This document shows positions 1 through 38,594 of a DNA stretch of 38,594 nt, in pieces. This DNA is from a virus, in IMG/VR virus record IMGVR_UViG_3300035688_000769, positions 1 to 38,594 of that record. One strand, given 5' to 3'. The notes below the pieces were generated by a model. The model saw only the letters and a program-made list of their open reading frames with translations. It was not told the DNA's origin and ran no database searches. Made by a program: the position numbers and the translations under genes. The stretch's first letter is position 1, and each line of letters starts with the position of its first letter.

Positions 1-149
1 TCCGCCACGATAGTCGAATCGTTGAAACTGATTACGACCCAGTCTGCATAAATCGCGCAGCCGACCATCAACATTTTGATTGGGAAATAATCCCTACTCT
101 CCGCCTTACAGATTACCACATCGTCCTTTCGTGCCTCAAACTTCCACAT
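1..149 (-). CDS. N-terminal part of Ala-rich repeat protein, continues across the contig ends
   Basis: The ATG at 149-147 follows a strong AAGGAGG site. It opens a frame of 49 codons plus 2 bases that runs off the left edge without a stop, beginning MWKFEARKDDVVICKAESRD. If the molecule is circular, the two leftover bases (GA) join the first base read at 38594 (C) to make GAC. The frame then continues exactly into the Ala/Gly-rich ORF ending at 38111, giving one protein of about 210 aa. The N-terminal 50 residues look like a compact globular segment and I do not recognise it. It lies 11 bases downstream of the 77-aa zinc protein in the leftward operon. As seen here it is only a fragment. Confidence 0.8.
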   Translation of the reverse strand, partial: MWKFEARKDDVVICKAESRDYFPIKMLMVGCAIYADWVVISFNDSTIVA

Positions 150-160
150 AGAAACCTCCT

Positions 161-394
161 TTATGCCTGAATCCCCTCGTTTTTCTCTATGGGAATCGTT
201 AGAAATTTCTCCAGCCACTTCTTGAAGCATTCGGGGGAACACCCATATCCCCGTTCCTGCACTCTGACAGTATCTTTTCCAACCTGAAAATTGAGCACAT
301 TTGCGCCTATGCTACCTTGTGCGGCGTTGAAGAAGTATTTATCTATCAAAATTGGTTTTCCACACTCAACACATAACACTTCTAACATCATCAT
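161..394 (-). CDS. Small putative zinc-binding protein, 77 aa
   Basis: The protein has a CVEC pair near residues 8-11 and a second Cys pair, CSPEC, near residues 52-56. This is the spacing of a small zinc ribbon or knuckle. Three consecutive ATG codons (394, 391, 388) follow a GGGAGGTG ribosome site, and the first or second is the likely start. Just upstream on the same strand is a 13-base hairpin (410-422). Together with the ribosome site it closely matches the leader of the ATPase gene at 32251. The gene sits between the 55-aa zinc protein and the Ala-rich protein in the leftward operon. Its molecular role is unknown; DNA, RNA or protein binding are all possible. Confidence 0.75.
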   Translation of the reverse strand: MMMLEVLCVECGKPILIDKYFFNAAQGSIGANVLNFQVGKDTVRVQERGYGCSPECFKKWLEKFLTIPIEKNEGIQA

Positions 395-396
395 CT

Positions 397-422
397 TTCA
401 CCTCCCTTTGCGGCTCAGCCGC
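397..422 (-). promoter_or_regulatory. Hairpin plus Shine-Dalgarno element, copy 1
   Basis: Read leftward, GCGGC-TGA-GCCGC forms a 5-bp hairpin followed at once by AAAGGGAGGTGAAAG and the ATG of the 77-aa gene. The same arrangement, with one changed loop base, one deleted G and one changed base after the ribosome site, precedes the ATPase gene at 32225-32253 on the other strand. The element presumably affects translation or RNA stability; that role is inferred. Confidence 0.55.
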
Positions 423-424
423 GG

Positions 425-592
425 TTACTTTATTTGCGGAATTGCTACTCCCGCTCCTTTCTTGCAAACTGAGCACCCCCATTCTTGCCGCTGTTCGTTG
501 CAAGTGTATTTCATTTCCTTTTTGCAAATAGGACAGAACCGTTTTTTACCTATTTGCGCCATTATCTTCTTGAAGTAATCGGACATTGCCAT
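425..592 (-). CDS. Small zinc-ribbon protein, 55 aa
   Basis: The protein starts MAMSDYFKKIMAQIGKKRF and has CPIC at residues 21-24 and CSVC about 20 residues later, a classic four-Cys zinc ribbon. It ends GVAIPQIK before a TAA. The ATG at 592-590 overlaps the TGA of the upstream 35-codon ORF (ATGTGATGG), so translation is probably coupled to that leader ORF. A GGGGGT ribosome site lies about 5 bases upstream. It is the first substantial gene of the leftward operon, directly behind the structured leader RNA, so it is a candidate early regulator. The specific function is unknown. Confidence 0.75.
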   Translation of the reverse strand: MAMSDYFKKIMAQIGKKRFCPICKKEMKYTCNEQRQEWGCSVCKKGAGVAIPQIK

Positions 593-699
593 CACATACC
601 CCCTTTGCGATAAAAGAATCCTGCGCCCTGGACGAGAATCAGGGACACAGCGTGAGCCGTGTTCTTTTCGCAGGACTTATTGTTTTCTGTTCTCGTCAT
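592..699 (-). CDS. Leader ORF of 35 codons, coupled to the zinc-ribbon gene
   Basis: An ATG at 699-697 opens a 35-codon frame starting MTRTENNKSCEKNTAHAVSL. It ends in a TGA that shares its last base with the next gene's ATG. The start lies about 29 bases after the predicted leftward transcription start, with a modest AAGGG ribosome site. The middle of the ORF coincides with a compact three-way-junction RNA fold at 619-675. Either this is a real small peptide whose translation disrupts the fold and couples to the next gene, or the frame is incidental and the RNA is what matters. I cannot decide from sequence alone. No protein family is recognised. Confidence 0.45.
   Translation of the reverse strand: MTRTENNKSCEKNTAHAVSLILVQGAGFFYRKGGM
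619..675 (-). ncRNA. Structured leader RNA, compact three-way junction
   Basis: Read leftward, a 7-bp closing stem (669-675 with 619-625) encloses two hairpins. One is a 7-bp stem with a 4-base loop (656-662 with 645-651). The other is a 5-bp stem with a 9-base loop (640-644 with 626-630). The hairpins abut each other and the closing stem, with one unpaired AAAAGA joint. One pair in the 7-bp hairpin is G-U in the leftward RNA but an A-C mismatch in the other strand, which points to the leftward RNA as functional. A U-rich stretch follows, then the ribosome site of the 55-aa gene. Confidence 0.5.
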
Positions 700-734
700 T
701 TCTCGCCCTTCTTTTCTCGCCCTCAACTATGAGA

Positions 735-762
735 AGTATATCCTATATATCGGCAATGTCAA
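735..762 (-). promoter_or_regulatory. Leftward sigma70-type promoter of the accessory operon
   Basis: On the minus strand there is a perfect -35 TTGACA (762-757), a 16-base spacer and a -10 TATACT (740-735). Transcription would begin near 728 and read the leader RNA, the zinc proteins and on across base 1. It is divergent from the first short-RNA promoter at 873. Confidence 0.65.
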
Positions 763-829
763 GAAGAAAATTCAGAATTTTTTTCCTGCCGCAAGCCTTA
801 TATTTGCTGCGTTTGCGGGTTTTGGGCAA

Positions 830-871
830 AACTATTTTTTCTGACGGCGAATGCGCGGCGTAAAAATAGTT
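830..871. repeat. Inverted repeat beside the first rightward promoter
   Basis: AACTATTTTT (830-839) and AAAAATAGTT (862-871) are perfect 10-base inverted arms separated by a GC-rich 22-base centre. The right arm ends one base before the -35 box at 873. The position suggests an operator or other protein-binding site between the divergent promoters; this is inferred. Confidence 0.45.
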
Positions 872-872
872 C

Positions 873-900
873 TTGACAATCACTTTTTGCAGGTTATATT
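873..900 (+). promoter_or_regulatory. Promoter of short RNA 1
   Basis: The -35 TTGACA lies at 873-878 and the -10 TATATT at 895-900, with a 16-base spacer. The whole box region is similar to the promoter at 1007-1034 (shared CTTGACAA, ACTTT and GTTATA blocks), which suggests that promoter and RNA were duplicated together. Confidence 0.65.
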
Positions 901-906
901 TTCAGT

Positions 907-985
907 TGCAAGGTCGGGGCGTAAGCCAATGGATGCGCAGTAGTGCATCGGAGAGAGCGCAACTCGCAAGCGCTCTCTTTTATTT
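907..985 (+). ncRNA. Short RNA 1, about 80 nt
   Basis: The predicted transcript runs from just after the -10 to the T-run of the terminator. It contains a small hairpin GATGC-N8-GCATC and then the terminator hairpin. There is no ribosome site or convincing ORF. The last 46 bases and the GATGC/GCATC stem recur in short RNA 2, while the loop of that stem differs. Function is unknown; transcript ends are estimates. Confidence 0.5.
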
Positions 986-988
986 CAG
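943..988 (+). repeat. 46-bp exact direct repeat, copy 1
   Basis: This block is identical to 1088-1133, exactly 145 bases further on. It covers half of a small stem, the complete terminator and the start of the following spacer. The flanks (for example GGCGTGAAAA after the repeat) are also similar. Confidence 0.9.
952..985 (+). terminator. Intrinsic terminator of short RNA 1
   Basis: A perfect 9-bp stem AGAGAGCGC / GCGCTCTCT with a 9-base loop is followed by TTTTATTT. Confidence 0.8.
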
Positions 989-1006
989 AGAGGCGTGAAA
1001 AAAGCC

Positions 1007-1034
1007 TTGACAACTACTTTGGGCGAGTTATAGT
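1007..1034 (+). promoter_or_regulatory. Promoter of short RNA 2
   Basis: The -35 TTGACA lies at 1007-1012 and the -10 TATAGT at 1029-1034, with a 16-base spacer. It begins 19 bases after the end of the first 46-bp repeat. Confidence 0.65.
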
Positions 1035-1040
1035 TCAGGC

Positions 1041-1130
1041 AATCCGTTATTGCCCTGTCTGCCAACGGAGTTTGGATGCGCGGTGGGGTGCATCGGAGAG
1101 AGCGCAACTCGCAAGCGCTCTCTTTTATTT
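1041..1130 (+). ncRNA. Short RNA 2, about 90 nt
   Basis: This transcript is parallel to short RNA 1: variable 5' part, a GATGC-N10-GCATC stem and an identical terminator. The 5' part is 10 bases longer and differs in sequence from unit 1. If the RNAs are regulators, the variable 5' ends would be the specific portions. No ORF with a ribosome site is seen. Confidence 0.5.
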
Positions 1131-1133
1131 CAG
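1088..1133 (+). repeat. 46-bp exact direct repeat, copy 2
   Basis: Identical to 943-988 over all 46 bases; it contains the second terminator. Confidence 0.9.
1097..1130 (+). terminator. Intrinsic terminator of short RNA 2
   Basis: Same 9-bp stem, 9-base loop and TTTTATTT tail as the terminator at 952-985. Confidence 0.8.
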
Positions 1134-1163
1134 GCAGGCGTGAAAATAATTTTGGTTTTCCCC

Positions 1164-1192
1164 TTGACAAATCCTTTGCGTCATCATATAAA
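1164..1192 (+). promoter_or_regulatory. Promoter of short transcript 3
   Basis: The -35 TTGACA (1164-1169) and -10 TATAAA (1187-1192) are separated by an ideal 17-base spacer. This is the best promoter match of the three, but it is not similar in its spacer to the other two. Confidence 0.7.
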
Positions 1193-1198
1193 GATAAC

Positions 1199-1302
1199 AA
1201 CAATCGTAGAAGGAGTAGTAGAAAATGAAAGTCTTACAAAAAGCCGTTTGGGGTTCAGAAGGCAAATACTCCGAGCCGCGATTGTTACCCACGCGGCTTT
1301 TT
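1199..1302 (+). ncRNA. Short transcript 3, about 100 nt, with ribosome site but no stop before its terminator
   Basis: The predicted RNA starts near 1199, has a strong GAAGGAG site at 1209-1215 and an ATG at 1225, and meets an intrinsic terminator at 1274-1302. The frame from the ATG does not reach a stop until 1345-1347 (40 codons, beginning MKVLQKAVWGSEGKY). A terminated RNA would therefore be a non-stop message. No gene lies downstream on this strand, so ordinary attenuation of a following gene is not supported. Confidence 0.45.
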
Positions 1303-1347
1303 GTATGCCTATCGGCTCCGCCGAGGCGTATCGTAGGCGCAAAGTAA
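1225..1347 (+). CDS. Possible 40-aa ORF spanning a terminator
   Basis: The ORF has a good ribosome site (GAAGGAG, 9 bases before the ATG) and a strong promoter, but an intrinsic terminator lies inside it at 1274-1302. The C-terminal half is read through that hairpin and looks like translated noncoding sequence (Pro, Arg and Leu rich). It may be a leader peptide, a non-stop mini-message, or an accident of a noncoding RNA. No family is recognised. Confidence 0.25.
   Translation: MKVLQKAVWGSEGKYSEPRLLPTRLFVCLSAPPRRIVGAK
1274..1302 (+). terminator. Intrinsic terminator of short transcript 3
   Basis: A 7-bp stem AGCCGCG / CGCGGCT with an 11-base loop, followed by TTTTT. Confidence 0.75.
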
Positions 1348-1533
1348 GCGTGCCGAATAGCAGCCAGTCCACGACAGACTGACGCTCGCTGTGAAGTAAA
1401 GGCGAGAAAACAAAAATGCGCAGTTGTCAGTTCGCGAAAATTTCGCAAATCTTTTTCCTTCTAAACTCTTCCTTTTTTCAGGGTTTTTTAGCATTGGAAT
1501 TTGTGCGAACAACATAATTTGCCAATTACGGCG
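1348..1533. other. Gene-free spacer with one short palindrome
   Basis: No gene with a ribosome site is visible on either strand. The only clear structure is the 13-base palindrome GCGAAAATTTCGC at 1434-1446. The stretch separates the short-RNA units from the late-operon terminator. Confidence 0.6.
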
Positions 1534-1588
1534 AATAAAAAAGGGCGGGTGTGTATGTTTTGGACATCGGAGATACTTCACCTGCCCT
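1534..1588 (-). terminator. Terminator of the leftward late operon
   Basis: Read leftward, AGGGC-A-GGTG (1588-1579) pairs with CACCCGCCCT (1551-1542), with one mismatch. An inner ATAC/GTAT extension follows, and then a T-rich tail (TTTTTTATTC). It lies 22 bases beyond the stop of the last late gene at 1610. Confidence 0.75.
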
Positions 1589-1609
1589 ATCGGTAACCTG
1601 CAATATCTT

Positions 1610-2278
1610 CTATATGCTGCCTCCTTTCACAATTTGCCGTTTTGCGATGATTCGCCGTGCCGTCTTTGGCTTCACACGAGTAAGAATGCCATCTATGCCA
1701 GCGGGATTCGCGGCTACCGCATCTTCCAGTTCCTTGCGTTTGGAACGCTGCGAAAGCCATTGCTGTGCGAGCGCGAGAAAGATAGTCAGCGCCGAACCGC
1801 CGCCGAGAAGTGTTGTGAGAAGCGAACTGCTTATAGAAGGAAGAATCCAGTCAGACGCTATATGTGAGATAGTGCGATTTACCGTTTGCGGCGTTATCAG
1901 TAAGCGTGGAGCGCCATATTTCTCCAATGCGGTCTTTGCTACCAGTTGTGCACTCTGCGTGTCACCTGCGGTCAGGCAGGCGGCAATCTGGGCATAGCCT
2001 TCCCGCATAGGCTCGCTAACGCAGCCTGTGAGTAGAATCAGAATTATTACTGCTAATCCGAGTATCACGAACCACAGAAAAGTTCTGTCGCGTTTCACCT
2101 TTTTTAGTCTTTCAAGTGTATTTGCCAGTTGATAACAAGCAATAGTAGAGGCAGGTGGAACATAAGGTCTATTACCTGAACAATCGTTTTCCACGAGGGT
2201 AAGCGCCTCGCTGGAGAGTTCTTCCCAAGCCCGCAATTCAGTCCAGAGTTCCTTGTCACCCTTTTCCTGCTCGCTCAT
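1610..2278 (-). CDS. Membrane protein with two hydrophobic segments, possible lysis accessory protein, 222 aa
   Basis: The N-terminal 65 residues are soluble and charged. A strong transmembrane segment follows at about residues 67-85, ending in LTGC, which resembles a lipobox but sits too far from the N terminus for a normal lipoprotein signal. A second hydrophobic stretch (around 145-170, LLTTLLGGGSALTIFLAL) is followed by a basic C terminus. The ATG follows AGGGAGGGTGAA. It is the last gene of the late operon, next to an XhlA-like holin candidate, where lysis genes often lie. A lysis role is inferred only from position and topology; no enzymatic motif is visible. Confidence 0.7.
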   Translation of the reverse strand: MSEQEKGDKELWTELRAWEELSSEALTLVENDCSGNRPYVPPASTIACYQLANTLERLKKVKRDRTFLWFVILGLAVIILILLTGCVSEPMREGYAQIAACLTAGDTQSAQLVAKTALEKYGAPRLLITPQTVNRTISHIASDWILPSISSSLLTTLLGGGSALTIFLALAQQWLSQRSKRKELEDAVAANPAGIDGILTRVKPKTARRIIAKRQIVKGGSI

Positions 2279-2290
2279 TTCACCCTCCCT

Positions 2291-2572
2291 CTACCTGAAT
2301 ACCAAAGCCGCAATACCCGTGACCGCGCCGATAACTGCTATGAGAATCCAAATCAATTTTCCCGCGCCGATGCCTTCCGAATGCGAACCTTCAAGTGAAG
2401 TAACCCGCTCTTCTATCTTCTCTATCTTCACGCCATCTAAACCTGCAAGAACTTCCTTGAGGTCACCTATACTGCCGAAAATCTGCTGATGCTCCTGCCG
2501 ATTCTCTGTGCGATTCACTTCTGCTGTCTTTTTGATTTCCTGCAATGCCGCGCCTATTTCTTCAGAAGTCAT
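2291..2572 (-). CDS. XhlA-like holin accessory protein, 93 aa
   Basis: I start the gene at the ATG at 2572 (MTSEEIGAALQEIKK) because it follows GGGAGGAAAA directly; a longer frame upstream lacks this and runs through the previous gene. Residues 1-65 are charged and helical (ERVTSLEGSHSEG), and a single transmembrane helix with a short basic tail fills the C terminus (IWILIAVIGAVTGIAALVFR). This matches the layout of the haemolysin XhlA family, small coiled-coil proteins with one C-terminal membrane anchor found in phage lysis cassettes. The gene overlaps the preceding zinc gene by 11 bases. The family call rests on architecture and gene position. Confidence 0.65.
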   Translation of the reverse strand: MTSEEIGAALQEIKKTAEVNRTENRQEHQQIFGSIGDLKEVLAGLDGVKIEKIEERVTSLEGSHSEGIGAGKLIWILIAVIGAVTGIAALVFR

Positions 2573-2804
2573 TTTTCCTCCCGCAAACTTTGCAATTTCC
2601 CAAAACCGTGTGAAGTGTGGTCGTGTAGCAATCATAACAATACTTGTCAACTTCACCCTCATTCTTGAAGGGTTGCCCTACTGCTGTTTCGCACGAAGGG
2701 CAATACCAGAAATCCAAACCTGTGCAATTCTGCCGCCGTTCTAACTTCACGTTTTTATGCTCTGTGAGGCTACAAAAAGGGCAGAATATATCTTGCTCAC
2801 TCAT
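2562..2804 (-). CDS. Double zinc-ribbon protein, 80 aa
   Basis: Four Cys pairs are visible: CPFC (8-11), CPSC (35-38), CYDC (56-59) and CKVC (71-74). This suggests two zinc ribbons in 80 residues. The ATG follows GAGGATGCGAA. It lies just after a strong terminator hairpin (2816-2900) and overlaps the start of the XhlA-like gene, implying translational coupling. No catalytic residues are visible. Its position in the late lysis region does not explain its role. Confidence 0.75.
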   Translation of the reverse strand: MSEQDIFCPFCSLTEHKNVKLERRQNCTGLDFWYCPSCETAVGQPFKNEGEVDKYCYDCYTTTLHTVLGNCKVCGRKNDF

Positions 2805-2815
2805 TTCGCATCCTC

Positions 2816-2900
2816 AAAAAAAGAGTCCGCCTTTGTGCAGAAGTGAGACCTTCCCACTTCCGGGAGTTCAGATAACATTGGAGTTTCACAGGCGGACTCT
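2816..2900 (-). terminator. Strong terminator-like hairpin with a large structured apex
   Basis: Read leftward, AGAGTCCGCCT (2900-2890) pairs perfectly with AGGCGGACTCT (2832-2822) and is followed by seven T. GTG/CAC pairs extend the stem past a small bulge. The apex of about 50 bases holds a further AAGTG/CACTT hairpin. It lies between the coiled-coil gene (ends 2907) and the zinc gene (starts 2804), so it should limit expression of the last three late genes. Confidence 0.75.
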
Positions 2901-2906
2901 ATTGGA

Positions 2907-3182
2907 TTATCCCACCTTCAACGGCGCAGATACTGCAATCGCTATTCCCGCCTCTTCGCACTTTTTCAGTTGGTCTTGAACCTGCAATAGCGCCTCGTTC
3001 ATCTGCGCCATACGCCCTGCATAGTTCTTTTCAAGGTCGGCTTTCTGCCCTATGATTTGCTTTTCAAGTTTCTGCAAATCTGTGACCTTTACGATGTCCT
3101 GCCTGACGACCGTCATCGTGCGCACCACCTGACCCTCAACTCCTTCAACTTTCTCAATCTTCGTCTCAACCGTTTGTGGCAT
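2907..3182 (-). CDS. Coiled-coil protein, 91 aa
   Basis: The sequence is almost entirely helical, with Val/Glu/Lys-rich N-terminal half (VETKIEKVEGVEGQVV) and a predicted coiled coil from about residue 30 to 75 (LQKLEKQIIGQKADLEK). The ending is short and hydrophobic (IAIAVSAPLKVG). The ATG follows AAAGGAGAG at good spacing. It lies just downstream of the 667-aa tail protein gene and may be a chaperone or trimerisation partner; this is inferred from position. No family is recognised. Confidence 0.7.
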   Translation of the reverse strand: MPQTVETKIEKVEGVEGQVVRTMTVVRQDIVKVTDLQKLEKQIIGQKADLEKNYAGRMAQMNEALLQVQDQLKKCEEAGIAIAVSAPLKVG

Positions 3183-3197
3183 CTTTCTCTCCTTTCG

Positions 3198-5201
3198 TTA
3201 TGAGGATGCCGTCTGTCCAGACTTTTCTAATACTGAAAGTATAGCGGCAATTCTTGTTATGCAAGTAGCAAGGTCTGTCGCATCAATAATATGTCCGGGT
3301 TGTGCAGTAGTCGGTGTTACTCCCCAGAATCCCCCTCCACCCTGAAATAGACCATCGTTAGCAACAATGTTGCCCGTAGAGACAACTTTTATCGCAATGC
3401 AGAAACACAAACGACCTCTAAATGTATTGGAAGGAGTAAAGGTCAGTTGGCCAATGGGGGATACACATTTGAACACATCTCGATAGATTCCACTTACCTC
3501 TTCTATAACTGAAACATCATCAACTGAAAGACGCGCTGTATTCGTAGTCAAAAATTGAAGAGTTCCCGTTGATTCAGCAATAAATTTTTCTGTATATGTT
3601 CCGTTAGCACTCCTTATTGTCAATCCTACTCCACCGCAAGTTGGAGTTACGCTTCCAGCCGTTCTGTTTTTTACCGTGTATGTGAGATAATATCTTTTAC
3701 CTACTTCCACTCCTATATCTTGTTGCAATAGTCCTGTTCCGTTAGTTGCGTGGTCTGCCTCGTGATTCGTGGCATCATAACTCCAGTCAGTTCCATATGT
3801 CCAAGTTCCCGCAGCGCCAAAATCTCCATTCACAACCTTTTCGATACCAGTTATCGAAATTGTCTGTCCAGTTACACCACCAAGTGAAATTACTACATCG
3901 CCTGTTTGTATTGTCGTTGAAAACCACTTATGATATATTATCCAAGTTTCACCACTTGCAGGAGTGAAGTTTGTGCATACCAAAGTCTCTGTTCCGTTCT
4001 CATAATGTTCTACATAATGGTCAAGAGAATACTCATAACCCCACTGCCAATGTGCGCCCAAAATCCAGTCCGTAGTTCCTGTAAAGAAGTCCCAGTCAAT
4101 TCCCGTCCGATTCGGGGTTGCTATTCCAACTACCACATCGCCGTAGCCTGTGATGCGCAAGCGTTCTGTTACATCATTTCCAAACAGCGTTTTCAGCGAA
4201 AGATAGCCGGATTCGTTGATACCAGCACTTCCATTCCAGTTATCAGTTACTTCCTGACCAACTGCAATTCTTGCGCCAACAACCTCAAAGGGATAATTAC
4301 TCCAATATCCCAAAGCAATAGCCGCCTCCGAACCTTCAGGAACCGTTGGAATATGAATATCTGTAAAACTGAAAATATCTATAACAGTTCCATCCGCACC
4401 TTCTCTCCTTGCTGCCCATAAACCCGTCAAATAACCAAGAGTGTTCGCGTCATAGCCCAAAGCAACCTGCGAATTCACGCCGTCAAAGGAAAAGGCTGCT
4501 AATTGCGCGGCAAAGGCAGGGTCATAACCAAAGACGGAAGCATCGCCGTAAAACATAGAAATCTGAAAAAAGGAGGTATTATACCAGACCCAAGCGTGAG
4601 AATCGGTCGTGGAATCTGCCTGCCAAATATGATACCGCGTTCCAACAGACGGATTCGCGCTATCAGGTGCATAGAACTTCATCCACGGCGCGTAGGTATC
4701 GCCCATCTCCAGATTCAAGCCGTCAAAAGTAGGACTGTTAGGAGTCAGTATCATTCCAACAAACGCGGGACTGTCTGTAGTTGCCACGCCTTGATTCATT
4801 CCCACCGCATAGGTATTCGCAGAATACACAGGGTCAGTTTCAGCATCCAGATAACCCGCATCATTTGCGAAGATTGACACATTCGGCGGAAGGGCAAGCC
4901 AAGCCGCAAAGACAGGGTCTGACTCGGAAGGAATGTCACCGTTATGCAGAAGTGTTCTTGATGCCGTCCCATCGTAAAACTTCAAGTCTGCGCCGTGACG
5001 CACTAACTGACCCGTAATAGTAGGCGCGGCAGCATTGTCGGCAAACTTCGCTATCTTCAAACCAAGTGTGTCAAGAAGATAATCGTAAGTGAGCGCAGAA
5101 TCACCTTTGATATAATCATCGTCGTTGAACAGAACCTCTGTATCATTACTTCTATATCCCACAACCTCCGCCATCATCACATCAAGGTCAAAACTTGGCA
5201 T
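3198..5201 (-). CDS. Tail fibre or spike-like protein with carbohydrate-binding-like module, 667 aa
   Basis: The beta-rich sequence is typical of fibre proteins: N-terminal repeats of the type DPVFAAWLALPP and DPVYSANTY, a central region with YAPWMKFYAPDS, and a C-terminal helix probably for trimerisation (IAAILSVLEKSGQ). Residues 455-568 form a discrete beta module starting VVNGDF and ending SVDDVSV, with a conserved TPTCGG and SANGTYTEKF. The module resembles CBM-type jelly-roll domains and is close to two copies in the nozzle-like protein (16770-17483). The ATG lies 1 base after the upstream stop. It likely binds host surface glycans; the exact ligand is unknown. Confidence 0.75.
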   Translation of the reverse strand: MPSFDLDVMMAEVVGYRSNDTEVLFNDDDYIKGDSALTYDYLLDTLGLKIAKFADNAAAPTITGQLVRHGADLKFYDGTASRTLLHNGDIPSESDPVFAAWLALPPNVSIFANDAGYLDAETDPVYSANTYAVGMNQGVATTDSPAFVGMILTPNSPTFDGLNLEMGDTYAPWMKFYAPDSANPSVGTRYHIWQADSTTDSHAWVWYNTSFFQISMFYGDASVFGYDPAFAAQLAAFSFDGVNSQVALGYDANTLGYLTGLWAARREGADGTVIDIFSFTDIHIPTVPEGSEAAIALGYWSNYPFEVVGARIAVGQEVTDNWNGSAGINESGYLSLKTLFGNDVTERLRITGYGDVVVGIATPNRTGIDWDFFTGTTDWILGAHWQWGYEYSLDHYVEHYENGTETLVCTNFTPASGETWIIYHKWFSTTIQTGDVVISLGGVTGQTISITGIEKVVNGDFGAAGTWTYGTDWSYDATNHEADHATNGTGLLQQDIGVEVGKRYYLTYTVKNRTAGSVTPTCGGVGLTIRSANGTYTEKFIAESTGTLQFLTTNTARLSVDDVSVIEEVSGIYRDVFKCVSPIGQLTFTPSNTFRGRLCFCIAIKVVSTGNIVANDGLFQGGGGFWGVTPTTAQPGHIIDATDLATCITRIAAILSVLEKSGQTASS

Positions 5202-5202
5202 T

Positions 5203-6984
5203 TTATGTCGCTCCTATTTTATGAAGAAATAGCGGTTGTTCTAACCACATATCACCAAAACGCTCACCAAACTCATAATGAGTGCTTGATACTGGGGTGT
5301 TGAAAACAAACCCACTGAGGTGGTCGCCACCAATTATCACACTCTGCACTTTAGTTGCCACACCACTTGTATTATAAGTAGTTGCTGACACACCATAGGC
5401 GTTTGAGCGGGGACTACCGGGAAAATCCTGCAAAATCGTCCACTGAGCAGTATCCATAAGATTGGCAGGATTCAGGATAAACTTATACATTGACGAGAGC
5501 CGATGAGCAACGGTATCGTTGTTCCCCAAGCCGGTAATACCATAACCTTGCTGACCATTCGCGTAAGCACTGGCATATTCCCTGCCAATACCTGGAGGCG
5601 CGGCAACTTCCGCCCAATCATATGCACTTTTTGGCGCTCCATACCATTTTAGTTGATATGCTTTAGTGGCATATCCAGCACCACCCACTCCCCACATTAC
5701 ATACATTGCGCCATCAAGACTAAAAGAGGATGCATTATATCTTATCACGGTAGCATCAGGAATCGGCGGTAATGCTGCCCAAGTTCCCTGATTTGGAAGT
5801 CCATTTGGATGAGGAGTAAATATGTAGAAATCTTTACCACAATCACCGCCGCCTACAACTAAATGTTCTACACCAGAAGTGTCTATTACAACACCTGCCA
5901 CACCGGACGCAAAATACTCAACGGGAAAGTCGGTTTCCCTTTGCCAGTAATGTTTTGGCGTGTCTGCATTATAGGGGTCTAAAACATATACGGTATTAGT
6001 TGGTATTCCCGGCGGAACTACGCCTCCAATGCTATAACCCAGAACATCATACCGTTGTTGTCCTGCATTCCATTTTTTGGTAGAGCAGGAAGGCGCTTGA
6101 AATCTACCTACGAAGGCTTCGGAAGACCACGCATATTTATCATACCGCCAGACTACATTGCCGTATTTATTCCTATCTGCCTTACCACAGTCAGTATTTA
6201 CAGGTGTAACCGTCCAATCCTCTATTGGATAAATGAGGTTTTCCCACGGAGAAAATCCACCTACGCCAAACTTCACCAGACAAGTCCCATCGTGTAAGTC
6301 AAACGCTAACATCCCCGCTCGTTCCAAAAAGTATTGGTCTGCCGTTGCTTGAGTCACATCACGAATGCGGAAAATTTGCGTGAAGGAACTCGAACAAGAT
6401 AGATAATAAAATGGCGGTGTTGCGGTTTTTACGGTCGATATGACGATTTTATCAGTCAGATTTATGCCAGGAGTGATAGCAGGGTCTAATGTGCCATAAT
6501 GCAGGGTATCAATGTAGGCAGCACTGTAACGCTTATTCGCCGCGCCTATATTGTATGTCACATCCGCCGCAGGCAGAATCAACCGCGTGGTCAAGATGCT
6601 ATCTGCCACATCAAGGTCAAGAAACTTGAAGTAACCTGTCAACCAACGTTTAGCACTACTGCCAATATCGTAAGTAATTGTTGTGACAGATATAAGTGAG
6701 GCGTCAATTACCCCCAGATAAGTTTTCAGTCGCGTTGCGTTGTAGTATTGCTCGTGGTCATCATCCGCCAGACCATCAAGCGCCAATCCGTGGTCAAGTT
6801 TGCCACCTATGCCGCTTCCTGACGACTGATGTGTATGGTCTATGGGTTTTTGCAAAGTTGCCAAAAGACCCGTGTAATCGGTCAGGTTGAAATTCTGTAG
6901 AATCTGATTTACGTGTTGAAGAACGCGCCTGACATCTTCAAACGAACAACAACTTGTCCAGATGTTTGAGTTCTGCTTTGCCAC
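5203..6984 (-). CDS. Tail fibre-like protein with Kelch-like propeller, 593 aa
   Basis: The start is GTG (6984-6982), with AAAGGA some 12 bases upstream. Residues 50-81 carry the fibre signature HTHQSSGSGIGGKLDHG and GLADDDHEQY, common near the base of phage fibres. Residues from about 200 onward contain Kelch-like repeats: a Gly-Gly pair, an aromatic Tyr and a later Trp, for example WAEVAAPPGIGREYASAYA followed by GYGITGLGN, and VQSVIIGGDHLSG. This suggests a beta-propeller receptor-binding head. The gene lies between the giant internal protein and the other fibre gene, one base from the latter. Kelch propellers are uncommon in phage fibres; the fold call is by eye. Confidence 0.7.
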   Translation of the reverse strand: MAKQNSNIWTSCCSFEDVRRVLQHVNQILQNFNLTDYTGLLATLQKPIDHTHQSSGSGIGGKLDHGLALDGLADDDHEQYYNATRLKTYLGVIDASLISVTTITYDIGSSAKRWLTGYFKFLDLDVADSILTTRLILPAADVTYNIGAANKRYSAAYIDTLHYGTLDPAITPGINLTDKIVISTVKTATPPFYYLSCSSSFTQIFRIRDVTQATADQYFLERAGMLAFDLHDGTCLVKFGVGGFSPWENLIYPIEDWTVTPVNTDCGKADRNKYGNVVWRYDKYAWSSEAFVGRFQAPSCSTKKWNAGQQRYDVLGYSIGGVVPPGIPTNTVYVLDPYNADTPKHYWQRETDFPVEYFASGVAGVVIDTSGVEHLVVGGGDCGKDFYIFTPHPNGLPNQGTWAALPPIPDATVIRYNASSFSLDGAMYVMWGVGGAGYATKAYQLKWYGAPKSAYDWAEVAAPPGIGREYASAYANGQQGYGITGLGNNDTVAHRLSSMYKFILNPANLMDTAQWTILQDFPGSPRSNAYGVSATTYNTSGVATKVQSVIIGGDHLSGFVFNTPVSSTHYEFGERFGDMWLEQPLFLHKIGAT

Positions 6985-6986
6985 GG

Positions 6987-9900
6987 TTACTTATTTTCCT
7001 TTATAGGCAAAAACACTTTTTTCCGCTCCTCTGGTGACAGGTCACCTGTTGTTGGATACTCACTCAACTTCTCTTTACCAAGAGCCGCTCGCGCCGTCCC
7101 TGTCAGGAGTTTCAATCTCATACCTTCGTCTTTTACTTTGTTCCTTATGTTGGACATCCTATCAGCAATGTGGGAAAACTTGTGATATTCTCTTGCCAAA
7201 TCAGGAGAGATTGGTTTTCGTTTTAGTGCCAACTGGCGTTTGGCGGAATCATATGCTTGTTGTAATTCTCTCCAACGGTCATTGAATTGTTGCACATCTG
7301 GTGTCAAACGTTCCTTTGTAAGTCGTTCAAATGATTGCAAGACGCTCTCAACAGGCAAACCTAAACAATATCCAGTTGATTTGGCTATATCTTCGATTGC
7401 TCTTTTTGCTGTATCCTCCCATTTTGTTTCATACTTTTGGGGACCTTGCTTGTAGTATTCGTCATTGATAGCCTGCGAAATTGCTTGTGTCAACTCCGTG
7501 GCAGCCTTTATTATTGTGTCTATTGTCGTTTCCCAGATATTTCCTCTTGTTGTTATCATAGCAGGTGCCACACCTGCGAGTGCCTTTTCCGTCCGATAGA
7601 TAAACTGCGATATGAAGGGACCCGCGGCAGGCACATTACTTCCCAGTTCTCGCGCCAGTCCCCAAATATGTTCTTCTGGCTTTTTATGTTTGCGACCACT
7701 TATTAGAACTCCCAACCCTTCCCGAATAGCATAAACCATAAGGGCGTTACCAAGAGTAGGCACAATAATCTTGCCTGCCAATCGGACATAATCATTTACG
7801 GTCTTCCCGCTCTGACGCCATTCGGTTACCCCCTCAAGTGCTACATTCAAATTCTTGCTTATAGCGGAAGTAAATACCAGAAACGGTTTCATCCAAGGGT
7901 TTTTCAAGGAAAGATTGTGCAAAGTAGAGATTGTCAACGGGTCCCAAGTTGATTGCGTATCAGCGACAGCCTCTTCTGCCGTCTCTGCCGTATATTTCAT
8001 CAAGGTATCGCCCGTCAATCCCTTTGCGACTCCCTGTCTTTTGGCGGCTTGCCAAGTAAGTCGAGTGGCAAAGTTATCTCCCTTTTGATATAGGTTCATA
8101 GACACATTCTGGGTTTTTGCGAGAGGTCCTTCTATACCCAAATAAGTTTCCAATGATGTCCGACTTGTCCCCGGCGTTATCAATTCGTTTCCTGTGGAGG
8201 TCTCTCGGTTATACAACAGGTCTGACCACTGCGATATTTCAGCATCTACATTTTTTATCAATGCCGGTATATTCTTCAAATCCGATAAGGCGGCAGTAAC
8301 GTGTTTCGCTTCGATGTGACCAGAAACAAGTAGGTTGACGTAACTGATAGGTTGCATAACAAGAGTAGGCAATCGCAAGACAAGAATTCCCGTCTGTATG
8401 GTCCGCGTAATCTCTCTAATTGCCGAATCCAATTTATTTGTAGGCATAAAATCCAACCCCTGCCAACTGCGCACGAAATCCTCTAATTTCCGGATTATTT
8501 CAGTGCCTTCAGGTGTTGAATTTCTTATTGCTTCGCGCACACGATGGTCTTGGAGAATTGTGAGAGCATTCATTGTCGGTAATTCTTTTGCAGTATAAAT
8601 CGCCATCCGGATCGCTTGTCTGCGGGTATTCTCTATCGCACCTTCAATCACAAAGGGGGCATTTGAAATGTGTCGGTCTTTGAATATACCCATATCGTGT
8701 GCATATCGTTCAATCCAATATGCTTGCACTTTATTTGGTTCTACTTTTCTATATTCGCCTTCGCGTTGACGATGGAAGTAATCAGCACGCCTGGGTAAGT
8801 CATAGTTATATTCTTTGACCCAAACTGGGTCAAGTTCCGCACGCATATCCCTATTGATAAAATTGCGTAGTTTGTATGCTATTTCCGTCTGTCGCGGAGT
8901 GAGATGTTGAATTAGCGCTGCAAAATCTTGAGGATACAGTTTGACCGGAAGTTTATGAGGGTCTCGACTGAAAGTAAAACCTTCCTGCTTTTTGCGCCAG
9001 AGTTCTCTTTGAGTGCTGGAGTCTTGCACATCCAAAAACTGTTCCATTATTTCGTTTGGCGTTACCTGCATTTCGGTAACTCGTTCACCCTTTGAATCCA
9101 CCGCCGTAGGCAGTTCCACACGCACAACAGAATGCAACAATTCCTTATATTCTGCCTTTGTAGCGAGATTATCAAAGAATGTCTTGATTCTCCGAGTCAA
9201 ACCTGCGGAGGTTCTTTCCCCTCCAAAGACTTTCGTCCAGAGAGCATCATATAATGCACCATTCTTAGGTGCTACCTTGCGTATCGTATTTTTATAGTTC
9301 TTCTGGTCATATATCAAAGCGTGGACAATCTTCTTCGGAGCAGAAATCAACCCGGCTTTCTTAGGCTCAACATATACCCCCGCTTTTGTCTTTTCACTTT
9401 GTGAAATCTTTTCAACTTCTGCCACTATCGCTTTTACTTTCGTCTCGTATGATTCCTCTGCGCGTCCTGCCAAAAGTTTATTTTTTTCAGCGCTTTGATG
9501 TATAAGTGACTGGATAGTTGTTATGATTCCGCGTAAATCTTCGGGCGCAAGGTCTCTGATATATGGTTTCCCTGTATCTGACAATCGTTCTTTTGCCTTG
9601 TCGATAAGAATCTGTGGCACTTCCATTGGACTTCTTTCCGCAAACGCCAACATACTTTTATATCTCTTTAGTGTCTTTTCCAGTGGCATTTTCAACTGAA
9701 ATCCTGAAAGTAAATCGTTGAGTCGACCCTGAAATTCCGGGCGCAAACGTGGGTCTTTGCTCTCTCGTAACAGTCCTTTTACTTCTGTTATGAGCGATTG
9801 CTTCTCATATTTTTGCGTCATTAGATTGATGGCATCGACTATTTTCGCACGTGCAGATTTTTGCGTTTTCATAACCGCTACACGTTCCATAACTTTGGCA

Positions 9901-12647
9901 ATATGAGGAAACTCTACGGGAAGTTTGTCGTGAGCGAACTGTATTATTTCCTGTTGTGTCGCCCTACGGTCTAATTGACCTGCGCGATAACCTTTCGCAG
10001 CGGCTCGAACTTGTCGTTGCATAGACCATTTCAATAACTGTGCAGGCGTATTGATTACAGGTTCGCCTTCTTTTTGTTTCAAAATAGTCTTTTCTATCGC
10101 TTGTCTCGCCCCCGTTAGTTCTGGATGCGATTTTACAAACTCTTTTGCTTCGGCTTCAGCCTCGGCATACAGTTTGCCCAGAACAATACCCCCCTTTACG
10201 CCTTTTTTTTCCTTCGTCAACGCAAGTTTCAACAGTGCCGCAGGCGTTAGTTTTTGTGCTTCACCTTTCTTCCATTCAATCAATCGTTTTGCTATCACTT
10301 TTTTTGCTGTTTGAGGATACCGTTTTACTAATCTCGCTTCCTGTTTTTCGGCTTCCAAAAGATTTTGATGTGCCTCTTGATTCATCTTCCATATATTCCG
10401 CAGTTGCGGTTTGAGCCAACCTATTCGAGTTTCCTTGAGTTCGGGACTCAATCCTTCCGTCAATCGGTCTATCATTTCTGCCGACCAAGTCCTAAATTTG
10501 CGCACACCTTGCTCAAAGTGATATAATCCTATCTTTGCAAAATCGCCCATAAGTTCAGTTGGCAAGCCAACAGACATTCGATGTTCTTGGAAATAGGTTT
10601 TGATTCGTTCCGTAGCCGCATCTTTTTCTTCTTTGGAGACAAACCACGCCTTTTCTGCCTCCGGGGTAACTTCAGGCGCAGGTGGGCGAGCCTCTACTGG
10701 TGGCGCAATTTCCGCCTTTCTGCCCTTTATCTTCTCCGCGACTGGCGCAACCGCTTCGGGCGGGATAAGCGCCTCTGCCCTTGCCGCAGTTTCCGCCGGC
10801 GTGATTTCAGGCTTGACCTCTTGAATAGGTGGCATAGTTTCAATAGGTGCTACACGTTCAACAGATGGTGCAGGCGCAAGTTCAGGTGCAACGGCTTCAG
10901 GTGGTGCTATGAGTGCCGCTTTCTCTTCAGGCGACATCTTCTGGACTTCTTCTATCGCCTGCTTCAAGTTCGTCTGAATCTGCTCTCGTTCTTTGAGGCT
11001 TGTATCTTCAGCCACCCCCAAGACTTTCCGAAGTGAGCCGCGAGAAGGTTCTGGTCGCTCCGCGAATTCCTTTGCCCGTTCAGAGTCACGCAAGGCTAAA
11101 TCTCTTGCGCCTTCAGGCGTTAGCAACTGTTCTTTACTAATTGCGCGTCCCGCACCTCCGAGAGCAATAAATGGAGCAAAAGTTACTATTTCTCCCAGAA
11201 AACGTTTCAGTGACCAATCTGAAACTGCCTTTCTCAAACGATTCAAAACAGTATTTTTCTCTTCTTCCGTAAATCCCATATCTTGAGTATTGAAAATTGC
11301 CTGCAAAACATCCTCAGAACGCTCTTCTGATAATTCTTCAATAAGACTCCCTGCGCTTGCGGATTTTATTATTGGGCGCTTGAGAAATTTCACTATCTCA
11401 CGGAGGACTGTAATCTCTCCTGTCTTGGTAACAAGAGGTTTTATTTTGCTAACAATTTTGCTAATACCGGGAATATGTGCTACATATCCCAGTCCTTTCC
11501 CGACACCGCCAACTACATATTCACCTGTCTCTTCAGTTATTGTTGAAATATAACTTTGCAATATGCTCCGAAATAAGGCAGACCCAACTCCTTCTCCCTC
11601 TTTAGTGAGCACTATCCTGCCATTAGCATCTACATTGTAGGAAGGTGAAATGCGTCGCATATAGTCATCTGCTATGCGTCCAGCAAAAAATGGTTGGCGA
11701 ATGGCAGCGCGAGTGCCCAGAACCGCAGTAGTCGTTACTGCCCCTGCAACAAGTTTTGGAAGATACCTTTTGGCAATACCTTCGGCTATTTGCTTTGTTC
11801 CCGCACCAACCACATCTGCCAGACCACCAGTGAAAAGGAATTCCGCCATCCATTTTGCCGAAGTTAGAATAGTGCTCCACTTGTCTGCCCAAAAGGTCTC
11901 GCCACGCGCCATAACGTCTTCTAAATTCTCGAAATACTCAGTTACCGTTCTTCTGGCTGCCCTTGCTTCCTCATCAGCATTTTTGAAGGTGGCATTTTCA
12001 TAACGTTTAGCAGGAAAATGAACTCCTTTTTTGTATTGTCCCAAAAAACGCATTGCTTCTTCAACTTCGCCCCGTTGATTGACAAGTTCACCGACAATAG
12101 CCCCAACTTCCTCTGAAAAGGGAAGATATTTCCCATAATCCGCTTGAGTCATTGCACCCGCGGTTTCAATCAATCCCCTTTTGCCTATTGACTCCCGCTT
12201 GTAACGCGGCGCGCGCCTACCCTCAATGAAAGAGTCTTGCGGCACTATCTCATTGGCAGAATGTGGAATCTCGTTTACCAAGTTTTCAATTTCTTCAAGT
12301 GGAGTTCCTGCGAATGTCTTTTTGTAAGGTTTTGCTTCTACGCTAACCAATTCGGCACGTGGAGCATGTGGTATTTTCCCTTGTTTTTCCTTTTCCTGCC
12401 TAAGAAAAGTATAGGGCTCGAAGTCTATTTCAGGTTTTCGCTTTTGTTCAATCTGCATTTCTTCCGCTGTGCCCATCTTCCGCAGAAAAAGCGCCGCATC
12501 AAACTTTTGCTCACGTGTCAGAGCGTCCCATTCAACCGAGAGGTCGTTTATATTTCTGCCTTCTTCATAAATGCGTTTGTAAAGAATATCAAGAGGAGTA
12601 TTTCCAAGTTGTGGAGGTGATTCTTTTATTCCAACACCGTTAGGCAT
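6987..12647 (-). CDS. Giant virion or polyvalent internal protein, 1886 aa
   Basis: This is the largest gene, about 15 percent of the genome. Residues around 260-320 are hydrophobic. A Pro/Ala-rich linker (about 575-665) separates the N-terminal third. Next comes a helical segment (KIGLYHFEQGVRKFRTW, near 695) seen in phage polyvalent proteins, then long charged helices. The region from about 1390 to 1700 (LPTLVMQPISYVN, then DTQSTWDPLTISTLHNLS and PFLVFTSAISKNLN) resembles the C-terminal LPD38-type domain of large polyvalent proteins. Such proteins are thought to be packaged and ejected with DNA. No protease, lysozyme or polymerase motif was recognised. It starts one base after the 557-aa gene. 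Confidence 0.75.
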   Translation of the reverse strand: MPNGVGIKESPPQLGNTPLDILYKRIYEEGRNINDLSVEWDALTREQKFDAALFLRKMGTAEEMQIEQKRKPEIDFEPYTFLRQEKEKQGKIPHAPRAELVSVEAKPYKKTFAGTPLEEIENLVNEIPHSANEIVPQDSFIEGRRAPRYKRESIGKRGLIETAGAMTQADYGKYLPFSEEVGAIVGELVNQRGEVEEAMRFLGQYKKGVHFPAKRYENATFKNADEEARAARRTVTEYFENLEDVMARGETFWADKWSTILTSAKWMAEFLFTGGLADVVGAGTKQIAEGIAKRYLPKLVAGAVTTTAVLGTRAAIRQPFFAGRIADDYMRRISPSYNVDANGRIVLTKEGEGVGSALFRSILQSYISTITEETGEYVVGGVGKGLGYVAHIPGISKIVSKIKPLVTKTGEITVLREIVKFLKRPIIKSASAGSLIEELSEERSEDVLQAIFNTQDMGFTEEEKNTVLNRLRKAVSDWSLKRFLGEIVTFAPFIALGGAGRAISKEQLLTPEGARDLALRDSERAKEFAERPEPSRGSLRKVLGVAEDTSLKEREQIQTNLKQAIEEVQKMSPEEKAALIAPPEAVAPELAPAPSVERVAPIETMPPIQEVKPEITPAETAARAEALIPPEAVAPVAEKIKGRKAEIAPPVEARPPAPEVTPEAEKAWFVSKEEKDAATERIKTYFQEHRMSVGLPTELMGDFAKIGLYHFEQGVRKFRTWSAEMIDRLTEGLSPELKETRIGWLKPQLRNIWKMNQEAHQNLLEAEKQEARLVKRYPQTAKKVIAKRLIEWKKGEAQKLTPAALLKLALTKEKKGVKGGIVLGKLYAEAEAEAKEFVKSHPELTGARQAIEKTILKQKEGEPVINTPAQLLKWSMQRQVRAAAKGYRAGQLDRRATQQEIIQFAHDKLPVEFPHIAKVMERVAVMKTQKSARAKIVDAINLMTQKYEKQSLITEVKGLLRESKDPRLRPEFQGRLNDLLSGFQLKMPLEKTLKRYKSMLAFAERSPMEVPQILIDKAKERLSDTGKPYIRDLAPEDLRGIITTIQSLIHQSAEKNKLLAGRAEESYETKVKAIVAEVEKISQSEKTKAGVYVEPKKAGLISAPKKIVHALIYDQKNYKNTIRKVAPKNGALYDALWTKVFGGERTSAGLTRRIKTFFDNLATKAEYKELLHSVVRVELPTAVDSKGERVTEMQVTPNEIMEQFLDVQDSSTQRELWRKKQEGFTFSRDPHKLPVKLYPQDFAALIQHLTPRQTEIAYKLRNFINRDMRAELDPVWVKEYNYDLPRRADYFHRQREGEYRKVEPNKVQAYWIERYAHDMGIFKDRHISNAPFVIEGAIENTRRQAIRMAIYTAKELPTMNALTILQDHRVREAIRNSTPEGTEIIRKLEDFVRSWQGLDFMPTNKLDSAIREITRTIQTGILVLRLPTLVMQPISYVNLLVSGHIEAKHVTAALSDLKNIPALIKNVDAEISQWSDLLYNRETSTGNELITPGTSRTSLETYLGIEGPLAKTQNVSMNLYQKGDNFATRLTWQAAKRQGVAKGLTGDTLMKYTAETAEEAVADTQSTWDPLTISTLHNLSLKNPWMKPFLVFTSAISKNLNVALEGVTEWRQSGKTVNDYVRLAGKIIVPTLGNALMVYAIREGLGVLISGRKHKKPEEHIWGLARELGSNVPAAGPFISQFIYRTEKALAGVAPAMITTRGNIWETTIDTIIKAATELTQAISQAINDEYYKQGPQKYETKWEDTAKRAIEDIAKSTGYCLGLPVESVLQSFERLTKERLTPDVQQFNDRWRELQQAYDSAKRQLALKRKPISPDLAREYHKFSHIADRMSNIRNKVKDEGMRLKLLTGTARAALGKEKLSEYPTTGDLSPEERKKVFLPIKENK

Positions 12648-12648
12648 A

Positions 12649-14322
12649 TTACTGACCTATTCCCAATCTGGATAAAATTAGTTCTGCTCGCCAGTCGGGA
12701 CGATTGTTTTCTGCCCATTTTATGTCTTCTGGCGTGTATCCCCACTGATTGCTCGGAGTAGATGGGGATACAGGCGTAGGCATTTCTGCGGGCACTCCAA
12801 TAGCAGGTGGGGGTGTAGAAGAAGGCGCTGGCGGGGAAGGCACTTCAGTCAGCAATTCTTCCATTCTTGTTATCGGCGGTTTTCCAAGAGCAACCCTCAG
12901 TTCATTCAATTCTTCTATCGTTGGTGCCCCTTGCGGGGGCGCTGTCGCGAGAGGTATTATAGCAGGCAACCCCATTTCTCTTTGCCTTATTCTTGTCTCT
13001 GCTGCTCTCAGCCTCGCTTCTTGTATTTCTGGTGTTTCTTCTTCTAATTTCTTTGGAATTGCTTGTCGCGTTTTTTCTATTTCCTGCTCTGCCTGATATG
13101 CTGCTTGTATTTTATGCATCTCGGGTATGACTTGGTCGGGCGGTGGGAGATTCCTTGTTTCCTTCCCTTCTGTATCAACGCCTATTACAGGCGGCATCGC
13201 TTTTGCCGTATCAAAATATCTACTCCACCATTCCTTTGAGTGTTGCGCCGCATCTTTGCCTTCGGTTTCTTCGGGTAATTTTACTGGCTCAAATATGCCC
13301 TTTTCATTGATTTGCCCCCAGGTTTTCATCCCTGTATGATAAAACGGAACTCCTGGTTTCTGTCCAGAAGGATGCGGGACTTCCACTTTTTCTGGTTTTG
13401 GTGGTTCGCGGAGAACTATAGTCTGCCCCTTATCATTAAGTGTTCTTATTGAACCGTCTTCACCAGTCCAAGTATTATCAGGCCCGACTTTTACTCCTCG
13501 CGTTTTCAACTCATCAAAAGGCGTAGGTTTCTTCTCCAATGCTGGAGAAGACATTATGATATTGATTCTGTCCTTTATTTTTCCTATCACAATAGCCCTG
13601 TCCTGAGGCGCAAGGTTCGGGTCTTGCGCAATTTCACTCATTCGTGTTCTCAAACCTACGAGTTCTTGTTCTTGTTCTGGTGATAGGATATATTCAGGTG
13701 CTTGTCTTTCGGCGATTCTTTGCTGCCTTGTTCTATATTCCTGCATACCCTTGACGAGTCCAAGTCTGCGATTAGACAGGTCAAAGGATTTGTTGTATAA
13801 GATGCTTCTGTCTTCTGCCGAAGTCTCTGGTTGGTTCATCGCAAAATTGATTTGTCTGAGTTCCTCATCTACGGCATTTATTTCCGCCTGTCTATTTACT
13901 TCTCCATATTGTCCTTCATCTACGGGTTCAACTGGGATTGCTGCTGCACCTTCTGCTGGGACTTTCTGTGATACGCCTTCTGCTGGCGCGCCCTGTTCAG
14001 GCGCTGGCATTCCATAGCCTTCTGTATAGCCAGGTTTTCCGGGCATCACTTTGCCTTTTGCGCCATAACGCGGTTGTCCGACCGGTGCACCTGCACCGCC
14101 GCCAGCGAACGCGGGTTTTCGCAGTTTAAGTTCTTCGCGCGCTATCTTCAACCGCTCGGCTTCAAACTCGTTTTGCGCTTGTTGCGCGCGTTGTTGCATT
14201 TCTAATTGCGCTTCTTGAAGCGCCTGAGCGCGCATCCATTTGTCGAGCATCCCCTTGCCACCAAGTGCGGCTATCTTCGCCAGCGTTGTAGCGGGCGCTT
14301 CGTGTCTAACTGTTATTGCCAT
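12649..14322 (-). CDS. Probable internal virion protein, Pro/Gln-rich, 557 aa
   Basis: The N terminus (MAITVRHEAPATTLAKIAAL) leads into a long coiled coil (about residues 25-70, rich in Gln, Glu and Ala). Gly/Pro-rich linkers, a second helical zone (about 130-260) and a disordered Pro-rich C terminus (PSPPAPSSTPPPAIG) follow. Gene order between a 195-aa protein and the giant protein matches the internal or ejection proteins of podoviruses, but no sequence motif proves it. The stop is one base from the next ATG, so translation is probably coupled. The ribosome site is weak (GGATGGGATAGATAG before the ATG). Confidence 0.65.
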   Translation of the reverse strand: MAITVRHEAPATTLAKIAALGGKGMLDKWMRAQALQEAQLEMQQRAQQAQNEFEAERLKIAREELKLRKPAFAGGGAGAPVGQPRYGAKGKVMPGKPGYTEGYGMPAPEQGAPAEGVSQKVPAEGAAAIPVEPVDEGQYGEVNRQAEINAVDEELRQINFAMNQPETSAEDRSILYNKSFDLSNRRLGLVKGMQEYRTRQQRIAERQAPEYILSPEQEQELVGLRTRMSEIAQDPNLAPQDRAIVIGKIKDRINIIMSSPALEKKPTPFDELKTRGVKVGPDNTWTGEDGSIRTLNDKGQTIVLREPPKPEKVEVPHPSGQKPGVPFYHTGMKTWGQINEKGIFEPVKLPEETEGKDAAQHSKEWWSRYFDTAKAMPPVIGVDTEGKETRNLPPPDQVIPEMHKIQAAYQAEQEIEKTRQAIPKKLEEETPEIQEARLRAAETRIRQREMGLPAIIPLATAPPQGAPTIEELNELRVALGKPPITRMEELLTEVPSPPAPSSTPPPAIGVPAEMPTPVSPSTPSNQWGYTPEDIKWAENNRPDWRAELILSRLGIGQ

Positions 14323-14346
14323 CTATCTATCCCATCCTTGAATTCA

Positions 14347-14934
14347 TTAGAAAGGTGCTTGCCACACTCCGCCAGCCCCCTCAATTTTCGGAGTTACTCT
14401 ATAACTACCCGTTCCGCCTCCACCCGACTGCCCCAAAAGTTGCGCTAATTGCGAATACAGACCCATATCTGGATAGACATCCTCTCTGCGTTCCATAAAC
14501 CCTAATGTATCGCCTGATAATCCTGCACCCGTCTGAGCGCGCATCATAGCAAGCCGTTCCGCAAGACTCAGCAATGCGCTACTCTTCTCCCGTTGCACAC
14601 CCATTCCCATTGTGGGGAGAACAGTTGTGCCGTAAAGTCCGCTTGAAATCAAGTTCTGCCCTACTTGCGAACCCAGTCCTTGATATTGCCGCCCTATCGT
14701 TTGTTCTTCTGTTGCGCCCATCTTACCTATTTCACCCATTGCCGCCGCGTAACGGTCTTGATAACCCTTCAGTATTTCCTCATAGCGTTTCTCATTTGTG
14801 GTCTTTGCCTCTTCATATGCCTTTTGCCATTCTGTAGAAAACTGTTGATATGGGGACTGTTGCGTTGGTTGCTGCAATGTTCTCTGTTGCGCTTGACTCA
14901 AATATGATGCGTATCCAACTGGAGACCATACCAT
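14347..14934 (-). CDS. Probable internal virion protein, 195 aa
   Basis: A Gln-rich N terminus (SQAQQRTLQQPTQQSPYQQF) is followed by a helical, charged middle (YEEILKGYQDRYAAAMGEIG), Gly/Met-rich stretches and a flexible Gly tail. The ATG follows AGAGGAGG. Lying directly after the nozzle gene and before two internal-protein candidates, it probably belongs to the ejected core or tail. Proteins of this composition occur at this position in other podovirus-like genomes. No catalytic motif is visible. Confidence 0.6.
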   Translation of the reverse strand: MVWSPVGYASYLSQAQQRTLQQPTQQSPYQQFSTEWQKAYEEAKTTNEKRYEEILKGYQDRYAAAMGEIGKMGATEEQTIGRQYQGLGSQVGQNLISSGLYGTTVLPTMGMGVQREKSSALLSLAERLAMMRAQTGAGLSGDTLGFMERREDVYPDMGLYSQLAQLLGQSGGGGTGSYRVTPKIEGAGGVWQAPF

Positions 14935-14948
14935 TCAAATATCCTCCT

Positions 14949-17696
14949 CTATAATTTCCTTTGCCTACCTGCTTGCTCTATCACCGCCAGTATGCGTTCA
15001 AGCGCCCAATGTGCCCTCGTTTCACCATCTGCCAACGTGCCTTTCTTTATCTTCAAGGTGAAACATCCACCTTTTGCGCGCGGTCGGTCTTTGTAGTTCA
15101 ATCCTGCCGTCCACGTGCCTGTCTTGAACGCAGCCGCTGACATCACCGCCTCTGGTGTATCGGCAACACGCAATTCCCAGTCAACTTTGCATCCTTCGGC
15201 AACTGTGCCAATCAATTCTACCAGACTGCCTATTGAGTAATCATCCCAGAGCCGAATTGGGCCGATAACTACACAGGAGTCTATTTCTTGACCATCATCA
15301 AGTGCATTGGCATCCTTTGTGATTCGGATATAACCATCATAACAACCAAATAGAACACCTCTTCGTGCAACATTGTTCGCCCTATAATCAAATAGATAAA
15401 ACGGTTCGTGATTAGAAAGGATATAGGTATCTTTCCAGAATGTCTTGGTCTGCCAATCAAACCACCAATGTTGACTGGACTGATACGTAATCAAATCAAA
15501 TTTCAGAGTGTGAAAAATCCCAGCGCCCGCATTCACCGAAAATCTAATTTTGTCAACTTTCGATAGGTCAAAGTTAGGGTCGTTGATGTAATACGAATTC
15601 AAGTCAATATCGAAACGATACCAGATGTCGGCAAGAAATTTCTGAACGCCTGAAATATCGAAACTTCTATGGTCACTTCCACTATCAAGCGAGAGAATTA
15701 CCCAGTTGAAATCAGACCATATATGATTACTTTTGAACCAAAGACTGATATATTTCTCTTTAGAAAGGTCAACCTCCTCGGGCGGAGTGAATATATAATT
15801 GTATGCCGCACCACCGGTAGTGCCACCAGTTATGGACAAAGAACCTATACCTTCCTTTTTATCAATGGTATCGATAACAGCGGTTGGAAGTCCCGTCCAA
15901 CCAGAAAGCGTATCGCAGGAACAAATGAGGTCATATACGCCTAATTTTTCTCCACTGGCAATCGCCGTCAAAGCAATATAGATTCCTCTGAACTCAGGCG
16001 AAAATTCCAAACTTACTGTATAGAGAGAGACATCAACATTGAGCAATTCTTCGGGTAACTTTTCTCTTGAGAGACTCTGGGGTGTTACCATAGCACATCC
16101 CTGCACGATGTAGAGACCATCGAAACTCAAGAATACAATCTCACCTGTCGGAGTGCAGCACCACGCCTTCTTATCAATTATTCCTATTTTTCGGCTCAAG
16201 TTGAGTAACTGTCCGCCATAAGCAGGGTCACCTCGTAATAACCAAAGTTCGTCAGTGCAACCAAAAATCATACAATCATCGCTGTAACAAACTTGCGCCT
16301 TTATCGGTTTACCAACTAATCCTGCTTGAGATAATGTGCCTGCAACTGCTCTGGCGTAATCCGAATCGGGTTGACCGTAATCCCAGTCGTAAGGGTCGCC
16401 TTGACGACTCATAAACCAAGCGTGAGGCGCCACGAGAGAACCTGACACGACCAATCGGTCGCGGTAAAGCGATACGAGTGGACAACTTCCCGGCACTGAA
16501 CCCTTACCTGCGGTCGCCTCATAAATGGACAAAGTATCCGCGACATAATCATAAACCTTTGGTGCTTTATCTACGCAAAAGGAACAATTACCAGTGCCCG
16601 CAGACGCAGTAAGAATAAGTGTTCCTGTGGTGATTTCACTTATTTTGTATGTCCCATTTATAGCACCTGTTCCACCGTCATAGATTGAGCAAATATCGCT
16701 GTTCTTATCTATTCCCAATTCAAGCCAGTTGGATATACTTAGAGATGTAAGATAACCCTGCGGAACTAATGTTGCCTTTACTGAAACATCATCAATAGAA
16801 AATCGTGCCGTAACAACATCGGGGATAAATGATAATCCTTCTGTTGAGGTCGTAACGAACTGCTCTGTGTATATGCCGTTTGCACTTCTTTGTGTCAGCA
16901 TTGCTCCACCACAGGTGGGCGTAACTTTCCCCGCGTTCAGAGCCTTGACTGTGTATTGAAGGGTATATGTTTTATTGGCTTCTATTACAATAGATTGCCA
17001 AAGTGTTCCAGCGCCATCTGTTCCGTGTGTGCCACACGCCTGACCTTCATTCCAATACCAACCAGTGCCATAAGTCCACACTGCGGCAGTTGCAAAATTC
17101 CCATTTGTTACCAGTTCGTTTCCGAGCAATACTTCTTTGACCGAAACATTGTCAATCGAAAGTAAAGGGTCTTCCCCGTGAGCATTGACTGCAAATTCAA
17201 GTTCGCCCGTAGAAGAAGTTACAAACTGTTCCGTGTATATACCATTTCCTCTTCTCTCAATTAGTGTTGTTCCACCACAAGTGGGAATAATACCCCAGAG
17301 GGTCATTGAATTTTTTACTTGGAAAGTAATCTCATATCTTTTGTTTGCCACTACTCCAATATTCTGAGATAATTTACCAGCATTCGGAAAGAAATAATCC
17401 GCTTCTTTATTTACGGCATCGTAACTCCATCCAAGACCATAAGTCCAAGTTCCCGCGCTGGCGAAATCCCCATTTACTACTTTCTCTTCTCCAAGAAGGT
17501 CGTGGACAGTAAGAATCCCATCGGTATATTTCGCTTTGACATTACCATAGTCGGCGATAAATAGTTTGTTACCTCTTGCTGCGGTTGTGAGTTGTCGTGT
17601 TGAAGAAAGTATCAGATTGGTCGTAAGAGGAGTCAGCACACCTTCTGTCTTTTCGCGGTATAAAACTCCATTAGCGCTGGCGATGAAGTATTCCAC
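14949..17696 (-). CDS. Tail nozzle-like protein, main part, with inserted modules, 915 aa
   Basis: The core carries nozzle-type signatures: PLVSLYRDRLVVSG then HAWFMSRQGDPYDWDYG (about 403-440), DELWLLRGDP, and a repeat of the type GEIVFLSFDGLYIVQG. Residues 72-189 and 193-309 are tandem CBM-like modules related to one in the fibre gene at 3198. Residues 320-373 are a small beta module also seen in adaptor and decoration proteins. The GTG start (17696-17694) has GGAG at good spacing. However, it lies in the same frame as the 84-aa ORF that precedes it, separated by one TAA and one TGC codon. The two ORFs look like one nozzle gene split by a stop. Confidence 0.7.
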   Translation of the reverse strand: MEYFIASANGVLYREKTEGVLTPLTTNLILSSTRQLTTAARGNKLFIADYGNVKAKYTDGILTVHDLLGEEKVVNGDFASAGTWTYGLGWSYDAVNKEADYFFPNAGKLSQNIGVVANKRYEITFQVKNSMTLWGIIPTCGGTTLIERRGNGIYTEQFVTSSTGELEFAVNAHGEDPLLSIDNVSVKEVLLGNELVTNGNFATAAVWTYGTGWYWNEGQACGTHGTDGAGTLWQSIVIEANKTYTLQYTVKALNAGKVTPTCGGAMLTQRSANGIYTEQFVTTSTEGLSFIPDVVTARFSIDDVSVKATLVPQGYLTSLSISNWLELGIDKNSDICSIYDGGTGAINGTYKISEITTGTLILTASAGTGNCSFCVDKAPKVYDYVADTLSIYEATAGKGSVPGSCPLVSLYRDRLVVSGSLVAPHAWFMSRQGDPYDWDYGQPDSDYARAVAGTLSQAGLVGKPIKAQVCYSDDCMIFGCTDELWLLRGDPAYGGQLLNLSRKIGIIDKKAWCCTPTGEIVFLSFDGLYIVQGCAMVTPQSLSREKLPEELLNVDVSLYTVSLEFSPEFRGIYIALTAIASGEKLGVYDLICSCDTLSGWTGLPTAVIDTIDKKEGIGSLSITGGTTGGAAYNYIFTPPEEVDLSKEKYISLWFKSNHIWSDFNWVILSLDSGSDHRSFDISGVQKFLADIWYRFDIDLNSYYINDPNFDLSKVDKIRFSVNAGAGIFHTLKFDLITYQSSQHWWFDWQTKTFWKDTYILSNHEPFYLFDYRANNVARRGVLFGCYDGYIRITKDANALDDGQEIDSCVVIGPIRLWDDYSIGSLVELIGTVAEGCKVDWELRVADTPEAVMSAAAFKTGTWTAGLNYKDRPRAKGGCFTLKIKKGTLADGETRAHWALERILAVIEQAGRQRKL
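16770..17120 (-). repeat. CBM-like module, second copy in nozzle gene
   Basis: Codes for residues 193-309 (starts LVTNGNF, contains TPTCGG and SANGIYTEQF, ends SIDDVSV). It is protein-level related to 17130-17483 and 3498-3839. Confidence 0.75.
17130..17483 (-). repeat. CBM-like module, first copy in nozzle gene
   Basis: Codes for residues 72-189 (starts KVVNGDF, contains IPTCGG and GNGIYTEQF, ends SIDNVSV). It is followed after four residues by the second copy. Confidence 0.75.
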
Positions 17697-17699
17697 GCA

Positions 17700-17954
17700 T
17701 TACTCCGAAGTTCCGACTACATTGATGCTGGTCATAAATCGCACAGGCGCACCACCACCCAACTGTAAGACAAATGCTTTATTCAGCCCCGGACGCGAGC
17801 CACCACGTAATCTAAAATCTATCGTGTCGAAAGGACGGACGTTTGTTGCGTCAGGTGTTGTATATGGAGGTTGATGTTGAAAACTCGTTGACCTGTTCAG
17901 ACCCGCGAAGGGAAACATTACCTCAAAGATTCGCCGTTTCTTTTGTGTTGGCAT
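17700..17954 (-). CDS. Nozzle-like protein, N-terminal fragment, 84 aa
   Basis: The sequence FPFAGLNRSTSFQHQPPYTT, then NVRPFD and LRGGSRPGLNKAF, is typical of the extreme N terminus of phage nozzle or tail-tip proteins, where it is continuous with the region now encoded at 14949-17696. The ORF ends GTSE-TAA, and the downstream ORF resumes two codons later in the same frame. The ATG lies inside the end of the 110-aa coiled-coil gene (32-base overlap), with AAGGA upstream. It could be a true separate subunit, a readthrough product, or half of a gene broken by one base change. Confidence 0.75.
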   Translation of the reverse strand: MPTQKKRRIFEVMFPFAGLNRSTSFQHQPPYTTPDATNVRPFDTIDFRLRGGSRPGLNKAFVLQLGGGAPVRFMTSINVVGTSE

Positions 17955-18255
17955 CTGATATTTCCTTTTGGATTTGTTTCAGGATGGCATAAGCCCCCTG
18001 TATTCTATTTCTGGTCTTCTCCAATTCACTCGCCTGAGACTGAATCATCATCTGCGCGCGCTGTAGTTCCTGTGCCTGTTTATCGCATTTTGAGGCTTCT
18101 GATTCCAGTTCCTTCAGTTTCGCTTCAATCTGTGTGCCGGGGATGAAGATTTCCACTTTCGGGTTAGAATCCTCATCCTTTATCCCTTCTGCCACTCTCT
18201 TCGCCAGCAATTCTTCCGCCGCCAACTTCTTATCTGGCAACTTTTCTTCTACCAT
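17923..18255 (-). CDS. Coiled-coil protein, 110 aa
   Basis: The charged N terminus (VEEKLPDKKLAAEELLAKR) is followed by a short beta segment (KVEIFIPGTQIEAKLKELE) and a long coiled coil to residue 100. The ATG follows GAAAGGAG. It overlaps the nozzle N-terminal ORF by 32 bases, so the two are probably co-translated. A structural or assembly role is inferred from position between fibre-like and nozzle genes. No known family is recognised. Confidence 0.7.
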   Translation of the reverse strand: MVEEKLPDKKLAAEELLAKRVAEGIKDEDSNPKVEIFIPGTQIEAKLKELESEASKCDKQAQELQRAQMMIQSQASELEKTRNRIQGAYAILKQIQKEISDANTKETANL

Positions 18256-18286
18256 CTCAATCTCCTTTCCTGAAAGAACCGTTCAC

Positions 18287-18337
18287 AAAACCCCTTATCG
18301 CCGCGCCCTTATTATAGGACGCGGAGTAAAAGGTTTT
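18287..18337 (-). terminator. Terminator-like hairpin after the 682-aa gene
   Basis: AAAACC (18337-18332) pairs with GGTTTT (18292-18287), with CCGCG/CGCGG inside and a TTTT tail in leftward RNA. Internal mismatches make it imperfect. It begins within the stop codon of the 682-aa gene. It probably works as a partial terminator or processing site, since essential genes follow. Confidence 0.4.
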
Positions 18338-20384
18338 AGTCAATTCTGAGGCACTTTACAAACACTACCGAAGTATCTGTCGCATCGCTATTGACGAGCG
18401 AAATCGTGCCTGCCGCAATTTCCCATTTGGCATCGTCAATACCTGCAACAACCGTTACCGCCTTATCAACGCCATAAGCCACCGTAGTAGTAATATCACT
18501 ACCACCACCAGCCGCTGCATCATTCAACTTCCAAGTGCCGTTGCAAGCCTTTGTCGCAACTGCGTGCGCAAAGATTATTCTGGACTTGTAAGGCAATGTG
18601 ATATTGATTGTTGCCCCGCCTGCATTTACCACAGGGATTATGTAGGGAATCCCATAAGTATTTGCGGCTGCAATCGTAATTGAGTCGAGTTCAGTAGCAT
18701 TGACATTGCTGACTGTGTTACTATCCACATCAAATGTTTTTGTAGTCAGTGTTTGTGCGCTACTCAGGTCTGTAACTTGGACACCATTGGCTTGGACAGT
18801 CCCTGTGCCTTTAGAAATTAGGTTGAAGGAGATATGTGTATCACCACCTGTCGCCGCAAGTGAAACAAGATGAACACCCGTAGCCGCATTGGTAATAGTT
18901 ATCTCGTCAACTGCATCCGCCACTGTTGCAACAGCCTTGAGCAACTCGTTACCATTGGCATCAGCAATAAATCCGCCAGTTGCCAGTTTAGGTGCAGTTA
19001 GTATTTTGCCAGCCAATGTTTCAGCGCCAGCAAGTGTAGCCAATGTCCCCGATTCTGGCAAAGTTATCGTAGTCGCACCAGTCGTCGTTATCCCGAGTGT
19101 ATGCGCACCAGTTTGCGTCCACGCAGCCAGAGTAGTCAATGTTCCACCGAGTGCAATGTCACCACCGAGCGTAATGGTTCTGTTAGCAGCACCAGTGACA
19201 AAATTGAGGGTCTGGTCAGCCGCCATATCTGCGTTCCACTTCAGATTCAAAGCGTGGCTGGCATTGGTGTCAAAAATCCACAGATTCGTGCTGCCGAACT
19301 TCTGGTTTGCACTCCAAATCTGCGCAAAGTTGATAAACGCGAAGGTTGCACTTGCACTCGCAGCGTCAGGAAGAACGAATGTGCTCTTACCAACAGTCTG
19401 GTCAGTGATGGTTAGAAATGCATCTGCACCAGCGGAATCGTTCAGTGTTGAACCAGTAGCAAGATTTCCAAGACTCGGTGAAGTAAAGGTAGGATTCTGA
19501 CCAGCACCGTGCGCCATCAATACTGTGCCTTCCGCGCCAGTAGACAACCGCGCCCACGCTGTGCCATTATAGAACAGCACATCACCTTGCGCAGCCGCAC
19601 CTGCCTGATAACCTACCAATCGTGCTGATGTCAGTCCCGGAGGTGTGGTCAGTCCTATCGCGGCATCGCTATCAAGAGTCAAAGATAGATTTCTGTTAGC
19701 CGAGAGGTCACTTGCGCAGACAAAATACAGACTGTGACTATTATCACTGTCTTTGACTCCCAATGTGGCGGATTTCGCTATATTCGCGGTGTTCACTGTT
19801 GGAGAGGTTAGCGTTTTGGCGACTAATGTCTGTGTAGCATCTATCAGACAGAAGGTATCGTTTGCCACATTTGGGACTGCGTGTGTATGCCCACCAGCAT
19901 CTTTGAGTGAAGCGATAACTGCGGTCGTCAAAGTCTTGTTGAGCAACGTATCAGTAGAATCCCGCGTTACCACCACTCCAGTTTCTGGCAAGGTTAGTGC
20001 TGTTGCAGCAGTTGTGGTGAAAATGAGTTTATTACCATCGGTGCAGAATGCGAGACTCAAAGAGTTCTCTTCCAAATTCAGGTCTGGAATAGTAATCGTG
20101 CCATCACTTGTCTGGTTTCCTACTGACCATTCCAGAGTTCCACCTATAGGCAGAATAGTCCCTGCAATACCTTCCCAAACTGTGGATGTAACTGTGCCGG
20201 TATTGCGATAAACAGCACCATTCGCCGTCCGGATAAGAATACAGCCTTTGGCGTATCCAGATTCGCCATCGCTGGGAAATCCTTCCTGCCAAGCGAATAA
20301 CTTACCTTGTGGTGCAGAAAAAATCCCTCCTGTTTCAGGCATATCTGCCTGTGATAATTTCTCGTAGAGATTATGCAAAGCCAT
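18336..20384 (-). CDS. Repetitive fibre-like virion protein, 682 aa
   Basis: The N terminus MALHNLYEKLSQADMPETGG leads into a beta-rich region with KGCILIRTANGAVYRNTGT. Imperfect repeats with the core TLxxKTLT follow (TLLNKTLT, TLVAKTLTSPTVN, TLAGKILTAPKL, TLTTKTFDVDSN), a pattern common in phage fibre and head-fibre proteins. It is Ala/Thr-rich with few charged residues. The ATG follows GAAGGAG. The gene lies between the head-tail adaptor and the coiled-coil/nozzle genes, so it may be a head fibre, a whisker or a tail fibre; the position does not settle which. Confidence 0.65.
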   Translation of the reverse strand: MALHNLYEKLSQADMPETGGIFSAPQGKLFAWQEGFPSDGESGYAKGCILIRTANGAVYRNTGTVTSTVWEGIAGTILPIGGTLEWSVGNQTSDGTITIPDLNLEENSLSLAFCTDGNKLIFTTTAATALTLPETGVVVTRDSTDTLLNKTLTTAVIASLKDAGGHTHAVPNVANDTFCLIDATQTLVAKTLTSPTVNTANIAKSATLGVKDSDNSHSLYFVCASDLSANRNLSLTLDSDAAIGLTTPPGLTSARLVGYQAGAAAQGDVLFYNGTAWARLSTGAEGTVLMAHGAGQNPTFTSPSLGNLATGSTLNDSAGADAFLTITDQTVGKSTFVLPDAASASATFAFINFAQIWSANQKFGSTNLWIFDTNASHALNLKWNADMAADQTLNFVTGAANRTITLGGDIALGGTLTTLAAWTQTGAHTLGITTTGATTITLPESGTLATLAGAETLAGKILTAPKLATGGFIADANGNELLKAVATVADAVDEITITNAATGVHLVSLAATGGDTHISFNLISKGTGTVQANGVQVTDLSSAQTLTTKTFDVDSNTVSNVNATELDSITIAAANTYGIPYIIPVVNAGGATINITLPYKSRIIFAHAVATKACNGTWKLNDAAAGGGSDITTTVAYGVDKAVTVVAGIDDAKWEIAAGTISLVNSDATDTSVVFVKCLRID

Positions 20385-20426
20385 TTCAGTTCTCCTTCAA
20401 ACCCTGATTATAGGACAGAGCCCACC

Positions 20427-21596
20427 CTATTCAAGTTTCGTTCCGTCGTAGTAGAAGTCTCCTTCTCTGTGAACCGTTATCCTGCTTGTCCCGGGGTCGC
20501 CATTGTAACCCAGAAAATCGGGTTCAAGCGAAATGTCATATTCAATACTCGCGGCGAGTCGCTCCAGGAATAAGGCATATTGAACGCCTCTCGTCTGGTC
20601 TTCTCGCTGTTCTGCGATTGCCAAGCAACTCTGGAGGATAGTTTCCGCGTGTGGCATTCCGCCCATCGGATACTGCGTTCCAGAAGGTGCATCAGGAAAG
20701 TAGATACCGCTGTAATACAAGGTATAATTGCTACTGGGCGTTGGCCAGAAAACTATCTCATACCGTTGACCGATAGTCCCAGTTGGTGCCTTTGCTCGCA
20801 CCGCAGCATATCGTGGCTGACCAGTTGACGTCCCTTCTTCTTGTAGTTCACGAATTTGTGACTCGTCAACTAATTGAATGGGCGGATAACCCACGCCTGC
20901 CTCAAAGGTTAGCCAATCAACCACATACCCTATATTGTCAGGTAAATCATAAGTTCCATTGCCAGTAATTGCAAAAGTCTTGGCAGTGCAACGGGCATCG
21001 CCAGTTACTGAAATCTGGGTAACAGAGGTATAGGTGCAAATCGGGAATGTTCCCGTAGTCGTTATGGCAATAGACTTCCCCACCATATTCCAGTAGAACT
21101 TGCCGGTATTTGACACCAGCACTGTCCTACCATCTACTGTGAACTGTTTGACACTACAGGTCGCATCGCCCGTTACCAATAAAATTGTTGAGGAACTATA
21201 GGATGAGGCGGTAAATGTGCCTGTTGCTGTGATAACGACTGATTTACCTACATCTGCGCTTACGAAACTGGCAACACTTGAAGTCAGTGTTGTTTTACCA
21301 GTCCCCGCGTTATAGACACCTGTCACAGTTGCCGAAGTAATAGTAACAACAGAATCAACTGCAATATCCGTCCACGCCATCATTGTTGTTACAGGACTGA
21401 GAAACGACCATCGGTGCGACCTGCCGCCGAGAGGTGGCGGGAAGAGAAACTGTCGCAATCCACTGTTGATGATACTCTGCACTAATTCCAACTGTTCTGC
21501 GGATAATGAACCGATAGTTCTACCCCATCCCAGTCCTCGGTCAGAGACTTCCTTTTGCAATTCGGGAAAATTGAGGCTCAAAGTGCTTTCAGCCAT
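20427..21596 (-). CDS. Head-tail adaptor-like protein with inserted beta repeats, 389 aa
   Basis: Residues 1-70 match the pattern of phage adaptor proteins placed after the capsid genes: SLNFPELQKEVSDRGLGWGR, then VQSIINSGLRQFLFPPPLGG and HRWSFLSP. The C-terminal half (PAGMPHAETILQSC-like helices with EQREDQTRGVQYALFLERL) also fits. Between them, residues 110-153 and 166-209 are two similar beta repeats (VGKSVVITATGTF and VGKSIAITTTGTF, each ending TGDAxC-x-F). These interrupt the usual compact adaptor. The ATG follows GGTGGAG. The protein probably seals the portal and joins the tail nozzle. Confidence 0.65.
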   Translation of the reverse strand: MAESTLSLNFPELQKEVSDRGLGWGRTIGSLSAEQLELVQSIINSGLRQFLFPPPLGGRSHRWSFLSPVTTMMAWTDIAVDSVVTITSATVTGVYNAGTGKTTLTSSVASFVSADVGKSVVITATGTFTASSYSSSTILLVTGDATCSVKQFTVDGRTVLVSNTGKFYWNMVGKSIAITTTGTFPICTYTSVTQISVTGDARCTAKTFAITGNGTYDLPDNIGYVVDWLTFEAGVGYPPIQLVDESQIRELQEEGTSTGQPRYAAVRAKAPTGTIGQRYEIVFWPTPSSNYTLYYSGIYFPDAPSGTQYPMGGMPHAETILQSCLAIAEQREDQTRGVQYALFLERLAASIEYDISLEPDFLGYNGDPGTSRITVHREGDFYYDGTKLE

Positions 21597-21610
21597 CGTT
21601 TCTCCACCAA

Positions 21611-21634
21611 AGGGGGAAGGCTCTCCTTCCCCCT
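21611..21634 (-). terminator. Perfect hairpin between decoration and adaptor genes
   Basis: A 10-bp stem AGGGGGAAGG / CCTTCCCCCT with a 4-base loop is followed in leftward RNA by only TTTGG. It is a strong hairpin with a poor T-run, so it may be an attenuator or an RNA-stabilising 3' end for the abundant capsid messages. Confidence 0.5.
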
Positions 21635-21669
21635 GCTAATTGACCGAAGCGTTATGCTTCAGTTGCCAT

Positions 21670-22758
21670 CTATCCTAATGTTGCCCCTGCACTCCAATCC
21701 AAAATCCACATTGAATCATACCAATACAGATAACCAACTTCAGCCGCAGCATCAAAAAGTGCGGTTGCCAATGCGGTGGATTTGTTCAGTTGCTTACCAT
21801 TTGTCACAGTTACAACATACCCTGATGTTGTAAGTGTTCCCAGTCCCACAAAGCCTTTCTTCTCCCCGAACTTTGTGCCGTTAGCCAGGGTATAGGTTGA
21901 CGCCACTGCCTGCGTCCAGCCGCCCGCAATATAGGTTACTCCACCTATCATTGAGGCGATTGCCGTAGCACTCTTCGGCGTAATCTCCTGCTGCAATCCG
22001 CTTTCATCGCCATCAAAGAGATAAGCAAGTACAGTGGGATTTCCTGCCGAGAGGCAGTAGAAGTTGCAGAGGGAAGCCGCAGCACAAGGCGAACTGGACA
22101 ATGTAGCCGCATCCGCTGTGTTTGAGACGATGGTATATCTGCCAGCAGTTACTGGTGTCGCACCAGTTGCAGTTGTCGCACCGCCAGTGATATAGACCAC
22201 ATCGCCTGCCTGAGCGTAAGTAAAGGCTGCTGTCTTGGTCAAGATACCGGTGCCAATACCAAGACTTGCTGTCCCATCAGTAGAACGACTAATGATGGTA
22301 TTCGTGCCCGCAACAGTGGAAAGGGCTTTTGTCTGCAACGCAATCGCACTTCCACGTCCCATATAACCCTTCCAAGTCCACATCCCGGCATCGCCTGCAC
22401 CCGCGGAACAGGTCATCATCGTTCCATCGACCCCACTTGCACAAGCCACCGTGGGGACTCCGAATGCAACTGGAACGACCGAACCCGGTTCGTAGATTTC
22501 TATCCAGCGTCCGCCCGATACGGAAGGATAAGCGGCAACTGTTACCCCAGCAAACCATCTATTATTACTGGCAGAAGGTCTTGCAACCCTCTTATCGCGT
22601 TTGCCGCAAGCATCCGTTACCGCATCACCTGTTATCGTGGCACTGGAATAGTCTCTAACATAACAGAGACCTTCACCTGCCCTCAGTGCATCCGAACCAG
22701 TGTATTTTACCCGGCGCTTTAGGTCTCGCGCCTGACTCTCGTAAACGCTATCAAACAT
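21670..22758 (-). CDS. Probable capsid decoration protein, 362 aa
   Basis: It lies directly downstream of the major capsid gene, as decoration proteins commonly do. The N-terminal domain (MFDSVYESQARDLKRRVKYT, GEGLCYVRDYSSATITGDAV, then WFAGVTVAAYPSVSGGRWIE) resembles small beta decoration folds. Residues 178-236 are an inserted module (AGDVVYITGG and RYTIVSNTADAATL, then CNFYC) similar to ones in the nozzle and adaptor proteins. The Ala/Gly/Thr-rich composition suits a surface-exposed virion protein. The ATG follows GAAGGAG. An alternative is a head fibre or a minor capsid protein; the call rests mainly on order. Confidence 0.6.
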   Translation of the reverse strand: MFDSVYESQARDLKRRVKYTGSDALRAGEGLCYVRDYSSATITGDAVTDACGKRDKRVARPSASNNRWFAGVTVAAYPSVSGGRWIEIYEPGSVVPVAFGVPTVACASGVDGTMMTCSAGAGDAGMWTWKGYMGRGSAIALQTKALSTVAGTNTIISRSTDGTASLGIGTGILTKTAAFTYAQAGDVVYITGGATTATGATPVTAGRYTIVSNTADAATLSSSPCAAASLCNFYCLSAGNPTVLAYLFDGDESGLQQEITPKSATAIASMIGGVTYIAGGWTQAVASTYTLANGTKFGEKKGFVGLGTLTTSGYVVTVTNGKQLNKSTALATALFDAAAEVGYLYWYDSMWILDWSAGATLG

Positions 22759-22824
22759 TTCAATTCTCCTTCGTTTCTGTAAAAGCCTGTTTCACTTTTA
22801 TTGTGCCTAAATCCCGCGTTCCGT

Positions 22825-23865
22825 TTATACCTTATACGTCTTTATACATCTGCGTCTGTCAAGGCATACTGTCGCATACTTCAGGTCATACCAGACTACC
22901 AAGTCGTTGTGTCTATTCCATACCTCCTTTGCATCGCTGCGTCTCATCTTCCAATCCTTGAGGTAGAGCATCTTGAAAACCGTGTGGTCAATCCCATATA
23001 TCGGGTTAGTCGCGTCATCATTAAGTATTGGCACATAGACAAGTGGATGTCTCTTGAACGTTACTTGCCCATCATAAGGGAACAAATCGCGTCCAAGATT
23101 TTCGGTTTGCCCTTCTCCAATAGTTTCTAAGGCGTCTATTGTGTCGTTATTCATATAATAACGCAGGTCTTGACCACGCGAACCCCTGAAGTCCTCAACT
23201 GTCACAGGCGATTCCCACTGTGTGAGTCTGTGGGCAGTTCTCCATGGTTTTATCAGGGCATCCTTCGTGTAAGCGCTGTAAGTAAAGGTATAGTTCTTGT
23301 AGTTGGCATTGTCAGGTGCAGCCGCACTGGTATCCAGTCCTCCAACTGTTGAGTAACCTGGGGGATTGCCACCATTGAAACCAGTAGATGCGTTACCAAC
23401 AATCCAGTAAGGAATCCCTAATGGTTTTCTCGTATCTCCCGGGTCTTTCAAGGTGAACATCGCGCTTTCGAGGTCGTCTGAGGCACTGATAAGCGCACTG
23501 GCTTCGCCTAACGCAAGAAGGTCAGTCAACTTTGACTCGCCAGCATTCATTGTGACTTCAGTCTTGTCGTAAACGTAATGCGTATCATAATGCGACCACT
23601 CACCACTGATGTTTTCCAACTTTGGCGCATCAACAATGGTATCTACTTCGTGAATGCCAACGTGTCTTCCAGCCGCTGTAATATGGATTGCCAATCGCCT
23701 CTTCCAGCCTATACCATTACTTTGCTCTTCTGCTTTGGGAAGCCACTTGGTCATAACCTCATAACGTTGTCTCGCCTGTAGTAACTGCACCCAGTCACCT
23801 GGGGCGAGGTCTTGCAACGTAGAGTTGACCAAATCAAGAATTTCACTATCTGCAAGTCCAGGCAT
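22825..23865 (-). CDS. Major capsid protein, 346 aa
   Basis: The position immediately after the scaffold gene, the length and the composition all fit an HK97-fold capsid protein. Visible features include an N-terminal helix (ADSEILDLVNSTLQDLAPGD), a long spine-helix-like stretch (TDLLALGEASALISASDDLE), a Gly/Pro-rich loop (GNASTGFNGGNPPGY) and a C-terminal domain with NPIYGIDHTVFKMLYLKDW. A late beta strand (LVVWYDLKYATVCLDRRRC) closes the protein. The ATG follows AAAGGA. I see no pro-head protease gene nearby, and the first residues are not an obvious cleaved delta domain; a separate scaffold does that job. Confidence 0.75.
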   Translation of the reverse strand: MPGLADSEILDLVNSTLQDLAPGDWVQLLQARQRYEVMTKWLPKAEEQSNGIGWKRRLAIHITAAGRHVGIHEVDTIVDAPKLENISGEWSHYDTHYVYDKTEVTMNAGESKLTDLLALGEASALISASDDLESAMFTLKDPGDTRKPLGIPYWIVGNASTGFNGGNPPGYSTVGGLDTSAAAPDNANYKNYTFTYSAYTKDALIKPWRTAHRLTQWESPVTVEDFRGSRGQDLRYYMNNDTIDALETIGEGQTENLGRDLFPYDGQVTFKRHPLVYVPILNDDATNPIYGIDHTVFKMLYLKDWKMRRSDAKEVWNRHNDLVVWYDLKYATVCLDRRRCIKTYKV

Positions 23866-23878
23866 TTGAGTTATCCTT

Positions 23879-24796
23879 TCATTTCACTATTCCGTATTTT
23901 CGTGATATTGTTCGTTCCGTTTGCCTTGCTTTTGCGAGAGGGTCAATATCCTCATCGACTCCCTTGCGTCCAGAAGGCAGAAGTGAGAAACTCTCACCTC
24001 GTTTATCAAGTTTCGCGCCTAACTTCTTCATCTTTATCTTCCAGACATCATCTTCAAATTCCATAGTAAGCGCGCGAGCGAATAATTTAGGTTCAGTAAG
24101 TTTTTCTCTTTGAGATACGGCGCGATTTTTTTCAATCGTATCCATCGCTCGCACGATTCTTTCTCTATTACCCCTTAGAAATGAGCCTTCGGGCAATGCG
24201 AGCCCTTTCCCTTTTCCGAAGAGATGTTGGTAATCATCACCGAGTTCAGCAAACAGATTGTCAACACGTTCAGTTATTTGTTCTATTTGTTCTTCTTCCA
24301 TTTTTTCGTAATGCTGGGTCAACTTCTCGTTCATCCCCTTATTGGAATGGACAATCTTTTCCAGTGCTGCGATTTTGTCTGCCTGCGCCTTGAATTTGCG
24401 TATGACTTTTTCATCATACTCTTCCGGGTCAAGTTCAAGGTCATCAGTCTCGGTTTTGCCTTTTGACTTCGGCTTTTCTCCTTCGGGAGGTGTAACTTCC
24501 TCATCTGTATCGGTGATGTCGGAAGATTCTTCTTTCTTCGAGGTAAATCTTTTTTCTGTCCGGACAAGAACTTTCTCAAGTGCTTGTTCAGAAGGATAGG
24601 AATTTATATCCTCTTCTGAAAAGCCTATCTCTTTTGCCCAGGTCTTTGTTTCCTCGGAAAACTTACCTGCGTCTTGGGAAGTTTTGTCATCCTTGACGCC
24701 TTTATCAGATGGAGTGCTGGATTTAGCATCAGCGCTCGTATCTTTCTTTTCTGTTTCTGGTTTTACACCTTCAGTTTTTACTTCTGCGGCAGGCAT
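23879..24796 (-). CDS. Scaffolding protein, 305 aa
   Basis: It is very rich in Glu, Lys, Asp, Ser and Thr. A disordered N-terminal half (EVKTEGVKPETEKKDTSADA) is followed by a coiled coil at about residues 130-180 (FKAQADKIAALEKIVH, then KLTQHYEKMEEEQIEQI) and a basic C terminus (ARQTERTISRKYGIVK) that would contact the capsid protein. This is the usual scaffold architecture, and the gene lies just upstream of the capsid gene. The ATG follows GAAAGGAG and overlaps the zinc-ribbon gene by 19 bases. Confidence 0.75.
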   Translation of the reverse strand: MPAAEVKTEGVKPETEKKDTSADAKSSTPSDKGVKDDKTSQDAGKFSEETKTWAKEIGFSEEDINSYPSEQALEKVLVRTEKRFTSKKEESSDITDTDEEVTPPEGEKPKSKGKTETDDLELDPEEYDEKVIRKFKAQADKIAALEKIVHSNKGMNEKLTQHYEKMEEEQIEQITERVDNLFAELGDDYQHLFGKGKGLALPEGSFLRGNRERIVRAMDTIEKNRAVSQREKLTEPKLFARALTMEFEDDVWKIKMKKLGAKLDKRGESFSLLPSGRKGVDEDIDPLAKARQTERTISRKYGIVK

Positions 24797-25173
24797 CCCT
24801 TCTCCTTTCGTTTCTGCTCGGGGTCACTATCGCTTGTATCCTGGTCTTTCAACCGATGCGACATTTCCCGACAGTAGTTTTTCTTATGCCCTTCACTTCT
24901 GAAAACCGCCTGACCTTCATTGTCAAATTCGGTGGGCACACCGATTCTGACAGAATGGTCATAGGCTTCTTTACATTGATTTGGATTGACTCCCAAAGAT
25001 TCTGAGTGAATTGGCAAACATTTAGAAAAGTGCATATCGGATAACTCTGATACAAAATCCCGCGTCAGTAACCCGCCACATTCGCATTTTATAATCCTAT
25101 TGCGGTCGGCAATAGTTCGGAATTCCGAGACTCGTTTACCACAGATTGAGCAAACATAATTATACGAAGGCAT
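24778..25173 (-). CDS. FmdB-type zinc-ribbon protein, 131 aa
   Basis: Residues 1-40 match the FmdB-family zinc ribbon: MPSYNYVCSICGKRVSEF, a conserved ADRN segment and CECGGLLTRDF, with four Cys in two pairs. The rest (SDMHFSKCLPIHSESLGVNP onward) is charged, with a conserved-looking NEGQAVFRSEGHKKNYCREM. Such ribbon proteins occur beside portal genes in many uncultured phages, with unknown function. The ATG has a weak upstream GGGGC and lies close to the 72-aa gene, so translation is probably coupled. Confidence 0.75.
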   Translation of the reverse strand: MPSYNYVCSICGKRVSEFRTIADRNRIIKCECGGLLTRDFVSELSDMHFSKCLPIHSESLGVNPNQCKEAYDHSVRIGVPTEFDNEGQAVFRSEGHKKNYCREMSHRLKDQDTSDSDPEQKRKEKGCLPQK

Positions 25174-25391
25174 TATTTTTGCCCCTTCAGTCTGTTTGCC
25201 AACTTGCCATACCGTCCGACACTGCGGCTATAGTATTTTCCTGCTTTCCCGCCTTTTGCGCGATGTTGTGCTTCCAACTTTTGCATAGTGCCCCAGACAT
25301 ATGCCTCACGTCTTTCGCGTCCTGCCTTACCTTTTTGTTTGATTCGTTTTAGCGCCTGACGTTTCAGTTGTTCTTCTAACGCACGGGGCAT
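25173..25391 (-). CDS. Small basic protein next to portal, 72 aa
   Basis: A Lys/Arg-rich helical protein (MPRALEEQLKRQALKRIKQK, then REAYVWGTMQKLEAQ). Small basic proteins starting MPRALEE or similar and containing a YVxGTMxK segment are frequent next to portal or head genes of phages; the function is unknown. The ATG follows GGAGGAGG and its first base is the last base of the portal stop, so the portal and this gene are coupled. It might bind DNA or the portal. Confidence 0.7.
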   Translation of the reverse strand: MPRALEEQLKRQALKRIKQKGKAGRERREAYVWGTMQKLEAQHRAKGGKAGKYYSRSVGRYGKLANRLKGQK

Positions 25392-27190
25392 TATTGACCT
25401 CCTCCAAACATAGTGGCAGCCTCCTTTGGCTGGACGGTTCCTCCCAAAAGTGTCTGCATCAAGGCGGAGTCCTGTCCACTTTGAGTTTTCACGCTACGAT
25501 TCACTCGTTCGTAAGTTCTTTTACTCACTGGCGATTTGAGTCCTCGCCGTTCGCCTGCAAAGGTTTCTTCTGCCATAATACCCACCGCGCTCATCAAATC
25601 ACCCAGTTCGGGTATATCGCTGTAATGTGAAATCAGGTCAAACAATTTGCCAAGTATCGTCTTGACCGCTTGCGGGCCCAATGCAGGTGCGAGTGGCGCG
25701 ATATAAGTATTGAATATCCGTTCCAACATATTCAATTTAGCCGCCGGTGTCGGTGATTCAGCCGAATATGGGTCTATATCGAAATAGTATTGCTCAAAAT
25801 CGCCCAGTTCATCATCTGCACTCAAAGTTGACAGGATTTCTATGTCTGTCCCTTCAATCTTGAGAGGTATATCCTCGTTCAACATCGGGTCGGTGAAAAT
25901 ATAATACGCGATTGCCTCCATTACATTTTTCGTGCCGCGATAACAGGCGCTCAACATTGATTTCACATTCACGCCTGCGTTGCCCTGAAGCATTTGTTCC
26001 TGACCGAGTGTGCCTGCCATTTGTGACAATCCACCCAAGACCTCTATATTGTTACTGAATATATTGAAGAGATTGCGTCCTTGTAAAAACATTGCCAGAT
26101 TCGCCTGGTCGGCACCACCAGTTCTTTTCTCTATGCAGGCGGCGGGGTCGGTAACGCCTATCATCCCACCATCACCTACGGTCAGTTCCTGTTTTGCACT
26201 TTTGCTTGAACCCTTCTTGAAGACGGTATATGTTTTCTGCCGACTCGCTTGATTGATTAGTTTGATAAAAATCTCGTTCAGGAATGTATGAAGGTCATAG
26301 AGGTCGCTTGAATACGTCAGTGGCATTGTGTTATCCGGGACATCCTCGAAAGACAATAGTTCATACGGTCCTATCTTCGGGCCGTTATATGATTTTTCCC
26401 GAAGTGGCGGTAAATCCTCCTGGCAGGGCAAGACAATAAGTTTCTTTTCACGAGGCAACCAGAGTTCCCACAAATCAACAAATTTCCTGAACTCACCTTT
26501 GTCAGCATCAGTGCCCTGTGTTATCTTCCGAGCCATACCACCTGTATTCTTGTATGATTCCACTTTTGAGGCTTTCAACTTTTTCTTTGCCTCAAAGTTA
26601 TCAAAGTATTTTGAATCCATAACGTAGTCATAGGGCAATCTTGAGCGACTGCCCATATACTCCACTCTTCTTCTATCGGTAACACTCATATCGTGAACCC
26701 AGTCGTCAAGTGAAATAATATCCGCATAAGGTTCGCCGACATCGTGTTCGCAATCGTCAACTGTTATCGAACCCTTTTTGTATATTCCGTGTTTGATTAT
26801 TCCCATTCCAAAAAATGCGTCTCGCACCCACGCGGCAATCGTTGTTCGCAGTTCCACATCACTTACTTTTCTATCAGTAATCTTTGACCATTTATATGCT
26901 ATCGGTTTCAAATCCGCATAATGAGTCGTTATCGACGCGCGCAATGATTGGGGAGTGAGAAAAGTTACCATTATCCGAATAGCAAGTCTCAAAAAGTTGA
27001 CGGGTATATTATGTTTCTTTTTCTCATCTCCATAATGCTTACCTGTGTATTGTTCTATTTGAGAACAACGGAATTCGCGGAATGGTTTGAGTCTATCCCA
27101 ACTCCAGTCCATACTGGTGCGGAGACGTTTATAGTCCAGTTTACCTTTTGTTCGGACAGAAGGAGCGTCTTTTTCTTCTACGGTAGCCAC
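25391..27190 (-). CDS. Portal protein, 599 aa
   Basis: Length, position after the large terminase and sequence character fit a podovirus-type portal: N-terminal SWDRLKPFREFRCSQIEQYT, NIPVNFLRLAIRIMVTFL, a wing segment with ISLDDWVHDMSVTDRRR, and a long stem-like helix region (LYDLHTFLNEIFIKLINQAS). The C terminus is Gly-rich (LLGGTVQPKEAATMFGGGQ). The start is GTG (27190-27188) with GGAGG at good spacing, overlapping the end of the terminase gene by 13 bases. The protein forms the dodecameric DNA gate at the capsid vertex. Confidence 0.8.
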   Translation of the reverse strand: MATVEEKDAPSVRTKGKLDYKRLRTSMDWSWDRLKPFREFRCSQIEQYTGKHYGDEKKKHNIPVNFLRLAIRIMVTFLTPQSLRASITTHYADLKPIAYKWSKITDRKVSDVELRTTIAAWVRDAFFGMGIIKHGIYKKGSITVDDCEHDVGEPYADIISLDDWVHDMSVTDRRRVEYMGSRSRLPYDYVMDSKYFDNFEAKKKLKASKVESYKNTGGMARKITQGTDADKGEFRKFVDLWELWLPREKKLIVLPCQEDLPPLREKSYNGPKIGPYELLSFEDVPDNTMPLTYSSDLYDLHTFLNEIFIKLINQASRQKTYTVFKKGSSKSAKQELTVGDGGMIGVTDPAACIEKRTGGADQANLAMFLQGRNLFNIFSNNIEVLGGLSQMAGTLGQEQMLQGNAGVNVKSMLSACYRGTKNVMEAIAYYIFTDPMLNEDIPLKIEGTDIEILSTLSADDELGDFEQYYFDIDPYSAESPTPAAKLNMLERIFNTYIAPLAPALGPQAVKTILGKLFDLISHYSDIPELGDLMSAVGIMAEETFAGERRGLKSPVSKRTYERVNRSVKTQSGQDSALMQTLLGGTVQPKEAATMFGGGQ

Positions 27191-29016
27191 GAAACCTCCG
27201 TTTGTTTTCTTTCGTATTCTTCGCGTCTGCTTTCAGGGGAAAACCCTGGCGGAGTTTTTTCTTTTTCGTCATCTTCTTTCTCGGTGATTACCGAAGGTTC
27301 TGATTCTCGCAAAACAAAATTGGCAAGCGCATCGGCAATAACAATATCACCGTGCGCGGCTCTTGCGCCTGTGGGATTTTTGAGTCCGACCGATTTTGCG
27401 TGAATAATAGAGCCGTCAGTTGAACGTATGTATTCCAAACATTCCCTGAGCGCTTCCTTTGAGGGATTGATAAATGTTCTGGTTTTCAGGGCTTCGGCAT
27501 ATGCAGAAAAGAGAATTGACTTGGACTTATCTGTAGTCCACCAACCGGGGACTTTTGTTTCTTTCTTGAATATGCTATCCTCATCCCGTTTGAAGAAGAT
27601 GTTTCCATACTCCAGTTCAACTACCGTCTTACCGAATACTCTACCTTCACCATTCATCTCCCATATCATTCGCGCGCCATCTTCACCACCGAACCACCTA
27701 CCGAGTGCTACGGTATAACCAGCCAAATCTACCGCAGAGATATGGGGACTTCTGTATTCACCCACTTTCTTGCCAATATCAATATCCACGATACTAATGC
27801 AGGAGTTGGATGCACCTGTTCCCAACGCGATGTCAACCCCTATGATGTATCCGTGCCGCTTATCAGGTTTGTTCTCTTCCAGATGACACCAGAGTCGCAG
27901 ATTGCCATCTTCATTTTGCTGGAACCGTGCGATTGTGGATTGCGCATCAAACTTCAATTCACCAACATAGAGTGGCGGCGAACAATACTGTTCTATGTAG
28001 GCTTCAACCATAGAAGGGTCAAAATACTGATGTCCTGCGCCAGCATCATTACCGTCCCATTCTTGTGCCATTATCGTTGGTGATAAACATCTTGCTTCCT
28101 GTTTGTCATAAGCAGGACTTCTCAATTTGCCGTCAAGGATAAAGGGGTAATCGGGAGGGAATAGGTATTCCTTGTCAAGAATTTCCAATTTACCTTCAAC
28201 CGATTTGTATAATCCCTTTTTCTTTTCAGGGTGTGTCCACCACCAGATACCAACTTTTTCTATTTTTGTTGTATGTTCAATAGCATAGAATGTTGTTGCG
28301 GGTCCTGCCGCTGTCCCGAGAAATAACCGGCAATTGGTTGCATCACCACTTGCACCGAGCATTCTCCAACCATCTTCAACCATCTGAAACTCATCGAAAA
28401 GAATAGCAGTTGGGCGACCACTGCGTGCAACATCGGCAACTGTAGCCGCACCGGCTATTGTGCAACCAGTATTGAGAAATGAATAATGCAGTTTTACTCG
28501 GTCGCAACGAGGTTTTAGCCAGGAGGGTTGTTTTTCAAGAATAAAATCCAATTTCCAAAATAGTGTATTGGGGTCTTTGCTAAACTCGACCATCTTCTCT
28601 TTGCCACTGACGATAATGTAGGATTCATTTTGATGGAATTGACAACGATGGTCGAAGACTTGAAGGATGTTGAATGTCGCGCCCATATCGCGCGATTTCT
28701 TGTATATTCCGTCTTTGCCTTCTTCTATTCTGTCTTGTATGTCAAGTATCACTGGGTCTTGAAAATCATAGGTTATGAACGGAACAATTATGAGTTCACC
28801 TTTGGCTACTTTTCGCGCGTCATAGCCCCAGCAGAAAGTATTTATCCAGAAGAGTATATCCCTGCGGCATATCTCTTTTATCTCTGCCGCCCTATCCCTA
28901 TCACGCGACCCTATCTTCCAGATTTCCCGCCGGAAACTCAGATTGTCCTTGAGAGTCTTTGGCACCAGTTTCGCGTAATAGGGGCATTTCTTCTTTGTCG
29001 CCCACTGCGTCAGCAT
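27178..29016 (-). CDS. terL: Terminase large subunit, 612 aa
   Basis: ATPase motor: the Walker A is KSRDMGAT (107-114), the variant form seen in many terminases, and the Walker B is AILFDEF (204-210), with Asp-Glu. Nuclease: GYIIGVDIALGTG (389-401), with the catalytic Asp at 395, and a late acidic motif HGDIVIADALANFVL. The start at 29016 has no convincing ribosome site and lies 116 bases inside the preceding gene. No other in-frame ATG occurs before conserved sequence, so translation is probably coupled. The enzyme packages DNA through the portal encoded next. Confidence 0.9.
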   Translation of the reverse strand: MLTQWATKKKCPYYAKLVPKTLKDNLSFRREIWKIGSRDRDRAAEIKEICRRDILFWINTFCWGYDARKVAKGELIIVPFITYDFQDPVILDIQDRIEEGKDGIYKKSRDMGATFNILQVFDHRCQFHQNESYIIVSGKEKMVEFSKDPNTLFWKLDFILEKQPSWLKPRCDRVKLHYSFLNTGCTIAGAATVADVARSGRPTAILFDEFQMVEDGWRMLGASGDATNCRLFLGTAAGPATTFYAIEHTTKIEKVGIWWWTHPEKKKGLYKSVEGKLEILDKEYLFPPDYPFILDGKLRSPAYDKQEARCLSPTIMAQEWDGNDAGAGHQYFDPSMVEAYIEQYCSPPLYVGELKFDAQSTIARFQQNEDGNLRLWCHLEENKPDKRHGYIIGVDIALGTGASNSCISIVDIDIGKKVGEYRSPHISAVDLAGYTVALGRWFGGEDGARMIWEMNGEGRVFGKTVVELEYGNIFFKRDEDSIFKKETKVPGWWTTDKSKSILFSAYAEALKTRTFINPSKEALRECLEYIRSTDGSIIHAKSVGLKNPTGARAAHGDIVIADALANFVLRESEPSVITEKEDDEKEKTPPGFSPESRREEYERKQTEVSWLP

Positions 29017-29521
29017 TCAGTCTCGCCTCTATCTCATCTATCAGTCCCAAACCATCAGACTTGCCTGCTGTCAAACTTTGCACGTCCTCACCGGCAATCA
29101 TCTTTGCCCACAACTTATAGAAATCGCGTTTCAATTCTTTGTCTTTTCGTATCTCTTTCAGATAATTCCAAGCGCCCATACTTGGCGCGCCGCATATTCC
29201 TACTTTCGGTCCTCGATTCCCGATGTTCTCAAATATCCACTTCAGTATTGTTTTGGTCGCAACCTCGTTCCGAAACACAAACTCCATTGAGTTCTTTTTT
29301 CCTACGACCGCCTCTTTTGTTATCCCATCGGTCATCTTTCCTAAACTAATCACTGTCCCCTGTCCACCTTCCGCTGTTATCTTCGCCAGTGATTCATCAG
29401 CGGCTTGACGAGCGGCTATTTTCCCATCCAGCCCTTGTGTTTGCAATTCCGCTCGGCGCTGCACAAATTCACGCCATAATCCCCCAACCTTTATCCTGTC
29501 CTTCTCCCACGTCCGAACCAC
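28901..29521 (-). CDS. Probable terminase small subunit, 206 aa
   Basis: The call rests on position directly upstream of the large subunit. Residues 1-60 are helical and charged (KVGGLWREFVQRRAELQTQG). A middle domain (VATKTILKWIFENIGNRGP, then GAPSMGAWNYLKEIRKDKEL) could mediate DNA binding or oligomerisation. The acidic C-terminal tail overlaps the large-subunit start by 116 bases. The start is GTG at 29521-29519, weakly supported. No classical helix-turn-helix is obvious. Confidence 0.55.
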   Translation of the reverse strand: MVRTWEKDRIKVGGLWREFVQRRAELQTQGLDGKIAARQAADESLAKITAEGGQGTVISLGKMTDGITKEAVVGKKNSMEFVFRNEVATKTILKWIFENIGNRGPKVGICGAPSMGAWNYLKEIRKDKELKRDFYKLWAKMIAGEDVQSLTAGKSDGLGLIDEIEARLNADAVGDKEEMPLLRETGAKDSQGQSEFPAGNLEDRVA

Positions 29522-29524
29522 AGT

Positions 29525-29677
29525 CTATTTTCCCACCTTTCTGCCTTCAATCCACGCTTGCCCTAAAATATAGGCAATCGCTACAAGTGCCGCCGGATAT
29601 GCTATCTCCGGATGAATTATAATCACTGCACCTGCAACTATAACCACTGCTAACTTCCTGCTTAGCCACTTTCCCAT
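29525..29677 (-). CDS. Small two-helix membrane protein, 50 aa, possible holin
   Basis: The protein starts MGKWLSRKLAVVIVAGAVII, with a short basic N terminus and a first hydrophobic helix. A second hydrophobic helix follows (ALVAIAYILGQAWIE) before a basic tail. A strong AGGAGGG ribosome site lies 7 bases before the ATG (29677-29675). It is the first gene of the late operon, 3 bases ahead of the terminase small subunit start. Size, two membrane spans and charged tails fit a small holin, but the position far from the other lysis candidates leaves this open. Confidence 0.65.
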   Translation of the reverse strand: MGKWLSRKLAVVIVAGAVIIIHPEIAYPAALVAIAYILGQAWIEGRKVGK

Positions 29678-29694
29678 CGTCTTTCCCTCCTACC

Positions 29695-29709
29695 TGACAA
29701 TTATTGTCA
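29695..29709. promoter_or_regulatory. Palindrome in the late-operon leader
   Basis: TGACAAT-T-ATTGTCA is a perfect 15-base palindrome, 18 bases upstream of the first late gene. It may be an operator or an RNA hairpin over the late leader. Confidence 0.4.
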
Positions 29710-29710
29710 C

Positions 29711-29727
29711 TGTTGCTTTTTGCAACA
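29711..29727. promoter_or_regulatory. GTTGC-N5-GCAAC inverted repeat, copy 1
   Basis: TGTTGC-TTTTT-GCAACA lies beside the preceding palindrome in the divergent control region. The core GTTGC-N5-GCAAC recurs at 31031-31045. Repetition of the same arms and spacing suggests a protein-binding site; the binder is unknown. Confidence 0.4.
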
Positions 29728-29737
29728 CCTACCATCC

Positions 29738-29764
29738 TTTATACTATGTAAAATATAAAGTCAA
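29738..29764 (-). promoter_or_regulatory. Candidate leftward late promoter
   Basis: On the minus strand, TTGACT (29764-29759) and TATAAA (29743-29738) are separated by 15 bases, which is short for sigma70. Transcription would start near 29731, just upstream of the two palindromes and the first late gene. A phage-activated promoter is possible; none is proven. Confidence 0.4.
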
Positions 29765-29805
29765 CATCTATTTTCAATTATTTTCACCTTTTTGAAAAAC
29801 AGTCC

Positions 29806-29834
29806 TTGCAATCTCAACTTCACCCTCTTATGAT
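29806..29834 (+). promoter_or_regulatory. Rightward sigma70-type promoter
   Basis: The -35 TTGCAA (29806-29811), a 17-base spacer and -10 TATGAT (29829-29834) place the start near 29841, about 20 bases before the first rightward gene. Confidence 0.65.
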
Positions 29835-29861
29835 TCCAGCGTTGACAGAGGAGGAACGTAA

Positions 29862-30083
29862 ATGGATAGAACAGAAATAGAGAAAATAGTTTCGAGTCTG
29901 TATCAGGAGGTATTCCAGCAAATGTTGTTAGTCCCATTCCCAAAAACAGGAGACCCAATTTTAGATGATGCGGGAAATGCGGCAAGAGCATTTCTGGCTA
30001 TGCCTGACCAGATTGGATACAAAAAGGCAAAACTCTGTATCGAACTCGCAGATATTTTTATTCAATCGCAGCCACTTACTTGA
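29862..30083 (+). CDS. Small protein of unknown function, 73 aa
   Basis: The ATG follows AGAGGAGG within a short leader from the promoter at 29806. The protein is mostly helical (MDRTEIEKIVSSLYQEVFQQ, then NAARAFLAMPDQIGYKKAKL), with no Cys and no membrane segment. It is the first gene of the rightward operon, so it is a candidate early protein. I do not recognise a family. Confidence 0.7.
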   Translation: MDRTEIEKIVSSLYQEVFQQMLLVPFPKTGDPILDDAGNAARAFLAMPDQIGYKKAKLCIELADIFIQSQPLT

Positions 30084-30095
30084 AAGGAATGAACT

Positions 30096-30311
30096 ATGAC
30101 TGACGAACCACGTTGCTCTATCTGCAATCGCTCAGAAAAAGAAATCAAACAGGAAATCCCCTGCCTTGATTCCTACAACCCCTTCTATACCTTACACCCT
30201 TCCCCCGATTCCCCCCTCCCCCCCACTTCCCATAAAACCTTTTACTTCTGCGAAGATTGCTTCGAGAAAACTATCAACACCATTATCAATTTGGTCAAGA
30301 GTGAAAAATGA
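30096..30311 (+). CDS. Putative zinc-binding protein, 71 aa
   Basis: A CSIC pair at residues 7-10 and a CEDC pair at about 52-55 (FYFCEDCFEKTINTI) form a likely four-Cys zinc site. They are separated by a Pro-rich loop (HPSPDSPLPPTSHK). The spacing resembles ClpX-type or other zinc fingers used for protein contacts. A GAAAGGAA site precedes the ATG. Its stop overlaps the next ATG (ATGA). The DNA in the loop is very C-rich, unlike its surroundings. Confidence 0.7.
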   Translation: MTDEPRCSICNRSEKEIKQEIPCLDSYNPFYTLHPSPDSPLPPTSHKTFYFCEDCFEKTINTIINLVKSEK

Positions 30312-30547
30312 GATTCAAGATTATTGACAAAACTACAGGAAAATCACCCGATTTGGAAAAAATCGCGCTTACGGAAAAATGGGCTAAAAACCTTTGCTAT
30401 TGCGATATGGAAGGATTCGCCCTTCTGCCGCACGGAGAATTGATACTCCTTGACAAATGTGGTAGGTTTGAATATCTCCCTACTGCCCTTCAAGATAGAT
30501 TTGAAATCGTAGACCTAAACGCTAAAATACTTCTGCCCCACACCTAA
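30308..30547 (+). CDS. Small protein of unknown function, 79 aa
   Basis: The ATG overlaps the previous stop (ATGA), so translation is coupled. The protein is a mix of short strands and helices (MRFKIIDKTTGKSPDLEKIA, then EGFALLPHGELILLDKCGRF). The GELILLDKCGRFEYLP segment looks like a beta hairpin. No family is recognised. It is the last gene before the long gene-free region. Confidence 0.65.
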   Translation: MRFKIIDKTTGKSPDLEKIALTEKWAKNLCYCDMEGFALLPHGELILLDKCGRFEYLPTALQDRFEIVDLNAKILLPHT

Positions 30548-30697
30548 ACCCTTATATATCCCTCCCCCTAAATTATCCCACATTCCATAAATAAGACATA
30601 AGTAATAAGTTCCAGCCCTGTGCGAGGCGGGGGGTCTGGCAAACATTTGGGTGGCGCATTTCTCATTGGCTTTATCCTTTTCGTATATTTCCGTTTT

Positions 30698-30730
30698 CCA
30701 GACAGCGTCCAGACAGCGTCCAGACAGCGG
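30698..30730 (+). repeat. Three 11-bp tandem repeats (iteron-like)
   Basis: CCAGACAGCGT occurs twice and is followed by CCAGACAGCGG, with no spacer. The 11-bp period is one helical turn, so repeats face the same side of the DNA. Confidence 0.85.
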
Positions 30731-31030
30731 CTCTATCTGTGCATAGGTGCAGTATGCGGCTAATGAGGAGCGTTTCGTACTGCCCTTGCGCGGCTATCAC
30801 CCATCGCTATCTGCCCTCTAAATGGTATCTGACTGGGTTCTGACTGCCAGCGCTACAGCCATTCCTTGCTCTAATTCACGAACCTGTGCGCGTCAGGACG
30901 AAAAGCGATGCCCTCCCCTGACTCCTCCCTCGCATCGGTAATCACTTTCGCGCCAGCACCCTCACAGACGCATATAATAGGCAAACTCCTCAAATATGCT
31001 TCTAAAACCCTATTTTATACTTTATATTCT

Positions 31031-31045
31031 GTTGCAATACGCAAC
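31031..31045. promoter_or_regulatory. GTTGC-N5-GCAAC inverted repeat, copy 2
   Basis: GTTGC-AATAC-GCAAC has the same arms and spacing as 29712-29726 but a different centre. It lies in the AT-rich part of the gene-free region. Confidence 0.4.
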
Positions 31046-31530
31046 GGTATGAATGCATTTGAAGAACATACTTTACACTTTACACTTTATAAAATACAAA
31101 ACACAATGCGCACAGGTGTTCATATCATAAAACCTATTCTTCTTCTTCTTTTTTTCAGGGGTATATATAATAGTAATACATAGTCTTTCTTATATCAGGG
31201 TCTTTGGTTTAGAAGAACATAACCCCCTCTTATATCTCCCCCTTCTCTTGAGGTGTTTACTGTTATTTACTTTTATAGTAACACACAATTTTGGGGTTTT
31301 CTAAAGAATGCCCGAAAACGCAAATAATAGGTGCAAATAGTTCTGTGAGGCAAGGTTGAAGCGGGTTTGCGGGCTTTAGGTTTAGAGGTTTTGAAGCGAT
31401 TTTGCCTGCCGAATAATTGCGATTTTGGTTAGGGCATACAACCTGTGGTATTGAGCGCATCTTGTGATTATGGGTTCTCTGGTAGATGCAGGGTTGAAAG
31501 TAAAGGACTTTTGAGGAAGGGAGGCGGAAG

Positions 31531-31671
31531 ATGGCGAAGTGGGATGCAAGCAAAGTAGCAGCGCGGATTTTCAAAGCCGTGTGTGGTCATTCGCCGAGAA
31601 CCGAGGAGCAAAAGAGAAAAAGGCGAATCGCCGCGCGAAGGCGTAAAGCAGTTCTCAAGAATTATCGCTAA
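31531..31671 (+). CDS. Small highly basic protein, 46 aa
   Basis: The ATG at 31531 follows GGGAGGCGGAAG. The protein MAKWDASKVAARIFKAVCGH continues into an Arg/Lys-rich helix (EEQKRKRRIAARRRKAVLKN) and ends at TAA 31669-31671. Charge and helix content suggest nucleic-acid binding. It lies 30 bases ahead of the 165-aa gene. No family is recognised. Confidence 0.65.
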   Translation: MAKWDASKVAARIFKAVCGHSPRTEEQKRKRRIAARRRKAVLKNYR

Positions 31672-31701
31672 TCACAAGGGTTTTTTAAAGGGAGGCGTAT
31701 A

Positions 31702-32199
31702 ATGGCAGGCTATGACGATTTTTCAAAGAGCAATAACGCGGTCGCTGCGGAGCGCGATGGGAAGATGACGGCAGGACGGCTCGCGAAGGCGTGGCACACG
31801 ACCGCGGCAGTCATCAAGCAGGTATTCAAGACGCACGAGTATCACCATACATCGTCGTGGTTCAACTGCACCAACTACTACGCGAAGCCTCACTTTGCAG
31901 GTTTCGCAGAACACATCGCAACCGTTCGCAAAATTCGCGCTCTAACCGCGGAGGCGAAAGGGCAGGCGCGCACCTTCATAGCGCGGCGCGTCAAGTGGCT
32001 TGAGTGGTCAGGCTCGCGCGCACATCCGCACGCAACCGAGGAGACGCGTGAAAATGTGAAGGTAACTATCAAAGGGCAATTCGCGATTCTACACGGCTGC
32101 GGAATTGCGGGCAAAGACCTTCGCAAAAAGATTGATGGGAGAGGATTTTCAATAGAGGAGCCGCCTGTTGTCCTTGCTGGGACAGCCGCTCAGGTATAA
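31702..32199 (+). CDS. Protein of unknown function with possible N-terminal HTH, 165 aa
   Basis: The ATG follows AAAGGGAGG. Residues 20-45 (KMTAGRLAKAWHTTAAVIKQ) have the spacing of a helix-turn-helix. A His/Tyr-rich segment follows (THEYHHTSSWFNCTNYYAKP), then a helical basic region (KIRALTAEAKGQARTFIARR). The C terminus is mixed. Base composition is GC-rich compared with the neighbouring gene-free DNA. Its place just downstream of the putative origin and upstream of the clamp-loader-like ATPase makes a role in replication or its control plausible, but this is inferred. Confidence 0.6.
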   Translation: MAGYDDFSKSNNAVAAERDGKMTAGRLAKAWHTTAAVIKQVFKTHEYHHTSSWFNCTNYYAKPHFAGFAEHIATVRKIRALTAEAKGQARTFIARRVKWLEWSGSRAHPHATEETRENVKVTIKGQFAILHGCGIAGKDLRKKIDGRGFSIEEPPVVLAGTAAQV

Positions 32200-32214
32200 G
32201 CAGGGCGGCTCCTC
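32155..32214 (+). terminator. Long hairpin over the end of the 165-aa gene, possible attenuator
   Basis: GAGGAGCCGCC (32155-32165) pairs perfectly with GGCGGCTCCTC (32204-32214). An inner TGTCC/GGACA hairpin is present and only TTCTCT follows. The weak T-run suggests partial termination or RNA processing before the ATPase gene. Confidence 0.4.
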
Positions 32215-32224
32215 TTCTCTAACA

Positions 32225-32250
32225 GCGGCAGAGCCGCAAAGGAGGTCAAA
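32225..32250 (+). promoter_or_regulatory. Hairpin plus Shine-Dalgarno element, copy 2
   Basis: GCGGC-AGA-GCCGC is followed by AAAGGAGGTCAAA and the GTG start of the ATPase gene. It is nearly identical to the element before the 77-aa gene at 397-422 on the other strand. Confidence 0.55.
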
Positions 32251-32883
32251 GTGAGGTTATATGAGAAGTATAGACCGCGTAGTTGGAACGAGGTATTGGG
32301 GCAGGATAAAGCCTTGAAGAAGATTGCAGGATGGCGCAAAACAGGGTTAGGCGGTAAAGCGGTCTGGATAACAGGACTGTCTGGGACAGGCAAGACAACT
32401 ATCGCACGACTATTGGCGGCAGAATTTGCGCCATCTTGGGATACACAGGAAATAGATGCGCAAGATTTATCGCTTGAACTATTGCGTCAACTGGAGCGCG
32501 ATTTCACATACTCCAGACCGTTCGGCAAGGGCAGGTGTATCATCGTGAACGAGGCACATAGTTTGGCAGGGCATCTTGTTAGCAGAATGTTGACTTTGAT
32601 GGAGCAAACCCCTGACTGGATGTTGTGGATTTTCACAACTACGATTGAAGGTGATGAATTGTTTGACGACAAGTTTGATGCAACTCCTTTCCTGTCAAGA
32701 TGTCTACGATTGCCTCTTTCAAGGCGGGACTTGACGGCTGCATTTGCAACAAAGTTGAAAGAGTTTGCACAGAGAGAGGGGTTTGACGGCAAACCGATAG
32801 AGGCGTATGTGGAACTCTTTAGACAGAATCGTAACAACTTCAGGGATTGCTGGCAGGCGGTAGAAAACGGTGATATGGTATAG
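32251..32883 (+). CDS. Minimal DnaX/clamp-loader-like AAA+ ATPase, 210 aa
   Basis: The GTG start follows GGAGGTCAAA. Signatures of the clamp-loader family appear in order: MRLYEKYRPRSWNEVLGQDK, Walker A GLSGTGKT (42-49), Walker B IIVNEAH (97-103), a sensor-1-like IFTTT (127-131) and the SRC motif FLSRC (148-151). The Walker B Asp is replaced by Asn, while the Glu is kept. The protein stops after the lid domain; the C-terminal oligomerisation domain of bacterial DnaX (usually over 350 aa) is missing. No phage sliding clamp or polymerase is seen, so it may act with host replication proteins. RuvB-like or other AAA+ roles remain possible. Confidence 0.8.
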   Translation: MRLYEKYRPRSWNEVLGQDKALKKIAGWRKTGLGGKAVWITGLSGTGKTTIARLLAAEFAPSWDTQEIDAQDLSLELLRQLERDFTYSRPFGKGRCIIVNEAHSLAGHLVSRMLTLMEQTPDWMLWIFTTTIEGDELFDDKFDATPFLSRCLRLPLSRRDLTAAFATKLKEFAQREGFDGKPIEAYVELFRQNRNNFRDCWQAVENGDMV

Positions 32884-32897
32884 AAAGGGAATCCAGG

Positions 32898-33158
32898 ATG
32901 AACATAACCGATGCTTTTTCAGACAACTGTATTGCGGCTTTTCTGAAAGACGATTGTGTTGGTCATCTGCGAAATGGTGAACAAAGTTTACCCTTCTGCG
33001 AAGCCAAACGATGGTTATCTATACAACGGCGAAAGGAACTGGGGGTCTCACAGTTACGCGACACAGACTTTTTGCTATTCAAGGTCATCACACTTCCGTC
33101 TGGACAGATAATCGGAGAATGTATCGGTTATTCGCGCTTCAATCCAGTGAAGGTCTAA
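32898..33158 (+). CDS. Protein of unknown function, 86 aa
   Basis: The ATG lies 15 bases after the ATPase stop with GGGAATCCAGG upstream. The protein begins MNITDAFSDNCIAAFLKDDC and has a conserved-looking CEAKRWLSIQRRKELG, then a beta segment (FLLFKVITLPSGQIIGECIG). It has four Cys but not in CxxC pairs. No family is recognised. It is co-transcribed with the ATPase. Confidence 0.6.
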   Translation: MNITDAFSDNCIAAFLKDDCVGHLRNGEQSLPFCEAKRWLSIQRRKELGVSQLRDTDFLLFKVITLPSGQIIGECIGYSRFNPVKV

Positions 33159-33175
33159 CAGAAAGGGGGTTTGAG

Positions 33176-33418
33176 ATGCCAAGTGACAAAGTTGTAAAAC
33201 AGCAAAAGAAATGTGCTTGCTGTTACGCAAAAATGCCCTTGATACGATTCAAAGTTCGCCGGGGAATGCGGGAATTGTGCCACTGGTGCATTCAAGTCAT
33301 ACTCTGGTCAAGGGATTCTGGCAAGGGGCTAACAACACAGCAAATAAGAGAATGTATAACCAAGCAGGAGGTAAAAGATGACAAAGGCGGTGCAAAAAAT
33401 GCTGGACGCTGTAATTGA
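33176..33418 (+). CDS. Zinc-binding basic protein, 80 aa
   Basis: I place the start at ATG 33176, after AAAGGGGGTTTGAG; a longer frame upstream runs back through the 86-aa gene and lacks a site. The protein begins MPSDKVVKQQKKCACCYAKM and has CACC and CHWC pairs about 27 residues apart, a likely zinc site. A basic stretch lies between them (RFKVRRGMREL), and the C-terminal part is charged. It overlaps the next gene by 41 bases. A nucleic-acid-binding role is plausible but unproven. Confidence 0.65.
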   Translation: MPSDKVVKQQKKCACCYAKMPLIRFKVRRGMRELCHWCIQVILWSRDSGKGLTTQQIRECITKQEVKDDKGGAKNAGRCN

Positions 33419-33536
33419 CAGATTGGTGGACGCGCTCTGCGACCAAGCGAGGATGTCAGACGCGGAACTGTTGAAGGTGCTGCGCGAGGCGGATAGAGAA
33501 GTCAAGCGTATCATAGATGAGTTTGTGAAGGAATAA
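33378..33536 (+). CDS. Small helical protein, 52 aa
   Basis: The ATG follows a perfect AGGAGGT with good spacing, inside the end of the 80-aa gene in another frame. The protein starts MTKAVQKMLDAVIDRLVDAL and is all helical (SDAELLKVLREADREVKRII). It ends at TAA 33534-33536, just before a strong terminator, so it is the last gene of the rightward operon. No family is recognised. Confidence 0.65.
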   Translation: MTKAVQKMLDAVIDRLVDALCDQARMSDAELLKVLREADREVKRIIDEFVKE

Positions 33537-33552
33537 CCGCGCCATAGGCGCA

Positions 33553-33587
33553 AGCCCTGATTGTTACACAACGGTCAGGGCTTTTTT
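33553..33587 (+). terminator. Strong terminator of the rightward operon
   Basis: An 8-bp stem AGCCCTGA / TCAGGGCT has an inner TTGT/ACAA pairing and is followed by TTTTTT. The other strand lacks a T-run, so it should act on rightward transcripts only. The short spacer that follows (to 33663) holds a 10-bp tandem pair, ATCGTAGAGC and ATCGTAGCGC, at 33622-33641. Confidence 0.85.
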
Positions 33588-33663
33588 GTTGGTCACCAGT
33601 CCAGTGCAGGTCTCGCCGTCAATCGTAGAGCATCGTAGCGCGATAGAAATGAGAGATTGCGCG

Positions 33664-33939
33664 TCACCCGCGTGATTCTGAGTCCATTTCACTTGTCTGC
33701 GAATCGCAACTCTGCGTCTGCGAGTCGAGGTTTCTGGTTTCAGTGCTTGACTTCGGCGGGTTCATCTTGATTATCTGAATATATCGCGCCATTAGGACTC
33801 CGCGTTCACCTTCCAATTCAGTGCGTTCCTGTGGCGAGAGTCGTTTCTTGCGCAATAGTTTCTCTATCACATCTATGCGGTCTGCTATCTTTTGTGCTTC
33901 TGATTTTGGCCAATTTTTCCAACTTATTTGCTGAGGCAT
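33664..33939 (-). CDS. Helical protein with Ser/Thr-rich tail, 91 aa
   Basis: Residues 1-60 form charged helices (KSEAQKIADRIDVIEKLLRK, then ERTELEGERGVLMARYIQI). The tail is rich in Ser, Thr and Asp and probably disordered. The ATG follows AAAGGAG, overlapping the previous stop by one base (TAATG). It is the last gene of the leftward accessory operon. No family is recognised. Confidence 0.65.
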   Translation of the reverse strand: MPQQISWKNWPKSEAQKIADRIDVIEKLLRKKRLSPQERTELEGERGVLMARYIQIIKMNPPKSSTETRNLDSQTQSCDSQTSEMDSESRG

Positions 33940-34097
33940 TACTTTTTCTCCTTTCGCTTTTTTTGAAAGCGTATTCTGAAGTGATTGAATTTCCCCCGGT
34001 TGTCATAAAACACTGCAACATCTAAGTTATTCTCATAACAAAAGTCGCCAATTTCCTGTATTATGCGCTTGAACCGCTTTCTTTGTTCTTTTGTCAT
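33939..34097 (-). CDS. Small basic protein, 52 aa
   Basis: The protein begins MTKEQRKRFKRIIQEIGDFC and ends in a Lys/Arg-rich stretch (RIRFQKKRKEKK), with a central beta-like NLDVAVFYDNRGKF. The ATG (34097-34095) overlaps the methyltransferase stop (ATGA), and its stop overlaps the next start (TAATG), so it is translationally coupled on both sides. A GGGAG site lies 9 bases upstream. Function is unknown; nucleic-acid binding is possible. Confidence 0.65.
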   Translation of the reverse strand: MTKEQRKRFKRIIQEIGDFCYENNLDVAVFYDNRGKFNHFRIRFQKKRKEKK

Positions 34098-35378
34098 TTC
34101 AATAGACTCCCCTGTTTTGCTTCCACATCACGCGCCGTTAGCCCCTGTAATGGCTCTGCGAGGCGCTTGTTTATCATAGACTCATATTCGCGGGCGATTT
34201 CTATGCCGCAATAATCGCGTCCGAGTTGCGCGGCTACAGCGAGCGTAGTTCCACTGCCACAAAAGGGGTCAAGCACCAGACACTTGCCGCTATCACCCGC
34301 GCCACACTTGCAGGTCGGCTCCCAGCCGAGAGTCTGGCTTATACGAGTTCCGTGAATATCTGTCTTGCTCAAATATGATTGTGTGCCATCTTCATCCGTT
34401 TGCCGATAATGCTTACCCCTTTCCTTTCGCGGCGTTCCCATTATACTGCTTTCAATTATCCTCTTCCACGGCGCTTTGCATTTCGGGCAGGCGCGAGGCG
34501 AACTGCCAGCCAGTATGCAGCGGCGCGGTAGTTCAGGCGGGAAGGTGGCAAAGTGCGCCTCTTTGTAGCCGCGAGTTGTCATTTCCCAAATATCAGGTAT
34601 CCACCAGACATCGCGGCGATTTTTACCCGATTCTTGAGGGCGGACAGGACGCCCTTCTCTATACATAGAAGTTGCGCCGTAGTGTTGCTGCCCATCGTGT
34701 CCACCCATTTCAATATACTTATGGCTTGATTTTCTGATTTCGGGACCACCCCAGCGATTGAGCGGCGCCATATATTTCTCCTTGATGGCTTCAGAATCAA
34801 AATAATAGTGAGCCTTCTTCGTCAGCAAAAAGATATGGTCGTAACTCTTGGTGCATCTGTCAGTGCAACTCTCTGGCATATAATTCTTTTTCGCCCATAT
34901 GATGTCTGACCGCACCCACCAGCCGTCCGCCTGAAGGGCGAGCGCAACGCGGGCAGGTATCATACAAAGATTCTTTGCGGGCAACCCAATTTTAGATTTC
35001 TTCACAGCAATTCCAGCACTTGCTGCTGATTTACGAGATTCTGAAATCCAAACTGATTTCGCTTTCGGCTCCCAGGTATTCGCATCGTGCGCCACATAAG
35101 TATCGCCCAAATTGATGAAACATATTCCGTCTTTACGCAGAACTCTTTTGACCTCGCGAAAGATTTCTACGATATGCGCCACATAAGCCTCTATGGTCGG
35201 CTCAAGCCCTAACGCGCAATGCGAACCATCTGACCAGTCAACCTTCTGCTCGCCTGCGTATTTGCGCAAGCCCCAGTCAATACGGCGGCGATGTGATGAC
35301 GCATTGAACACATTCATCTGGCATCGCCGCCAAGCCCTCCAATACGTGGCAATAGAGAACACTATTTCGCCAGGTCAT
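34094..35378 (-). pseudogene. DNA (N4-cytosine or N6-adenine) methyltransferase, frame broken after SPPY
   Basis: Type beta order: catalytic motif IV SPPY first, AdoMet motif I FCGSGTT last. The real start is ATG 35378 (AGGTGG upstream, ATGA overlap with the previous stop), reading MTWRNSVLYCHVLEGLAAMP to TSPPY. A TGA then stops the frame at 35279-35277. The rest continues in the +1 frame as DWGLRKYAG onward, through NLGDTYVAH, to LVLDPFCGSGTTLAVAAQLG, ending at 34094. Related enzymes read SPPYWGLR without interruption, so there are 4 extra bases here. Either the gene is inactivated, a +1 shift at TAT-TGA-C restores it, or the contig has an error. The N-terminal fragment alone is 33 aa. Confidence 0.8.
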
Positions 35379-35560
35379 TTCGCCACCTTTCGCTTCTTGA
35401 ACTTCACGTGTATCTCAATGCGGGAACAGGTTACAGGCGAGCAATCGTATGTTATCCACTCTCCCCATTTGCATTTCGGAGAGTATCCTCTCTTTGTCAC
35501 ACAGAACGGGCAGTTATAAGGCTTCTCCGGGTCAACACGGATAATTCTTGGGCGAGTCAT
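35375..35560 (-). CDS. Small putative zinc-binding protein, 61 aa
   Basis: The protein begins MTRPRIIRVDPEKPYNCPFC, with further Cys at KCKW, YDCS and VTCS, so a zinc site is likely. The C terminus is basic (VKFKKRKVAK). The ATG follows AAAGGAGAG; both ends overlap neighbours by ATGA. Located directly ahead of the methyltransferase, it may be a partner, but its role is unknown. Confidence 0.7.
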   Translation of the reverse strand: MTRPRIIRVDPEKPYNCPFCVTKRGYSPKCKWGEWITYDCSPVTCSRIEIHVKFKKRKVAK

Positions 35561-35838
35561 TCGAGTCTCTCCTTTTCTGACATTCCATTATAGAGAACCG
35601 TTCCCCACGGAATCCCGAATTGTTCAGAAGCGCTGACGTTATATTCAGGGTCGTATTTGGCAATAACTTTGCCCTCGTAAGTCAGAAGCAAAACTTGTTG
35701 TTGGTCGTAGTGCTTGCAACTGGTTTCTATATGCAGACGTGGAATAATGTATTCCTCATATCTCAGGCGCATCGCTTCTTCTAAATCTTTCTGCGAAATC
35801 TGTATTGTGATTCCGCGTTTGGATTGAATCACTTTCAT
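35557..35838 (-). CDS. Protein of unknown function, 93 aa
   Basis: I choose ATG 35838 over a TTG one codon earlier because AAGGAG is 5 bases from the ATG and only 2 from the TTG. The protein begins MKVIQSKRGITIQISQKDLE, with a helical segment (EEAMRLRYEEYIIPRLHIET) and a beta region (QVLLLTYEGKVIAKYDPEY). No family is recognised. It is co-transcribed with the neighbouring small genes, with an ATGA overlap downstream. Confidence 0.65.
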   Translation of the reverse strand: MKVIQSKRGITIQISQKDLEEAMRLRYEEYIIPRLHIETSCKHYDQQQVLLLTYEGKVIAKYDPEYNVSASEQFGIPWGTVLYNGMSEKERLE

Positions 35839-35850
35839 CAAGTCTCCTTT

Positions 35851-37095
35851 CTATAAACCGTCATCTTCTTTTATCGGCAAGTCAGGCTCACTTTTTGGGA
35901 AACTCTTTGTCAAGCGTTCTTCTATGTTGTCTGGGTGCCGCAGGTTTTCTTCAAGCAGTTTTTCGGCCGCTTCTAACGCCTTTGCCATTCGCGCAGTGCG
36001 AATATATTTGTGTTCACACTTTGTCGCCTCAATCAATTCCCGTAACACCGCGTCCTCATCCGGCGCAGGCTTCTCGCCTTCGTTCACAGGCTCGCAAATC
36101 CCGCCTTTACTACAAGGATGTTTGCAGAAAAAAGAAGTGTATTCGTGGACATCTCTATGTTGGCACGGCTCTCTTCTATCGCACTCTTTCGCCTTCTTGC
36201 AAATCCACATAGCAGATGGCACAAGTTCTTCACAGTGTTCCCTAACCATTTTGTCAACTTCATCCTCATAAGATTGCTGTTTGCGTTCTTCCGCCAGTTG
36301 GCAAACCGCCTTTTCAAGCGCAGATAGGAGAGGTTGCTTGTTGTAAGGCGCATTGACGGCTTCACCCCATCCGCTGCATCCGTGCAATCCGCACAATATG
36401 CAATATCTGCAAAGAAAGAGAGTATTTCCTGTTGAATGAAAAATTACACATAAGGGACAAGTGCGCGAGAATTTTCCAAGCGTCCATTTGTCGCATTCCC
36501 ATTTATTTTTCCACCACTTGAACCACGAACCCATCGCGGCGATAAGCGGCGTCAGAAGAGACTTCCAAGCAGGCGTTGCCAGAAAATCCGCCAGCCCTTG
36601 CCCAAGACTACAACGCGTCTCCCACTCTTCTAACCATTGCAATTCCTCTGCCGTTAGAAGGTTCTTCGCCTTCTGGTAGAATTCGGGCAGAACATCAATC
36701 TTTGGCACAGGGATAATTGTATACATCGGCACAAATTGCCAACCATTGTCAGCCTTCGGCGCCGGCAGAAGCGGCTTGACGCAAACTGAAATCATATCCC
36801 AGTCGCCCTTGAGGTTTGTTTTGCATCCGTCCGCACAGAGTTGTATTTCCCCCAAGCAATACAACTTGTCAAAAATCTTCCGCACATCTCCGCCCTCGCA
36901 GACCTCAAGGTCGGCGGCTTTGCGCCAGGCATTAGCAACGCTACGCTGTTCGCCCTTCACTTTTCTTATTACTCTAACGTGTCCGGAATTATCAATTTCT
37001 GCACTTATACATAACCATAGAATCCCGTCCAGACCTTTGCACCACTTCTCAAAAATATCTCCGCCCCGTGCAAACAATTCAGCAATCGTAGTCAT
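35851..37095 (-). CDS. Cys-rich protein with zinc-binding clusters, 414 aa
   Basis: I start at ATG 37095 (MTTIAELFARGGDIFEKWCK), which follows GGGAGAAGAA; an earlier in-frame ATG lies close to the end of the previous gene without a site. Cys clusters include CPLC-x13-CRYCILCGLHGCSGW (about residues 219-247), a pattern found in phage proteins of unknown function, and WICKKAKECDRREPCQHRDV followed by FCKHPCSKGGICEP (about 305-345). The C terminus is charged and helical. No enzymatic motif is recognised. It is the largest gene of the leftward accessory operon, perhaps a nucleic-acid or host-factor binding protein. Confidence 0.65.
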   Translation of the reverse strand: MTTIAELFARGGDIFEKWCKGLDGILWLCISAEIDNSGHVRVIRKVKGEQRSVANAWRKAADLEVCEGGDVRKIFDKLYCLGEIQLCADGCKTNLKGDWDMISVCVKPLLPAPKADNGWQFVPMYTIIPVPKIDVLPEFYQKAKNLLTAEELQWLEEWETRCSLGQGLADFLATPAWKSLLTPLIAAMGSWFKWWKNKWECDKWTLGKFSRTCPLCVIFHSTGNTLFLCRYCILCGLHGCSGWGEAVNAPYNKQPLLSALEKAVCQLAEERKQQSYEDEVDKMVREHCEELVPSAMWICKKAKECDRREPCQHRDVHEYTSFFCKHPCSKGGICEPVNEGEKPAPDEDAVLRELIEATKCEHKYIRTARMAKALEAAEKLLEENLRHPDNIEERLTKSFPKSEPDLPIKEDDGL

Positions 37096-37111
37096 TTCTT
37101 CTCCCTTCCAG

Positions 37112-37468
37112 TTAGTGAATTTCCACATCAATTTCTTGCTCTTTTAGTTTCGCCCCAACTATCTGCCGATGGCAGAACTCGCCCTCGTATTCCCAACACA
37201 AAAGCGTAATTTCGGGAACGCGGTAGAGAGCCTTTATCGCCGCGGCAATTTCTCCCCACTTATCGCCTATCTCACAGAGATACAATCGCGTATATTCTGT
37301 TTCTGATTCCACATAACCGCGCTTCCAAATACCAAGAAGTTTCGCGGAAGGCATTAGAACGGGTATGTCAGAAAGTTCCCGAAATGCAGGCGGCTTTGAG
37401 CGTGCAATAGAAAGTAGTAACCCGTGATGATTCTGAGGAGCAAAAAAACTCGCTGTATAGATTTTCAT
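37112..37468 (-). CDS. DUF488-like protein, 118 aa
   Basis: The C-terminal signature LLCWEYEGEFCHRQIVGAKL matches the DUF488 family pattern (LLC-x-E ... CHR). The N-terminal half (MKIYTASFFAPQNHHGLLLS, then a Leu/Lys-rich middle) is a typical lead-in. The ATG overlaps the previous stop (ATGA). The family is small, with a conserved Cys and His-Arg, and its biochemical role is unsettled. In phages it appears sporadically among accessory genes. Confidence 0.75.
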   Translation of the reverse strand: MKIYTASFFAPQNHHGLLLSIARSKPPAFRELSDIPVLMPSAKLLGIWKRGYVESETEYTRLYLCEIGDKWGEIAAAIKALYRVPEITLLCWEYEGEFCHRQIVGAKLKEQEIDVEIH

Positions 37469-37704
37469 ACCTTCTCCTTTCTCTTCACCGGCTCTGCTGC
37501 CAGAATAAGAAACTTACCGTCTGCACTATCATCCCGCAAATGATATAAGGCAATTTCCGCTAACTTGAAGATGTTTGCGAGTTCTTCTCCCATAGGTTTT
37601 TCTCCTCTCTCTGCCTTTGCTCGATATGCACCGATAGCCTTGCCAAGCCTCCGAAGTTCTGAGGGGAAAAGTATAATCATTTCCATTTTGGATGCTCCAC
37701 TCAT
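37465..37704 (-). CDS. Protein of unknown function, 79 aa
   Basis: The ATG overlaps the previous stop and follows GGGGAAGGT. The protein is helical and begins MSGASKMEMIILFPSELRRL; it contains KPMGEELANIFKLAEIALYH. An internal ATG (MEMIILFP) could also serve. There are no Cys and no membrane segments. No family is recognised. Confidence 0.6.
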   Translation of the reverse strand: MSGASKMEMIILFPSELRRLGKAIGAYRAKAERGEKPMGEELANIFKLAEIALYHLRDDSADGKFLILAAEPVKRKEKV

Positions 37705-38114
37705 ACCTTCCCCTTTCTCCCTTTCGCTATTTCCTTACGCACGTGCCAAGCGCCGGCGCGCTTCTCGCAGACTGCAAGCACCTGCGCCTCAAGTTCTGAT
37801 TCGGCTACAATACTACTAACAACTTCACCTCTATATCGCAGAGTAAATCTGTAAACGAATTCAGCACCTATTCCATAATCGGCGAGCCAGACAAATCCCA
37901 ATTCTGTGAGTCTCTGCCGCACTTCCATCGCGGCTTTGGCGTCTTGTGTAGGCTGAAAAGGATATGCCGCACTATATGCTGTTATGCCTCTGTCCTTATA
38001 CCAAAACCAAACTTCTGGTTCGTCACTATCGGGACTATGCTTATGCCAATCCATCAACTCGACCGCAATCACATTGTCAATCGCGGTCATATCTTCCTGT
38101 GTCAGTTCATTCAT
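37701..38114 (-). CDS. Phage ABA sandwich-like (Phage_ABA_S) protein, 137 aa
   Basis: The N-terminal pattern IDNVIAVELMDWHKH, followed by a Trp-rich loop, AYPFQPTQDAKAAMEVRQRL and TELGF, matches the small phage domain in which a conserved helix (VAE-x-MGW) is followed by a YST-type loop and an amphipathic helix. The C-terminal half (FVYRFTLRYRGEVVSSIVAE) is a beta sheet. The ATG lies after AAGGAG, overlapping the Ala-rich gene by ATGA. The domain is common in phage early regions and its function is unknown. Confidence 0.7.
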   Translation of the reverse strand: MNELTQEDMTAIDNVIAVELMDWHKHSPDSDEPEVWFWYKDRGITAYSAAYPFQPTQDAKAAMEVRQRLTELGFVWLADYGIGAEFVYRFTLRYRGEVVSSIVAESELEAQVLAVCEKRAGAWHVRKEIAKGRKGKV

Positions 38115-38594
38115 TCCTTCTCCTTTCCCTTCAGCGCCTCGCGCGGCTTTGGATATTCCGGGAAATACTTGCGCACAATCTTCGCTTCCCTGAGTAGCAC
38201 TGAAGCACCGGCAGCACCGGCAGCAGCATAGGCAGCACCGGCAGCATTACAGGCAGCATCGGCAGCACCGGCAGCACCGGCAGCACCGGCAGCATTACAG
38301 GCAGCATTACCGGCAGCATCGGCAGCATCGGCAGCACCGGCAGCACCGGCAGCAGCATAGGCAGCACCGGCAGCATTACAGGCAGCATTACAGGCAGCAT
38401 AGGCAGCACCGGCAGCATTACAGGCAGCAGCATAGGCAGCACCGGCAGCGGTTTTTACTTCTTTCATACTTGCCCGACCTTTTGCCCATCTTTCTGTGGT
38501 TTCTATTGCTTGCAGCGGACGTTCCTCACCTTTCGGCACATATCTCAGTGCCAATCGCGCACACTGGCAGGCTGCGAGAATCAGTTTTTTGCGG
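38111..38594 (-). CDS. Ala/Gly/Asn/Cys repeat protein, C-terminal part, enters from the right edge
   Basis: The frame is open to the right edge. The most upstream residues here (RKKLILAACQCARLALRYVP) lead into a conserved segment (ERPLQAIETTERWAKGRASM) resembling the Imm5-like class of Ala-rich proteins. Residues are then Ala-rich repeats of GAAYAA, CNAA and DAA units over about 85 residues, then a charged C terminus (LLREAKIVRKYFPEYPKPRE). An internal TTG at 38554 is not needed as start. Joined to 149-1 it gives a single protein of about 210 aa. Function is unknown; it is not known to be an immunity protein here. Confidence 0.75.
   Translation of the reverse strand, partial: RKKLILAACQCARLALRYVPKGEERPLQAIETTERWAKGRASMKEVKTAAGAAYAAACNAAGAAYAACNAACNAAGAAYAAAGAAGAADAADAAGNAACNAAGAAGAAGAADAACNAAGAAYAAAGAAGASVLLREAKIVRKYFPEYPKPREALKGKEKE
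38198..38449 (-). repeat. Tandem trinucleotide-based repeats inside the Ala-rich gene
   Basis: Units of the type GGCAGCACC, GGCAGCATTACA and GGCAGCATAGGCAGCA recur along about 250 bases. They keep the reading frame and encode Gly-Ala-Ala, Cys-Asn-Ala-Ala and Tyr-Ala-Ala blocks. Such DNA is prone to length change and assembly error. Confidence 0.85.

Follow-up and report, generated by a model that had tools for sequence, protein, structure and literature searches.

Three promoter–terminator units in the gene-free zone of an uncultured tailed phage: candidate sibling small RNAs and a possible self-pairing leader

What does a phage make from promoters that are each followed, within about a hundred bases, by a terminator and that lead into no clear gene? 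The question is raised by IMGVR_UViG_3300035688_000769, a single IMG/VR virus record whose positions 1–38,594 were analysed as one stretch of DNA (hereafter the window). On sequence grounds the source is an uncultured tailed phage; it encodes a terminase, an N6/N4-type DNA methyltransferase and a clamp-loader-like ATPase, and most of its other genes have no assigned function. Used as host predictors, the relatives of the methyltransferase and of the clamp loader belonged to mixed taxa and did not identify a host. The zone without genes extends from 610 to 1600, with leftward genes starting at ~592 on its left side and others, also leftward, ending at 1610 on its right. It holds one leftward promoter (762–735) and three rightward promoters (873, 1007 and 1164), which head the three units of what we call the cassette (Table 1).

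Promoters and terminators of the cassette

The first-pass annotation described three TTGACA promoters, each followed by an intrinsic terminator within about 80–110 bases, and this description holds. In all three rightward promoters the TTGACA is perfect, the spacing is 16 or 17 and the −10 box has 5/6 matches; the terminator ends 78, 89 and 106 nt from the −10 box in units 1, 2 and 3, respectively. Across both strands of the 38.6 kb only four promoters reach at least 11/12 matches, namely these three on the plus strand and the one at 762 on the minus strand. When TTGACA, a spacing of 16–18 and a −10 box of at least 5/6 were taken as the criterion, 3 promoters were observed on the plus strand of 600–1620, against a mean of 0.0016 and a maximum of 1 in 5000 shuffles. 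Moreover, none of 12 composition-matched shuffles of the whole window yielded a promoter of at least 10/12 followed by a comparable terminator. All three units are predicted to fold more stably than their dinucleotide shuffles (z in Table 1), and the minima of a sliding-window z on the plus strand take in all three. Past 1304 z is near −1 and we claim no structured RNA there.

Table 1. Features of the gene-free zone, in window coordinates. z, fold energy against dinucleotide shuffles; relative, IMGVR_UViG_3300035701_000093.
Feature	Position	Strand	Details
Leftward promoter and structured leader	610–762	−	TTGACA at 762, TATACT to 735; stem GTCCTGCG/CGCAGGATTC-TTTT, terminator-like
Boundary repeat 1	857–866	+	GGCGTAAAAA
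Promoter 1	873–900	+	TTGACA-16-TATATT, 11/12 matches
Unit 1 RNA	907–985	+	Start estimated from −10 box; variable 5′ part to 929, hairpin 932–949, terminator 950–985; z = −3.1
46-nt exact repeat	943–988 and 1088–1133	+	Copies 1 and 2
Terminator stems, units 1 and 2	950–980 and 1095–1125	+	Identical; 9-nt loop AACTCGCAA, tail TTTTATTT
Boundary repeat 2	992–1001	+	GGCGTGAAAA; absence of unit 1 in relative joins here
Promoter 2	1007–1034	+	TTGACA-16-TATAGT, 11/12; identical in relative
Unit 2 RNA	1041–1130	+	Start estimated; 5′ hairpin 1043–1069, hairpin 1075–1094, terminator 1095–1130; z = −2.7; identical in relative
Boundary repeat 3	1137–1146	+	GGCGTGAAAA
Promoter 3	1164–1192	+	TTGACA-17-TATAAA, 11/12; identical in relative
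Unit 3 RNA	1199–1304	+	z = −2.4; identical in relative
Unit 3 segments 1, 2, 3, 4	1199–1217, 1236–1252, 1267–1287, 1288–1304	+	
40-codon frame	1225–1347	+	ATG 1225 behind AAGGAG 1210–1215; crosses unit 3 terminator
Unit 3 terminator	1274–1298, or longer stem 1236–1304	+	
Leftward operon terminator	1537–1587	−	Stem GGGCAGGTG/CACCCGCCC then TTTTTT; operon ends at 1610

Sibling units and the one relative

Units 1 and 2 resemble each other unevenly along their length. From −35 to −10 they are identical at 21/28 positions, their transcribed 5′ parts are no more alike than shuffled sequence, the hairpin and terminator agree at 48/52 positions and the 24 bases past the terminator at 21/24. The similarity of the two promoters, the variable 5′ part, the 46-bp exact repeat and a conserved stem with a variable loop had all been pointed out in the first-pass annotation, and each was recovered. 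In the short hairpin the stem GATGCGC/GTGCATC is kept around an apical loop that reads AGTA in unit 1 and GGTGGG in unit 2, and the terminator loop and linker are invariant between the units. The 3′ module is free of drift where the promoter spacer has drifted, and therefore its sequence, not its fold alone, seems to be important, unless the likeness is maintained by gene conversion, which could account for the 46-nt identity instead of selection.

No ORF with coding-like codon use lies within units 1 and 2. Each has its own promoter and, inside the range of 50–300 nt, a terminator with no coding frame between, and by every feature that can be tested in sequence they are intrinsically terminated sRNA genes with predicted transcripts. 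They also have the anatomy of tandem siblings, being adjacent paralogous copies that each carry a promoter and a terminator.

The motif GGCGTRAAAA marks the unit boundaries, occurring at 857, 992 and 1137 and nowhere else on either strand of the window. In IMG/VR the cassette was found in a single other record, IMGVR_UViG_3300035701_000093 (40,898 bases); the viral contigs gave this one relative whether the query was the repeat, the hairpin pattern, the leader of the minus strand or flanking proteins. It lacks exactly unit 1, and its sequence is joined where boundary repeats 1 and 2 would meet. Across 1002–1540, which comprises units 2 and 3 and the sequence that follows, it shows 0/539 substitutions, compared with 14/1195 (1.2% divergence) in the neighbouring genes (p ~0.002 under a uniform rate). 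Selection is the simplest reading of this identity, and recent recombination is the alternative. Conservation in related phages, proposed in the first-pass annotation as a test, is weakly testable with one relative, in which units 2 and 3 are unchanged and unit 1 is absent.

Left of the join, the block at 610–690 is kept in the relative (80/82 columns), 691–795 matches at 80/120, and 796–866 matches at 64/71 in a scripted alignment and with one difference in another. We favour loss of unit 1 in the relative, either direction being possible, on two grounds: a fresh duplication would have left the units with more similar 5′ parts, and the join cuts into an inverted repeat before promoter 1 (AACTATTTTT/AAAAATAGTT), of which one arm is lost. 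The two arms of this repeat (831–840 and 861–870) lie directly upstream of promoter 1, where it may serve as an operator or as an A-tract element. Among TerL relatives of 30–35% identity no promoter–terminator unit was seen. Taken together, the like promoters, the constant 3′ module, the bounding repeats, the one-copy relative and the 0/539 divergence make a duplicated small-RNA locus, as suggested from the first reading of the sequence, a well-supported interpretation of units 1 and 2. It does not extend to unit 3, which stands outside the duplication.

Elsewhere, the early genes and those of 1610–2804 are common to both phages and 90–98% identical, and the structural gene block at 2904–33630 gives no DNA alignment; a mosaic boundary, as read from these alignments, lies near the cassette. 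In the relative ~7.3 kb lie between its matches to the two ends of the window. A DUF488-N3a family protein (37112–37468, minus strand; Pfam PF22751, over the cut-off) is encoded in the early region and is 95% identical in the relative. The minus-strand gene at 38111–38554 encodes a protein rich in Ala/Asn/Gly repeats (AGAAYAACNA units, from 9- and 12-base repeats) with weak similarity, under the curated cut-off, to an Imm5-like immunity protein family. An 89-nt segment recurs with 73% identity within two different large leftward genes (3754–3842 and 17398–17486), apparently a domain common to two probable structural proteins. A scan for relatives of the 22825–23865 protein found none.

The leftward promoter at 762, which the first-pass annotation did not mention, retains both hexamers in the relative, with a spacer altered in sequence and length. 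Its predicted leader forms a three-way junction, closed by the stem listed in Table 1 and followed by TTTT. In both phages the 5′ part of this leader holds three copies of GRCGAGAA, a motif complementary to the TTCTCGTC loop; for this tail-loop complementarity ~15% of shuffles are equal, and no claim is made. The leftward genes that come after the leader are not the same in the two phages, and for this reason the leader may act as an attenuator or represent a fourth short RNA. At the other side of the zone, the terminator at 1537–1587 separates the leftward operon from the plus-strand units; in the relative its bases change and its stem is kept, an A.C mismatch at 1547 being a pair there.

Predicted self-pairing in unit 3

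By its sequence unit 3 is not a third copy of units 1 and 2, and it looks like a self-regulated mini-mRNA or an attenuator/leader. The earlier statement that the 430 bases contain no clear gene stands for units 1 and 2 and needs qualifying here, where a good Shine-Dalgarno, AAGGAG, precedes a frame of 40 codons. This frame, like the boundary repeats, had gone unmentioned. Its product has no PHROGs match and does not resemble the hydrophobic peptides of type I systems. The 5′ end of the RNA, AACAAUCGUAGAAGGAGUA (1199–1217), starts at the expected start site, includes the Shine-Dalgarno and is complementary to 1267–1287, with two blocks free of mismatches that comprise at least 8 and at least 6 pairs. 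The duplex has an energy of −19.0 kcal/mol, compared with −5.7 ± 2.7 for shuffles, of which 0/2000 were as good, and its target is part of the loop that the long terminator stem (1236–1252 with 1288–1304) encloses.

The predicted pairings are of segment 1 with 3, of 2 with 4 and of part of 3 with 4, and the 2:4 pairing is the minimum-energy fold. In predicted nascent chains the 5′ pairing is dominant to 1291, the short terminator prevails at 1298 and the long one at 1304. From these models we read folding, translation start and termination in unit 3 as coupled. A transcript that ended at the unit 3 terminator would carry no stop codon for the 40-codon frame.

Trp-type leaders combine a leader frame, competing 1:3, 2:4 and 3:4 pairings and a terminator at the end. 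Unit 3 is like them in its leader frame and in competing pairings that end in a terminator, and unlike them in that no regulated gene comes after, the Shine-Dalgarno is part of segment 1 and the frame encloses the terminator. Its predicted folds include mutually exclusive pairings, the terminator among them. Between 1304 and the opposing operon, however, there is no plausible regulated gene on the plus strand, only the 40-codon frame itself, which would therefore be the sole evident client of the putative switch. For want of this downstream gene we do not file unit 3 as an attenuator, though the competing pairings are present; in our model it would work like one without being classed as one.

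Possible roles of the cassette RNAs

The model that we propose starts from what can be read directly in the DNA, that is, the promoter and terminator sequences, the repeats, the difference in copy number, the constancy of sequence and the self-complementarity of unit 3. We place about half of our confidence in a cassette of three short RNAs, in which units 1 and 2 would be sibling trans-acting sRNAs and unit 3 a self-regulated leader or mini-mRNA. We infer that three separate RNAs are transcribed from strong promoters of the host-sigma70 type, and with promoters so close to consensus they could therefore appear at DNA entry with no phage protein required. In units 1 and 2 the constant 3′ module, a short hairpin and a terminator with the invariant AACUCGCAA loop, would stabilise the RNA, bind a chaperone and perhaps supply a seed common to both, and the differing 5′ parts would give each RNA its own target in trans, most likely among host messages or RNAs. 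The first-pass annotation had also offered regulation of phage messages, for which we found no sign: duplex energies of the cassette RNAs with the start regions of the phage's own genes were no better than those of shuffled sequence. Copies would be gained or lost via recombination between the GGCGTRAAAA repeats that bound the units. In unit 3 the 5′ end, which holds the Shine-Dalgarno, would pair with the terminator loop of the same RNA and so tie translation of the short frame to termination.

Searches of databases gave no family to which the cassette belongs. Rfam, at gathering and relaxed thresholds and with the CRISPR repeat families included, had no match, and DNA similarity among phage and plasmid records gave nothing useful. 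The hairpin pattern had 3 matches in 84,980 genomes, all in coding sequence and without terminator or promoter, which we judged to be chance. A complement of the invariant loop, placed antisense-wise in the relative's gene at 9291, was dropped, as it is absent from the window's homologue.

Units 1 and 2 nevertheless have likenesses in known systems. The E. coli prophage sRNAs PasA and PasA-2 have a common 3′ end and divergent first 40 bases (PMC13192938). Like units 1 and 2 the Pas sRNAs are phage-borne, exist in more than one version and combine a conserved 3′ end and terminator with a divergent 5′ part; their copies lie at least 22 kb apart and come from different prophages (PMC13192938), whereas units 1 and 2 are in tandem. 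No sequence relation to the Pas sRNAs was found and none is claimed. NgncR_162/163 of Neisseria (PMC9973317) are likewise adjacent paralogous sRNAs with similar folds, and OmrA/OmrB and PrrF1/PrrF2 are named as siblings in PMC13192938. All of these pairs are chromosomal, and NgncR_162/163 are 78% identical with a target set in common (PMC9973317), unlike the unrelated 5′ parts here. The EHEC prophage anti-sRNAs AgvB and AsxR are short phage RNAs (54–60 nt) that act on host RNAs; their host targets are known (PMC12197685), whereas those of units 1 and 2 are only proposed. Racr RNA anti-CRISPRs resemble the cassette as small phage RNAs directly after a strong promoter and away from cas genes, but they mimic CRISPR repeats (PMC10651486), to which the cassette has no match in Rfam, and an anti-CRISPR reading is unsupported.

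A base-pairing role best fits a variable 5′ part on a constant tail, and PasA and PasA-2 offer a near precedent from prophages (PMC13192938). The constancy of the tail also fits decoys: made in abundance, units 1 and 2 would sequester a protein or RNA of the host (an RNA chaperone, an RNase, a host sRNA or an RNA-binding protein of a defence system), with the 3′ module as bait and the 5′ parts as filler. We regard this as unlikely. The module is kept, loop included, where the 5′ parts are not, strong tandem promoters suit production in large amounts, and AgvB and AsxR do titrate host sRNAs (PMC12197685); yet there is no candidate partner, Rfam holds no known protein-binding RNA that they resemble, and different 5′ hairpins would be needless in a bait. 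Quite unlikely, in our estimation, is that the units are attenuated leaders, past which antitermination, in some conditions, lets plus-strand reading continue rightward into RNA that is antisense to the last part of the leftward operon (1610–2804), and so delays its genes. All three units point at that end, unit 3 has its competing pairings, and lambdoid phages have early promoters with an overridable terminator downstream. Against this, no plus-strand gene lies downstream, no antitermination protein was recognised, and a single switch has no need of three promoter–terminator units.

That short transcripts prime or regulate DNA synthesis at a replication origin is very unlikely: the gene-free zone does hold opposing promoters, A/T-rich tracts (1430–1500) and a palindrome (1434–1446), but GC skew does not change sign at the cassette, its sole switch being near 31.5 kb, and neither a replication initiator nor an iteron array was recognised alongside. 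Antitoxin-like RNAs, raised in the first-pass annotation and here considered as type I or type III, gained no support and are highly improbable. Repeated structured RNAs ahead of a terminator would suit them, as would a possible small pseudoknot in unit 2 (matched by 2/300 shuffles), a fold that ToxI also contains. The 5′ strand of that pseudoknot, however, overlaps the expected start site of unit 2, which may exclude it; no toxin gene was found among the neighbours scanned, nor any match in Rfam; and unit 3 has neither a type I peptide nor a strong antisense promoter over it. In ToxIN-like type III systems a toxin follows the repeats, whereas the genes next to these repeats run the opposite way and match no toxin family, and because no toxin follows, units 1 and 2 do not belong among the type III antitoxins. 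Just as improbable is a chance or relic cluster with no function. Unit 1 is dispensable, since the relative lacks it, but the cluster is far beyond chance in shuffles and 539 nt stayed unchanged while the neighbouring genes changed.

In summary, the RNAs of units 1 and 2 are probably regulators that the phage produces from the outset of infection, and as such a known kind of element. A bolder proposal, which we consider unlikely, is a modular cassette with a fixed 3′ scaffold-terminator, exchangeable 5′ targeting parts and repeat-driven change of copy number, joined to a self-pairing switch in unit 3 of a kind not on record. Work on phage sRNAs has mostly concerned a handful of model phages and prophages. 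In this phage every plus-strand consensus promoter of the host type leads into a predicted short RNA with no clear gene, an arrangement suggesting that the cassette RNAs are among its first products.
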